Below are positions 1-47,929 of a DNA stretch of 47,929 nt, in pieces. Position 1 is the first letter of the stretch; every line of letters starts with the position of its first letter. The notes below the pieces were generated by a model. The model was given only the letters and a program-made list of their open reading frames with translations. It was not told where the DNA came from and ran no database searches. The DNA comes from Oscillospiraceae bacterium (GTDB lineage: Bacteria > Bacillota > Clostridia > Oscillospirales > Oscillospiraceae), in NCBI GenBank assembly GCA_017552325.1, contig JAFZQE010000075.1:1-47929 (forward strand), in the 5' to 3' direction. Position numbers and translations under genes: made by a program.

Positions 1-313
1 CCATCATGCCGGGCATGGAGGCGCGGGCGCCGGAACGGACGGAGACAAGCAGAGGATTCTTGAGATCGCCGAACTTCTTGCCGTTGATCTCCTCCATTTT
101 CTCCACGTAGCTCATGATCTGGCCCATGATCTCGTCATTGATCGTGCGGCCGTCCTCGTAGTACTGGGTGCAGGCCTCGGTGGTAATGGTGAAGCCCTGG
201 GGAACTGGCATGCCGATGTTGGTCATCTCGGCGAGGTTGGCGCCTTTGCCGCCGAGCAGCTCGCGCATCTTCGCGTTGCCCTCGGTGAACAGATAGACAT
301 ACTTTTTGCTCAT
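1..313 (-). CDS. ppdK: Pyruvate, phosphate dikinase, N-terminal part (cut by window edge)
   Basis: PPDK interconverts pyruvate + ATP + Pi and PEP + AMP + PPi in the cytoplasm, linking glycolysis and gluconeogenesis in anaerobes. About 104 N-terminal residues are visible. They begin [13 protein letters not shown] and contain [27 protein letters not shown] and [15 protein letters not shown], the signature start of the ATP-grasp nucleotide-binding domain, where the Arg of SVRSGA binds phosphate. The ATG at 313 follows an AAAGGA Shine-Dalgarno sequence. The family is about 870-880 residues, so most of the gene lies left of the window. The identification is secure; nothing can be said of the central His or C-terminal PEP domains. 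Confidence 0.96.
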
Positions 314-424
314 ACTTGCAATCCTTTCTATCAATAATTTTTCGATCTCAGCTCAATAACCGATCAAATGGTCAGTTACAATTTAGAATAACATAATTAT
401 TACCAGAAAAGCAAGTTATTTTCC

Positions 425-1291
425 TTATAAAACTTCGTCTTTCCCTGTTAAAATTTTGTCGCTGAGCGCCGCGAAAGCGGCGAGGTCCAGCGCCTCGCCC
501 CGCACGCGCGGATCGAGGCCCAGCCCGGCCAGCGTCTCCTCCAGCTCGTCCTTGCCGAGGCCGAGCCCGGAAGACAGCGCGTTGACCAGGGTCTTGCGCC
601 GCTGGTTGAAGGCCGCGCGGATCACGCGGAAGAGGAGCTTTTCGTCCCGCACCGGCAGCGGCGGCTCCGCCCGCCGCGTCAGGCGGATGACGGAGGAGGT
701 CACCTTCGGCTGCGGCACGAAGCAGCTCGGCGGCACGTCGAACAGCAGCTCCGTCTCGCAGTGCCACTGGACGAAGAGCCCGAAGGCGCCGTAGTCGGCG
801 CTGTCCGGCCCCGCGCAGATGCGCCGTGCGACCTCGCGCTGGATCATCACCGTGATCGTCTCAAAGCAGCCGGCCTCGATGAGGGCGGTCAGCAGCGGGG
901 TCGTGACATTGTAGGGGAGATTGGCGCAGACGACGGGGCGCAGCCCGGGCAGCCTCTCCTCTGCGAGCGCGCGCAGGTCCATCTTTGCCGCGTCGCCGCG
1001 GATCACCGTCACGTTGTCAAAATCCCGCAGCGTCTCCCTCAGCACCGGCAGCAGGGCCTTGTCCAGCTCGATCGCCGCGACCTTCCCGGCGCGTTTGGCC
1101 AGCTCAGCCGTCAGGCAGCCGATGCCGGGGCCGATCTCGACGACGCCGGTGTTTTCGTCGAGCCCCGCCTCGTCGGCGATGCGCTCCGGCACCCAGGCCG
1201 CGGTCAGGAAGTTCTGCCCCAGCGACTTCGAGAATCGGAAGCCGTGCCGCGCGAGCAAGGCGCGTATTTCATTGTAGTCAGTCAGGTCCAT
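425..1291 (-). CDS. rsmA: 16S rRNA (adenine1518-N6/adenine1519-N6)-dimethyltransferase
   Basis: RsmA (KsgA) uses SAM to dimethylate two adjacent adenines in the 3' terminal hairpin of 16S rRNA during late 30S assembly. The 288-residue protein has the Rossmann methyltransferase motif I EIGPGIGCLTAELA, the catalytic motif IV NLPYNVTTPLL, and the N-terminal FSKSLGQNFL typical of the family, followed by the helical C-terminal domain with RRKTL. I chose the ATG at 1291 because GGGAGA lies 7-8 nt upstream; an in-frame GTG at 1306 would add five residues (MGESA) but has no better ribosome site. It lies downstream of trmD on the same strand, with a short palindromic repeat between. No intrinsic terminator is obvious after the stop. 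Confidence 0.97.
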   Translation of the reverse strand: MDLTDYNEIRALLARHGFRFSKSLGQNFLTAAWVPERIADEAGLDENTGVVEIGPGIGCLTAELAKRAGKVAAIELDKALLPVLRETLRDFDNVTVIRGDAAKMDLRALAEERLPGLRPVVCANLPYNVTTPLLTALIEAGCFETITVMIQREVARRICAGPDSADYGAFGLFVQWHCETELLFDVPPSCFVPQPKVTSSVIRLTRRAEPPLPVRDEKLLFRVIRAAFNQRRKTLVNALSSGLGLGKDELEETLAGLGLDPRVRGEALDLAAFAALSDKILTGKDEVL

Positions 1292-1311
1292 AGCGGATTC
1301 TCCCACTATCC

Positions 1312-1374
1312 TGTCATTCTGAGGAGCAACGCGACGAAGAATCTTTCAGATCCTTCGCTGCGCTCAGGATGACA
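1312..1374. repeat. Dispersed palindromic repeat, family R, copy 1
   Basis: A 63-bp element with imperfect inverted ends (TGTCATTCTGAG at one end, CTCAGGATGACA at the other) and an interior holding GAAGAATCTTTC and GATCCTTCG. Two further copies lie at 10707-10776 and 16183-16250. This copy sits between trmD and rsmA, only a few bases from the rsmA ribosome binding site. The type resembles short mobile palindromic repeats common in Clostridia; that comparison is from memory. Confidence 0.85.
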
Positions 1375-1382
1375 GTTTTATT

Positions 1383-2672
1383 TCACTTCTTCAATATTTT
1401 CTCATAGCCCTGTCTGGCGGGGTCATGGCCCTCGCCGACGCGCACGGTCACGTTGCCGCGGTAGCGCCAGCCGTTGTCGCGCAGCAGGCGCTGCATGGGC
1501 TTGTTCTTTTTGTGCGTGTCGGTGCGGACGCAGCGCAGGCCGTATGCGCCGGCCTGCCGCTCGACGAGCTGCATCAGCTTGTCCGCAAGGCCGCTGCCGC
1601 GGTATTTTTCCGCGACGGCCAGGCGGTGCAGCACGCAGTAGGGCATGTCGGCCGTCCACTTGCCGTCGCTGATGGCCGCGTAGCCCGGCTCCTCGCGCGT
1701 CGAGAGCACAAAGAAGCCCGCGAGCTCCTCCCCGTGAAGCACGGCGAAGCACTCGCCCCGCTCCAGGTCGAAGCGGAAATGCCGCTCGGCGGGGTAGCCG
1801 TCCTGCCACTGGTCGACGCGCTGCTTTTTCAGCCAGGCGCTCGCCTCCCCGGCGATGCGCAGCAGCTCCGGCAGGTCTGCCTCCGTCGCCGGGCGCATCG
1901 TGACGGGCGCAGTCAGCTTCAGGCGGTCCCGCCCGCTTTTCACTTCCTCATAAAGCTTGAGGTCGTCCTTATCGGTAAAACTCAGCTTTTCGAACATGTC
2001 CGGGCGCCGGTCGCGCGTGCGCTCGAGCTGCTGCCTCCGCCGCCAGCGCCCGACCTTCTCATGGTCGCCGCGCAGCAGCACCTCCGGCACGGCGCGGCCC
2101 TCCCAGACCTCGGGGCGCGTGTACTGCGGGTACTCGAGCAGCCCGTCCCAGTGGCTCTCGCCGGTGTAGCACTCCTCGTCGGACAGCACCCCGGGCACCA
2201 GGCGGCAGACGGAGTCGGCCACCGCCATCGCGGCGATCTCGCCGCCGGTGAGCACGAAGTCGCCGAGCGAGATCTCCTCGTCGACGCACGCCTCGATGAA
2301 GCGCTCGTCCACGCCCTCGTAGTGGCCGCAGACCAGCACCAGATGGTCGTAGCCGCGACTGAGGCGCTTGGCCGTCTCCTGCGTATAGGGCTGCCCCTGG
2401 GGGCTCAGATAGATCACCCGGCGGCGCAGGCCCTCCGGCGCGGCGGCGATCGCCGCGTCGAGGCAGGCCTTCAGCGGCTGGGCCATCATCACGCAGCCCC
2501 AGCCCCCGCCGTAGGGGTAGTCGTCGACCTGGTTCTGCTTGTTGTCGGTATAGTCCCGGATCTGGATGCAGCGGATGTCCACGAGGCCCTTTTTGGCCGC
2601 GCGGCCGAGGATGCTCTCGTGCAGCACCGCGTCCACCGTCTCCGGGAACAGCGTCAAAATGTCGATTTTCAT
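1383..2672 (-). CDS. trmD: TrmD tRNA (guanine37-N1)-methyltransferase fused to a GNAT acetyltransferase domain
   Basis: TrmD methylates G37 of tRNAs with SAM, preventing +1 frameshifting. Residues 1-240 are a full TrmD: LTLFPE, DDYPYGGGWG, LVCGHYEGVDERF, EISLGDFVLTGGE (trefoil-knot SAM site) and WDGLLEYPQYTRPEVW, which carries the catalytic Asp. Normal TrmD ends near 240-250 residues; this protein has 429. Residues about 257-425 form a GNAT domain that starts VTMRPATEADLPEL and has the acetyl-CoA loop KYRGSGLADKL (355-365). No stop, frameshift or internal ribosome site separates the halves, so a real fusion is likely. The acetyl acceptor is unknown. The canonical GMVM loop reads GCVM here. 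Start ATG 2672 has only a distant GGAGAG upstream. Confidence 0.95.
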   Translation of the reverse strand: MKIDILTLFPETVDAVLHESILGRAAKKGLVDIRCIQIRDYTDNKQNQVDDYPYGGGWGCVMMAQPLKACLDAAIAAAPEGLRRRVIYLSPQGQPYTQETAKRLSRGYDHLVLVCGHYEGVDERFIEACVDEEISLGDFVLTGGEIAAMAVADSVCRLVPGVLSDEECYTGESHWDGLLEYPQYTRPEVWEGRAVPEVLLRGDHEKVGRWRRRQQLERTRDRRPDMFEKLSFTDKDDLKLYEEVKSGRDRLKLTAPVTMRPATEADLPELLRIAGEASAWLKKQRVDQWQDGYPAERHFRFDLERGECFAVLHGEELAGFFVLSTREEPGYAAISDGKWTADMPYCVLHRLAVAEKYRGSGLADKLMQLVERQAGAYGLRCVRTDTHKKNKPMQRLLRDNGWRYRGNVTVRVGEGHDPARQGYEKILKK

Positions 2673-2692
2673 ATCAATCCATAATCTCTCCG

Positions 2693-2722
2693 CTAAGCAC
2701 TAAGCACTACGCACTAAGCACT
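2693..2722. repeat. 30-bp tandem-like repeat, family T, copy 1 (perfect inverted partner of copy 2)
   Basis: A run of degenerate CTAAGCACTA units lying in the gap between rimM and trmD. Read base by base, its 30 nt equal the exact reverse complement of 8679-8708. A more diverged copy lies at 8842-8870. Confidence 0.9.
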
Positions 2723-2725
2723 CGA

Positions 2726-3214
2726 TCACATTCCCTCGATCAGCCGCACGGTGATGACGCCTGCCTCGGCGTCGGTGTTCAGGATGAAGGCCGGCACGGC
2801 GGGGATCAGATGCTCGGTCTCGCCCTTCACAACGTAGACGCGCTGGGACGGGTTTTCGATCACCTCGGCGAGCTTCCCCACTTCGGCGCCGCTCTCGTCG
2901 ACGACGGAGGCGCCGATAATATCCTGCAGGAAGTAGGAGCCCCGCGGCAGCCGCGCGTCCGCGCGGGCGATCTGCACGACGCGGTTTTTCAGCGCCTGGG
3001 CGGCGTTCACGTCCTCCACGCCCTCAAGCTGCGCGATCAGAAAGCCCTTGTGCTCGCGCGCCGAGACGAGCTTCTTCGCCTCGCCGCCGAGCCAGACGCG
3101 CCCGCAGCGCTTGAGCATGGCCGGGCTGTCGAGCCAGACCTCGATGCGCACCTCGCCGCGCACGCCGTGGGTGTTGACGATCTTCCCCGCGTCGATAAAT
3201 GCCTGTTTTTCCAT
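2726..3214 (-). CDS. rimM: Ribosome maturation factor RimM
   Basis: RimM binds ribosomal protein S19 and the 30S head during assembly. The 162-residue protein has the N-terminal beta-barrel beginning AGKIVNTHGVRGEVRIEVW, the linker with RLPRGSYFLQDIIGASV, and the PRC-barrel C-terminal half with NPSQRVYVVKG and HLIPAVPAFILNTD. Start ATG 3214 follows AAGGAGGG at 7 nt. A near-consensus promoter lies just upstream (3244-3272). It is the first gene of a rimM-trmD-(rsmA) minus-strand unit; a family T repeat separates it from trmD. In most Firmicutes rimM follows khpA directly, but here khpA lies 8 kb away on the other strand. Confidence 0.96.
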   Translation of the reverse strand: MEKQAFIDAGKIVNTHGVRGEVRIEVWLDSPAMLKRCGRVWLGGEAKKLVSAREHKGFLIAQLEGVEDVNAAQALKNRVVQIARADARLPRGSYFLQDIIGASVVDESGAEVGKLAEVIENPSQRVYVVKGETEHLIPAVPAFILNTDAEAGVITVRLIEGM

Positions 3215-3243
3215 GCCGCAGCCCTCCTTTTCGTAACTAAATG

Positions 3244-3272
3244 ATTATATCATATCCCGCCGCGTTTGCCAA
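3244..3272 (-). promoter_or_regulatory. Sigma-A-type promoter of rimM
   Basis: On the minus strand, TTGGCA (3272-3267), a 17-nt spacer and a perfect TATAAT (3249-3244), ending about 30 nt before the rimM start. Confidence 0.8.
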
Positions 3273-3295
3273 TAGCCGCAAAAGTCCGTTTTTGC

Positions 3296-3324
3296 TTGTG
3301 CATTTGCCGCGTTTGTGCTATATT
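3296..3324 (+). promoter_or_regulatory. Probable sigma-A promoter of the SDR gene
   Basis: TTGTGC (3296-3301), a 17-nt spacer and TATATT (3319-3324) lie 33 nt before the SDR start. It is divergent from the rimM promoter. Confidence 0.6.
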
Positions 3325-3357
3325 TTTCTCAGAGTCAGCAATTGGGAGGAACTCGGC

Positions 3358-4170
3358 ATGAAAACAGTCGTCATCACAGGCAGCACGCGCGGCCTCGGCT
3401 TTGAAATGGCAAAGCTCTTCCGCGGCGCAGGCTGGAATCTCGTCGTCAACGGCGTCAATGAAGATCGGCTTAAGGCCGCGGTCGAAGCGCTCCGCGCGAT
3501 ATCCGGCGCCGGCGAGGTGGAGGGCTGCCGCGGCAGCGTCGCCTCGACGGAGGAGCTGCAGGCCCTGGTCGATTTTGCGGCTTCGCGCTTCGGCGCGATC
3601 GACATCTGGATCAACAACGCCGGCGTCAACCAGCCGATGAAGGCGATCTGGGAGCTCAGCGAGCAGGAGATCGACGCGATCCTCGACATCGACCTGCGCG
3701 GCGCCGTCATGGGCAGCCGCCTCGCCGCGATCCGGATGGAAAAGCAGCCCGAGGGCGGCTTCATCTACAACCTCGAGGGCTACGGCAGCAACGACGCGAT
3801 GATGCTGGGCCTGAACATGTACGGCACCAGCAAGCGCGCCGTGACCCACTTCACGCAGGCGCTGGCGAAGGAACTGGCCGAGCGCGGCGGCAAGGTGAAG
3901 GCCGGCCGCCTCTCCCCCGGCATTATGATCACCGACTTCACGGTCAAGGCCCTCGGCGGCAAGGAGAGCATCGCCCTGCCCGAAAAGACGAAGAAGGTCT
4001 ACAACATCCTCGGCGACTACCCGGACGTCGTGGCCGCGCATCTGGTCAAGGGCATGCTGGAGAACACGAAAAACAACGCGCACATCGAATGGCTGACAAG
4101 CGGCAAGGCCGCCTGGCGCTTTATGACTGCCGGCTTCAACAAGCGCGATTTCTTCAAGGAGACAGACTGA
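3358..4170 (+). CDS. Short-chain dehydrogenase/reductase (SDR)
   Basis: A 270-residue cytoplasmic NAD(P)-dependent oxidoreductase. The Rossmann start is KTVVITGSTRGLGFEMAKLF (TGxxxGxG), then NNAGVNQP, the active-site YGTSK (Tyr and Lys present) and SPGIMITDF after it. The usual active-site Ser lies 13 residues before the Tyr; here the nearest Ser, in NLEGYGSND, is 11 residues before it. From memory, chlorophyll b reductase-like (NYC1) SDRs have a similar GxGS arrangement, so it may belong near that branch; the substrate is unknown and no pigment pathway is implied. Start chosen at ATG 3358 behind GGGAGGA, not at the longer open frame upstream. The next gene follows after 70 nt. Confidence 0.9.
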   Translation: MKTVVITGSTRGLGFEMAKLFRGAGWNLVVNGVNEDRLKAAVEALRAISGAGEVEGCRGSVASTEELQALVDFAASRFGAIDIWINNAGVNQPMKAIWELSEQEIDAILDIDLRGAVMGSRLAAIRMEKQPEGGFIYNLEGYGSNDAMMLGLNMYGTSKRAVTHFTQALAKELAERGGKVKAGRLSPGIMITDFTVKALGGKESIALPEKTKKVYNILGDYPDVVAAHLVKGMLENTKNNAHIEWLTSGKAAWRFMTAGFNKRDFFKETD

Positions 4171-4240
4171 TCGTAGACCCGGGCCCGCTGACAGGACGAC
4201 AGTCCGGCGAAGCACCGGTCCGAACGGCTGAGGGGACAAG

Positions 4241-4927
4241 ATGGAAAGAGGTTTTTTAGCGGTATTCAGCGGCTTTCCGGATCACCATTTTTCGGATGAG
4301 ATCGCCAAACGCCTGCGCGAAGAACTGACGGAGCGGAAGAGCATTGTTTTTATCACCGCCTGCCCGCTCGACTATGCGCAAAACGACGACGACTGCGAAG
4401 GCATGTACGAAATGTTTGCCGAGCAGGGCCTGCCGTTTCGGAAACATTGCGTGATCGATCAGCGCACCGAGGCTTCCGTGGCGAAGAAACTCGTTGAAAA
4501 CGCCGACTGTATTTTCCTGATGGGCGGCGGAGCCTGCGCGGATCAGCTCGCCCTGATCCGTGAGAAAGGCTGCCGGGAGGCCTTGCTCGAAAGTCATGCG
4601 GCGGTCTTCGGCTTAAGCGCGGGCTCGATGAACATGGCAAGGATCACGGTGGACTTTTCCGAGTCCATGGAGCCGTTTGACGGACTGGGATTCACGAACC
4701 TGACGGTGAGCTGCCACCATGACCCGGCGGACACGTGGCGGTATGAGCGGACGCTTTTGATGTCCGAGGGCCGCGTGGTGTACGCCATGGAGGACATGAG
4801 CGCGTTCTTCATCAAGGGCGGAAAAATCGACGCCGTCGGAAGGGTCTGGCGCGTGGAGAACAGGGAACTCCGGCTGCTCACGGAGGGCGGCGTCGGGGAA
4901 CCGCAACAGGATCGACGCAGAGGGTAA
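4241..4927 (+). CDS. Peptidase S51 (dipeptidase E/cyanophycinase-like) family protein
   Basis: A 228-residue class I glutamine-amidotransferase-like fold. The nucleophile elbow GLSAGSMNMAR carries the catalytic Ser of the S51 family, preceded by the oxyanion-side motif FLMGGGACADQLALI. A His in VSCHHDPADTWRYE and acidic residues in AMEDMSAFF may complete the triad. PepE-type enzymes release N-terminal Asp dipeptides; whether this homologue keeps that specificity cannot be read from sequence. Start ATG 4241 has a weak GAGGGGACAAG site. It sits between the SDR and ychF on the same strand with no terminator seen in either gap, so co-transcription is possible. Confidence 0.85.
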   Translation: MERGFLAVFSGFPDHHFSDEIAKRLREELTERKSIVFITACPLDYAQNDDDCEGMYEMFAEQGLPFRKHCVIDQRTEASVAKKLVENADCIFLMGGGACADQLALIREKGCREALLESHAAVFGLSAGSMNMARITVDFSESMEPFDGLGFTNLTVSCHHDPADTWRYERTLLMSEGRVVYAMEDMSAFFIKGGKIDAVGRVWRVENRELRLLTEGGVGEPQQDRRRG

Positions 4928-4975
4928 AAGAACATTCTGTCCTGCAATACATCGTACAAGGAGAAGGATACGACT

Positions 4976-6049
4976 ATGAAACTTGGGATCGTGGGTCTGC
5001 CCAACGTGGGCAAGACGACGCTGTTCAACGCGCTGACCGGCGCGAAGGCCGAGACCGGCGGCTATACCGCGGCCAACGCCAAGCCGAACATCGGCCAGGC
5101 CAAGGTGCCCGACGAGCGCCTCGACTGGCTGGCCGAATACTACCACCCGAAGAAATACAGCCCGGCGAGCATCGACTTCGTCGACGTGCCCGGCGTCAGC
5201 TCCGGCGGCAAGGGCAACGAGGTCTTCCAGGCCATCCGCCAGGTGGACGCGCTGGTGCAGGTCGTGCGCTGCTTCGACAACGAGGACATCTTCCTGGAGA
5301 GCGCCGACGCCGTTCGCGACGCCGAGAGCTTCGAGCTGGAGCTGATCCTCGCCGACATCGAGATCGTCGAGCGCCGCCTCGAGCGCGCGAAAAAGAACGC
5401 CAAGGGCGGCGACAGGAAGTATAAGCGCGAGGCGGAGATGTGCGAGGCGCTGATCGCCCACCTGACCGAGGAAAAGCCCGCGCGGGACTTCCCCTTCACC
5501 GACGAGGACAAGGACATCCTCGCCGACGGCGGCCTGCTGACCGTCAAGCCCGTCATCTATGCGGCCAACCTCGACGAGGAGGGCATGGCCGATTATGCGA
5601 ACAACGCCAATTTCAAGGCGCTGTCCGACTATGCGGCAAAGCGCGGCGCGGCCGTGCTGCCGGTAGCGGCGAAATTCGAGGAGGATCTGGCCGAGCTTGA
5701 CGCCGAGGAGGCGCAGATGTTCATGGAGGACCTCGGCCTGCACGAGACCGGGCTCGACCGCCTGATCCGCACCTCCTATGACCTTCTGGGCTACATCTCC
5801 TTCCTCACCGCCGGCGAGGACGACGTGCACGCCTGGACGATCGTGCGCGGCACCAAGGCGCCGAAGGCCGCCGGCAAGATCCACACCGACATCGAGCGCG
5901 GCTTCATCCGCGCCGAGATCGTCGCCTTTGAGGATCTCAAGGCCTGCGGCTCGATGGCCGCCGCCAAGGAAAAGGGTCTCTTCCGCCTTGAGGGCAAGGA
6001 ATACGTCATGCAGGACGGCGACGTGACGATGTTCCGCTTCAACGTCTGA
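4976..6049 (+). CDS. ychF: Redox-regulated ATPase YchF (OBG family)
   Basis: YchF/Ola1 is a ribosome-associated P-loop protein that prefers ATP to GTP. The 357-residue length is typical. Domains: G1 GLPNVGKTTLFNALTG at the N-terminus, switch II DVPGVSSGG, an antiparallel coiled-coil insertion around ILADIEIVERRLERAKKNAKGG, NLDEEG in the position of the altered G4 motif that explains ATP use, and a C-terminal TGS domain with DDVHAWTIVRGTKAPKAAGKIHTDI. The start ATG has AAGGAGAAGG about 9 nt upstream. The Ca2+ ATPase follows after only 22 nt, suggesting one transcript. Confidence 0.97.
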   Translation: MKLGIVGLPNVGKTTLFNALTGAKAETGGYTAANAKPNIGQAKVPDERLDWLAEYYHPKKYSPASIDFVDVPGVSSGGKGNEVFQAIRQVDALVQVVRCFDNEDIFLESADAVRDAESFELELILADIEIVERRLERAKKNAKGGDRKYKREAEMCEALIAHLTEEKPARDFPFTDEDKDILADGGLLTVKPVIYAANLDEEGMADYANNANFKALSDYAAKRGAAVLPVAAKFEEDLAELDAEEAQMFMEDLGLHETGLDRLIRTSYDLLGYISFLTAGEDDVHAWTIVRGTKAPKAAGKIHTDIERGFIRAEIVAFEDLKACGSMAAAKEKGLFRLEGKEYVMQDGDVTMFRFNV

Positions 6050-6071
6050 TTATCCGTCCGGAGGGATCCAT

Positions 6072-8687
6072 ATGCGATTTTACTGTGAAGACAAGGAGGC
6101 CGTCGTCGGCGAGCTGCAGAGCTCGGCCGAGGGCCTGAGCACGGCCGAGGCGGAAAAACGCCTCGAGCTCAACGGCAGGAACAGGCTGGCCGCGGCGAAG
6201 GGGAAATCCCTGGTCCGGCGCTTTTTCGAGCAGCTGGCCGACCCGATGATCCTGATCCTGCTGGGCGCGGCCGCCGTCAGCGGCGTGCTGGCCTGGCTGC
6301 AGAACGACAGCTTCACCGACGTGATCATCATCCTCGCGGTGGTGCTCGTCAACGCCGTGCTGGGCGTCTATCAGGAAAACAAGGCCGAAAAGGCGATCGA
6401 GGCACTGCAGGAGATGTCCGCCGCGACCTCCCGCGTGCTGCGCGACGGGAAGCTCTGCGTGCTCAAAAGCGAGGAGCTGGTCGTCGGCGACGTCGTGCTG
6501 CTGGAGGCGGGCGACGCCGTCCCCGCCGACGGCCGGCTGCTGGAGGCCGAGAGCCTGCAGATCGAGGAGAGCGCGCTGACCGGCGAATCCGTCGCCGTCA
6601 ACAAGTTCATCGATGCGATCCGCCTCGGCGAGAACGAGCGCGACGTCCCGCTCGGCGACCGGAAGAACATGGTCTACATGGGCTCCTCCGTCGCCTACGG
6701 CCGCGGCGCGGCGCTGATCACCGCGACCGGCATGGACACCGAGATGGGCAAGATCGCCGGCGCGCTGGCGCAGGCCGAGGAGGGGCAGACCCCGCTGCAG
6801 CGCAAGCTGAGCCAACTGTCGAAGGTGCTGACCTGGCTGGTGCTGGGCATCTGCGTGCTGGTCTTCGCCGTGCAGCTGCTGGAGGCGGGCTCGCTGAGCT
6901 TCGAGCTCGCGCTCAACGCCTTCATGGTGGCCGTGTCGCTGGCCGTGGCCGCGATCCCGGAGGGCCTCGTGGCCGTCGTGACCGTGGTGCTGTCGATCGG
7001 CGTGACCAACATGTCGAAGCGAAACGCCATCATCCGCCGCCTGACCGCGGTGGAGACCCTCGGCTGCGCGCAGATCATCTGCTCGGACAAGACCGGCACC
7101 CTGACCCAGAACCGCATGACCGTCGTGGAATACTACGGCGAGGACGAGCTGCGCGCCGCGCAGGCGATGGCGCTGTGCTGCGACGCGGAGGTCGACGAGG
7201 CGGGCGCCGTCACCGGCGAGCCGACCGAGGCTGCGCTGGTCGCCTGGGCCTGGAAGCTCGGGCTGGACAAGAACAGGCTCAAGGCCAGCTTCGCCCGCTG
7301 CGGCGAGGCGCCCTTCGACTCGATGCGCAAGATGATGAGCACCGTGCACCTGGCGAAGGCGGGCTGCGTGCAGTACACGAAGGGCGCGCCCGACGTGCTG
7401 CTCGCCCGCTGCACCCATCTGCTGCGCGGCGGCTCCGTCGTGCCGATGAGCGAAGAAGACCGCGCCGAGATCCTGCGCGCCAACAAGGCCATGGCCGACC
7501 GCGCGCTGCGCGTGCTGGCAGCGGCCGAGCGCCGCTGGCCGGAGCGCCCGGCGAGCTGCGAGCCCGCCGCCCTGGAACGTGAGCTCTGCTTCCTCGGCCT
7601 GTGCGGCATGATCGACCCGGTGCGCCCCGAGGTAAAGGACGCGATCGAGGAGTGCCGGCGCGCGGGCATCCGCCCGATCATGATCACCGGCGACCACGTG
7701 GACACCGCCGTGGCCATCGCCAAAGAGCTCGGCATCCTGCGCGAGGGCGACCGCGCCGTCAGCGGTTCGGAGCTCGACGCGATGGACGACGAGACCTACG
7801 AGAAGGCCTACCGCAGCATCAGCGTCTACGCCCGGGTGCAGCCCGAGCACAAGACGCGCATCGTCTCTGCCTGGCAGCGCGGCGGCTGCGTGACCGCGAT
7901 GACCGGCGACGGCGTCAACGACGCGCCTTCGATCAAGGCCGCCGACATCGGCGTCGGCATGGGCATCACCGGCACCGATGTGACGAAGAACGTGGCCGAC
8001 ATGGTGCTGGCCGACGACAATTTCGCCACGATCGTCGGGGCCGTGGAGGAGGGGCGGCGGATCTACGACAACATCCGCAAGGCCATCCAGTTCCTGCTGG
8101 GCTCGAACCTCAGCGAGGTGCTGGGCATCTTCCTGGCGAGCCTGGCCGGCTTCACGCTGCTCAAGCCCGTGCATCTGCTCTGGGTCAACCTGATCACCGA
8201 CTGCTTCCCCGCCCTGGCCCTCGGCACCGAAAGGGCCGAGCCGGGCATCATGGACCGCCGCCCGCGTGCGGCGACCGCCGGCATCTTCGCCGACGGCATG
8301 GGCGTCGACATCCTCTACCAGGGCGCTCTGGTCACGGCGCTGACGCTGATCAGCTACCGTCTCGGCGCCGGAGCCTTCACCGACAGCGGCGTCGGTATGA
8401 CGATGGCCTTCCTGACCCTCTCGCTGGCCGAGGTCTTCCACAGCTTCAACATGCGCTCGCAGCGCTGCAGCATCTTCTCGCTCGGCCATCAGAACCTGCT
8501 GCTCCTGATCGCGGGCTTCGTGTCCTTTGCGGCCTCCACGCTGGTCTGCCAGCTGCCGGTCTTCGCCGCAGCCTTCGGCTTCACGCCGCTGAGCCTCGGC
8601 CAGTACGCGACGGCCTTCGGCCTCGCGCTGTGCGTGATGCCGGTCGTCGAGCTGGTCAAGGCGATCGAACGGAAGGCCAGTGCTTAG
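6072..8687 (+). CDS. Calcium-transporting P-type ATPase (type IIA, SERCA/PMCA-like)
   Basis: An 871-residue membrane pump that would export Ca2+ at the cost of ATP. Order of features: N-terminal cation-ATPase domain, TM1-2, the actuator loop LTGES, TM3-4 with the ion-site AIPEGL, the phosphorylation site CSDKTGTLTQN (Asp about residue 339), the nucleotide-binding KGAPD, TM-proximal TGDGVNDAP, then TM5 SNLSEVLGIFL and TM6 LLWVNLITDCFPALALG. Asn and Asp of TM6 and Glu of TM5 match the Ca2+ ligands of this family, so Ca2+ is the best guess; Mn2+ or Na+ cannot be excluded. Start ATG 6072 follows GGAGGG. The last two codons and the stop lie inside a family T repeat, so the extreme C-terminus may have been reset by it. 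Confidence 0.93.
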   Translation: MRFYCEDKEAVVGELQSSAEGLSTAEAEKRLELNGRNRLAAAKGKSLVRRFFEQLADPMILILLGAAAVSGVLAWLQNDSFTDVIIILAVVLVNAVLGVYQENKAEKAIEALQEMSAATSRVLRDGKLCVLKSEELVVGDVVLLEAGDAVPADGRLLEAESLQIEESALTGESVAVNKFIDAIRLGENERDVPLGDRKNMVYMGSSVAYGRGAALITATGMDTEMGKIAGALAQAEEGQTPLQRKLSQLSKVLTWLVLGICVLVFAVQLLEAGSLSFELALNAFMVAVSLAVAAIPEGLVAVVTVVLSIGVTNMSKRNAIIRRLTAVETLGCAQIICSDKTGTLTQNRMTVVEYYGEDELRAAQAMALCCDAEVDEAGAVTGEPTEAALVAWAWKLGLDKNRLKASFARCGEAPFDSMRKMMSTVHLAKAGCVQYTKGAPDVLLARCTHLLRGGSVVPMSEEDRAEILRANKAMADRALRVLAAAERRWPERPASCEPAALERELCFLGLCGMIDPVRPEVKDAIEECRRAGIRPIMITGDHVDTAVAIAKELGILREGDRAVSGSELDAMDDETYEKAYRSISVYARVQPEHKTRIVSAWQRGGCVTAMTGDGVNDAPSIKAADIGVGMGITGTDVTKNVADMVLADDNFATIVGAVEEGRRIYDNIRKAIQFLLGSNLSEVLGIFLASLAGFTLLKPVHLLWVNLITDCFPALALGTERAEPGIMDRRPRAATAGIFADGMGVDILYQGALVTALTLISYRLGAGAFTDSGVGMTMAFLTLSLAEVFHSFNMRSQRCSIFSLGHQNLLLLIAGFVSFAASTLVCQLPVFAAAFGFTPLSLGQYATAFGLALCVMPVVELVKAIERKASA

Positions 8688-8708
8688 TGCGTAGTGCTTA
8701 GTGCTTAG
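8679..8708. repeat. 30-bp repeat, family T, copy 2 (overlaps the P-type ATPase stop)
   Basis: AGTGCTTAGTGC-type units. This copy is an exact inverted match to 2693-2722. Its first nine bases encode Ser-Ala-stop of the ATPase. Together with copy 3 it brackets a terminator and a GC-rich palindrome. Confidence 0.9.
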
Positions 8709-8710
8709 AT

Positions 8711-8744
8711 AAACAGCCGCCCGGGAGTTCCCGGGCGGCTGTTT
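8711..8744 (+). terminator. Intrinsic terminator after the P-type ATPase
   Basis: A 16-bp perfect stem, left arm AAACAGCCGCCCGGGA, 2-nt loop, right arm 8729-8744 ending in TGTTTT. Confidence 0.8.
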
Positions 8745-8749
8745 TCAGT

Positions 8750-8773
8750 GGGCGGGGCAAGCCCCGCCCCTAC
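8750..8773. repeat. GC-rich palindromic repeat, family G, copy 1
   Basis: GGGCGGGGCAAGCCCCGCCC followed by CTAC, the reverse complement of the GTAGGGGCGGGGCTTGCCCC repeat at 17754-17778. A related GGGAGGGGCTCGCCCCTCCC palindrome lies just downstream, near 8799-8818. Confidence 0.8.
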
Positions 8774-8841
8774 GATGTGCTTGACAGGTTCCCGCAGGGG
8801 AGGGGCTCGCCCCTCCCGGGCGCTTTATTCCGAACTCCCCC

Positions 8842-8870
8842 AAGTACTAAGCACTAAGCACCAAGCACTA
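8842..8870. repeat. Family T repeat, copy 3 (diverged)
   Basis: CTAAGCAC-type units in inverted orientation relative to copy 2. With copy 2 it flanks 8709-8841 like terminal inverted repeats. Confidence 0.75.
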
Positions 8871-8894
8871 TCAACGCCTGACAAGAAAAAATAC

Positions 8895-8923
8895 TTGACA
8901 GACGCGGCGGGGCGTGCTATACT
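8895..8923 (+). promoter_or_regulatory. Sigma-A promoter of ylxM-ffh
   Basis: A perfect TTGACA (8895-8900), a 17-nt spacer and TATACT (8918-8923), 35 nt before the ylxM start. Confidence 0.85.
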
Positions 8924-8958
8924 CTGCCAAGCTGAAAGCCTTGACAGGAGGGATCGCC

Positions 8959-9306
8959 GTGGAAAACCGCATGATGCAGAGCATGCTGCTGGATTTTTAC
9001 GGGGAGCTCCTGACCGAGCGGCAGCGCAGCTGCTACGAGCTGCACGTCAACGAAGATCTCTCCCTCTCCGAGATCGCCGAGCAGAGCGGCATCTCCCGCC
9101 AGGGCGTGTGGGACAACATCCGCCGGGCCGAGCAGACGCTGCGCGAGATCGAAGAGAAAACCGGGCTCGTCCGCCGCTTTACCGAGCTGCGGCAGGGCCT
9201 GGCCTCGATCGAAAGGCAGGTCGGGGAGATCGAAAAAAACAGCTCCGGCGAGCTGCGGCAGACGGCGCAGCGCATCCTCCGCGAGCTGCGGGACCTTGAG
9301 GAATGA
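8959..9306 (+). CDS. ylxM: YlxM family DNA-binding protein (UPF0122)
   Basis: YlxM is a small sigma-70-region-4-like helix-turn-helix protein that travels with ffh and is thought to modulate SRP pathway genes or the SRP GTPase. The 115-residue protein has LLDFYGELLTERQRSCYELH, then the HTH LSLSEIAEQSGISRQGVWDNI, and an acidic helical tail. I chose the GTG at 8959 because AGGAGGG lies 6 nt before it; the upstream in-frame ATG at 8914 falls inside the promoter -10 region and is excluded. It ends 3 nt before ffh, so translation is probably coupled. Confidence 0.93.
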   Translation: MENRMMQSMLLDFYGELLTERQRSCYELHVNEDLSLSEIAEQSGISRQGVWDNIRRAEQTLREIEEKTGLVRRFTELRQGLASIERQVGEIEKNSSGELRQTAQRILRELRDLEE

Positions 9307-9309
9307 CAC

Positions 9310-10686
9310 ATGGCCTTTGAGAGCTTATCCGAAAAACTGAATGCGGCCTTCAAGCGGCTGCGCGGCAAGGGAAGACTGACGGCCTCCGACGTGCGCGAGG
9401 CGATGCGCGAGGTGCGCATGGCCCTGCTGGAGGCGGACGTCAGCTACAAGGTGGTCAAGGACTTCACCAAGAAGGTCACCGACCGCGCCGTCGGCACAGA
9501 CGTGCTGGAGGCGCTCAACCCCGCCCAGATGGTCATCAAGATCGTCAACGAGGAGCTCTGCTCTCTCATGGGCGGCCAGAACCAGAAGCTGAACATCAGC
9601 CCGAAGCTGCCGAGCGTCGTGATGCTGGTCGGCCTGCAGGGCGCAGGCAAGACGACCAACGGCGCCAAGCTTGCCGGCTACATCCGCAAGCAGGGCAAGC
9701 GCCCGCTGCTGGCCGCCTGCGACATCTACCGTCCCGCCGCCATCCAGCAGCTCGAGACCGTCGGCAAGCAGCTGGACATCCCCGTCTTCCAGATGGGACA
9801 GATCGACCCGGTGGAGATCGCGAAGGCCACCGTCGAGCACGCGAAGGCGCACGGCAACGACATCGTCTTCCTCGACACCGCCGGCCGCCTGCACATCGAC
9901 GAGGCGCTGATGAAGGAGCTGCAGAACATCCGCGACGCGGTGCAGCCCGCCGAGATCCTGCTGGTGATCGACGCGATGACCGGCCAGGACGCCGTCAACG
10001 CCGCCACCGCCTTCGACGAGGCGCTGGGCGTGACGGGCGTGATGCTCACCAAGCTCGACGGCGACGCGAGAGGCGGCGCCGCGCTGAGCATCCGGGCCGC
10101 GACCGGCAAGCCCATCAAGTACATCGGCGTCGGCGAGAAGCTCGACATGATCGAGCCCTTCCACCCCGACCGCATGGCCTCCCGCATCCTCGGCATGGGC
10201 GACGTGCTGACCCTGATCGAAAAGGCCGAGCAGAGCTTCGACGAGAAAAAGGCGCTCGAGGCCGCCGAGAAGCTGCGCGCCAACCGCTTCACGCTCAGCG
10301 ATTATCTCGAGCAAATGAAGCAGCTCAAGAACATGGGCGACCTGGAGAGCATCATGGGCATGATCCCCGGCGTCGACGCGAAGGCCCTCAAGGGCGCGAA
10401 GGTCGACGAAAAGGCGATGGCCCGTCAGGAGGCGATCATCCTCTCGATGACCCCGGCCGAGCGCGAGAACCCCTCGATCCTCAACTCCAGCCGCAAAAAG
10501 CGCATCGCCGCCGGCTGCGGCCTGAACGTCGTGGACGTCAACCGCCTGCTCAAGCAGTTCGACGCGATGCATCAGATGATGAAGCAGTTCAGCGGCAAGA
10601 ACATGAAGAAGCTGCAGCGCAAGTTCGGCAAAATGGGCGGCGGCGCCGGCTTCCCCGGTCTCGGCGGCGGCTTCCCCGGCTTCTGA
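9310..10686 (+). CDS. ffh: Signal recognition particle protein Ffh (SRP54)
   Basis: Ffh binds signal sequences and 4.5S/scRNA and delivers ribosomes to FtsY at the membrane. The 458-residue protein has the N domain (LSEKLNAAFKRLRGKGRLT), the G domain with GLQGAGKTTNGAKLAGY, the insertion-box region, DTAGRLHID and TKLDGDARGGAALS, and a Met-rich M domain with the RNA-binding SRKKRIAAGCGLNVVDVN segment, ending in a Gly/Phe-rich tail. Start ATG 9310 lies 3 nt after ylxM. Downstream, a family R repeat sits between ffh and rpsP, and the SRP RNA gene is not in the window. Confidence 0.98.
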   Translation: MAFESLSEKLNAAFKRLRGKGRLTASDVREAMREVRMALLEADVSYKVVKDFTKKVTDRAVGTDVLEALNPAQMVIKIVNEELCSLMGGQNQKLNISPKLPSVVMLVGLQGAGKTTNGAKLAGYIRKQGKRPLLAACDIYRPAAIQQLETVGKQLDIPVFQMGQIDPVEIAKATVEHAKAHGNDIVFLDTAGRLHIDEALMKELQNIRDAVQPAEILLVIDAMTGQDAVNAATAFDEALGVTGVMLTKLDGDARGGAALSIRAATGKPIKYIGVGEKLDMIEPFHPDRMASRILGMGDVLTLIEKAEQSFDEKKALEAAEKLRANRFTLSDYLEQMKQLKNMGDLESIMGMIPGVDAKALKGAKVDEKAMARQEAIILSMTPAERENPSILNSSRKKRIAAGCGLNVVDVNRLLKQFDAMHQMMKQFSGKNMKKLQRKFGKMGGGAGFPGLGGGFPGF

Positions 10687-10706
10687 TAAAGCCGAAACCA
10701 CGCATC

Positions 10707-10776
10707 TGTCATTCTGAGCGAAGCGAAGAATCTTCAAGGAAAAAGATCCTTCGTCGCTATGCTCCTCAGGATGACA
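10707..10776. repeat. Dispersed palindromic repeat, family R, copy 2
   Basis: 70 bp with the same TGTCATTCTGAG / CTCAGGATGACA ends as the copies at 1312 and 16183. The interior carries an extra short AAGGAAAAAG segment. It interrupts the ffh-rpsP gap. Confidence 0.85.
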
Positions 10777-10846
10777 ATAATCGTTGTCCTCACGCGAAAG
10801 CGTTTGGCATAAATCTCAAAATCTAACATGGAGGTGAATATAGAAA

Positions 10847-11083
10847 ATGGTTAAAATCAGACTGCGCAGAATGGGCGCCAAGAAGGCCCCCTACTACCGT
10901 GTCATCGTCGCCGATTCCCGTTCTCCCCGCGACGGCCGCTTCATCGAGGAGCTGGGTACCTATGACCCGATGGCCGAAGGCGAGACCGTGAAGATCGACG
11001 TGGAGCGCGCCAAGTACTGGATCGCCAACGGCGCTCAGCCGACCGATACCGTTCGCGGCCTGCTGAAGAAGCTCGAGGCCTGA
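10847..11083 (+). CDS. rpsP: 30S ribosomal protein S16
   Basis: S16 binds 16S rRNA in the 5' domain early in 30S assembly. The 78-residue protein begins [20 protein letters not shown], followed by [21 protein letters not shown], both diagnostic, and it ends GLLKKLEA, at the short end of the family. A strong GGAGGTGA site lies about 8 nt upstream. The weak motif pair TTGTCC (10784) and CATAAA (10808), 18 nt apart, could be a local promoter after the family R repeat. khpA follows by 20 nt. Confidence 0.98.
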
Positions 11084-11103
11084 CAAGGAGATAACTACCG
11101 GCT

Positions 11104-11334
11104 ATGAAAGAATTACTGACCTATATCATACAGAGCCTGGTCGACCACCCCGACGAGGTCTCTGTGACCGAGCGCAAGGCCGACGGCGAGACGGTGTTCG
11201 AGGTCCGCGTCGCCGACGGCGATATGGGCAAGGTCATCGGCCGGCAGGGCAGGATCGTCAAGCAGATCCGTATCCTGATGCGGGCCGTCGCCCAGAGAAA
11301 GGGCAAGAAGATCTCCGTGGAGATCCTCGATTAA
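11104..11334 (+). CDS. khpA: KH-domain RNA-binding protein KhpA (YlqC)
   Basis: KhpA is a single KH-domain RNA-binding protein, known in Firmicutes to pair with KhpB/Jag and to affect cell elongation and small-RNA function. The 76 residues are nearly all KH fold: LTYIIQSLVDHPDEVSV, then the RNA-binding GxxG loop VIGRQGRIVKQIRILM. AAGGAG lies 13 nt upstream of the ATG, rather far. It closes the ylxM-ffh-rpsP-khpA unit; its stop codon touches the terminator stem. In most relatives rimM would follow, but it does not here. Confidence 0.95.
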   Translation: MKELLTYIIQSLVDHPDEVSVTERKADGETVFEVRVADGDMGKVIGRQGRIVKQIRILMRAVAQRKGKKISVEILD

Positions 11335-11364
11335 AAAGCAGAGAGCAAGAGCTCTCTGCTTTTT
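11333..11364 (+). terminator. Intrinsic terminator of the ffh-rpsP-khpA operon
   Basis: A 14-bp perfect stem, AAAAAGCAGAGAGC / GCTCTCTGCTTTTT, with a 4-nt loop. It overlaps the khpA stop and ends in a T-run. Confidence 0.9.
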
Positions 11365-11368
11365 ATTA

Positions 11369-11536
11369 TCAAATGCAAAGGCTGCGCCTTTGCATTTGAG
11401 GGGCTACGCTTCGTTCGCGCACTCGCTGCGCTCGCACACTCTCTCCGCGCAAAGTGTGTTTTCCGCGGTACACGCCCCCGGAAAACACGGATTCTCAATT
11501 CTTTTTCACGCTGCGGCGCGAAAACTCTGCGAGGCT
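11369..11536 (+). ncRNA. Candidate structured RNA or structured repeat, element S copy A
   Basis: About 168 nt related to the reverse strand of 28739-28915. It starts with a 14-bp perfect hairpin (TCAAATGCAAAGGC, loop TGC), then TGAGG, a conserved GCACTCGC...GCTCGCACAC stretch, a second hairpin GTGTTTTCC / GGAAAACAC enclosing a 15-nt loop with GGTACACGCCCCC, a third hairpin with a TGCG loop (11503-11524), and the conserved end CTCTGCGAGGCT. The 118-nt core (11419-11536) matches copy B at roughly 80% by eye. Paired positions differ in a compensatory way between copies, which supports a folded molecule. The transcribed strand is unproven; the strand given is the one on which both copies lie 3' of a co-directional gene. 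Confidence 0.45.
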
Positions 11537-11539
11537 TTC

Positions 11540-12397
11540 TCAGCCCCAGGAGAGCGACAGGTAATAGGGCGGGTCGTCGCCATTTTGGCTGTTGCCGTAA
11601 TAATAGCGGACCGTGTTCGTCCCCTCGTCCCAGGCGAACAGGCAGTACCAGTAGTACCGGCTGTCGGGCTCTGTAAATGGCTCTGCGATCTCGTAAGGTC
11701 CTATGTCGTCGTACAGGAACAGGCAGCGGAAAGAACCGTGCTGAAGGCTCAGCGTTTTCAGCTCCTCTGCAAGACTCTCCTCTTCGAACAGCTCCTGCAC
11801 GCGCCGGACCTCACGTTCAAAGGCTTCGCCGTCCTCGATCCGCCACTCGGCATAGATGTTGTCCGACTCCCCGAAGACCGTCGTCGCATAGGCATAGTGG
11901 TAGCGGCTGCCCGGCATGTCCTTCAGCGGCACATCTTCCGGAAAAAGCGCCTGAAAAGCGGGATCATTGCCGGCATAGCAGCCTCTGTCGAGCACGCGGT
12001 ACCGGGATACCCGTTCTGTTGAGGAGTAGGGGGAGAATAAGCCGCCGTAAAAGATCAGGGGCGTGACGAGCAGGCACAGGATCGCAAGGATGACCTTCAG
12101 CACGCGCAGTTTTTTCCTTTTTCGGATCAGGAACAGGATCACGCTCGGGATCAGCAGGACCAGAAGCATGGCGCTGATCCTCAGATCGTATCGGGGGAAG
12201 CGGTAGACGGAGGCATTGAGCACGACCATGACCAAGGCCATGAATACCGGCATCAGCGAGAAAAGCACGGCCGCGACCATGCCGAAATCCGCCCGGAAAT
12301 CCCGGTACCAGCCGCGCATCTTGTCCTCCGGGATCTTGTAGATGTCGGCCTCCTCTGCCGGAAGGCCGGTCTGTTCCTCGCGTTCTTTGTCGTCCAC
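11540..12397 (-). CDS. Membrane protein of unknown function with extracytoplasmic or cytoplasmic C-terminal domain
   Basis: Not recognised as a named family. The 285-residue protein begins with a charged N-terminus (DDKEREEQTGLPAEEAD), then three hydrophobic helices around VAAVLFSLMPVFMALVMVV, ISAMLLVLLIPSVILFLI and LKVILAILCLLVTPLIFYGG. It ends with a soluble domain of about 150 residues rich in aromatic residues (SRYHYAYATTVFGES, DSRYYWYCLFAWDEG, PPYYLSLSWG). The GTG at 12397 is preferred because AAAGGAGG lies 9 nt before it; upstream in-frame codons have no ribosome site. It is convergent with khpA and follows the murI-DUF1934 pair after a hairpin, so it may be separately expressed. Confidence 0.7.
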   Translation of the reverse strand: MDDKEREEQTGLPAEEADIYKIPEDKMRGWYRDFRADFGMVAAVLFSLMPVFMALVMVVLNASVYRFPRYDLRISAMLLVLLIPSVILFLIRKRKKLRVLKVILAILCLLVTPLIFYGGLFSPYSSTERVSRYRVLDRGCYAGNDPAFQALFPEDVPLKDMPGSRYHYAYATTVFGESDNIYAEWRIEDGEAFEREVRRVQELFEEESLAEELKTLSLQHGSFRCLFLYDDIGPYEIAEPFTEPDSRYYWYCLFAWDEGTNTVRYYYGNSQNGDDPPYYLSLSWG

Positions 12398-12439
12398 GGC
12401 GGCTGCGCCTCCTTTCGTCATCCTGCTTATATAACGTCT

Positions 12440-12466
12440 GAGCGTCCGCAAAGGTTGCGGGCGCTC
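12440..12466. other. Hairpin between DUF1934 gene and the membrane-protein gene
   Basis: GAGCGTCCGC, 7-nt loop, GCGGGCGCTC, one G-T pair. On the minus strand the T-run precedes rather than follows the stem, so it is a poor intrinsic terminator for the DUF1934 gene; on the plus strand an A-run and a T-run follow. Role unclear. Confidence 0.4.
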
Positions 12467-12476
12467 AAAAAATTTT

Positions 12477-12917
12477 TTACTGCAGTCCGGCCTTTTCCTC
12501 GCGGACGCGGATCTGAAACTTGTTGCGGATCGCGACGGCGTGCTCCAGGTCGAGCACGTAGTCGAGCTCCATGTCGCCGCCGTGCTCGTCGAAAGCCGAG
12601 CGGATGCGGCGCGTGTCCATGCCCATGGCGGCCGTGCCGTAGGGCGTCTCGTAGGGGAAGTAATTCTTCAGCCCCTCGCGGAACTCCATCCGCCCCGTCA
12701 CGGTGCCCTTGCGGTCGACGATCACGCCCTCCGGCCCGATCTCGACGCTGGTGCGCGTGCCGGGCAGGCCCGTGACCTCGCTCTCCCAGTACCAGAGATG
12801 CGCGCGGCCGTTCTCAAAGCGGTACATCCCGTCGGTGCTGAAATCCAGGCTGTCCGAGCCCTCTTCGTCGTAGGCGTGGACGCTGTGGACGTCGATCACC
12901 ACTTCTTTTTCCTTCAT
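12477..12917 (-). CDS. DUF1934 domain-containing protein (YwiB-like)
   Basis: A 146-residue small beta-barrel protein of the DUF1934/YwiB family, structurally calycin-like and of unknown ligand. Visible family features: GMYRFENGRAHLWYWESEVTG, the Thr/Ser strand TRTSVEIGPEGVIVDRKG, RMEFREGLKNYF and YETPYGTAAMGMDT, and a final strand with ELDYVLDLEHAVAIRNKF. Its ATG overlaps the murI stop (ATGA), so it is translationally coupled to murI. In other Firmicutes DUF1934 genes often neighbour argS or cell-wall genes; coupling to glutamate racemase here hints at an envelope-related role, which is inference. Confidence 0.85.
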   Translation of the reverse strand: MKEKEVVIDVHSVHAYDEEGSDSLDFSTDGMYRFENGRAHLWYWESEVTGLPGTRTSVEIGPEGVIVDRKGTVTGRMEFREGLKNYFPYETPYGTAAMGMDTRRIRSAFDEHGGDMELDYVLDLEHAVAIRNKFQIRVREEKAGLQ

Positions 12918-13729
12918 GCCTCTTCCTCCGCCGGCATCACCGGCACGGTCTCGGTCTGCGGCGGCTCGCTCTGCCCGAGGAACAGCGGGGCCAGGCGCTC
13001 GAAGCGCTCCAACTCGCCGCTGGTCAGGCAGCGGAGCGTTCCCGCTCCCCCGCGCAGGCCGTTTTCTTCCAGATAGTCCTTGATAAAGGCGGCGGCGCAG
13101 CAGCTCGCGTCCACCAGGCGCACGCTCCCGCCCAGATAATCGCCGAGCGCCTCCGCAATGAGGCCGTAATGCGTGCAGCCGAGCAGCAGCGTGCCGACGC
13201 CGCGCTCCTTCAGCGGCTGCAGATAATACTCCACGGCCCGGCGCAGCTTGGGATCGTCCCTCTCGACGCGGCCGCCCTCGATCAGCGGCACGAAGGCCGG
13301 GCAGGCCGCCGCATGGACCTCCCGCCCCGGGCAGGCCGCCTGCAGCGCGCGCTGAAAGGCGCCGGAGCGCACCGTGGCCTCGGTGGCGATCACGCCGATC
13401 GGGGCTTTGCTCTTCTCGCGGGCGATCTCGGCCACCGCCGCATCCAGCACGCCGAAGGCGGGCACCGGATAGGCGGCGAGGATATCCGCCGCGTTGGACG
13501 AGAGGGTACCGCAGGCCGCGAAAATGAGCTTCGCGCCGCAGGAGGCGGCCACGGCCAGGTTCTGATGCGCCATAGTACGCAGCTGACCGCGCGGACGCCC
13601 GCCGTAGGGCGCACGGCCGTTGTCGGCGAAAAAGACGATATTCTCTTCGGGGCAGAGCGCACGCAGCGCGCGCACCGCCGTCAGTCCGCCGAAGCCGGAA
13701 TCAAAAATGCCGATCGGTCTGTCGTCCAT
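12914..13729 (-). CDS. murI: Glutamate racemase
   Basis: MurI converts L-glutamate to D-glutamate for peptidoglycan by a cofactor-independent two-cysteine mechanism. The 271-residue protein has IGIFDSGFGGLTAVRAL at the start, the first catalytic Cys in FAACGTLSS, and the second in LLLGCTHYGLI, with the expected spacing. ATG 13729 is chosen because GGGGAGGAAAC lies just upstream; the longer open frame runs through the promoter and is rejected. A consensus promoter lies at 13764-13792. The last bases overlap the DUF1934 start. Confidence 0.97.
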   Translation of the reverse strand: MDDRPIGIFDSGFGGLTAVRALRALCPEENIVFFADNGRAPYGGRPRGQLRTMAHQNLAVAASCGAKLIFAACGTLSSNAADILAAYPVPAFGVLDAAVAEIAREKSKAPIGVIATEATVRSGAFQRALQAACPGREVHAAACPAFVPLIEGGRVERDDPKLRRAVEYYLQPLKERGVGTLLLGCTHYGLIAEALGDYLGGSVRLVDASCCAAAFIKDYLEENGLRGGAGTLRCLTSGELERFERLAPLFLGQSEPPQTETVPVMPAEEEA

Positions 13730-13763
13730 GTCCGTTTCCTCCCCTCTCCGTGCTAACTTTGGT

Positions 13764-13792
13764 ATTATAGCGCGTTCCCGCCCGCTTGACAA
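13764..13792 (-). promoter_or_regulatory. Sigma-A promoter of murI
   Basis: On the minus strand, TTGTCA (13792-13787), a 17-nt spacer and a perfect TATAAT (13769-13764). The -35 overlaps a plus-strand TTGACA at 13786-13791. Confidence 0.8.
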
Positions 13793-13806
13793 GATTATTT
13801 TTGTGG

Positions 13807-13835
13807 TGGATTTTACGCGGCCGCTCTGCTATAAT
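13807..13835 (+). promoter_or_regulatory. Possible promoter of the small acidic protein gene
   Basis: A perfect TATAAT at 13830-13835 with a poor -35 (TGGATT, 13807-13812) at 17 nt. A plus-strand TTGACA lies at 13786 but is too far away to pair with it. A second TATAAT is at 13842-13847. Confidence 0.4.
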
Positions 13836-13899
13836 AACATGTATAATGAGGGAGTATCGGGATTATGCGGCTCGGCCGCGTGTCTCTGGAGGTGCTGTC

Positions 13900-14307
13900 A
13901 TGACGATCGATCTGACCGAGAAGGAATTCCGGCGGCTGCTGGATCTGGTCTATATCGGAAACTGGATATTGAATTCCGCGCGCGGCGAGGACCGCTTCGA
14001 GGATTACGACCTGGTGCAGGAGAAGCTCTTCTCCCTCTGCGCCGGGCAGGGCATGCCCACGCTGATCCAGCGCTGGCAGGGACACATCTTCCCCTCCCGC
14101 GCCTACGAGGACGGCGGCATCCACGAGGCCATCGCCGACTACGAGGACGCGGTGTTCTTCGACATTCTGGCCGAGGAGCTGGCCCGGCGCGACCTGGGCC
14201 TGGTCGAGAGCGACCCGGAGGATTTCACCGAGCTCAACGCCCGGATCGACGAATATCTGGACGAATTCGACAAGAACGGCCTGAACGCCGTCAGCGTGGA
14301 TCTGTAA
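13900..14307 (+). CDS. Small acidic protein of unknown function
   Basis: A 135-residue protein not recognised as a named family. It is predicted soluble, helical and acidic: MTIDLTEKEFRRLLDLVYIG, then RFEDYDLVQEKLFSLCAGQG, IFPSRAYEDGGIHEAIADYE, and a C-terminus with TELNARIDEYLDEFDKNG. No signal peptide or membrane segment. ATG 13900 is chosen for the GGAGG 7 nt upstream; the longer open frame begins inside the murI promoter. It precedes greA by 11 nt with no terminator, so the two probably share a transcript. Repeated DxxE-like clusters are seen but no clear metal or nucleotide motif. Confidence 0.75.
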   Translation: MTIDLTEKEFRRLLDLVYIGNWILNSARGEDRFEDYDLVQEKLFSLCAGQGMPTLIQRWQGHIFPSRAYEDGGIHEAIADYEDAVFFDILAEELARRDLGLVESDPEDFTELNARIDEYLDEFDKNGLNAVSVDL

Positions 14308-14318
14308 GAGGCAAGGAA

Positions 14319-14822
14319 ATGAACGACGAACTGACCAGGGAAGACCTGAAAAAGATGCGCGAGGAGCTGGATTACCGCCGGCTGGAGCTGATGCCGGGGC
14401 TGATCGAGGAGGTCAAGCGCACCCGCGCCTTCGGCGATCTGAGCGAGAACTTCGAGTACAAGGCCGCCAAGCAGGCCCAGAACAAAAACCGCAGCCGCAT
14501 CCGTTATCTTGAGAACATGATCAAGACGGCGAAGATCATCGAGGACCGCGCCGGCAGCGACGAGGTCGGGCTCTTCGACAAGGTGGAGCTCTACCTGCCC
14601 GAGGATCACGAGACCGAGATCCTGCAGGTGGTCACGACCGTGCGCTGCGACCCGCGCAAGGGGCTCATCAGCAAGGAATCGCCGATGGGAAAGCAGCTCC
14701 TGGGCAAGAAGGTCGGCGACCGCTTCACCGTGCAGGTCAACGAGCGCGTCAGCTACCCGGCCGAGGTGCGCAGCATCACGAAGATGAAGGACGACGGCTC
14801 CGCGCCGCTGCTTCAGTACTGA
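14319..14822 (+). CDS. greA: Transcription elongation factor GreA
   Basis: GreA enters the RNA polymerase secondary channel and stimulates cleavage of backtracked transcripts. The 167-residue protein has the N-terminal coiled coil with RAFGDLSENFEYKAAKQAQ, which carries the acidic tip residues typical of GreA, then the C-terminal FKBP-like domain with SKESPMGKQLLGKKVGDRFT. Start ATG 14319 follows GCAAGGAA. Only the last 168 codons of a longer open frame are real; the upstream part overlaps the preceding gene. The membrane glycosyltransferase gene starts 3 nt after the stop. Confidence 0.95.
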   Translation: MNDELTREDLKKMREELDYRRLELMPGLIEEVKRTRAFGDLSENFEYKAAKQAQNKNRSRIRYLENMIKTAKIIEDRAGSDEVGLFDKVELYLPEDHETEILQVVTTVRCDPRKGLISKESPMGKQLLGKKVGDRFTVQVNERVSYPAEVRSITKMKDDGSAPLLQY

Positions 14823-14824
14823 CT

Positions 14825-16168
14825 ATGGACATCCGGAAAAAATACAGCCTCTGCGGCTGTCTTCTCGGGCTGCTGACCCTGGCGGCCCTGGTGTGGGCCT
14901 GGTGGGTGCAGCATGACTACGGCCTCTGGGGCCGCGCCGCGGCCGTCCTCAGCGCCGCGCTCTTTGCGCTGCTGGGTCTGCGCTTCGTGCCGCGCTGGGT
15001 GGATTTCTGGTCGGACGGGCCCCTGCCCGAGGCGCCGACGGACGAGGAATCGCCCCTGACCGGCCTGTGGATCTTCCTCGCGCTGCTGGTTCTTGACCTG
15101 CTGGTGCTGGCCGCCGCCTGGGGCCTGCGCGCCGCGCTCGGCCGCAGCGGCAGCTTTGCCGATTCGCTCGGCTTCTGGACGGGCACCGACAGCCAGCACT
15201 ACCTCGCCATCGCCGAGGACTGGTACCTCTCCGAGGGCGAGCTCGCCCGGCTGGTGCAGCTGGTGTTCCTGCCGGGCTATCCGGTGCTGGTGCGGCTGCT
15301 GCAGCATCTGACCGGGAACTATCTGACGGCGGGCCTGCTGCTCTCCGCGCTCTGCTTCGCCGCGGCGGGCGTCGTGTTCTACCGGCTGCTGCGCCTGGAT
15401 CTGCCGCATAAGACCGCGCTGCGCGGCGTCCTGTTCCTCTGCCTGCTGCCCGGCTCCTTTTTCTACGCCTCGCCGATGAGCGAGAGCCTGTTCCTGCTCT
15501 GCTCGGTCGCCTGCGTGTATCTCGCGCGCAGGGACCGCTGGCTGCTCGCCGGACTCTGCGGCGCCTGGGGCGCCTTCACCCGCTCGCTGGGGCTGATGCT
15601 GGTCGCGCCGCTTGTGATGGAGCTGGTCGCCGACTGCCGCCGCAAAAAGCCGACAGAGCGGCGGCTTGCGCCGCGGGTCCTCTCGATCGCGCTGATCCCG
15701 CTGGGCTTCGCGGCCTACTGCGTCGTCAATTACCTGGTCGCGGGCAATCCCTTCCAGTTCATGATCTACCAGTCGGAGCACTGGAGCCAGCACCTGGGCC
15801 TGTTTTTCAACACCGCCGCCTATCAGACGGAGCGCGCCCTGTCGAGCCTTGCCGACAAGCCGCACAACTTCCTCGGCCTCTGGCTGCCGAATCTGATCTA
15901 CGGCTTCGGCGCCCTCGCGCTGGTCGCCGCCGCGGCGAAGAAGCTGCGCGCGAGCTACACGGCCTGGTTCATCGCCTACTTCGTCGTCGCCATCGGCGCG
16001 ACCTGGCTGCTGAGCGCGCCGCGCTATCTGATGGCGATGCCGGTGCTGCCGATGACCCTGGCTCTGCTGACCGAAAAGGAGAACGCGAAAACCGCCGCCA
16101 TCGTCCCGCTGACGCTGCTGTGGCTGCTGTATTTCCTGGCGTTTCTGCAGCGCTGGCAAGTTTGGTAA
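14825..16168 (+). CDS. PIG-V/Gpi18-like integral membrane mannosyl(glycosyl)transferase family protein
   Basis: A 447-residue protein with roughly a dozen hydrophobic segments. Features of the PIG-V-related GT-C group: a first loop with FWTGTDSQHYLAIAEDWY (acidic catalytic-loop position), FLPGYPVLVRLLQHL, and FFYASPMSESLFLL, which matches the bacterial mannosyltransferase-like family. These enzymes use polyprenyl-phosphate sugars outside the membrane, but the bacterial acceptor is unknown. It is tightly linked to greA (2-nt gap) and lacks its own clear ribosome site, so translation probably depends on greA. A family R repeat follows before pgi. Confidence 0.8.
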   Translation: MDIRKKYSLCGCLLGLLTLAALVWAWWVQHDYGLWGRAAAVLSAALFALLGLRFVPRWVDFWSDGPLPEAPTDEESPLTGLWIFLALLVLDLLVLAAAWGLRAALGRSGSFADSLGFWTGTDSQHYLAIAEDWYLSEGELARLVQLVFLPGYPVLVRLLQHLTGNYLTAGLLLSALCFAAAGVVFYRLLRLDLPHKTALRGVLFLCLLPGSFFYASPMSESLFLLCSVACVYLARRDRWLLAGLCGAWGAFTRSLGLMLVAPLVMELVADCRRKKPTERRLAPRVLSIALIPLGFAAYCVVNYLVAGNPFQFMIYQSEHWSQHLGLFFNTAAYQTERALSSLADKPHNFLGLWLPNLIYGFGALALVAAAAKKLRASYTAWFIAYFVVAIGATWLLSAPRYLMAMPVLPMTLALLTEKENAKTAAIVPLTLLWLLYFLAFLQRWQVW

Positions 16169-16182
16169 AACGCTTTGTTCTC

Positions 16183-16250
16183 TGTCATTCTGAGCGAAGC
16201 GAAGAATCTTTCGGATCCTTCGACTCCGCTACGCTCCGCTCAGGATGACA
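16183..16250. repeat. Dispersed palindromic repeat, family R, copy 3
   Basis: 68 bp with TGTCATTCTGAG / CTCAGGATGACA ends and GAAGAATCTTTCGGATCCTT inside. It lies between the GT-C gene and pgi. Confidence 0.85.
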
Positions 16251-16291
16251 CAGTTTCAAGGAATTTCATTTATTTTTCACAGGAGGGCATT

Positions 16292-17569
16292 ATGGTAAAA
16301 GTTGATTATTCCGGCGCGGAGAGCTTCTTCCGCGGCAGCGGCCCCGACTTTGCGCTGGCCGCGCAGGCCCACAGGACCTTTGCGGACAAGTCCGGCGCTG
16401 GCGCCGATTTCACCGGCTGGGCGGAGCTGCCCCGCCGCATCAGGGACACCGAGCTCGACGCGATCGTGCGCACGGCGGAGCTGATCCGCAGCCGCTCGAA
16501 GGCGCTGGTCGTCATCGGCATCGGCGGCTCCTATCTGGGCGCGCGCGGCGCGATCGAGCTGCTGCGTCCCCTCCCCGGCAAGGACGACCCGAAGGTCTTC
16601 TTCGCCGGCAACGGGCTCAGCCCCGACTACCTCTGCGACGTGCTGGAGCAGCTCGGCGACATGGACTTTGACGTGAACGTCATCTCCAAATCCGGCACCA
16701 CGCTCGAGCCCGCCGTCTCCTTCCGCATCTTCCGCGAGCTGCTGGCGAAGAAGTACGGCGACAAGGCCGACGAGCACATCTTCGCCACCACCGACGCGCG
16801 CCGCGGCGCGCTCAAGTCCCTGGCCGACCAGCGCGGCTGGCCCTGCTTCGTCGTGCCCGACGATGTCGGCGGCCGTTTCAGTGTGCTGTCCGCCGTCGGC
16901 CTGCTGCCGATGGCCGTGGCCGGCATCGACGTGCGCCGCGTGATCGACGCCGCGATCGCCGAGTTCGAGGCGCTGGATCTGCGCAGCCCCGAAAACCCCG
17001 CCTGGCAGTACGCCGCGGTGCGCCAGCACCTCTACGGCACGGGCAAGACCGTCGAGATCCTCGGCTGCTACGAGCCCAGCTTCCGTTTCATGGCGGAGTG
17101 GTGGAAACAGCTCTACGGCGAGAGCGAGGGCAAGGACGGCATCGGCATCTTCCCCGCCTCGGTGGAGTTCACCGCCGACCTGCACTCGATGGGCCAGTAC
17201 ATTCAGGCCGGCCCGCGCGATCTGATGGAGACGATCGTCCGCTTCAACAAGTGCCGCAGCAGCTACGCCGTGCCCTTCGAGGCGGCGGACGCCGACGGGC
17301 TCAACTACGTCGCCGGGCGCGATCTGGCCGAGGTCTGCCGCGTGGCGGCGGACGCGGTGAAGGCCGCGCACATCGAGGGCGGCGTGCCGAACCTGGTCGT
17401 CGAGGTCGAGGAGCGCAACGAGGAGGGCTTCGCCGCCCTGGTCTGCTTCTTCGAGCTGGCCTGCGCGATCTCCGGCTACATGTCCGGGGTCAATCCCTTC
17501 GACCAGCCGGGCGTCGAGGCCTACAAGAAGAACATGTTCCGCATGCTCGGCAAACCGGGCGCGAAGTGA
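16292..17569 (+). CDS. pgi: Glucose-6-phosphate isomerase
   Basis: Pgi interconverts glucose-6-phosphate and fructose-6-phosphate. The 425-residue protein has VVIGIGGSYLGARGAIELL, the phosphate-binding VISKSGTTLEPAVSFRIF, VGGRFSVLSAVGLLPMAVAG, the catalytic Glu in QLYGESEGKDG, and the C-terminal GVNPFDQPGVEAYKKNMF with the active-site Lys. The length is slightly below the 450 residues usual in Bacilli. ATG 16292 follows AGGAGGG at 5 nt. Functionally it would take glucose phosphate from starch breakdown (right end of window) into glycolysis, although the genes are far apart. Confidence 0.97.
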   Translation: MVKVDYSGAESFFRGSGPDFALAAQAHRTFADKSGAGADFTGWAELPRRIRDTELDAIVRTAELIRSRSKALVVIGIGGSYLGARGAIELLRPLPGKDDPKVFFAGNGLSPDYLCDVLEQLGDMDFDVNVISKSGTTLEPAVSFRIFRELLAKKYGDKADEHIFATTDARRGALKSLADQRGWPCFVVPDDVGGRFSVLSAVGLLPMAVAGIDVRRVIDAAIAEFEALDLRSPENPAWQYAAVRQHLYGTGKTVEILGCYEPSFRFMAEWWKQLYGESEGKDGIGIFPASVEFTADLHSMGQYIQAGPRDLMETIVRFNKCRSSYAVPFEAADADGLNYVAGRDLAEVCRVAADAVKAAHIEGGVPNLVVEVEERNEEGFAALVCFFELACAISGYMSGVNPFDQPGVEAYKKNMFRMLGKPGAK

Positions 17570-17599
17570 ATTCGGAGTTCGGAATTCGGAATTGAATCC
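17570..17599. repeat. Degenerate TTCGGAATTCGG tandem repeat after pgi
   Basis: About two and a half imperfect units of a GAATTCGGA motif directly after the pgi stop. It begins a mosaic of unrelated short repeats running to 17812. Confidence 0.6.
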
Positions 17600-17624
17600 G
17601 TAGGGGCGGCAATCTGCCGCCCGC
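17600..17624. repeat. Family G palindromic repeat, copy 2 (diverged)
   Basis: GTAGGGGCGGCAATCTGCCGCCCGC: the same GTAGGGGCGG head as copy 3 but a different palindrome core. Confidence 0.7.
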
Positions 17625-17627
17625 AAA

Positions 17628-17657
17628 AACCCGCCCGGGAGAAATCCCGGGCGGGTT
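17628..17657 (+). terminator. Probable terminator hairpin after pgi
   Basis: A 13-bp perfect stem, AACCCGCCCGGGA, GAAA tetraloop, right arm 17645-17657. Only a weak T-run follows (CCTTAT). Confidence 0.6.
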
Positions 17658-17668
17658 CCTTATGAAAG

Positions 17669-17713
17669 GCCCCCTTGTGAAAGGGGGCTGTCGCCGCAGG
17701 CGGCTGAGGGATT
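17669..17713. repeat. Palindromic intergenic repeat (CCCCCTTGTGAAAGGGGG type)
   Basis: Two nested hairpins, CCCCCTTGTGAAAGGGGG and GCCGCAGGCGGC, followed by TGAGGGATTC. This resembles a repeat type I recall from other Oscillospirales genomes. Confidence 0.6.
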
Positions 17714-17753
17714 CAAAACCCGTAGGGACCGACGCCCTCGGCGGCCCATATAT

Positions 17754-17778
17754 GTAGGGGCGGGGCTTGCCCCGCCCG
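17754..17778. repeat. Family G palindromic repeat, copy 3
   Basis: GTAGGGGCGGGGCTTGCCCC followed by GCCCG, the inverted match of copy 1 (8750-8773). A partial relative (GTAGGGACCGACGCCCTCGG) lies at 17722-17741. Confidence 0.8.
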
Positions 17779-17782
17779 AAAG

Positions 17783-17812
17783 AAAAAACCACCGGAAAAC
17801 CGGTGGTTTTTT
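17783..17812. terminator. Bidirectional terminator between pgi and the nucleoside-recognition-type gene
   Basis: AAAAAACCACCGG, AAAA loop, CCGGTGGTTTTTT: T-runs on both strands, in the correct place for two convergent genes. Confidence 0.85.
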
Positions 17813-17829
17813 CAACTTATTCGTTTTCT

Positions 17830-19017
17830 CTATAAAATCGCGGAGAACAGCACGAAGAGCCAGTGGGCCGTGACGCCGGCGACGAGGCCGCCGATCGTGT
17901 GGCAGAGGATGGCCTTGCCGATCAGTTCCTGGCAGTCCAGGCTGTCCATCATCGAGGTGTGGGTGCTCAGATAGCCGCTCCAGCACATGCACATCGCCGT
18001 GAAGACCGCGATGTCGTTGGCGTGGATCAGCGCCTCGTCCACCAGCGTGCTCGTCACGCCCAGCGCAGCGCCCGCGGCGCCCAGCGCCGTGACCGGGACG
18101 CCGATCGCATCCGGCGAGGTGAAGCCGAACATCGGGCCCAGGATGAAGTCGATCTTGTTGGCCAGCCAGGGCAGCAGCTTGATGCCCTCGTAGGCCGAGC
18201 CCGTGTAGCCGCCCTCGGAGGGGCCGTTGGTGAGCATCATGACCAGGGTGCAGATCACCAGCACGCCGGGGACGATGCTGACGCCCATCTTGACGCCGCT
18301 GTGGCCGCCCTCGAGGATCGCCGCCATCACGCGGCTGCCGATCTTGCCGCCGCGGACCGGGCGCATCCCCGCCGGGACCTGCGATCCGGCGTTCTCGTCG
18401 GATTCCATCGGCGCCTCGGTGCCGAAGCGCTTCTTCGTGAAGATCAGCATCAGCCGGGTGCTGACGATGCTGCCCGCGATCGCGCCGACGAGGCCGAGGA
18501 TCACGGCCAGGCCGATCCGCTCCTCCGGCATGCGGATGCCCAGGCCGTACATGAAGGAGCAGACGATCAGGCCCATGCCGAAGGCGGTGCCGAGGTTCGT
18601 CAGCGCCGGGAACTGATAGGCCTTGAAGCAGCGGCGGAACTGGTGGTCGTCCGCCAGGGCGAGGATCGCGGGGTTATCCGACAGGAAGGTCGTCACGACG
18701 CCGAGCGCCGCCGCGCCGGGCAGCCCGTAGATCGGGCGCATCAGCGGCTGCAGCACGCGGTTGGCCAGCGCGACGAAGCCGAACTCGCTCAGCAGCGCCG
18801 AGATCGCGCCCATCAGCACGCAGATCGCCGTCAGATACAGCACCGTGTCGATCAGCAGGCGGTAGGCCGTGTTCATCATCGTGTTGAGCGCGTTGCCGAG
18901 GCCCATTTTGACCGCGAACATCGCAAAAATGCCGACAAAAATGACGGGAAACACAAAGGTCTCCACGCCGAGCGCCTTTTTGAAGACGGGCGCCGCCGTC
19001 TTGTTCTGTTCGTCCAT
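17830..19017 (-). CDS. Nucleoside-recognition (Gate) domain membrane protein, CD0519/CD1768-like
   Basis: A 395-residue polytopic protein with about ten membrane segments. It appears to belong to the clostridial Gate-domain membrane proteins annotated as CD0519/CD1768 family (recognised from memory). Visible features: FKKALGVETFVFPVIFVGIF, GAISALLSEFGFVALANRVL, the Gate-like PIYGLPGAAALGVVTTFLSDNPAI, and a second repeat-like half with FTSPDAIGVPVTALGAAGAA. Related Gate proteins occur in nucleoside transporters and SpoIIIAE/SpmA-type proteins; the substrate here is unknown. It reads away from feoB, with its own TTGACA/TAGAAT promoter. The start is preceded by CGGAGGATAC. Confidence 0.8.
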   Translation of the reverse strand: MDEQNKTAAPVFKKALGVETFVFPVIFVGIFAMFAVKMGLGNALNTMMNTAYRLLIDTVLYLTAICVLMGAISALLSEFGFVALANRVLQPLMRPIYGLPGAAALGVVTTFLSDNPAILALADDHQFRRCFKAYQFPALTNLGTAFGMGLIVCSFMYGLGIRMPEERIGLAVILGLVGAIAGSIVSTRLMLIFTKKRFGTEAPMESDENAGSQVPAGMRPVRGGKIGSRVMAAILEGGHSGVKMGVSIVPGVLVICTLVMMLTNGPSEGGYTGSAYEGIKLLPWLANKIDFILGPMFGFTSPDAIGVPVTALGAAGAALGVTSTLVDEALIHANDIAVFTAMCMCWSGYLSTHTSMMDSLDCQELIGKAILCHTIGGLVAGVTAHWLFVLFSAIL

Positions 19018-19118
19018 CGTCGTATCCTCCGACAGAAGCCGCGGACGGGAGCCGCCCGGGCAAAATGCGGCGCGCGGGACGCGCCGGCCGAATCACGCAA
19101 GGGGATCGATCTGTGTCC

Positions 19119-19147
19119 ATTCTATCTGTATTCCCTGCAATTGTCAA
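19119..19147 (-). promoter_or_regulatory. Sigma-A promoter of the Gate-domain membrane protein
   Basis: On the minus strand, a perfect TTGACA (19147-19142), a 17-nt spacer and TAGAAT (19124-19119). The 5' leader is about 100 nt. Confidence 0.75.
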
Positions 19148-19189
19148 TCAGCCGCCCCGGCCTTTTTCACACTTTTTCTCATCAAGGCC

Positions 19190-19218
19190 TTGACAGCGCG
19201 AAAAAAGCGGTATATAGA
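19190..19218 (+). promoter_or_regulatory. Sigma-A promoter of feoAB
   Basis: TTGACA (19190-19195), a 17-nt spacer and TATAGA (19213-19218), 49 nt before the ATG. Confidence 0.75.
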
Positions 19219-19223
19219 AGTAT

Positions 19224-19237
19224 TTAGAGATGTCTAA
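19224..19237. promoter_or_regulatory. Possible iron-regulator operator overlapping the feoAB start site
   Basis: A perfect inverted repeat TTAGA-GATG-TCTAA just downstream of the -10, where the transcription start should be. It resembles half-sites of DtxR/IdeR-type boxes (TTAGG...CCTAA). No regulator gene is nearby, so the assignment is tentative. Confidence 0.4.
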
Positions 19238-19267
19238 CCAGTTCCCCGCACAGAGGGAGGCCGAAAC

Positions 19268-21616
19268 ATGACACTGAAGGATCTGGCGATCGGCAGCAGC
19301 GCCGTCGTCACCGCGGTCGGCGGCGAGGGCGCGCTGCGGCAGCATTTTCTGGATATGGGCGTGATTCCGGGCGCGGAGCTCACGGCGGTGAAGCTCGCCC
19401 CGATGGGCGACCCGATGGAGCTGCGCCTGCACGGCTACGAGCTGACGCTGCGCCTGGCGGACGCGGAGAAGATCGAGATCGAGCCCGCCGAGCCGCGCAA
19501 GGCGGAGCCGGAGCTCTCGCGCAAGCAGAGAGAAGCGGCTCACCCCGGCCTCGGCGAGGAAGGAAAATTCCACCCGCGCGGCAGCGGCGACCCGCTCCCG
19601 GAGGGCACGGAGCTGCGCTTTGCGCTGGTGGGCAACCAGAACAGCGGCAAGACCACGCTCTTCAACCAGCTCACCGGCTCCAACCAGCACGTGGGCAACT
19701 TCCCCGGCGTGACCGTCGACCGCAAGGACGGCGTCATCCGCGGCCAGCCGAATACCCGCATCACCGACCTGCCGGGCATCTACTCGATGTCGCCGTACTC
19801 CAGCGAGGAGCTGGTCTCGCGCGACTTCGTGCTGCAGGAAAAGCCCGAGGCGATCATCAACATCGTCGACGCCACCAACATCGAGCGGAACCTGTATCTG
19901 ACGATGCAGCTGCTGGAGATGGGCATCCCGATGGTCGTGGCGCTGAACATGATGGACGAGGTCACCGGCAACGGCGGCGCGGTGGACGTAAACGCCATGG
20001 AGGAGCTGCTGGGCGTGCCGGTGGTGCCGATCTCGGCCTCGAAGAACCAGGGCGTGGACGAGCTGGTGCGCCACGCGGTGCACATCGCCAAATACCGCGA
20101 GGCGCCGCTGCGCCAGGACTTCTGCGGCCCGGACGACAAGGGCGGCGCCGTTCACCGCTGCCTGCACGCGGTCGTGCATCTGATCGAGGACCACGCATCG
20201 CGCGTCGGGCTGCCGCTGCGCTTTGCCGCGAGCAAGCTGATCGAAGGCGACGAGCGCATCCTGCGTCAGCTGGAGCTCGACCAGAACGAGAGCGAGATGC
20301 TCGAGCACATCCGCCTGCAGCTGGAAAAGGAACGCGGCCTGGACTGCAGCGCCGCGATGGCGGACATGCGCTTTTCCTTCATCGAAAAGGTCTGCTCCCG
20401 CTGCGTGACCAAGCCCCGCGAGAGCCGCGAGCACCGCCGCAGCGAGCGCATCGACCGCCTGCTGACCGGCAAATACACGGCGATCCCGATGTTCGTCGCC
20501 ATCATGGCGCTGGTCTTCTTCCTGACCTTCTTCCTGATCGGCCCTATCCTGCAGGATTGGCTGGCCGACGGGATCGAGGCGCTCGGCGCGCTGACGGAGC
20601 GCGCGATGGAGGCCGGGCAGGTCAACGCGGCGATCCGCAGCCTCGTGCTCGATGGCATTTTTGAGGGCGTCGGCAGCGTGGTCAGCTTCCTGCCGCTGAT
20701 CGTGACGCTCTTCCTCTTCCTCTCGCTGCTCGAGGACAGCGGCTACATCGCCCGCGTGGCCTTCGTGATGGACAAGCTCCTGCGCAAGATCGGCCTGTCC
20801 GGGCGCAGCATCGTGCCGATGCTGATCGGCTTCGGCTGCACGGTGCCGGCCGTCATGTCCACGCGCACCCTGCCCAGCGAGCGCGACCGCAAAATGACGA
20901 TTCTGCTCACGCCCTTCATGTCCTGCACGGCGAAGCTGCCGATCTACAGCTTCTTTGTGGCGGCCTTCTTCCCGAAAAACGGCTGGCTGATCATCACGGG
21001 GCTCTATCTGCTGGGCATCGTGACGGGCGTGCTGGTCGCGCTGCTGTACAAGAAGACCCTTTTCCGGGGCGAGGCCGTCCCCTTCGTGATGGAGCTGCCG
21101 AACTACCGCCTCCCCAGCCTGCGCAACGTCCTGCAGCTGCTGTGGGAAAAGGCCAAGGATTTCCTGCAGCGCGCCTTCTCGGTGATCCTGATCGCGACGA
21201 TCGTCGTCTGGTTCCTGCAGAGCTTCGACTTCGGCTTCAACCTCGTGGATGACTCCCACGACAGCATCCTCGCCGCCCTGTCCGGCCTGCTGGTGCCGCT
21301 GTTCCGGCCCGTCGGCCTCGGCGACTGGCGGATCGTCACCTCGCTGATCAGCGGCTTTATGGCCAAGGAGAGCGTCGTGAGCGTGATGGAGATCCTCTTT
21401 GCAGAGCAGGGCGTGAGCGCGGCGCTCAGCACGCTGACGGCGGCCTCCCTGCTGGTCTTCAGCCTGCTGTACACGCCCTGCGTGGCGGCCATCGCCTCCG
21501 TCCGGCGCGAGCTCGGGCGGCGCTGGGCGCTGTACGTTGTGCTGTGGCAGTGCGGCGTCGCCTGGCTCGCGGCGCTGATCGTACGGCTCGTCGGGCTGCT
21601 GCTGGGAGGGGGCTGA
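19268..21616 (+). CDS. feoB: Ferrous iron transporter: FeoA domain fused to FeoB
   Basis: FeoB imports Fe2+ under low-oxygen conditions; FeoA is its small SH3-like partner. In this 782-residue protein residues 1-75 are FeoA (LKDLAIGSSAVVTAVGG, LDMGVIPGAELTAVKLAP), followed by a charged linker of about 40 residues. FeoB then begins with G1 GNQNSGKTTLFNQL (about 122-135), G2 NFPGVTVDRK, G3 DLPGIYSM and G4 LNMMDE. The membrane part carries the pore motif IGFGCTVPAVMSTRTL with its Cys and a second Gate repeat near the C-terminus. Start ATG 19268 follows GGGAGG. A small Cys-rich membrane protein follows by 4 nt, as in many feo operons. Confidence 0.96.
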   Translation: MTLKDLAIGSSAVVTAVGGEGALRQHFLDMGVIPGAELTAVKLAPMGDPMELRLHGYELTLRLADAEKIEIEPAEPRKAEPELSRKQREAAHPGLGEEGKFHPRGSGDPLPEGTELRFALVGNQNSGKTTLFNQLTGSNQHVGNFPGVTVDRKDGVIRGQPNTRITDLPGIYSMSPYSSEELVSRDFVLQEKPEAIINIVDATNIERNLYLTMQLLEMGIPMVVALNMMDEVTGNGGAVDVNAMEELLGVPVVPISASKNQGVDELVRHAVHIAKYREAPLRQDFCGPDDKGGAVHRCLHAVVHLIEDHASRVGLPLRFAASKLIEGDERILRQLELDQNESEMLEHIRLQLEKERGLDCSAAMADMRFSFIEKVCSRCVTKPRESREHRRSERIDRLLTGKYTAIPMFVAIMALVFFLTFFLIGPILQDWLADGIEALGALTERAMEAGQVNAAIRSLVLDGIFEGVGSVVSFLPLIVTLFLFLSLLEDSGYIARVAFVMDKLLRKIGLSGRSIVPMLIGFGCTVPAVMSTRTLPSERDRKMTILLTPFMSCTAKLPIYSFFVAAFFPKNGWLIITGLYLLGIVTGVLVALLYKKTLFRGEAVPFVMELPNYRLPSLRNVLQLLWEKAKDFLQRAFSVILIATIVVWFLQSFDFGFNLVDDSHDSILAALSGLLVPLFRPVGLGDWRIVTSLISGFMAKESVVSVMEILFAEQGVSAALSTLTAASLLVFSLLYTPCVAAIASVRRELGRRWALYVVLWQCGVAWLAALIVRLVGLLLGGG

Positions 21617-21620
21617 GCGC

Positions 21621-21788
21621 GTGAACGGCTGGGATATCCTGATCCTGCTCGCCGTCGCCGCGCTGGTCTTCCTCGCCGTCCGCGCGATCCGCGGCGGCAG
21701 GGCCGGCGGCTGTCACGACTGCTCCGGCTGCACCGGCGACTGCGCCTCCTGCGGCAAAAGCTGCGGCTGCAAAGAGAAAAAGAGATAG
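21621..21788 (+). CDS. FeoB-associated Cys-rich membrane protein
   Basis: A 55-residue protein starting at GTG 21621, 4 nt after feoB, with GGGAGGGGGC inside the feoB end as ribosome site. One N-terminal membrane helix (WDILILLAVAALVFLAVRAI) is followed by a Gly/Arg turn and a tail with seven Cys (CHDCSGCTGDCASCGKSCGC) and a basic end. This matches the small Cys-rich Feo partner proteins that accompany feoB in Firmicutes (FeoB-associated Cys-rich / virus attachment p12-like). It may bind Fe2+ or support FeoB assembly; the role is inferred from context. Its stop lies inside the terminator stem. Confidence 0.85.
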   Translation: MNGWDILILLAVAALVFLAVRAIRGGRAGGCHDCSGCTGDCASCGKSCGCKEKKR

Positions 21789-21816
21789 TCTGCAACATGG
21801 CAGACTATCTCTTTTT
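21777..21816. terminator. Bidirectional terminator between feo operon and permease gene
   Basis: A 17-bp perfect stem, AAAAAGAGATAGTCTGC, 6-nt loop AACATG, right arm ending CTCTTTTT. It contains the stop codon of the Cys-rich gene and serves both convergent transcripts. Confidence 0.9.
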
Positions 21817-21835
21817 CTCGGTCTCTGACGGGCTC

Positions 21836-23686
21836 TTATTCGATGACGTAGGGCACGGAGAAGACGTAGACGTTGCGGTAGGTCTCCATCTTCCGCATCA
21901 GACGGTGGGTCGTGCTGTTGTGCAGGATCTTGGCGAAGGACGAAGTCACCACCAGGCCGCCCATCATGACGATCAGCCGTTCATTCTCCAGGGTCTCGGC
22001 CTCCTGTTTGATATGCGCGAGCAGGATGTCGTTGGTGTTGCGCAGCGTCGTCACGTCATAGCGAAACTCGCATTTGACGCCCAGGGACTCGATCTCCTCC
22101 CGGATCTTCAGCGCCCGCTCCTCGGTGCTGCAGACGCTGTAGAGCTCCATGGATGTAAAGCCGCAGCTCAGCGCGCAGTTGAGGGTCTTGATGAAGGATT
22201 TGTTCAGCGACTGCACGGGGATGATGACGCGCGCGGTCTTGTCGCGGTTGATCTCCGCCAGGGCCTTTTCCACCGAGGAGATGGTCAGATCGGCGCTGAC
22301 CTTTTCATAGTGGCGCTTGATGCTGAGCATGATCAGGATGAACAGGGTGATCAGCAGCAGGGCGACCCAGGCGCCGCGCATGAACTTCATGATGACGATG
22401 ATGATCAGCACCGAGCCGGTCAGCACGCTGCCGAAGCCGTTGACCGCCGCCTTGAACTTCCAGTGCGGCCCCTTCTTTTTGCGCCAGTGCGTGAACATGC
22501 CGAACTGGCTCAGGAAGAAGGAGATGAACACGCCGCTGGCGTACAGCGGCAGCAGCAGATGCTGGCTGCCCCGGAAGACGAAGACGAGGATCGAGGCCAT
22601 CCCGAAGAGGAAGAGGATGCCGTTGGAAAAATTCAGCCTTGAGCCGCGGTTGACAAGCTGCTTGGGCAGATAGCCGTGCCCGGCGATCAGGCTCATCAGC
22701 AGCGGCAGATCCGCGAAGGCGGTGTTCGCCGCGAGGGACAGGATCACGACCGTCATGACCTGTGTGACGTAGAACATCGCGCTCCCCCGGCCGAATACGG
22801 CGGCGGCCAGCATGCTGACGGCCGTGGCGTCCTCGGCGGGCACGATCCTGTAGAGGGAGATCAGCAGACTGACGCCGAAGAAGATAATGCACACGAAGCT
22901 CGCCATCGCCAGCAGTACCTTTTTGGCATGCTTCGGCGCGGGCTCCTTGAAGTTGGGCACGCCGTTGGACACGGCCTCCACGCCGGTCAGCGCCGTGCAG
23001 CCGGAGGCGAAGGCCTTGAGGATGAGGATGATCATCGCATCGGTCGCAAGCTCGGCGGACTGGGCGCTCATCACCGCCTCCTCGGCGGGCGTGACCAGGC
23101 CAAGGCTGTATTTGACGACGCCGGTCACGATCATGCTGAGCATGGTCAGGATGAACAGATAGGTCGGCACGCCGAACATCACGGAGGAGTCGCGGATGCC
23201 GCGCAGGTTGCCCCAGGTCAGCAGGCAGATGATCGCAAAGGCGAGGAGCGCCTTGTAGGGCAGCATCGAGGGGAAGGCGGAGGTGATGGCTGCGGCGCCG
23301 GCGCAGGAGCTGACCGCCACGGTCAGGATGTAGTCCATGATCAGCGAGCCGCCCGCCACCAGGCCGACCTTTTCGCCCAGGTTGTCCGAGGCGACGATGT
23401 AGGCGCCGCCGCCCTCGGGATAGGCCTCGATGGTCTGCCGGTAGCAGAACACCAGGATGGCCAGCAGGCAGATGATCGCCGCGACAATCGGCAGAAAATA
23501 GCGAAAAGAGGCCATCGCGAGCGCCGGCACCAGCACCAGCAGGATCTCTTCTCCGGCGTAGCTGACCGAGGAGATCGCGTCGCTGGCAAAGATCGGGATG
23601 CCCCAGAGGACGTTGAATTTTTCCTCGCTCAGCTCGGTGTCCTCCAGACGCCGCCCGAGAAAGAAGGCCAGAATTTTATCTTTCAA
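21836..23686 (-). CDS. APC-superfamily permease, KimA/YdaO-like (probable K+ or amino-acid uptake)
   Basis: A 616-residue membrane protein with about twelve membrane helices up to roughly residue 450 and a soluble C-terminal domain of about 150 residues. The signature LWGIPIFASDAISSVSYAGE and EAYPEGGGAYIVASDNLG, with GCTALTGVEAVSNGVPNFKEP, fit the YdaO/KimA branch. KimA of Bacillus is a high-affinity proton-coupled K+ importer inhibited by c-di-AMP through its cytosolic domain. The C-terminal part here (ARVIIPVQSLNKSFIKTLNC) has the USP-like look of that domain. No ydaO-type c-di-AMP riboswitch fits in the short upstream gap to birA. Amino-acid transport remains an alternative. Confidence 0.8.
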   Translation of the reverse strand: MKDKILAFFLGRRLEDTELSEEKFNVLWGIPIFASDAISSVSYAGEEILLVLVPALAMASFRYFLPIVAAIICLLAILVFCYRQTIEAYPEGGGAYIVASDNLGEKVGLVAGGSLIMDYILTVAVSSCAGAAAITSAFPSMLPYKALLAFAIICLLTWGNLRGIRDSSVMFGVPTYLFILTMLSMIVTGVVKYSLGLVTPAEEAVMSAQSAELATDAMIILILKAFASGCTALTGVEAVSNGVPNFKEPAPKHAKKVLLAMASFVCIIFFGVSLLISLYRIVPAEDATAVSMLAAAVFGRGSAMFYVTQVMTVVILSLAANTAFADLPLLMSLIAGHGYLPKQLVNRGSRLNFSNGILFLFGMASILVFVFRGSQHLLLPLYASGVFISFFLSQFGMFTHWRKKKGPHWKFKAAVNGFGSVLTGSVLIIIVIMKFMRGAWVALLLITLFILIMLSIKRHYEKVSADLTISSVEKALAEINRDKTARVIIPVQSLNKSFIKTLNCALSCGFTSMELYSVCSTEERALKIREEIESLGVKCEFRYDVTTLRNTNDILLAHIKQEAETLENERLIVMMGGLVVTSSFAKILHNSTTHRLMRKMETYRNVYVFSVPYVIE

Positions 23687-23785
23687 AGCAGATATCCACC
23701 TCTCCGCTCATGAATGGATCCCGCCTCCGGCGGCGCGTTTGCCGTCGAAGAGCGCTTTTTCGGCAGTAGAGCGATCATAGCACAT

Positions 23786-24565
23786 CTATCGCGCGATTTC
23801 AATCTTTTTCCTGCGGATCCGCTCCCCGTCGTCGCGCAGCGATATCTCCCCGGAGCTCAGATCCTCGACGCTTCCGTCCGCCAGACGGACGCGCAGGGAA
23901 TAATCGTCGTTGATCCCGAGCACGAAGGCCGCTCTGCTCTCGCCGCCGCGCAGGAGCAGCACCCGCCGCCCCGTACTGACGCAGCGGGCGCGGTAGTCCG
24001 CCAGCAGCGCGGGATCGTCAAGCCGCGCGGCCGCAACGGCCGCCCTCAGCTCCTCATCCAGCGCCTCCGCGAGCGCGGGCAGCGGCGTCTCCCGGCCGGT
24101 CAGCTGCCGGACGGAGACCGCGATCTCCCGAAGCTCCGGCGGGAAGGCCGCGGTATTGACGTTGATGCCGATGCCGAGCACGACCCAGTGCGTCCCGCGG
24201 GCAAAAAAGCTCTCGCAGAGGATGCCGCAGAGCTTTTTCCCGCCGCAGAGCAGGTCGTTCGGCCATTTGACGCCGCAGCGCAGAGAGCAGACGCGCTCCA
24301 CAGCCTTTGATGCGGCCACGGCGGCCGCCGGGGTGAGGCGCAGGTCGCGCGCCGGATCCTCGCTCTGCCGGAGAAGCAGGGAGAAGTAGAGCCCGCCCTC
24401 GGGCGAAGAAAAGCTGCGGCCCAGGCGGCCGCGCCCGGCCGTCTGCCGCGCGGCCCAGAGCGCCGTCCCGTCCTCGGCGCCCTGGGCTGCCAGACGGCGC
24501 AGCGCCAGATTGGTCGAATCCGTTTCCTCCAGGAAAATCATGCGCTTTTTCTCTTCTCCGCTCAC
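23786..24565 (-). CDS. birA: Biotin--[acetyl-CoA-carboxylase] ligase, monofunctional
   Basis: BirA activates biotin with ATP and attaches it to carboxylase carrier domains. The 259-residue protein starts almost at the catalytic domain: FLEETDSTNLALRRL, then the biotinyl-AMP loop TAGRGRLGRSFSSPEGG, VKWPNDLLCGGKKLCGIL and VLGIGINVNTAAFP, plus the small C-terminal SH3-like domain (GRRVLLLRGGESRAAFVLG). The N-terminal HTH of bifunctional BirA is absent, so it should not act as a biotin repressor. GTG 24565 is favoured by GGGGGG at 7 nt; ATG 24541 is the alternative. Divergent from the aminotransferase gene. Confidence 0.94.
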   Translation of the reverse strand: MSGEEKKRMIFLEETDSTNLALRRLAAQGAEDGTALWAARQTAGRGRLGRSFSSPEGGLYFSLLLRQSEDPARDLRLTPAAAVAASKAVERVCSLRCGVKWPNDLLCGGKKLCGILCESFFARGTHWVVLGIGINVNTAAFPPELREIAVSVRQLTGRETPLPALAEALDEELRAAVAAARLDDPALLADYRARCVSTGRRVLLLRGGESRAAFVLGINDDYSLRVRLADGSVEDLSSGEISLRDDGERIRRKKIEIAR

Positions 24566-24641
24566 GGCGAATCCCCCCGTTTATCCCCGGAACAGGCGAT
24601 GCTCCGATAGAAATTAATCTGATAGTTTCCCAACAGATATC

Positions 24642-24670
24642 AGTATAACAGCTTTTTTCCTTTGGCGCAA
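24642..24670 (-). promoter_or_regulatory. Sigma-A promoter of birA
   Basis: On the minus strand, TTGCGC (24670-24665), 17-nt spacer, TATACT (24647-24642). Confidence 0.65.
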
Positions 24671-24677
24671 TCCGTGC

Positions 24678-24707
24678 TTGATTCAACCGCGTCCTGTGGT
24701 ATATAAT
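24678..24707 (+). promoter_or_regulatory. Sigma-A promoter of the aminotransferase
   Basis: TTGATT (24678-24683), 18-nt spacer, perfect TATAAT (24702-24707). The -35 boxes of the two divergent promoters are 7 nt apart. Confidence 0.7.
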
Positions 24708-24768
24708 AAGGTTTAGAGCCGCCGATCCCCGGCGCTCACCGGAAGATATGCCGAAAGGACGTGTTTTT

Positions 24769-25959
24769 TTGAAGTTTTCCTCCAAGATCGAAAAATGCGG
24801 GCAGTCCCCGATGCGCAAATTCGCTCCCTACGCGGACGCGGCCGCCGCGCGCGGTCTCCATATCTATCGGCTGAATATCGGCCAGCCGGACATCGCCACG
24901 CCGAAGGTCTATTTCGACACGCTGAAGAATTTCTCCCGTCCGGTGCTGTCCTATGCGCCGTCCACCGGCCTGCCGGAGATGCTCGACGCCGTCGTCGGCT
25001 ACTACGCGAGCTTCGGCGTCAGCCTCGAGCGCGGCGACATGCTGATTACCAACGGCGGCAGCGAGGCGCTGCAGATGCTGCTCTCCTGCATCCTCGACGA
25101 TGGCGACGAGATCGTCATCCCCGAGCCTTTCTATCCCAACTACGCCACGATGGTCAATCTCACCGGCGCCTCGGTGCACCCCCTGACCACCTGCCCGGAG
25201 GAGAATTACCATTACGCCGACCGGGCGCGCGTCGAGGCCTGCCTCACGCCGCGCACCCGCGCCATCATGATCACCAACCCCGGCAACCCCACCGGCGCCG
25301 TGCTGAAGCCCGAGGAGCTGAAGCTGATGCTGGACATCGCGAAGGAGAACGATCTCTACATCATCTGCGACGAGGTCTACCGCGAGTTCACCTACAACGG
25401 CGAGCCGCTGCTCAGCGCCCTGCAGTACGAGGGCTTTGAGGAGAATGTGATCGTCATCGACTCGGTGTCGAAGCGTTTCTCCGCCTGCGGCGCGCGCATC
25501 GGCATGCTGATCTCCCGCAACCGCGCGCTGATCGCCCATGCGCTCAAGTGGTGCCAGGCCCGTCTGAGCTCCACGATGGCCGACCAGCTCGCCTCCGCCG
25601 CGCTCTACAGCGTCGGGCCCGAGTACTTCGACGCGATGCGCAAGGAATACCGTCTGCGCCGCGACACGCTGCTGCGCAAGCTGCGCGAGATCCCCGGCGT
25701 CGTCTGCGCCGAGCCGAAGGGCGCCTTCTACGTGATGGCCGCCCTGCCGGTCGACGACGCGGAGAAGTTCCAGCACTGGCTGCTGACCGAGTTCGAGGAC
25801 CGGGGCGAGACGCTGATGTTCGCCTGCGGCGGCCCCTTCTACGCCACGCCGGGCCGCGGCCTCAATGAGGTGCGCATGGCCTACGTGCTCGAAGCGCCCC
25901 AGCTCGAGCGCGCGATGGAGCTTCTGGCGATCGCCATCGAGCGCTACAACAAGCGCTGA
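24769..25959 (+). CDS. PLP-dependent class I/II aminotransferase (aspartate aminotransferase-like)
   Basis: A 396-residue fold-type I aminotransferase. Visible features: YRLNIGQPDIATP, YAPSTGLPEMLDAV, GGSEALQML (phosphate/ring binding), NPGNPTGAVL, CDEVYREFTYNG and the PLP-lysine motif SVSKRFSACGARIG. The substrate is not determinable; aspartate or aromatic/branched 2-oxo acids are likely. The TTG at 24769 gives the family-like start MKFSSKIEK behind AAAGGAC; the ATG at 24748 adds seven residues and has CGGAAG only 3 nt away. It stands alone between a consensus promoter and a strong terminator. Confidence 0.9.
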   Translation: MKFSSKIEKCGQSPMRKFAPYADAAAARGLHIYRLNIGQPDIATPKVYFDTLKNFSRPVLSYAPSTGLPEMLDAVVGYYASFGVSLERGDMLITNGGSEALQMLLSCILDDGDEIVIPEPFYPNYATMVNLTGASVHPLTTCPEENYHYADRARVEACLTPRTRAIMITNPGNPTGAVLKPEELKLMLDIAKENDLYIICDEVYREFTYNGEPLLSALQYEGFEENVIVIDSVSKRFSACGARIGMLISRNRALIAHALKWCQARLSSTMADQLASAALYSVGPEYFDAMRKEYRLRRDTLLRKLREIPGVVCAEPKGAFYVMAALPVDDAEKFQHWLLTEFEDRGETLMFACGGPFYATPGRGLNEVRMAYVLEAPQLERAMELLAIAIERYNKR

Positions 25960-25974
25960 ACCGAATATAAAAAA

Positions 25975-26007
25975 CCGCCGGGATGCATGGCATCCCGGCG
26001 GCTTTTT
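25975..26007 (+). terminator. Intrinsic terminator of the aminotransferase
   Basis: A 12-bp perfect stem, CCGCCGGGATGC, ATG loop, right arm to 26001, then C and TTTTT. A-run before it, so it may also serve the convergent gene. Confidence 0.9.
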
Positions 26008-26022
26008 CTGTATTATTGCATG

Positions 26023-27132
26023 TCAGGCGGTCTTGCGGGGGCGAAGGATGCGGCCGAGCACGGCCAGCACCAGGCCCGCGCCGAAGACGATCAGGCTGAA
26101 ATAGAGATTGTAGTTGAGCACCGCGCCGCCCGCGTCGGCGATCAGCGTCTCCTCGCCGCAGATCAGCAGCCACAGCTCGGGGATGAAGCGCGCGATCAGC
26201 GTGACCAGCGTCAACAGCAGGCCGAGGGCCATCACGGTCCCGCCGATGTCGCCGATGCTGAGGCTGAAGCGCCCTCGGTTGGCGACGAAGATCAGAATAA
26301 TGAACAGCAGGGCGACGCCGAGCTCGGCGATCATGATCCCGGTGTCCAGGCCGTAGCGCAGGATCTTGGTCGCTTCCGGCGCCTCTTCCTTCAGCGTGTC
26401 GTAGTTGAAGAATTCCTCAAAGCCGTAGTCCGCGAACAGATCGTCGATGATCCTCACGTCGGAGTATCTGACGTTCAGCTCCTCTTTCTCGTAGATCTTC
26501 TGCATCTTGCTGCCCGTCAGCACCTCGTTCATCTCGTTGATGTCGAAGGCGTAACGCGCTTTTCCCTTGCTGATGTCCTTGACGAGGCTGGCCAGCTGTT
26601 CGGCAAAGAAGCCCTTGAACGGCTTGCTGTCCAGGATCTTGGCCACGCCCTCCTCGTCGAGTTTCGAGCCCGCTCTGCTCAGCTCGTCGGCCAGCATCTC
26701 CGCTGCCGTGCACTCGTCGTCGATGTCGTCAATGTAGGGATCGACGCGGATGTCTGCGACGGCGATTTTGTTCAGGACCTCCGTGAGGCCATCCCTGGTC
26801 AGGCTGCGCTTGGCCATGAGGCTGACGGCGGGCACCAGCAGGCTGAGGAAGAGGAAGACGCACAGAAGGCCGGCCAGAAATCTTCTGCCGCCGCCGACCG
26901 TTTTCACGCTGCGCTGCTTTGCCGGCTTTTCCGCGGGCGCGACGGGCTCGCGCCGGGCCTCGGCGGGCGGAACATAGGCAGGCTGGGCCGGACGGACCGG
27001 CTGGACGGGCGCTTCCTTCGGCTCCGGATCGGCGGGCTGCTCCCCGACAAAGGGGACAAGCCTGCTGCCGCAGAGATTGCAGAACTTGTCGCTATCCTCA
27101 AAGCGAACGCCGCAGGCGGGACAGATCATCAT
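26023..27132 (-). CDS. Zinc-ribbon membrane protein of unknown function
   Basis: A 369-residue protein. A double-CxxC zinc ribbon opens it (CPACGVRFEDSDKFCNLCG), followed by a Pro/Ala-rich linker to about residue 75, a first membrane helix (FLAGLLCVFLFLSLLVPAVSL), an outside-type domain of about 140 residues (GVAKILDSKPFKGFFAEQLA, VRIIDDLFADYGFEEFF) and three C-terminal helices ending RPRKTA. No family name is claimed. Such ribbon-TM proteins are common in Clostridia and may sense or scaffold. A good promoter lies at 27190-27218; the ribosome site is AAAGAAAGGATG. Convergent with the aminotransferase. Confidence 0.75.
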   Translation of the reverse strand: MMICPACGVRFEDSDKFCNLCGSRLVPFVGEQPADPEPKEAPVQPVRPAQPAYVPPAEARREPVAPAEKPAKQRSVKTVGGGRRFLAGLLCVFLFLSLLVPAVSLMAKRSLTRDGLTEVLNKIAVADIRVDPYIDDIDDECTAAEMLADELSRAGSKLDEEGVAKILDSKPFKGFFAEQLASLVKDISKGKARYAFDINEMNEVLTGSKMQKIYEKEELNVRYSDVRIIDDLFADYGFEEFFNYDTLKEEAPEATKILRYGLDTGIMIAELGVALLFIILIFVANRGRFSLSIGDIGGTVMALGLLLTLVTLIARFIPELWLLICGEETLIADAGGAVLNYNLYFSLIVFGAGLVLAVLGRILRPRKTA

Positions 27133-27189
27133 GTCGATTCATCCTTTCTTTCCGTGAAACGGTTGGTTTATTGTCCTTTACACTGGAAC

Positions 27190-27218
27190 AGCATAGCATA
27201 TTTTTCCCTGTTCGGCAA
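27190..27218 (-). promoter_or_regulatory. Promoter of the zinc-ribbon membrane protein
   Basis: On the minus strand, TTGCCG (27218-27213), 17-nt spacer, TATGCT (27195-27190). Confidence 0.6.
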
Positions 27219-27226
27219 GACCTCAT

Positions 27227-28612
27227 TCAGCCCGCCACCAGATTGTTGACCCATTTCCGGCTGCGCACGAGGAAGAAGCCCAGCACGCACTTGATCAGGT
27301 CGAGGGCGTTGACGGCGACGACCATCGGCAGGATCGGCAGCGCGGTCAGCCGCGACAGAACGAAGGCGACCGGCAGGCAGACGACCCAGACGAAGGCGCT
27401 GTCGAAGAGGAAGGTGATGATCGTCTTGCCGCCGCAACGCAGCGTGAAGTAGCAGGCGTTGGTGAAGCCGTTGAGCGGCATCATCGCGGCGCTGATCCAC
27501 AGCAGGCGCACGGCCAGGGCCTTGACCTCCGGCTCCGTGTTGTAGAGCTCAGGCAGCAGCGGCGCGACGAAGACCATCAGGACGCCCACCGCCGTGCACA
27601 GCGCCACCGCGAAGGCGATCAGCTTGCGGTCCTCGTCCACGGCGCGCTCCAGCTCGCCCGCGCCGAGCAGCTGCCCGATCATGATCGCCACGGTGCTGCC
27701 CATCGAGAAGAAAGCGCAGAAGAAGAGGTTGGAGGCCGTGCTGGAGATGTTCAGCGCGGAGACCACCTCGAGCCCGCGCAGGGAATAGCTCTGGTTGAGC
27801 GCGGTCATGCCCGCCGACCACAGCAGCTCGTTGAGCAGCAGCGGCGCGCCGGTGACGGCGATCTGCCGCAGCAGCCGCCCGGGCACGCGAAGCGAGCGCC
27901 AGGCGCCCTCGAGGAAGGGGAAGCGGGCGCGGTTCCTGCGCGTAAAGATAAAGATGATGCCGAGCTCCGTCAGGCGGGCGATCAGCGTGGCGAGGGCCGC
28001 GCCGGTGACGCCCATGGCCGGCAGGCCGAGCTTGCCGAAGATCAGGATATAGTTGAAGACCAGGTTGACGAAAACGGCGATGATGCCCGCCTTCATCGGC
28101 AGCAGGGTCTCGCCCGTCTCGCGCAGGGTGCTGGCATAGACCTGCTGCAGCGCGAAGGGCAGCATCTGCAGCATCATCACATGCAGATAGCCGAGGCCGC
28201 TGTCCATCGTCATCTGCAGGTCGAGCCCGGCCTCGCCCTCGTGCAGGAACAGCGCGATCAGGCTCCGGCCGCCGAGGAGCAGCACCAGCGAGAACGTGAT
28301 CCATGCTCCGAAGCCGACCCAGAGCTTGGCCCGGAAGGTGTGGCGCACGCCGTCGCCGTCGCCGCGGCCGAAGAACTGGGCCGTGAAGATGCCCGGCCCG
28401 GCCATGCCGCCGAAGAGGCACAGATTGTACACGAAGAGCAGCATGTTGACGATCGACACGCCGGACATCTGCTCCGTCCCGATCTGGCCGACCATGAGGT
28501 TGTCCAGCAGGGAGACAAAATTCGTGATCACGTTCTGGATCAGCACCGGCGTCATCACAGTCAGAACCCGGCGGTAGAAGTTCCGGTCGCCGATCAGGGA
28601 GTATCGTTTCAT
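27227..28612 (-). CDS. MATE family multidrug/metabolite exporter
   Basis: A 461-residue polytopic protein with the twelve helices expected of MATE transporters, which export organic cations in exchange for Na+ or H+. Typical sequences: VLIQNVITNFVSLLDNLMVG at the start of helix 1, SIVNMLLFVYNLCLFGGMAGPGI, RETGETLLPMKAGIIAVFVN, and the second-half counterpart WSAGMTALNQSYSLRG. ATG 28612 is chosen with GCGAGGTG upstream; the longer open frame passes through the promoter. The substrate is unknown. It is transcribed from its own promoter after the terminator of the small-gene operon. Confidence 0.9.
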   Translation of the reverse strand: MKRYSLIGDRNFYRRVLTVMTPVLIQNVITNFVSLLDNLMVGQIGTEQMSGVSIVNMLLFVYNLCLFGGMAGPGIFTAQFFGRGDGDGVRHTFRAKLWVGFGAWITFSLVLLLGGRSLIALFLHEGEAGLDLQMTMDSGLGYLHVMMLQMLPFALQQVYASTLRETGETLLPMKAGIIAVFVNLVFNYILIFGKLGLPAMGVTGAALATLIARLTELGIIFIFTRRNRARFPFLEGAWRSLRVPGRLLRQIAVTGAPLLLNELLWSAGMTALNQSYSLRGLEVVSALNISSTASNLFFCAFFSMGSTVAIMIGQLLGAGELERAVDEDRKLIAFAVALCTAVGVLMVFVAPLLPELYNTEPEVKALAVRLLWISAAMMPLNGFTNACYFTLRCGGKTIITFLFDSAFVWVVCLPVAFVLSRLTALPILPMVVAVNALDLIKCVLGFFLVRSRKWVNNLVAG

Positions 28613-28639
28613 AAGGCACCTCGCAGTGAGTTCCCGCCT

Positions 28640-28668
28640 ATCATATGCGAAACGCCGCGGAATTGCAA
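28640..28668 (-). promoter_or_regulatory. Sigma-A promoter of the MATE gene
   Basis: On the minus strand, TTGCAA (28668-28663), 17-nt spacer, TATGAT (28645-28640). Confidence 0.7.
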
Positions 28669-28702
28669 TCTTTATTTTCCCGCTCCGGTATGTTATGATA
28701 AA

Positions 28703-28722
28703 AGCCCGGATCGCTCCGGGCT
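28703..28722 (-). terminator. Intrinsic terminator of the three-gene small-protein operon
   Basis: On the minus strand, AGCCCGGA, loop GCGA, TCCGGGCT, then TTTATC. It lies after element S copy B, so the element would be inside the operon's 3' UTR. Confidence 0.75.
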
Positions 28723-28738
28723 TAACGGCTTGAAAAAC

Positions 28739-28915
28739 AGCCTCGCAGAGTTTTTCGCGTCGCAACGCGAAAAAAAATCATAATCTGTGTTTTGCGGGGG
28801 CGTGTACCTCGCAAAACACACTTTGCGCCCTGCCAGTGTGCGAGCGGAACGCGAGTGCATGCAGCAGGGCGAAATCCTCCTCACCGAAAAGCCCAGCGAA
28901 GCGGGTTTTCGGTGA
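28739..28915 (-). ncRNA. Candidate structured RNA or structured repeat, element S copy B
   Basis: About 177 nt, the reverse-strand relative of 11369-11536. On the minus strand: hairpin 1 TCACCGAAAA / TTTTCGGTGA (28915-28881; different sequence from copy A but same place), TGAGG, then a conserved GCACTCGC...GCTCGCACAC segment enclosed by an extra 8-bp stem CGCCCTGC / GCAGGGCG. Next come hairpin 2 GTGTTTTGC / GCAAAACAC with a 15-nt loop containing GGTACACGCCCCC, hairpin 3 TTTTTCGCGT-TGCG-ACGCGAAAAA, and the end CTCTGCGAGGCT. It follows the last gene of the small-protein operon and precedes its terminator. Confidence 0.45.
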
Positions 28916-28927
28916 CGCCTTGAGGCA

Positions 28928-29209
28928 TTACCCCAATATCAGCGCGCCGAGGACGAGCAGCCAGTCGCCGTCGCCGCTCTCGCGGTACAGAAGCCAGCAC
29001 AGCAGCAGCAGGATCAGATCCTCGGTCTCCAGCTCGCCCAGCAGCTTCGGCAGCAGCCGGAGCCCGGGCAGAGGCTCCGGCGCGGGCGGAGGCCCGGGGC
29101 GCGGCGTCTCCGGAGGCTGGGGAGTCGGAGGCGGCGGGGGCGCTTCTCTTCCTGATGGTGGTTCCACCCAGTCGAAGTGGCCGCTGTTGCCCTGATAGCG
29201 CTTAGGCAT
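28928..29209 (-). CDS. Small protein with Pro-rich stretch and hydrophobic C-terminus, unknown
   Basis: 93 residues, third gene of a translationally coupled trio. The N-terminus (MPKRYQGNSGHFDWVEPP) is followed by a Pro-rich region of about 30 residues with a PPPPP run, then a Leu-rich amphipathic/hydrophobic tail (ETEDLILLLLCWLLYRESGD, DWLLVLGALILG). The Leu-rich acid-spaced tail looks like small clostridial proteins of unknown role, possibly membrane-associated. Its start overlaps the previous gene by 8 nt. No named family is recognised; coding is supported by the coupling and the strand-consistent codon use. Confidence 0.65.
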   Translation of the reverse strand: MPKRYQGNSGHFDWVEPPSGREAPPPPPTPQPPETPRPGPPPAPEPLPGLRLLPKLLGELETEDLILLLLCWLLYRESGDGDWLLVLGALILG

Positions 29210-29525
29210 CGCCCGCTCCCCCCAGTCCGCCGAGCGCGCCCTTCGCCAGGCGCGCCATGCGCGTGATGCGCAGCGCCCGTTCCAGCTTGCGCTGCCGCCT
29301 GTCGCTCAGGTAGGGCTGCAGCGCCCGCAGCAGCGCCTGCGGATCGCCCGCGCCGCCCTCCGGTTTTGGCTGCGGCAGGCCGAGCTTTTCCGCGAAGCCC
29401 TTCGGCGGCGAGCCGGGCTTTTCATCGGGCGCGCCGCCCAGCAGGGACTGCGCCAGGCCCATGATCTGCGCCATCTGCGCCGGGTCGCCCAGCACCTCGC
29501 GGATCTGTCCCTCCAGCTCATCCAC
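29202..29525 (-). CDS. Small protein of unknown function (middle gene of coupled trio)
   Basis: 107 residues. The acidic, helical N-terminus (MDELEGQIREVLGDPAQMAQ, IMGLAQSLLGG) is followed by a flexible Pro/Gly/Lys linker and a basic helical C-terminus (LLRALQPYLSDRRQRKLERA, LRITRMARLAKGAL) ending Gly-rich. No catalytic motif. The basic helix could bind nucleic acid or membrane; this is inference. Both ends overlap their neighbours by 8 nt, so the three products are probably made in fixed ratio. I have an impression that similar proteins occur in other Oscillospirales, but cannot name them. Confidence 0.65.
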   Translation of the reverse strand: MDELEGQIREVLGDPAQMAQIMGLAQSLLGGAPDEKPGSPPKGFAEKLGLPQPKPEGGAGDPQALLRALQPYLSDRRQRKLERALRITRMARLAKGALGGLGGAGDA

Positions 29526-29772
29526 GGCGCTTCTCCCCCAGCAGCTTCTGCAGCTCGGCGCTCAGGCGCTTTCCCTCCTCCGTGGCCAGCAGGCGGCCCG
29601 CCAGGTCGCGCAGCGCCGCCGCGTCCCCGTTCCGGAACGCCTCGGCCATGGCCTGCGCCTCCGGCGTCTGCCCGAGCTTCCGCCCGTCGGCGGAGGAAGC
29701 CAGCGTATTCAGCTTCTTCGCCTGTCCGCGCTTTTTCAGCTCTTCCCCGATTTTTTCAAGATCCTGCATCAT
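29518..29772 (-). CDS. Small helical protein of unknown function (first gene of coupled trio)
   Basis: 84 residues, predicted all-helical and charged: MMQDLEKIGEELKKRGQAKK, LNTLASSADGRKLGQTPEAQ, AMAEAFRNGDAAALRDLAGR and a Lys/Arg-rich end. No signal peptide, membrane helix or known motif. ATG 29772 has GGGAGG 5 nt upstream; the adjacent ATG 29769 is an equal alternative. It heads the operon 29772-28928, divergent from the phosphoesterase gene with 73 nt between the starts. Confidence 0.65.
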   Translation of the reverse strand: MMQDLEKIGEELKKRGQAKKLNTLASSADGRKLGQTPEAQAMAEAFRNGDAAALRDLAGRLLATEEGKRLSAELQKLLGEKRRG

Positions 29773-29845
29773 GACCGCCTCCCTCGTTCCATTCTATTCG
29801 GCCCGGGCGGCGGCGATACCAATTCTTTCGACAGGAGGTCCCCCG

Positions 29846-30319
29846 ATGCGAGCCGCCGTCTTTTCCGACACCCATCACAACACCGCCCCGATGCTCGACG
29901 CGATCCGCCGCTGCCGCCCCGACCTGATCATCCATCTGGGCGACCACGACCGGGACACCCTCTGCATCGAGGAGGAATTCCCGGATATCCCGCTCTTCCG
30001 GGTCTGCGGCAACTGCGACTTCATGCCGATCGCGCCGATCGCGGACATCGTGCCGCTCGGCCCGGTCAAGGCGCTGATCTGCCACGGACACAGCTACCAC
30101 GTCGACTGGGGCAGTGTGGACTCGCTGGTCTACGCCGCGCAGGAGCGCGGCTGCTCCCTCGCGCTCTTCGGCCACACCCATGTGCCGATGCAGCAGGACG
30201 TCGGCGGCGTGACGGTCGTCAACCCCGGCACGGCCGGGAAGGGCCGCCGCCTGACCTGGGCGCTGATCGAGGTGCTCCCCAACGGCGCCATCGCCGTCAG
30301 CATGAACGAGATGGACTGA
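29846..30319 (+). CDS. YfcE/MJ0936-type metallophosphoesterase
   Basis: A 157-residue calcineurin-like phosphoesterase of the small YfcE/MJ0936 branch (phosphodiesterase in vitro; physiological substrate unknown). The metal ligands are all present: FSDTHHN (DxH), HLGDHD (GD), VCGNCDF (GNxD, with Cys), CHGHSYHV (GH) and FGHTHVPM (GHTH). ATG 29846 follows ACAGGAGG at 7 nt. The GNAT gene follows after 34 nt on the same strand. Confidence 0.93.
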   Translation: MRAAVFSDTHHNTAPMLDAIRRCRPDLIIHLGDHDRDTLCIEEEFPDIPLFRVCGNCDFMPIAPIADIVPLGPVKALICHGHSYHVDWGSVDSLVYAAQERGCSLALFGHTHVPMQQDVGGVTVVNPGTAGKGRRLTWALIEVLPNGAIAVSMNEMD

Positions 30320-30353
30320 CGGACCGCTTTTTTCACCCTTGAGGAGGATACCT

Positions 30354-30866
30354 ATGGATTACAGAACGGATCGGCTGATCCTTCATTATGTCACGGAGGA
30401 CGATCTGGCCGAGGTCGCGCGGACCTGGCCGTCCGATCATCGCCCGGTCTCCGACGAGGAGGCGCGCGGCGCGATCGCCTATATGCGCGGCAATTACGCG
30501 AAAAACGCCGCCGGACGCCTCTGCCACCTCTGCCTCGCGGTCTGCCGCGCGGAGGAGCCGCGGACCATCATGGGCTGGTGCGGCCTGGACGGCAGCCGGA
30601 ACCCCGCGGAGCCGGAGATCTTCATCCTGCTGGACGAGGAATACCAAAACCAGGGCTACGGGACGGAGTGCGTGAGGGAGCTGCTGCGGATCGCGGCGGA
30701 GGACTATGCCCTGGCGAGCATCCACGGCGGCTGCGACAAGGACAACGTCGCCTCCCGCCGGGTCATGGAAAAGAGCGGGATGGCCCCGGCCGGCACGGAG
30801 GAAAACGGCGATCCGCTGTTCCGGTTTTATGCGAAGGAGGGAGACGAAGCGTGCAGAAAAAGCTGA
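30354..30866 (+). CDS. GNAT family N-acetyltransferase (RimJ/RimL-like)
   Basis: 170 residues. The start MDYRTDRLILHYVTEDDLAE and the acyl-CoA loop YQNQGYGTECVRELL place it in the RimJ/RimL-like GNAT branch that acetylates protein N-termini, amino groups of small molecules or antibiotics. C-terminal NVASRRVMEKSGM is typical of the fold. ATG 30354 follows GAGGAGG. The kinase-like gene begins inside its last codons (16-nt overlap), so the products may act together; the substrate is unknown. Confidence 0.88.
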   Translation: MDYRTDRLILHYVTEDDLAEVARTWPSDHRPVSDEEARGAIAYMRGNYAKNAAGRLCHLCLAVCRAEEPRTIMGWCGLDGSRNPAEPEIFILLDEEYQNQGYGTECVRELLRIAAEDYALASIHGGCDKDNVASRRVMEKSGMAPAGTEENGDPLFRFYAKEGDEACRKS

Positions 30867-31354
30867 TTCTCATCAGCGGCTCTCCCTGCGTCGGAAAGAC
30901 GGCCGTCGGAACCTGGCTCTTCGAGCGCTACGACAACAGCGCCTATCTGGACGGGGACTGGTGCTGGTGCGTGCACCCCTTTTCGACCGCGGACAGCCGG
31001 CTGCGCAACGGGGACAGGGGCATGTCCTTTCTGCTCTCCAATTACCTGGACTCGGACTTCGAATATGTGTTTTTCACCTCCGTCGTGCTGACGGACCCCG
31101 GGATCCGCGAAGGGATCCTGAACGGGATTACGGCCCGGGATTACACGACGATCGGCTTTACGCTGACCTGTTCGCCCGAGACCCTGAAAAAACGGCACGA
31201 CAGACGCGGCGACAGGGGCGAGACGAACCTATACTGGCTTTCCCTGCCGCCCTGCCCGGGAGATGTCGTCGTCGATACCGACGGCAAAAGCGTCCGGGAG
31301 ATCGTCAAGGAAATGAAGCGGACGATCGACGCCTTTCCGGCGCAGAACGGATGA
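30851..31354 (+). CDS. Small P-loop nucleotide/sugar kinase-like protein (AAA_33/AAA_18 type)
   Basis: 167 residues with Walker A SGSPCVGKTAVGTWLFERY, an acidic DGDWCWCVHPF where substrate often binds, a LID-like Arg-rich loop LKKRHDRRGDRGE, and DTDGKSVREIVKEM at the end. This fits the small kinase group that includes adenylylsulfate, gluconate, shikimate and chloramphenicol phosphotransferase-like proteins; no specific substrate can be assigned. GTG 30851 has AAGGAGG about 11 nt upstream and overlaps the GNAT gene, indicating coupling. Confidence 0.8.
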   Translation: MQKKLILISGSPCVGKTAVGTWLFERYDNSAYLDGDWCWCVHPFSTADSRLRNGDRGMSFLLSNYLDSDFEYVFFTSVVLTDPGIREGILNGITARDYTTIGFTLTCSPETLKKRHDRRGDRGETNLYWLSLPPCPGDVVVDTDGKSVREIVKEMKRTIDAFPAQNG

Positions 31355-31393
31355 AATCACCCGCATATAACTTCAAATCCAAACATGAAGAAA

Positions 31394-31432
31394 GACCCCG
31401 GACTGTCGTTTCCGACAGTTCGGGGTCCTTTT
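31394..31432. terminator. Bidirectional terminator between kinase-like gene and MFS gene
   Basis: Stem GACCCCGGACTGTCG against CGACAGTTCGGGGTC (one G-T pair), then CTTTTT on the plus strand and TTTCTTC on the minus strand. Confidence 0.85.
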
Positions 31433-31441
31433 TCAACTGTG

Positions 31442-32743
31442 TCAGATCTCCCGCGCCTCGCGGTTGAAGAGGAGGAACAGGGCCGCGGCGGCAAAGCCCG
31501 CCGTGCAGCCGATCAGCAGCGGCGTACTGCCGAGGAAGCGCAGCACCAGCCCGGCCAGCACGGAGGCGATGGGGATCAGGCCCTGCGAGATCATGCTGAT
31601 GAAGCTCGTGACCTTGCTCAGCTTGTCCCTGTCCACGGCGCGCATCAGCGCGGTGTTGACCGGGATGTTGATGAACACGATCGAAAAGCCGATCAGCAGG
31701 CAGCCCAGGCTGAAGAGCAGCAGGAAGGCGTTCAGGGACAGGCCGCGGTCGACCAGCAGCCAGTAGCCGAGCGTGAGGGCGACCATGACGACCGAGATCA
31801 CGCAGAGGCGGATCGCCGTGCTGCGGCCGCATTTCTCCTTCGGCTTCCGGGCGCTGAGGATCACCGAGCCGACCAGGGAGCTCAGGCCGATCAGCATGCT
31901 GAACACCGAGGACCAGAGCTCCGGCGTAAGCAGCTCGTCGAAGAGATAGCCCGGCGCGAGCGCGACGTCCGTCTTGATGAAGAAGGGGATGAAGTTCCCG
32001 CCGATCGGCGAAAAGAAGAAGTTGATGAACAAAATCGCGGTCATCAGCGCCATGATCGCCTTCTGCGTCCGGAGATAGCCCAGGCCCTCCCGCATGTCCG
32101 ACAGCACGAGCCGGACGCTCATCCTCTCCGCGGAGGGGCGGTGCTCGTAGCGGATGAACATCTCCGACACGCCGGAGAGCACGTAGCAGACGCCGACGAT
32201 GAGGAAAAGCCGCGTGATCGGCAGCGCCGCGTAGAGGACGCCGGCCAGCACGACGCCGAAGATGCTCTGCAGCGAGCTCTTGACGGAATACCAGGCGTTG
32301 GCCTGCTGGAGCTTCTCATCCTCCACGATGTGGGGCATCAGCGAGCCCGCGGCCGGGGAAAAGATCCCGCTCACCGCGCTGCCCAGGACGCCGACCGCAA
32401 AGAGGACGGCGATGTGCGCGCGGGGCTGTCGGAACAGGAGCATCAGCAGCGTCGCCAGCAGGATCAGCCCGCCCTTGGCGTAATCGCAGGCAACCATGAT
32501 CTTCACCTTGTTCCAGCGGTCGCCCAGCACGCCGCCGAGCGGCGTCATCAGCAGCAGCACCGCGCCGCAGAGGGCCAGGTACAGGCCCTGCAGGAAGGCG
32601 TCGTTGCCGCTGATCTCCAGAATGTAAAAGCTGACGGCGAAGCTGTAGAGCACCGCGCCGAGCTCCGAGACCAGCGCGCCGAAGAAGCCGAGCCGGAAGT
32701 TTTGGTTCCGGAAGACACTGCCGCCCGTCTGTTCTTTATTCAT
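31442..32743 (-). CDS. MFS transporter, macrolide-efflux (MefA-like) type
   Basis: A 433-residue transporter with twelve helices. Family features: FRLGFFGALVSELGAVLYSF, the loop 2-3 motif LGGVLGDRWNKVKIMV, and SGIFSPAAGSLMPHIVEDEK with LQQANAWYSVKSSLQSI, which is characteristic of the MFS_3/MefA-like branch that exports drugs or metabolites by proton antiport. Its start overlaps the end of the XRE regulator gene by 8 nt, so it is co-transcribed and probably controlled by that regulator. The substrate is unknown; a resistance claim would be unsupported. Confidence 0.9.
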   Translation of the reverse strand: MNKEQTGGSVFRNQNFRLGFFGALVSELGAVLYSFAVSFYILEISGNDAFLQGLYLALCGAVLLLMTPLGGVLGDRWNKVKIMVACDYAKGGLILLATLLMLLFRQPRAHIAVLFAVGVLGSAVSGIFSPAAGSLMPHIVEDEKLQQANAWYSVKSSLQSIFGVVLAGVLYAALPITRLFLIVGVCYVLSGVSEMFIRYEHRPSAERMSVRLVLSDMREGLGYLRTQKAIMALMTAILFINFFFSPIGGNFIPFFIKTDVALAPGYLFDELLTPELWSSVFSMLIGLSSLVGSVILSARKPKEKCGRSTAIRLCVISVVMVALTLGYWLLVDRGLSLNAFLLLFSLGCLLIGFSIVFINIPVNTALMRAVDRDKLSKVTSFISMISQGLIPIASVLAGLVLRFLGSTPLLIGCTAGFAAAALFLLFNREAREI

Positions 32744-33809
32744 GTCCGTATGCCTCCTCCCACAGCCGGTCGACCGCCGGGTCTCCGACGTCGCGCAGCA
32801 GCCGTTCCACGCTCTCCTTCGCCGTGATGCCGAGATAATCGTGGAAGCTCACGTCCTCCGGGACCGCGGCGAAGCGGAAGGTGCCCATCCCGAAATCGGG
32901 CGCGGCGTCGAAGCGCCGGGCGGTCGCCGCCGCCTGCGCCATCGAGGCGCGGGCCTCCCCTTCCGCGCCGGTCCGGCTCTGCGCCGCGGCGAGCACGGCC
33001 AGAAGCTCCGCGCGGATCTTGTCCATATAGTCCGGCGCGCCCTCTTTTTTGACGCCCTCGAGCAGGCCGCGGCCCCATTCGAGGATCTGCCGCTCCGAGG
33101 CGTGATCCCCGCGGCCCCGATACAGGTAGGCGTAGCCGACCACCGCATCCAGCAGCGTGGCCATGCTCTGCAGCAGCGCCGCGAACAGATAGGGCTCCGC
33201 CTCCTCCGGGCGACGCAGAAAGATGGCCAGTCCCGACCCGATGCTGTCGTTGAAGAGCCCGCCGGCATTGTGCTTTTTCATCAGCTCGATGCCCTTCTGC
33301 CCCTCGCCCAGCAGCATCCAGACTCCGGCGATCTCGCCGCAGACCGTCTGCTCGCTGATCTCCGGGTCTTCGTTCTGCCCGATCAGCAGGCGCGCCTGCT
33401 CCAGCAGCTCCAGCGCGCGGCGCAGCTCCTTTTCGCTGCGATCGGCCGCCCCGAAGACCACATAGATCCCGGCGCAGCGATGCACGACCTCGAAGGAGTT
33501 CGGGTAGCGTTTCAGCAGCTTCTCCGCCTCGCTCAGCGCCTCCCGGTTCATGTTCCGGCAGTACTCGCAGATCCGTCGGATCGCCTCCTCGCGGCGGTTG
33601 TCCCGGTTCCGGTAGCCCAGCAGGGCGTCCACGGAGACCTCAAAAAAGTCCGCGATCTCCACCAGCATCGTCAGCTCAGGCACGGACAGGCCGGACTCCC
33701 ACTTGTACACTGCCCCCGTCGTGACGCCCAGCAGCTCGGCCAGCTGCTCCTGCGTCAGTTTCCGTTCTTTCCGGAGGCTGCGGATGTTTTCCGCCAGCGT
33801 CAGTTTCAC
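32736..33809 (-). CDS. XRE-family transcriptional regulator with TPR-like C-terminal domain
   Basis: 357 residues. The N-terminal Cro/C1 HTH occupies about residues 4-60 (LTLAENIRSLRKERKLTQEQ, LAELLGVTTGAVYKWESGLS, VPELTMLVEIADFFEVSVDA). The remaining 290 residues are alpha-helical repeats (EALSEAEKLLKRYPNSFEVV, ELRRALELLEQARLLIGQNE) resembling tetratricopeptide regulators that bind peptides or respond to stress. GTG 33809 is supported by AAGGGGAG at 7 nt and by family alignment of the HTH start. It heads a two-gene unit with the MFS exporter, and a perfect 18-bp palindrome lies 80 nt upstream. Confidence 0.88.
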   Translation of the reverse strand: MKLTLAENIRSLRKERKLTQEQLAELLGVTTGAVYKWESGLSVPELTMLVEIADFFEVSVDALLGYRNRDNRREEAIRRICEYCRNMNREALSEAEKLLKRYPNSFEVVHRCAGIYVVFGAADRSEKELRRALELLEQARLLIGQNEDPEISEQTVCGEIAGVWMLLGEGQKGIELMKKHNAGGLFNDSIGSGLAIFLRRPEEAEPYLFAALLQSMATLLDAVVGYAYLYRGRGDHASERQILEWGRGLLEGVKKEGAPDYMDKIRAELLAVLAAAQSRTGAEGEARASMAQAAATARRFDAAPDFGMGTFRFAAVPEDVSFHDYLGITAKESVERLLRDVGDPAVDRLWEEAYGHE

Positions 33810-33840
33810 GTCGATCTCCCCTTTTTTGTTTTCTGGCCGT

Positions 33841-33846
33841 ATTATA
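33841..33846 (-). promoter_or_regulatory. Probable -10 box of the XRE-MFS unit
   Basis: A perfect TATAAT on the minus strand, about 32 nt before the GTG start. No acceptable -35 lies 16-18 nt upstream, so the promoter may need an activator. Confidence 0.45.
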
Positions 33847-33888
33847 CCGGACGGAAAACGAAAAGGGAAGACACTGTTCATACTATTC

Positions 33889-33906
33889 GTATAAAAATTT
33901 TTATAC
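33889..33906. promoter_or_regulatory. Perfect 18-bp palindrome, candidate operator of the XRE regulator
   Basis: GTATAAAAATTTTTATAC. Outer arms TACT (33880-33883) and AGTA (33912-33915) extend the symmetry to 14 of 18 positions per arm. It lies about 43 nt upstream of the -10 box. Confidence 0.5.
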
Positions 33907-33933
33907 CGTCAGTATTGTTTTTCTCCGAAAGGC

Positions 33934-33966
33934 AAAAACCGGGGCCTCCCTTGCGGGAGGCCCCGG
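33934..33966 (-). terminator. Intrinsic terminator of the BI-1 gene
   Basis: A 12-bp perfect stem CCGGGGCCTCCC, 4-nt loop, GGGAGGCCCCGG; on the minus strand it is followed by TTTTT. Confidence 0.85.
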
Positions 33967-33989
33967 TGCAAATCTGTTGTCCGACGCGC

Positions 33990-34796
33990 TCAGTCGCGCC
34001 GCCTGGCGAGCAGACGCAGCAGGCGCAGGAAGAGGTTGGCGATGTCGAGATAGATGTCGAGCGCGCAGTCGACGGCGTTGTCCACCGTCTTGGCGAACTG
34101 CTGCGAACGGTAGACGTCGTAGCCGATGTAGAGGCTGAAAAGGCCGGCGGCGATCCAGTCCGTCACATTCTGGTCCACGCGGAAGATCAGCAGCAGGATC
34201 TCGCAGATCAGCAGGCCGCCCAGCGTGCCCAGCAGCGCGCCGCCGAGCTTTGCAAACAGATTCGGGAAGGCCAGCGCCGCGCCGGTCATGCCGACGGTGA
34301 TGAAGACCGTATAGAGGAAGGCGTCGGTCACGAGCCGGGAATCGGCCCCGCCGTAGCCCGCGACGATCGCCGACAGCACCAGCCCGAAGGGGATGACGAC
34401 CATGTTGTATCCGAGGAAGCTGATCAGCGGCTTTCTGGACTTGCCGGCGATCAGGGTGCCGGCGAAGGCGCAGATGAAATACAGAATGATCAGGACGGTC
34501 GGATTGATGTACAGCATCCGGTCGCCCAGGAAGGTGCAGAGCAGGACGTTGATCAGCAGGCCCCAGAGCAGCACGCCCAGCAGGATACCGTTATAGACCC
34601 GGTCGGGGACGATCTCGTCCTCGGAATAGACCGCCTCGAGCCGCGCCCTGCGGGCGGCCTGCCCGAGCAGGATGCCGGCGTCGCTGACGAGCGCGGCCTG
34701 CTGCGCCGCCTGCTGCTGCGCAAGCGGGCTGCCGCATTCGGTGCAGAATTTGACGCCGTCTTCGATCTCGGCGCCGCAGTACGGACAGATCTTCAT
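33990..34796 (-). CDS. Zinc-ribbon / Bax inhibitor-1 (BI-1, YccA-like) membrane protein
   Basis: 268 residues. The N-terminal zinc ribbon CPYCGAEIEDGVKFCTECG is followed by a Gln/Ala-rich linker and seven membrane helices. The C-terminal helix pair GLFSLYIGYDVYRSQQF and ALDIYLDIANLFLRLLRLLA matches the Bax-inhibitor-1/UPF0005 family, pH-sensitive Ca2+ leak proteins in characterised members. Bacterial BI-1 proteins usually lack a ribbon, so the domain combination is of note. ATG 34796 has GAGGG at 7 nt; a TTG at 34799 is also in frame. A consensus-like promoter and a strong terminator make it a single-gene unit. Confidence 0.85.
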   Translation of the reverse strand: MKICPYCGAEIEDGVKFCTECGSPLAQQQAAQQAALVSDAGILLGQAARRARLEAVYSEDEIVPDRVYNGILLGVLLWGLLINVLLCTFLGDRMLYINPTVLIILYFICAFAGTLIAGKSRKPLISFLGYNMVVIPFGLVLSAIVAGYGGADSRLVTDAFLYTVFITVGMTGAALAFPNLFAKLGGALLGTLGGLLICEILLLIFRVDQNVTDWIAAGLFSLYIGYDVYRSQQFAKTVDNAVDCALDIYLDIANLFLRLLRLLARRRD

Positions 34797-34828
34797 CAAG
34801 AAGCCCTCTTTCCTTTGAACTTGCCCTT

Positions 34829-34857
34829 ATCATATCACGCACGCGCGGCGGATTCAA
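34829..34857 (-). promoter_or_regulatory. Promoter of the BI-1 gene
   Basis: On the minus strand, TTGAAT (34857-34852), 17-nt spacer, TATGAT (34834-34829). Confidence 0.65.
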
Positions 34858-34922
34858 GTCATAGCTCGCCCGGGCGCCCGCGGTCTTTCCCTTCCCGGGC
34901 GGCAAACGGAGCGGACAAAGCA

Positions 34923-34952
34923 AAAGAGCTGCGGCAGACGCCGCAGCTCTTT
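34923..34952 (-). terminator. Intrinsic terminator of the starch/maltodextrin operon
   Basis: A 12-bp perfect stem AAAGAGCTGCGG, 6-nt loop, CCGCAGCTCTTT, 17 nt after the last permease gene; on the minus strand TTTTGCTTTG follows. Confidence 0.85.
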
Positions 34953-34969
34953 GCTTGAAAACAGGGGGA

Positions 34970-35899
34970 TCAGCCCTTGACCGCGCCCGCGGTAACGCCC
35001 TCCACGTAGTAGCGCTGCAGCCACATGAACAGCGATACGATCGGGATGGCCACGATCACGCAGCCTGCCGCGAATTGCGTGAACAGGTTGGTGTCGGGGT
35101 GCGTGCCGAACAGGAGCGAATACAGGCCGACGGAGACCGTCCAGTACTGGGAGTTCTCCGCGCCGATGATGACCTTCGCGAAGATGAAGTCCATCCAGGG
35201 GCCGGTGAAGCTCATCAGCGCCTGATAGATGATGATGGGCTTGGCCAGCGGAAGGATGATCTGCTGGAAGATCTTGAAGTTGGTACAGCCGTCCAGCTTG
35301 GCCGATTCGACCAGCGCGTTCGGGATAACGTCGAAGAAGCCCTTGGCGATCTGGAAGCCGAGGCCCGCGCCAGCGCTGTAAGCCAGGATCAGACCGATCA
35401 TCGAGTAGCCCGGATGATTGGGGTTGCCGGTCAGGCCGATCGACTTCAGCAGGAAGTAGATCGCGATCATGCTCATGAAGCCCGGGAACAGGCCGATGAT
35501 CATCGAAATGTTCATGAAGGGCTTGCGGAGCTTGAACTTCAGCTTGGACATGCAGTAGGCCACCGACAGCACCAGGAAGGTCGAGATCAGGCAGTCGACC
35601 ACGGCGACGATCAGCGTATTCAGGAGCCAGCGCGGGAACGCGTTGGACACGCCGTAATATGTGGCCGTGAACAGATCCTTGAAGTTCTTGAGACCGTAGG
35701 CCTTCGGGAAGAAGTTGCTGGTGACCGTGCCGATGAAGGTGTCGCCGTTGTATTCGCAGCGGAACGCGGATAAAACAATCCATGCCAGCGGGATCAGCCA
35801 GATGATGCCCAGGATGATCAGGATGGTGTAGGTAACGCCAAGACTGACCCTCCGGTTGCGGGACTGGCTGCTGACTCTTTTTTTCGTCGTAGCATTCAT
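34970..35899 (-). CDS. Maltodextrin-type ABC transporter permease (MalG-like)
   Basis: A 309-residue inner permease with six helices. The conserved EAA loop reads LVESAKLDGCTNFKIFQQIILPLAKP and docks the MalK-type ATPase; the C-terminus ends with the typical LFMWLQRYYVEGVTAGAVKG, almost identical in pattern to MalG. With the upstream permease it forms the channel for alpha-glucan oligosaccharides. Its ATG overlaps the malF-like stop by 4 nt. Last gene of the operon, followed by a terminator. Confidence 0.95.
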   Translation of the reverse strand: MNATTKKRVSSQSRNRRVSLGVTYTILIILGIIWLIPLAWIVLSAFRCEYNGDTFIGTVTSNFFPKAYGLKNFKDLFTATYYGVSNAFPRWLLNTLIVAVVDCLISTFLVLSVAYCMSKLKFKLRKPFMNISMIIGLFPGFMSMIAIYFLLKSIGLTGNPNHPGYSMIGLILAYSAGAGLGFQIAKGFFDVIPNALVESAKLDGCTNFKIFQQIILPLAKPIIIYQALMSFTGPWMDFIFAKVIIGAENSQYWTVSVGLYSLLFGTHPDTNLFTQFAAGCVIVAIPIVSLFMWLQRYYVEGVTAGAVKG

Positions 35900-37350
35900 T
35901 GGAACGTATCCTCCTCGTTATAGGCCTTGCTGCGGCGATAGGTAACGAGCGTGATGGTCGCGGTGATCAGGAAGGTGAAGATGCCGATCACGGCGCCGGT
36001 GTTGTAGGAGCCCTGATCGATCGTTACCTTGTACAGCCATGTGACCAGCAGATCCGTGCCGCCCGCCTGATAGCCCACGTAGGTCGGGCCGCCTCCCGTC
36101 AGCAGGAAGATCGTGTTGAAGGCGCTGATGTTTCCGACAAAGCTGGAGATCAGATACGGCGTCGTTACGAACACGACGTAGGGCATCGTGATCTTGCGGA
36201 ACATTTTGAGCGTCGATGCGCCGTCCACGCGGCCGGCCTCGTAGAGGTCCGCGGGGATGTTCATCAGGATGCCGGAGGTCATCAGCATCGTGTAGGGCAC
36301 GCCGACCCACATGTTGATCAGGATGACCATGAATTTGGCCAGCCGTTCGCTGTCGCCCGTATTCAGACCCAGGAAGCCGATGGGCTGGCTGGTCCAGCCG
36401 AGGTTCATCAGCATCGCGTTGAAGGGGCCGTACTCGCCCAGCAGATTTCTGACCGCCAGCAGGGAGATGAACTGCGGCACGGCGATCGTGATGATGAAGA
36501 CCGTGCGGAACAGCTTCTTGCCCTTCAGGCCCTTCTTGTTGATCAGCAGCGCCAGGACGATGCCGCCGAGATAGCAGGTGAGCGTCGCGAAGATCGCCCA
36601 GATGAAGGTCCAGCCCAGAACCGGCAGGAAGCGGTTCTTGATCTCAACGCCCAGCGAGCCCTCGCCGGTAAACACGGCAATGAAGTTCTGGATGCCGTTC
36701 CAGTGGAACAGCTTCGTGCCCAGGTCGTTCATGTCCTGCGTGTTGTAGGTGGTGAAGGCCAGCGCGATCATGAAGATCGTCGGCAGGATCGTAAAGACCG
36801 TCGCGGCAATGCAGGTCGGCGTCAGCATCAGGACGTGGAACTTGCCGTCGAGCAACTCGCGGAGGTCCTCCCGGAAGCTCGTGGGCTTCTTGCCGATCTT
36901 CAGATCCATGTCCGCCTTGCGGGACGACTCGATGTTCAGATTCCACACGAGGAAGTAAATGAAGATCATCGCGATCGTCACGAAGCCGAACAGGACCATC
37001 AGCTTACAGTCGGAAGGACTGACCATGACCTTGCCGGTGAAGGGATCCATTTTGCCTTCTGTCACGTTTTTCAGGGACAGATTGGCCAGCGACTTCCAGC
37101 CGTAGGGCGTGTCGTTGACCGAGGGGCAGAAGATCATCAGCGCGAGGATGCCCAGCTGGATCAGCAGAAAGAGCAGGCCCTTGATATATTGTCCGTGGTA
37201 AAAGTTACCCGCTCCGAAAATGAAATGTGAAAGCTTGGTTCCCGGGGAGCCGTCCGCAAAGCGTTTTCCCATATCGGAAAACTTCTTGCGCAGGCGTTCC
37301 AGCAAGCTCACCCGATGACTTTTCGGAGCCGTTTTTGATCTGGAACCCAT
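35896..37350 (-). CDS. Maltodextrin-type ABC transporter permease (MalF-like)
   Basis: 484 residues. A basic N-terminal tail (MGSRSKTAPKSHRVSLLERL), an extra pair of N-terminal helices, then the core with NTIFLLTGGGPTYVGYQAGG and the EAA loop LYEAGRVDGASTLKMFRKIT. The NTIFLLTGGGP and GTDLLVTWLYK segments are hallmarks of MalF. The substrate is inferred as malto-oligosaccharides from the amylase and pullulanase upstream. It starts 44 nt after the binding-protein gene, with GGAGGGTAATT as ribosome site, and overlaps the malG-like gene. Confidence 0.95.
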   Translation of the reverse strand: MGSRSKTAPKSHRVSLLERLRKKFSDMGKRFADGSPGTKLSHFIFGAGNFYHGQYIKGLLFLLIQLGILALMIFCPSVNDTPYGWKSLANLSLKNVTEGKMDPFTGKVMVSPSDCKLMVLFGFVTIAMIFIYFLVWNLNIESSRKADMDLKIGKKPTSFREDLRELLDGKFHVLMLTPTCIAATVFTILPTIFMIALAFTTYNTQDMNDLGTKLFHWNGIQNFIAVFTGEGSLGVEIKNRFLPVLGWTFIWAIFATLTCYLGGIVLALLINKKGLKGKKLFRTVFIITIAVPQFISLLAVRNLLGEYGPFNAMLMNLGWTSQPIGFLGLNTGDSERLAKFMVILINMWVGVPYTMLMTSGILMNIPADLYEAGRVDGASTLKMFRKITMPYVVFVTTPYLISSFVGNISAFNTIFLLTGGGPTYVGYQAGGTDLLVTWLYKVTIDQGSYNTGAVIGIFTFLITATITLVTYRRSKAYNEEDTFQ

Positions 37351-37394
37351 AATTACCCTCCAAATTACAATCAGGAATCAAATAGCCCGTGTCT

Positions 37395-38879
37395 TTATGC
37401 AACCGTGGGTAAGGTCGCGGGGAATTCCTTGGGAGCCACGCCGTGCATCCACAGATACTCGATCAGGTACAGGCCCTTGCGGATGCCGTCGAGCGACTCG
37501 GTCTCGGTCAGGATCTGGTCGCCGGTCGTCGGGTAGGCGGTCTTGTCGATCATCGCGCGGAAGACGGCCGGGCCGTTCTTGGAGTAGTAGTAGGTGTTCA
37601 GCGTGCCGGTGAGGAAGGGCTGCGGGATGCCCCACTCGGCCATGCCGACCTGCATCGCGGCCAGGCTGTACTCGCTCTCGGTGACCTTGCCCTCTTCATA
37701 GCACTGCTTGATGAAGTCCGCCGCGCCGAGATAGGCCGGAACGTTCATGACCTCCAGATAGGAGGCGTTCTGCACTTCCTTGCTGGACAGGTACATGACC
37801 AGCTCCTGCTCCTCCTCGTACTTGCTGGGGACGGAGTTGAGGTTGATCATGAAGCACTTGCAGTCGGCAAAGGTGCCGCCGCGGAACTCGTCGCCGGCCT
37901 TGACGCCGCTCAGGCCTTCCACCGCAGCGTCGGTCAGCTTGAAGGTCGGGATCAGCGCGATGCCCAGATTGGCTTCGCCGACGGAGGCCTTCGCGGAGTT
38001 GTAGTGCCAGGCGCCGCCGATCACGGACACGACGCCCTTATTGCGGAAGTCGGCTTCCCAGCCGTCGGAGGACGCCCACTTGAAGCCGTTGGGATCGGCC
38101 GCGTAGTCCTGCAGCCAGCGGACGATGGCGATGGTGTCGTCGCCCTGGCAGTTGCTGACGCCCTTGGAACCGCCGGAGACAGGCTCGGCGCCCTCGAAGA
38201 GCTTCACGGTGGTGCTGTGGTCGCTGACCTTTCTGGCCAGCAGCGCGAAGGACATGTTGAAGCCGTCGTCACCGGTCACGGTGATGGCCTTGCAGTTGGC
38301 GGCGGCAGCCGCTTCTTTCAGACCCTCGAAGGTCTTGGCCTGCTCCTCGGTGACGAGGTCCTTGTTGTAGTAGAGGAACAGCGCCTGGGAGATGTAGGGA
38401 ACGCCGTACAGATAGCTCTCGCCCTCGTAGGTGGAGTAAATGACGGTCTTGAAGGAATCGGGGTTGTCGGCCAGGACCTGGTCGATCAGGGCCTGATCCG
38501 TAAAGGGCTTGGCGCACATCGTGGAGGCGAGCTTGCCGATGTTGTCATGCGCGACGGTGTAGATATCCGCAGCGGCCTGCGGGTCCTGGCTGATGGTGCC
38601 GGCGACGGAGCCGGTGTCCATGCCTTTCACAACGATCGTGTAGCCGAAGTCGGGGTGATCCGCAACGTACTGATCGCAGATCTTCTGATAAAACTCCGCC
38701 GACTCTTCGCCGACCCAGACGCGGATGACGCCGTCGTCGTTGGGATCCTTGGCCTTGGGATCGGAAGCGGGCTCAGCGCCCTCGCTTCCCTTGTTGGAGT
38801 CTCCGGAACCGCTGTCGCCGCAGGCGGCGAGCGAAAGAACCATCAGCATGGCGAGCAGGAATGCCAAAAACTTTTTCAT
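37395..38879 (-). CDS. Maltose/maltodextrin-binding lipoprotein (MalE-like)
   Basis: 494 residues. Signal peptide MKKFLAFLLAMLMVLSLAAC with lipobox LAAC, so it is lipid-anchored on the outer face. A Gly/Ser/Asp-rich tether follows, then the cluster B-type solute-binding fold: IRVWVGEESAEFYQKICDQY, YGVPYISQALFLYYNKDLVT, GVVSVIGGAWHYNSAKASVG. At about 490 residues it is longer than E. coli MalE. A strong AAGGAGG precedes the ATG; the RDD gene ends 19 nt upstream. High expression would be usual for such a binding protein, though no separate promoter is seen. Confidence 0.93.
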   Translation of the reverse strand: MKKFLAFLLAMLMVLSLAACGDSGSGDSNKGSEGAEPASDPKAKDPNDDGVIRVWVGEESAEFYQKICDQYVADHPDFGYTIVVKGMDTGSVAGTISQDPQAAADIYTVAHDNIGKLASTMCAKPFTDQALIDQVLADNPDSFKTVIYSTYEGESYLYGVPYISQALFLYYNKDLVTEEQAKTFEGLKEAAAAANCKAITVTGDDGFNMSFALLARKVSDHSTTVKLFEGAEPVSGGSKGVSNCQGDDTIAIVRWLQDYAADPNGFKWASSDGWEADFRNKGVVSVIGGAWHYNSAKASVGEANLGIALIPTFKLTDAAVEGLSGVKAGDEFRGGTFADCKCFMINLNSVPSKYEEEQELVMYLSSKEVQNASYLEVMNVPAYLGAADFIKQCYEEGKVTESEYSLAAMQVGMAEWGIPQPFLTGTLNTYYYSKNGPAVFRAMIDKTAYPTTGDQILTETESLDGIRKGLYLIEYLWMHGVAPKEFPATLPTVA

Positions 38880-38898
38880 CGTTTTATCCTCCTTGGAA

Positions 38899-39552
38899 CT
38901 AATTTATGCCGTCATAGGACAGCTTTTCTATGATCTTGATACCCGTTACAAAGTCGCAGACTGTTTTGTGATCTTTGCCGTTGAGAAGCATTTCCGTCAG
39001 CCGCAGGACCGGTACCAGCAGGAAAGTCACGTCCCCTCCGGTGAAGAAGTAGAGGAACAGACTGTCGATCAGAAACACGAACAGGAAGCGGTAAACGATC
39101 TGGGGCCAGGTCGCCCGGCTCCGCCTTCTCTCGTTGAAGGGCATGATGCCCGTCATCCGCTTGCCCGGCGTCGTCCTGTACTTTCCCGACAGCGGGAAGA
39201 CCAGCAGGACCAGCGCCTCGGCCGGGAAGCAGGCGGCCGCCTTCAGCAGAAAGCCCTGCAGGTTTGCCGCCAGGAGCTCGTCCCTGTACTCGGTGTCCGC
39301 GTTCAGCGCCTTGCTGAGCGCCTCCGCGTCGTTTCCGACCGCGGCGGCCGTCTCCAAGGCGATCGCCCGACTTCTCTCTTCATGCGCCTTGTACTTCTCC
39401 GACAGCGGCGATTCCAGCAGCAGCCAGAAGAAGGCCAGGAACAGAATGAAAATCAGGACCGTGTCAAATCCGTCTGCTATGATCCTTTTCAGCAGATAGG
39501 GCCGGGAATTCGGTTCCAGCTCGATCTGCGTGCCGTTGACGTCTGCCTTCAT
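38899..39552 (-). CDS. RDD-like membrane protein embedded in the maltodextrin operon
   Basis: 217 residues with three to four membrane helices. RDD-type features: RPYLLKRIIADGFDTVLIFI at the first helix, TTPGKRMTGIMPF before the last pair, and TVCDFVTGIKIIEK at the end. RDD proteins are poorly understood; some act in ion antiport or small-molecule transport. A large polar insert (KYKAHEERSRAIALETAAAV and following) separates the helices. It lies between the MalK and MalE genes with a 1-nt gap to malK, so it is certainly co-transcribed; a role in the sugar transporter is possible but unproven. Confidence 0.8.
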   Translation of the reverse strand: MKADVNGTQIELEPNSRPYLLKRIIADGFDTVLIFILFLAFFWLLLESPLSEKYKAHEERSRAIALETAAAVGNDAEALSKALNADTEYRDELLAANLQGFLLKAAACFPAEALVLLVFPLSGKYRTTPGKRMTGIMPFNERRRSRATWPQIVYRFLFVFLIDSLFLYFFTGGDVTFLLVPVLRLTEMLLNGKDHKTVCDFVTGIKIIEKLSYDGIN

Positions 39553-39553
39553 G

Positions 39554-41443
39554 TCAGCAGATCTTCATGTCGATGGTGGTGGAGTAAACGGAAACGTCCT
39601 TGCTGTCGAAGGCGATCTTCACATTGCTCTCCTTGAAGTCCGGCGAGACCTTGAGCAGGAACTGCTGGCCGAAGGCCTCGGTCTTGGCGAAGCGGACGTT
39701 GCCGTAGTCGAGCAGCTCGAGCACCTTGCCGTCCAGACCGTTGCTGGTCGGATCGACAAACTGGACGAGGTCGCGGTTGACCGTGTAGCGGTATTCCTTC
39801 TTGTAGCAGGCGTCGCCGTCGATGGCGTTGATCTTGTAGCCGTGCTCCGGCGCCGTCTCGACGAGGTAGTCGCCGATGTCGTAGAAGAAGTGCAGCACGC
39901 GCTCGCCGTTCTCCTTGATCTCGGTCTTGGAGAAGCGGCCGATCAGGGAGATCTCGTCGTCCAGCGCCTTCAGCACGACCTCGCCGTTCACGCTGACGTT
40001 GACCTTTTCGTTGAGGAAGGAGAAGCCGTAGTCGTCGCCTTCCTTCACGTCCTCGCCGACCAGGGCGAAGAGATAGACGTCGCCGTTGGCCAGATAGGCC
40101 AGGCGCTTGTCGTCCACCTTCTCGATGCGGGCGACCTTCAGATGGAAGTCGTTGCCCGGCACGATCGCCTGAGGCGGCACGTTGAGCTCGAAGCAGTCGA
40201 CGCCCTTCAGCGGCGCGGTAAAGACCGGCGGCATGGGCACGAGGCTGTTCAGGAGCTGCATTTCGCCGTTCGGAGCCACTCTGGCCTCCACCGTGTTGTA
40301 CGGCGGGATGCGGCTCATCAGGGTGACCTCGGTCTCGGCGTCGAAGAAGTGGACCTTGTTCGGATTGGGAGAGGCATAGACCACGTCGCCGACCTCGATG
40401 TCGTCTCTGTCGACGACCTTGACGATGATGTTGTTGCCCTCATCCTTCATCGTGAACTCGCCGAGGTGATCGCCCAGCTTGCCGTGGACGATGGTCTCGT
40501 TGCCGAGGCGCTCGACGTTGGTGACGATGAACTTCAGGCCCTCGCCTTCCTTGTCCAGGAGGATATGTTCCGGACGGATGCCGAAGATGGCAGTCGTCTT
40601 GCCGTCCAGATAGCGGCTGTGGATCTTCGAAACCTTCTCGTAGGGAATCGTGACGGAGTCCCCGTTGGTGAAGGTCACGTGCACGTCGTCGCCGTCCCTC
40701 TTCAGCTTCACGTCGAAGAAGTTCATCTGCGGCGTGCCGATGAAGCCGGCGACGAATTTGTTGTAGGGCTCGTTGTACAGGTTCATGGGGGTGTCGATCT
40801 GCTGCACGTAGCCGAGCTTCATGACGACGATGCGGGTGCCCATGGTCATGGCCTCGACCTGGTCATGGGTGACGTAGATGAAGGTGGTTTTCAGGCTCTT
40901 GTGCAGCGCGGTGATCTCCGTGCGCATCGCGGCGCGGAGCTTCGCGTCCAGGTTGGACAGCGGCTCGTCCAGCAGAAAGACCTTCGGATCGCGCACCAGC
41001 GCGCGGCCCAGGGCGACACGCTGTCTCTGGCCGCCGCTCATTTCCTTGGGCTTGCGCTCCAGATAATCCTCGATGTCCAGCATTTTGGCTGCCTTCAGGA
41101 CGCGCTCCTTGATCTCGTCCTCGGGCATCTTGCGGTTTCTCAGGCCAAAGGCCATGTTCTCGTACACGGTCATGTGCGGGTACAGCGCGTAGCTCTGGAA
41201 CACCATAGCGATGTCGCGGTCCTTCGGCTCCATGTCGTTTACCAGCGTGTCGCCGATAAACATATCGCCCGCGGTGATCGTTTCCAGGCCGGCGATCATG
41301 CGCAGCGTCGTGGATTTGCCGCAGCCCGAAGGCCCGACGAAGACAATGAACTCCCGGTCGGCAATGTCGATGCAGAAGTCATTGACCGCTTTGTGCCCGT
41401 TGTCATAGACCTTGTAGATGTGGGAAAGCTTCAGATTTGCCAT
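39554..41443 (-). CDS. MalK/MsmX-type ABC ATPase with long duplicated-looking C-terminal region
   Basis: 629 residues; normal MalK/MsmX/UgpC has 360-380. Residues 1-240 are the ATPase: Walker A GPSGCGKSTTLRMI, Q-loop YALYPHMTVYENMAFG, signature EMSGGQRQRVALGRA, Walker B KVFLLDEPLSNLD, switch His YVTHDQVEAMTMG. Residues about 240-375 are the usual OB/TOBE regulatory domain with FGIRPEHILL and VHFFDAETEV. Beyond 375 lies an extra beta-rich region of about 250 residues whose end (LKVSPDFKESNVKIAFDSKD, VSVYSTTIDMKIC) again looks TOBE-like. It should energise the MalFG-like permeases. ATG 41443 has GGGAGGAG at 4 nt. A 76-nt gap upstream may hold a weak internal promoter. Confidence 0.93.
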   Translation of the reverse strand: MANLKLSHIYKVYDNGHKAVNDFCIDIADREFIVFVGPSGCGKSTTLRMIAGLETITAGDMFIGDTLVNDMEPKDRDIAMVFQSYALYPHMTVYENMAFGLRNRKMPEDEIKERVLKAAKMLDIEDYLERKPKEMSGGQRQRVALGRALVRDPKVFLLDEPLSNLDAKLRAAMRTEITALHKSLKTTFIYVTHDQVEAMTMGTRIVVMKLGYVQQIDTPMNLYNEPYNKFVAGFIGTPQMNFFDVKLKRDGDDVHVTFTNGDSVTIPYEKVSKIHSRYLDGKTTAIFGIRPEHILLDKEGEGLKFIVTNVERLGNETIVHGKLGDHLGEFTMKDEGNNIIVKVVDRDDIEVGDVVYASPNPNKVHFFDAETEVTLMSRIPPYNTVEARVAPNGEMQLLNSLVPMPPVFTAPLKGVDCFELNVPPQAIVPGNDFHLKVARIEKVDDKRLAYLANGDVYLFALVGEDVKEGDDYGFSFLNEKVNVSVNGEVVLKALDDEISLIGRFSKTEIKENGERVLHFFYDIGDYLVETAPEHGYKINAIDGDACYKKEYRYTVNRDLVQFVDPTSNGLDGKVLELLDYGNVRFAKTEAFGQQFLLKVSPDFKESNVKIAFDSKDVSVYSTTIDMKIC

Positions 41444-41519
41444 GTTCTCCTCCCTCTTCTTGTTTTCATTGGTTTATGTAAATTGTATTGCGCGCATGGT
41501 TCCGGTCCTTCCTTCCCGC

Positions 41520-41933
41520 TCAGAGGAAGGGGACCCCGTTTTGGTCCAGCTGATGCAGGACCGTGTCGATCCCGGTCAGCTTGGCGTTGATCGTTCCCAG
41601 CAGGCTTCCCTTCCGGTCGAACACGGAGTAGACGTCCTCCTTGTAGGTGATCTTTCCGATCTCGCCCAATGGAACAGAGGTTTTGCGGAACAGATATCTC
41701 ATAGTCAGCGTTCCGTCCCGGACATAGGCCTGGTCGGTCACCATCGCGAGCAGGACGGCCCCGGCGGCAAGAGCCACCACCGAAAGCATGATCCCCGCGA
41801 AGACGGCCAGCCCCTGGCCCCTTCCGAGAACGAAAACCAGCACGGCTGCGGTCAGGCAGCCGAGAAAGGCCGCCAGTGTGAAGAAAAATGGTTTGCTGTC
41901 CGTTTCCGTGCTGACGTCACCGTGCCTGAACAT
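41520..41933 (-). CDS. Small membrane protein with PH-like C-terminal domain, unknown
   Basis: 137 residues. Two adjacent membrane helices (FFFTLAAFLGCLTAAVLVFV and LAVFAGIMLSVVALAAGAVL) are followed by a soluble part of about 65 residues (VRDGTLTMRYLFRKTSVPLG, EIGKITYKEDVYSVFDRKG) reminiscent of bacterial PH-like domains. No firm family name. It sits 1 nt after the pullulanase gene, so it is part of the starch operon. Its role is unknown; a membrane accessory to the transporter or to lipoprotein handling is guesswork. Confidence 0.7.
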   Translation of the reverse strand: MFRHGDVSTETDSKPFFFTLAAFLGCLTAAVLVFVLGRGQGLAVFAGIMLSVVALAAGAVLLAMVTDQAYVRDGTLTMRYLFRKTSVPLGEIGKITYKEDVYSVFDRKGSLLGTINAKLTGIDTVLHQLDQNGVPFL

Positions 41934-41934
41934 C

Positions 41935-44769
41935 TCACCCCGCCTTTCTCAGCACGACCGACTCGTTGCCCTGTACGTCAAAGGAGCCGGATACGGCTTC
42001 TCCCGCGGGACGCAGGCTGGAATACAGGAGCTCGTAGTCCCCGTCCAGCTCGACCGTCGTCCCGGTCAGGGAGTGGATCACCAGCAGGCCGTCGACGCGG
42101 AAGGAGATATTGCCTCCCTCGCGCTCAAGATCCGTCAGCCGTTCGCTGACAGCCTCGCGGCTCGCCAGGCGGAAAGCCTCGTGCGTCTTTCTGAGTGCGA
42201 TCAGCTCCTGGAACTTCTCGAAGATATCCAGGTGCTCGATCTTCAGCGAATAGTCCATCACGTTGATGTAATCGCCGACGTTGTAGGAATTGCCCTCGTA
42301 TTTCCCGGTGTCCGGGTCGAGCTTGCTGCGCATGAACTCCTCGCCCTCCTGCAGGAAGGGCACGCCCTGCGAGAGGAAGACGATGGATTCCGCCTGGGTG
42401 TAGGCGGCGGGCAGCCGCTCTTCGTTCATGGTCTGGACCAGCTGGTCGTAGAGCGTGTAGTTGTCGTGGCAGGCAACGTAGTTGATCACCAGGTTCGGGT
42501 CGATGTCCCGGGTCTTCACGGTCCCCTGGGAGAAGCGGCCCTCCAGGCACATCGCGATCGTCGCGGCGTCCGACGAGCTGCCCTGCACGTAGCCCTTGGC
42601 CGGGTTGTTCCCGCCTCGCACCGCGTTGCGGATCACGTCGTTGAAGGCGCCGACCATCACGCCGCTGCCGCCGAAGAAGTCCTGCGCCAGGGATTCCTGC
42701 ACGGTGGTCTGTTCGCTGAGCTTCGTGTCGCTGGTCCCGGCCTTCAGCTTCGAGGCGCCGCCCGTCCAGGGCTCGCCGTAGATCATGATGTCGGGGTACA
42801 GCGCGGAGCAGTCATTGTAAATGTCGATCATGGTCTGGTTGTCGATCAGGCCCATCAGGTCGAAGCGGAAACCGGACAGATGGTACTCCTCGATCCAGAA
42901 GCGGCAGGACTCGCGGATGAACTTGTTGACCATGTAGCGCTCCGAGGCGACCTCGTTGCCGCAGCCGGAGCCGTTGTAGAAGGCGCCGTTGGCCTTCGTG
43001 CGGTAGTAGTAATAGGGCACCAGCAGGTTGAAGTTGGAGTTTTCGGAGCCGCTGGTGTGGTTGTAGACGACGTCCATGTTGATGGACAGGCCCGCCTCGT
43101 GCATGGCCATGACCATCTGTTTGAATTCGACGATGCGGACGGCGCCGTCATAGGGATCGGTGGAGTAGCTGCCCTCGAGGACATTGTAGTTGAGCGGGTC
43201 GTAGCCCCAGTTGTAGTTGTCCTTCGACATCTCGGTGCCCGAAGTCCTCTCGTCCACCGAGGAGTAGTCATAGAAGGGCTGGAGCTGCACATGCGTCACG
43301 CCGAGATCGCGGATGTGATCCAGGCCGGTCGATACCGTGACGCCGTTTTCGGTGTAGGTCGTGCCGGTCTCGGCCAGGCCGAGGAAGCGGCCCCTCGCCT
43401 GCTCGGACACGCCGCTGGTCTCGCTGATCGTCATGTCGCGCACATGCGCCTCGTAGATGACGGCGTCGGTGCTGTTACCGCCGAAGGGGCGCTCATCCTC
43501 CGCCCAGCCCTCGATCGTGGCGTTGAGGCGGGTGAAGTTGACGATCATGCCGCGCCGTCCGTTGACGCCGGCGCTCTTCGCGTAGGGGTCGACGACCTCG
43601 TTGGTCCCCTTGGCGTTCGTGACCGTGTAGGTGTAGTACTTTCCGTCCAGGTCGCCGGGGACCGTAACGGCGAACACGCCTTTTTCGCACTTTTCCATCG
43701 CGTAGACGACGGCGGGCGTGTCTTCGGCGTCCGGATCGCCGCTGCTGTAGATGTTCAGATCCATCGACGTGCTGGTGGGCGCCCAGACCTTGAAGGTCGT
43801 GGACGACGGGTTCTCCTCGCTGTCGAAGGTCACGCCCAGGTCGTCCCCGTCATAGGCGTAGCGCTCGTTGAATTCGGCTGTGTCGAAATAATTCGTCATC
43901 ATCAGATCCACCCGGTTGGTCCAGCTGTCGTCGAAGCGGTAGGCGACCGTGACGACGTCGCAGAGATCGATGTCGTCTTCCAGCGTCAGATCCACCCGCT
44001 TGAGCGAGGCGTCGTATTCGCCCATGGTGAAGCCCGGATAGTCGTTCCCGTTCAGGCTCATCGTAAAGCGCGGGACATAGGGCCGGAAGCTCTCGGCCAG
44101 GGGCTTGAAGTAGACGCTGATCGTCCGCGCGTCGCGCAGCATGGCGTAGCTGACGATGGACTTCAGCGCATTCTCCTGCGTGTCGAAGACCGTCGACTCC
44201 GTCGTGCGGACGTAGACGTTCTGCACGCCGCCCGGGGTCTGCGGCAGGACCTCGATCATGCGGTCGCCGTCCGGGTCCTTGGACCAGGTGTCCGTCCGGA
44301 CGATGAAGCCGAGCTTGTCGGTCCCCCGTCCGTCGGAGATCAGGGTCAGGTCGAGGTCGGCGTAGACGCCGTAATCGTCGTAGCCGGTGAAGTCATAGGC
44401 CGCGCCGTTGCCGCCGTTGGCCATGTCCCAGGCCCAGACGTTCCAGGGCTCGTAGCAGCTCCTGTCGTTGGCCGTGTCGTCGTTGCGCCGGTAGTGCAGG
44501 CGCACGATCCTCGTGTCTTCCTCCGGCATCGAGGCGTAGTCGGTCTCGTCCTTCGTGTAGAGGCTGATGACGTCGCCCGCCGGCTCGAGCCGGATCGGCA
44601 CGTCGTCCGGTCCCTCGTCCGGTCCCTCGTCGGGCGGAGCCGTGGGCTCCGCGGCGGGAACGCTCTCCGGCGCCGCGGTGGCGGCCGGCGGCGCCTCGCC
44701 GCAGCCGGCCAGCAGCGTCAGCAGCAGAAGGAGACTCAGCAGCGCCGCTGTGATTCGTTTGCTCTTCAT
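41935..44769 (-). CDS. pulA: Type I pullulanase, surface lipoprotein
   Basis: 944 residues. Signal peptide with lipobox LTLLAGC, so anchored outside the cell. A Pro/Glu linker is followed by a CBM41/PUD-like alpha-glucan-binding module (VRLHYRRNDD, PWNVWAWDM), a CBM48-like N domain (FKVWAPTSTSMDLNIYSSGD) and the GH13 barrel. The type I signature YNWGYDPLNYNV is present, as are the nucleophile Asp in GFRFDLMG, acid/base Glu in MIYGEPWTGG and transition-state Asp in VACHDNYTLYD. It cleaves alpha-1,6 branches of pullulan, amylopectin or glycogen. Start ATG 44769 has AAAAGGAGG. It follows the amylase by 14 nt. Confidence 0.95.
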   Translation of the reverse strand: MKSKRITAALLSLLLLLTLLAGCGEAPPAATAAPESVPAAEPTAPPDEGPDEGPDDVPIRLEPAGDVISLYTKDETDYASMPEEDTRIVRLHYRRNDDTANDRSCYEPWNVWAWDMANGGNGAAYDFTGYDDYGVYADLDLTLISDGRGTDKLGFIVRTDTWSKDPDGDRMIEVLPQTPGGVQNVYVRTTESTVFDTQENALKSIVSYAMLRDARTISVYFKPLAESFRPYVPRFTMSLNGNDYPGFTMGEYDASLKRVDLTLEDDIDLCDVVTVAYRFDDSWTNRVDLMMTNYFDTAEFNERYAYDGDDLGVTFDSEENPSSTTFKVWAPTSTSMDLNIYSSGDPDAEDTPAVVYAMEKCEKGVFAVTVPGDLDGKYYTYTVTNAKGTNEVVDPYAKSAGVNGRRGMIVNFTRLNATIEGWAEDERPFGGNSTDAVIYEAHVRDMTISETSGVSEQARGRFLGLAETGTTYTENGVTVSTGLDHIRDLGVTHVQLQPFYDYSSVDERTSGTEMSKDNYNWGYDPLNYNVLEGSYSTDPYDGAVRIVEFKQMVMAMHEAGLSINMDVVYNHTSGSENSNFNLLVPYYYYRTKANGAFYNGSGCGNEVASERYMVNKFIRESCRFWIEEYHLSGFRFDLMGLIDNQTMIDIYNDCSALYPDIMIYGEPWTGGASKLKAGTSDTKLSEQTTVQESLAQDFFGGSGVMVGAFNDVIRNAVRGGNNPAKGYVQGSSSDAATIAMCLEGRFSQGTVKTRDIDPNLVINYVACHDNYTLYDQLVQTMNEERLPAAYTQAESIVFLSQGVPFLQEGEEFMRSKLDPDTGKYEGNSYNVGDYINVMDYSLKIEHLDIFEKFQELIALRKTHEAFRLASREAVSERLTDLEREGGNISFRVDGLLVIHSLTGTTVELDGDYELLYSSLRPAGEAVSGSFDVQGNESVVLRKAG

Positions 44770-44783
44770 CCGGATCCTCCTTT

Positions 44784-46877
44784 TCAGAAGCCCGACAGAT
44801 CCACAAAGCCCGCCGTCAGGATCTCGCCCTTGATGTCAGAGCTCTGCTTGATCACGTGGGAATCCCAGTTGTTCGGGTCCTCGATCTGATATCCCTTTTC
44901 AAACACGGCGAGCAGGAAGCCGGTCATCCCGGCGGTGTCCACCAGCAGGACGCCGTCGCGGATCTCGTAATTCTGGCTCCAGACGCCCGGCGACCAGCTC
45001 CAGATATAGAGCTCATAGTCGCCGTTGAGGTATTTCTCCGGCAGGTTGATCACGTTGAAGTATCCCTCGATCAGCTGCACCTGCCGGTAGGTGAAGCTCT
45101 GCTCGAAGACGTTGAGGCCCTTGCGCAGGTAAACCTTCAGCTCGACCTTCCCGTCCTCGACGTGCTCCTGCAGCGCGATCGCGGTTTTGCCCTCGATGGG
45201 CTGCTTCTCCTCGTCCTTCCCGTTGAAGGAGTACCAGGCCTCGTCGGCGTTCTTCGCCTCCAGGCTGATCTCCTTTTCTCCGGCGAAGGAGCAGTCCCGC
45301 TCCGAAATGTTCAGCTGGGGATGGACGTCCTTCGAGCGGGTGATGACCGCCATCCCGTTGACCTCGAAGTTCACATAGGCCGTATGCTCGTACACCACGA
45401 CCAGGCTGCCGGTCAGCGCGTCGTAGTAGTTGCCGTCGTCCAGATGCGGCACCGCCACCGCGACGGTCTGCTCCGGATCGACCTCGCCGACGTTCAGGAT
45501 CAGCGCGCCCTGGTCGTTTTCGGCAATCTTTTCGTTGATATAGCAGCTTCCGTCGACCGACTCGAAGGAATCGGCCGCGTAGAAGCGGTTGTGGAAGCGG
45601 TTGCTCACCGCTACATATTCGCTCTCAAATGCGTAGGAGCCGATCATGCCGACCGTCAGCTCCTCCGTCGGTCTCGCCAGATACAGGCCGCCGAGGTCCT
45701 TCTTGGCGGCGATGATCGACCAGTACTTGGCCACGCGCACGTCGGAATAGTGCGTGTTCGAGCTGACGTATTCGTCGTGGCTCTCCACCCAGGCGATCAG
45801 CTCGGCCGCGTCCTCCGTCTTCAGCGAGGCGTTCAGGACCTTCTCGGGATCCTTGGTCGCGAAGGCGTTTTTGAACTGCGCCGCAAAGCCGTCGTCGGTG
45901 ACGCGCATGTATCCGGTATAGCTCGACAGACTGCGCCCGCTCGGGGAATTGAGGATCTCGCCGTAGGCATAGAGCTCCCCGCCTGTCTTTTCACGATAGT
46001 ACTGCTTGGCGACCTCCAGGGTGTTCTCCCAGAAATCGCTGGGGTAATCGGGGTCGCTGGAGGTCTCGACGTGCTTGGCCGCGTCAAAGCGGAAGCCGTC
46101 GATCCCGCAGTCGATGCACTCCTCCAGCAGCGCCAGGACCCTCTCCTGCACATAGGGATTCGAGGTGTCCAGGTCCGGCAGGTTGCCGTAGGGGTAATAC
46201 TGCGTTTCGGCGCCGGAGCCGCGCGCGTCGCGGTTGTGGTGGAAGGTCAGGCCGGTGCCGTCGGTGTCCTCGTTGCGGTTGCGGTAGATCCTCGGCTCGT
46301 AGTCCTCCACGGCAGGGCATACCATCGGCGTCCCGTCGGGCTCCTTGCCCTCGTCGTCCGTGGTCGCCATGTGGTTGACCACGATATCGGCCAGGATGCA
46401 GATCCCGTACTGCTCCGCCTCGTCGCACAGGGCGATCAGCTCTTCCTTCGAGCCGAGGGCGGAATTGTCGCCGACCGAGAAGCTCAGCGGCTGGTAGAAG
46501 GCCCACCAGGCCGAGCCGCCGCTCTTCGGCTGCTGCACCGGCATCAGCAGGACGTTCTTGAAGCCGGCGTTGCGGATGTTTTCCAGGTTGATACGGACCT
46601 CTTCATAGGTCCAGTTGAAGGCGTGAAGCGTCAGCCCGTCCGCCGCGTTCTCGGGGAGGGCGTCGACATAGCTGTCGTCGAAATCCTCAAAGGCGGGGAG
46701 ACTGATCTCCGCCGCCTCCGCGGGCGCTTCGGTCTCCGGCTGCGGTGCCGCGGTCTGCGCGGGAGCCTCGGTCTGAGGCGCCGCAGTCTGCCCCGCGGGC
46801 GTACTGCCGCAGCCGACCAGCGCCAGGCACAGCGCCGCGGCCAGGATCAGACAGATAACGGTTTTGATCGTTTTCAT
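44784..46877 (-). CDS. Alpha-amylase (GH13), surface lipoprotein with C-terminal binding-type modules
   Basis: 697 residues. Lipobox LALVGC after MKTIKTVICLILAAALCL, then an Ala/Pro/Glu tether. GH13 barrel: ADIVVNHM (region I), GIDGFRFDAAKHVE (nucleophile Asp), YAYGEIL (acid/base Glu) and AWVESHDEYVS (Asp). It hydrolyses alpha-1,4 bonds in starch outside the cell. After the barrel come an immunoglobulin-like segment (ERDCSFAGEKEISLEAKNAD) and a final domain rich in Trp/Tyr (ELYIWSWSPGVWSQNYEI) that may bind starch. ATG 46877 is chosen for AGAGGAG at 8 nt; the longer frame enters the upstream terminator. Confidence 0.94.
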   Translation of the reverse strand: MKTIKTVICLILAAALCLALVGCGSTPAGQTAAPQTEAPAQTAAPQPETEAPAEAAEISLPAFEDFDDSYVDALPENAADGLTLHAFNWTYEEVRINLENIRNAGFKNVLLMPVQQPKSGGSAWWAFYQPLSFSVGDNSALGSKEELIALCDEAEQYGICILADIVVNHMATTDDEGKEPDGTPMVCPAVEDYEPRIYRNRNEDTDGTGLTFHHNRDARGSGAETQYYPYGNLPDLDTSNPYVQERVLALLEECIDCGIDGFRFDAAKHVETSSDPDYPSDFWENTLEVAKQYYREKTGGELYAYGEILNSPSGRSLSSYTGYMRVTDDGFAAQFKNAFATKDPEKVLNASLKTEDAAELIAWVESHDEYVSSNTHYSDVRVAKYWSIIAAKKDLGGLYLARPTEELTVGMIGSYAFESEYVAVSNRFHNRFYAADSFESVDGSCYINEKIAENDQGALILNVGEVDPEQTVAVAVPHLDDGNYYDALTGSLVVVYEHTAYVNFEVNGMAVITRSKDVHPQLNISERDCSFAGEKEISLEAKNADEAWYSFNGKDEEKQPIEGKTAIALQEHVEDGKVELKVYLRKGLNVFEQSFTYRQVQLIEGYFNVINLPEKYLNGDYELYIWSWSPGVWSQNYEIRDGVLLVDTAGMTGFLLAVFEKGYQIEDPNNWDSHVIKQSSDIKGEILTAGFVDLSGF

Positions 46878-46913
46878 GGCAGCACTCCTCTGCAGAATCA
46901 TTCCATAAAGAAA

Positions 46914-46945
46914 CAAAGGGGCTCCAAAATATGGAAGCCCCTTTG
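46914..46945 (-). terminator. Terminator/attenuator between the binding lipoprotein and the amylase operon
   Basis: Stem CAAAGGGGCT-CC against GG-AAGCCCCTTTG, A-rich loop; on the minus strand TTTCTTTAT follows. No promoter is seen between it and the amylase gene, so partial read-through may feed the operon. Confidence 0.8.
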
Positions 46946-46956
46946 CGTCATGTCAT

Positions 46957-47929
46957 TTACTTCGCTTCAACAGTGACAACACCGTTGCCGGAGCTGAAGT
47001 CGATGGTGACGACATAGATGCCGTCGGCGTCGACAGAGCAGTTGCTGCCATCCTCAGCGCCCCAGCTGTAGTCCCAGGCGCCGTCAGCACGGACCTTGAA
47101 CTCGGTGCCGGCAGTCAGTTCGACCTCGCCGGTCCAGACATTGTCGCCGGCGGGCTCCATCGCCACGTCGTCGCTCCAGTCGTTGAAGCCGCCGATGATG
47201 CCGTAGGTGTGGTCAGCAGCGATCCACTCGAGGATCTCTTCGTAGGCAATGCCGTCCTTCGCCTCTTTCAGGACGAGGCCGATGCCGAAGCCGGCCGCGT
47301 CGGGGGAGGAGGCGTTCTTGTACTGGGCAATGACCAGGGTGTACAGACCGGCGCCGCCGATCACGACGGGGTTGCTGGCCCAGGAGAAGCCGTTCTCATC
47401 GGCCTCTTCCTGCCACACGGGCATGAACAGGGTGTCCGGAGTCAGGGACTCGGCATGCGCAGTCTTCGGGTCGCTGATCCACTGGTCCTCGGCGTAGACC
47501 TTGTTGTCGCCGTCGACGTCGACGGTGCACTGGGCGATCTTGAACGCATAGGAGCCGTTGGCCTTGTGCATCGCGCCGTTGATCAGGCAGTCGGTGGTCC
47601 AGCCGGCGTCATTGGTGCCGAACAGCAGGTCGATCGCGTAGAGGTACTTGACCTCCTTGGCGGCCAGGGCGTTGTACAGGCCCTCGTCGATGGCCTTGAC
47701 GTCGTCCAGGGCGATCGCGGTCAGGCTGGAGGCCTCATAGATCTCGGAGTCCTTGCCGTTCCAGGAGTTCTGGGTGCCGTCGGCCAGCAGGAACTGGCCA
47801 TGGGCGACCCAGGCCGCGTGCGCTTCGTCAGCCAGCACGGCGGGCTCGGCGGCGGGCTCGGCGGCCGGCTCGGCGGCGGGCTCGGCAGCGGGCTCGGCGG
47901 CGGGCTCGGCGGCCGGGGTGTTGCCGCAG
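46957..47929 (-). CDS. Surface lipoprotein with PAAE-repeat tether and putative starch-binding domains (5' end cut by window)
   Basis: 323 residues are visible, from the lipobox Cys onward (CGNTPAAEP at 47928); the signal peptide is outside the window. Six PAAE repeats form the tether. A region of about 215 residues of unknown fold follows (AWVAHGQFLLADGTQNSWNG, LINGAMHKANGSYAFKIAQC). The C-terminal 80 residues (YGIIGGFNDWSDDVAMEP, AGTEFKVRADGAWDYSWGAE) resemble SusE/SusF-like starch-binding modules in which an N-terminal GGFNDW strand is typical. No catalytic motif. As the first visible gene before the amylase it may hold starch at the surface; this is inference. Confidence 0.8.
   Translation of the reverse strand, partial: CGNTPAAEPAAEPAAEPAAEPAAEPAAEPAVLADEAHAAWVAHGQFLLADGTQNSWNGKDSEIYEASSLTAIALDDVKAIDEGLYNALAAKEVKYLYAIDLLFGTNDAGWTTDCLINGAMHKANGSYAFKIAQCTVDVDGDNKVYAEDQWISDPKTAHAESLTPDTLFMPVWQEEADENGFSWASNPVVIGGAGLYTLVIAQYKNASSPDAAGFGIGLVLKEAKDGIAYEEILEWIAADHTYGIIGGFNDWSDDVAMEPAGDNVWTGEVELTAGTEFKVRADGAWDYSWGAEDGSNCSVDADGIYVVTIDFSSGNGVVTVEAK
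47845..47916 (-). repeat. Tandem 12-bp coding repeat (PAAE x6)
   Basis: Six near-identical 12-nt units encoding Pro-Ala-Ala-Glu directly after the lipobox. A likely flexible surface spacer, prone to length change by slippage. Confidence 0.9.

Follow-up and report, generated by a model that had tools for sequence, protein, structure and literature searches.

Two copies of a structured repeat in the window

The window, the whole 47,929-nucleotide contig analyzed here, carries two copies of a repeat designated element S: copy A at 11369 to 11536 on the forward strand and copy B at 28739 to 28858 on the reverse strand. Both were found where the initial annotation had placed them, and the homology that it proposed is borne out by 83% BLAST identity over query positions 51 to 168 (E = 5e-28). 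The compensatory changes that it described in the hairpins are also real: the pairs read GTGTTTTCC/GGAAAACAC in copy A and GTGTTTTGC/GCAAAACAC in copy B.

The gene directly upstream of copy A, by eye that of a KH-domain protein, ends in an intrinsic terminator predicted from the sequence, a hairpin with a T-tract at 11338 to 11364 on the forward strand. Copy A had been correctly located as a single interval, but its first 31 nt (11369 to 11399) are a separate hairpin, HP0, which occupies the same position in other copies and forms the left end of the element, here with the terminal repeat eroded. Then follow, on the same strand, a degenerate P1/P2 region (11400 to 11445), the core hairpin P3 (11456 to 11488; 10-bp stem, loop CGGTACACGCCCC), which is the most widely shared part of the family, hairpin P4 (11503 to 11524), and a 13-nt tail, AACTCTGCGAGGC (11523 to 11535). 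All 24 aligned copies, which were selected for containing CTCTGCGAGGC, have an identical tail; it is missing from some others. What had been read as hairpin 1 of copy A, equal in strength and wholly different in sequence, is a helix present in many other copies, here in degenerate form. In copy B, on the reverse strand, HP0 with an eroded terminal repeat (28882 to 28914) is followed by a P1 helix (GCCCTGC/GCAGGGC) enclosing P2 (28827 to 28870), P3 (28787 to 28819), and P4 with the tail (28740 to 28774). A covariance model, R1, comprising P3, P4, and the tail, scores 96.3 bits on copy A (11446 to 11535) and 105.7 bits on copy B (28740 to 28829).

A terminator stem-loop lies directly to the right of copy B (28702 to 28723, reverse strand); a second one was looked for on its left and not found. 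Copy A adjoins the terminator of the upstream gene, and neither a duplicate of that terminator nor a recognizable terminal repeat was seen in it. Copies A and B are thus eroded, with no recognizable duplication, and appear to be ancient copies of a small mobile DNA element; the mechanism was read from their relatives. In fuller copies, the order from left to right is terminal repeat, HP0, P1 enclosing P2, P3 (10-bp stem and well-conserved loop, AGGYRCAYGYCCC), P4, the tail, and the right terminal repeat. In the aligned copies, P3 and P4 mostly have T on the 5' side and A on the 3' side. An intrinsic terminator has the opposite arrangement, so the inner hairpins might not stop transcription in either direction.

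Distribution of element S

A BLAST search of the element's own genome (2.09 Mb, 83 contigs, 75% complete) with copy A returned 13 matches: copy A itself, copy B, ten more copies, and one opposite-strand match confined to the palindromic 5' hairpin of copy A. Since the last is that hairpin matching itself, the genome holds 12 dispersed copies. The element was found in 22 of 60 genomes, its own included, with 21 of the 37 genomes of the genus and one genome of another family among the carriers. The initial annotation had named a covariance search of Oscillospirales as the check on its claim, and further homologues are indeed there: R1 matches 65 of 394 sampled genomes of the order, in 30 of 169 genera, with at most 11 candidates scored per genome, so that copy numbers are lower bounds. 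In a sample of the class, 10 of 391 genomes have a match, four of them within the order. Named hosts include uncultured Oscillospiraceae, Papillibacter cinnamivorans DSM 12816, Pseudoflavonifractor, Oscillibacter, and Evtepia. The weaker matches displayed from the order's other families retain P3 and its loop, mostly without P4 and the tail; five of these (L264, L268, L276, L280, and L285) lie, by eye, between two copies of one hairpin and have the same kind of ends. Literature searches, judged on titles and the beginnings of abstracts, found no published account of element S in Oscillospirales.

A pattern scan gave 120 stretches, and the model was run on the 80 listed; a scan of viral contigs gave 3, with the element in two (L225 and L227). 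The model failed to match seven of the 83 pattern stretches. Two of them are cut at contig ends (L144 and L159), one looks like chance (L226), and one is from Paraburkholderia (L124). In L114 at 1772, L115 at 3458, and L173 at 3059 (reverse strand), a solitary hairpin is followed by AAACTCTGCGAGGC, with no P3; either these are remnants or the tail has an independent life. A phage search gave one partial match, over 60% of the query, on an unannotated fecal contig, and a plasmid search gave no match at an E value of 0.001.

Some copies adjoin other repeats. In L002 and L007 (contigs C49 and C21 of the element's own genome), the left half is replaced by another repeat rich in GCGAGC/GAAGCGAG, which suggests recombination between repeat families. 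The element abuts other dispersed-looking repeats in L011 (genome G006; CCCCTCTGAACTCCCCCGTTCGCGCA twice) and L027 (genome G004; a TTGCGAGGC...GTGGCAATCCG palindrome).

Covariation in the stems

In the 24 aligned copies, 8 of 21 pairs changed on both sides, a number reached by 3 of 500 shuffles, and 34 cells changed on both sides, compared with 9.2 in shuffles (0 of 500); further pair types, at 14 against 12.0 in shuffles, were not unusual in number (79 of 500). In a model-fitted alignment of 91 matches (89 distinct), which takes in weak, truncated, and a few opposite-strand matches, both-sided changes affect 19 of 20 pairs and 321 cells, compared with 93.9 (0 of 500 shuffles), and the signal is gone when the partners are slid by 1 to 3 columns. 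P4 alone has 57 distinct stems, with Watson-Crick pairing in 492 of 507 pairs. Both-sided changes exceed shuffles in both alignments; the initial annotation had held that homologues without significant covariation would refute its claim. Pairs in the stems are exchanged for other Watson-Crick pairs, and G-U pairs are few.

Terminator stem-loops are duplicated around a third of the copies

For the analysis of flanks, we combined 72 of the 91 model matches (19 truncated, weak, or opposite-strand ones were left out), 36 copies from BLAST and genome surveys, and 22 of 24 copies from the order survey, to a total of 130 copies, 128 of them distinct and 118 with both flanks. The same locus-specific hairpin (score ≥15) stands on both flanks in 39 of the 118 copies, compared with 1 of 587 mismatched pairs of left and right flanks; no duplication is seen in the other 79, copies A and B among them. 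The duplicated repeat has a median length of 30 bp (21 to 42 bp; 39 copies), and the foot of the hairpin is at most 2 nt from the repeat start in 31 of the 39 and from the repeat end in 30. The duplicated hairpins differ in sequence among these copies, as with targeting of stem-loops without sequence preference. Upstream of the left hairpin copy, the mean is 4.0 A in 8 nt; downstream of the hairpin, it is 3.8 T in 8 nt for the right copy and 2.2 for the left, the pattern that cutting a terminator between A-tract and T-tract would leave. The unit between the duplications has a median length of 204 bp (176 to 264 bp). In a loose motif test of the 39 copies, 37 had a TGTC-type left end and 29 a GACA-type right end, compared with 19% and 22%, respectively, for shuffled letters.

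Counted per genome without a mismatched control, duplications occur in 20 of 40 fetched copies: 11 of 11 in G220, 4 of 5 in G147, 3 of 4 in G379, 2 of 4 in G331, 0 of 10 in G042, and 0 of 3 in G311. The 40 also include three copies of G268, which were not judged because the tail gave no anchor for them.

Related genomes provide sites without the element. At L015 of genome G023, the order is hairpin, element, hairpin; between apparently the same two genes, the sister species G019 has a single hairpin and no element (the match rests on 89% identity over 820 bases of one neighbor and, for the other neighbor, on inspection by eye). Near copy A, the sister genomes G019 and G023 are 95% identical over 484 neighboring bases. 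The gene upstream of copy A has a matching terminator in G019 and a related one in G023, with no element behind either. Because the upstream gene and terminator stand there without an element after them, copy A is probably an insertion in this lineage.

IS1182-type elements with the same ends and duplication

PF05598, an IS1182-type transposase domain, was found in 11 of 38 genomes examined. Within the genus, the association is weak: DUF772 was found in 8 of 21 genomes that carry the element and in 3 of 16 that lack it. We looked at 49 IS1182-type loci; among the 42 with both flanks, many of which are fragments or have other ends, four (L059, L229, L230, and L245) have a stem-loop duplication of 30 to 35 bp, perfect or nearly so, around a left end CAGNYTGTCRAA and a right end that is its complement. 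A fifth IS1182-family element, L043, has the same ends on both sides but stands between two different hairpins. NF033551 (IS1182) scores above its cut-off on the transposases of L043 and L059, the latter in a broken frame, and at the places of L229, L230, and L245.

The element and this transposase do not always occur together. NF033551 has no match in 18 of 27 element-bearing genomes, including the element's own genome, G147, and G379; G379 is 100% complete in 2 contigs, yet three of its four copies show the duplication. In G220, where copies look recent, the sole NF033551 match is short, has an internal stop, and lies beside a matching right end; from its sequence, it appears to be the remnant of a broken transposase. 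Either the transposase was lost after bursts, a common pattern, or another enzyme is at work.

An origin of element S as an internal deletion of a known IS was rejected. The P3/P4 core was not found in IS elements, where the best unfiltered hit (17.3 bits, E = 0.0028) falls largely within the flank of L051, and no IS1182 transposase was found with the element: 13 IS1182-type segments compared by tblastn with L061 to L227 (167 loci with flanks of limited length, 14 of them reverse-transcriptase loci) gave nothing at an E value of 1e-8.

A model for the movement of element S

Element S is a widespread family of nonautonomous elements that have IS1182-type ends, duplicate terminator stem-loops, and share a conserved structured core. 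It has the marks of a MITE: it is short and multicopy, no transposase gene was found in it, and it has terminal inverted repeats and a target-site duplication, although the repeats are eroded and the duplication is absent in copies A and B. We think it probable that element S is a MITE with IS1182-type ends that is moved in trans by an IS1182 transposase into terminator palindromes, with duplication of the stem-loop. What was observed are dispersed copies, duplicated stem-loops that end close to the hairpin feet, a site with a single hairpin and no element, and the same ends and duplication in IS1182-family elements of related species; that an IS1182 transposase moves the element, and with what strand-transfer geometry, we infer. 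Counting against this reading are the element-bearing genomes with no IS1182 transposase match, the weak association with DUF772, the failure to find the core in the IS elements, the two-thirds of copies that show no duplication, the small number of IS1182-type loci that have one, and the position of L043 between two different hairpins.

As proposed, an IS1182-family DDE transposase, supplied in trans, would recognize the short terminal inverted repeats, CAGNYTGTCRAA on the left and its complement on the right, and would insert the element at terminator palindromes that are probably extruded into cruciforms or hairpins. The element ends would be joined to the stem-loop at its two 5' feet; repair of the gaps would then copy the whole stem-loop onto both sides, the left copy without the T-tract and the right copy without the A-tract. 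Terminators in a large group of gut bacteria are thereby split and doubled, with a hairpin lacking the T-tract in front and one with the T-tract behind, and this could alter mRNA 3' ends. Stem-loop duplication is seen here repeatedly in nature, for insertion sequences and for a MITE.

Our guess is that the inner hairpins are kept as DNA palindromes (as a cis signal, by template-switch palindrome correction, or both), more likely than as RNA. There is some small chance that the P3 hairpin, with its loop AGGYRCAYGYCCC, is a cis handle for a separate enzyme or host factor that directs the element to terminators and allows amplification without an IS1182 transposase.

Other readings of the element

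The initial annotation had left the choice between a structured RNA and a transposable structured repeat. The second is supported by the duplicated terminators, by the ends shared with IS1182, by the site that is empty in a sister species, and by two close sisters that lack copy A; the first found no positive support. A structured noncoding RNA, trans-acting or in a 3' UTR, could ride on transposon ends with its fold under selection, which is compatible with a MITE. Strong covariation and a loop and tail conserved across many genera speak for it, and a split terminator, as deduced from the duplicated flanks, should put the element into the 3' UTR of the gene reading in. Palindromic DNA that moves can itself give rise to compensatory changes between its copies; such changes are no proof of an RNA gene, and searches for structured RNAs can be misled by them. 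Selection on RNA of a given strand is expected to raise G-U pairs above A-C mismatches; among distinct stems, the assumed strand has 62 G-U and 102 A-C. Terminators of the same loci, as a control, gave 83 G-U against 59 A-C, so the test has little power. The A-C excess points, if anything, to an RNA of the opposite strand, and we distrust it because the copies are related and the control is weak. Orientation to neighboring genes, taken as the longest open reading frames and not curated, is near random: of 34 duplication-bearing copies with callable genes, 17 have the left gene and 19 the right gene pointing toward the element; the corresponding counts are 45 and 40 among 73 other copies, and 62 and 59 among all 107. 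The Rfam check suggested by the initial annotation gave no match in the window at the gathering cut-off (Rfam 15); the best hit at a permissive threshold, 20.2 bits against a cut-off of 80, is at chance level. The G-U counts and the orientation favor a DNA-level reading without proving it; the element is probably not a new RNA gene, and an RNA role of the core is unlikely.

It is also quite improbable that the mover is an enzyme other than the IS1182 transposase, for example, a hairpin-directed recombinase or a reverse transcriptase, that recognizes P3, with the ends and the duplication convergent or borrowed. This would account for copies that look recent in genomes where no IS1182 transposase was detected and for P3 being, by eye, the part common to the weaker matches displayed from other families. 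Against it, IS1182 elements of the same bacterial family have the same terminal repeat and unusual duplication, and the loss of a transposase after a burst is common, with G220 keeping a broken remnant beside a matching right end. A retroelement or group II intron partner was rejected on RVT_1, which was found in 11 of 38 genomes, G000, G023, and G042 not among them, and a REP/RAYT system on PF01797 (Y1_Tnp), not found in the element's own genome (0 of 1), an absence that is not certain because the genome is only 75% complete. Immobile, vertically inherited repeats, terminator associated or REP-like, would explain why the element occupies the apparent tpiA-gpmI gap in both G000 and G019 (L008 and L012). 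The empty site and the stem-loop duplications contradict them; the absence of copy A from close sisters and the lack of a Y1_Tnp match in the element's own genome also speak against them, and we give this explanation almost no credence. Retention of the element in that gap of two species was noted with the genes assigned by eye.

Comparison with known elements

REP and BIME repeats are dispersed intergenic palindromes associated with Y1 (RAYT) transposases. Element S shares the dispersed intergenic palindromes; unlike them, it has terminal inverted repeats and long target duplications, and no Y1_Tnp was found in its own genome. The pneumococcal BOX, RUP, and SPRITE repeats, compared by description only, are likewise structured and intergenic, one of them terminator-like, in other hosts (PMC10969869, PMC3049150).

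IS1182-derived MITEs are described in Methanosarcina acetivorans as partners of ISMac2, 160 and 169 bp long (PMC3852290). Like element S, they are short, nonautonomous, and paired with an IS1182 element; unlike it, and compared by description only, they have direct repeats of 4 and 0 bp if the table columns of that source are length, copies, inverted repeat, and direct repeat.

IS1272 and TnSha1, of the IS1182 family in Staphylococcus, insert, in either orientation, into stem-loops without sequence preference, often terminators (PMC5678879, PMC4923244), and element S resembles them in the transposase family of its proposed partner, in its stem-loop or terminator target, and in inserting in either orientation. 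IS1272 is described as deleting or replacing the stem-loop, with no duplication in the new insertions reported, whereas copies of element S and the four IS elements have the stem-loop on both sides. Stem-loop duplication was drawn for IS1272 in 2017 as a hypothetical pathway b at terminator hairpins (PMC5678879), and the insertions of element S look like this pathway as it is presented there. A tandem duplication of the left end has been reported for IS1272 (PMC5678879); at L059 (2600 to 2850), the right end is tandemly duplicated.
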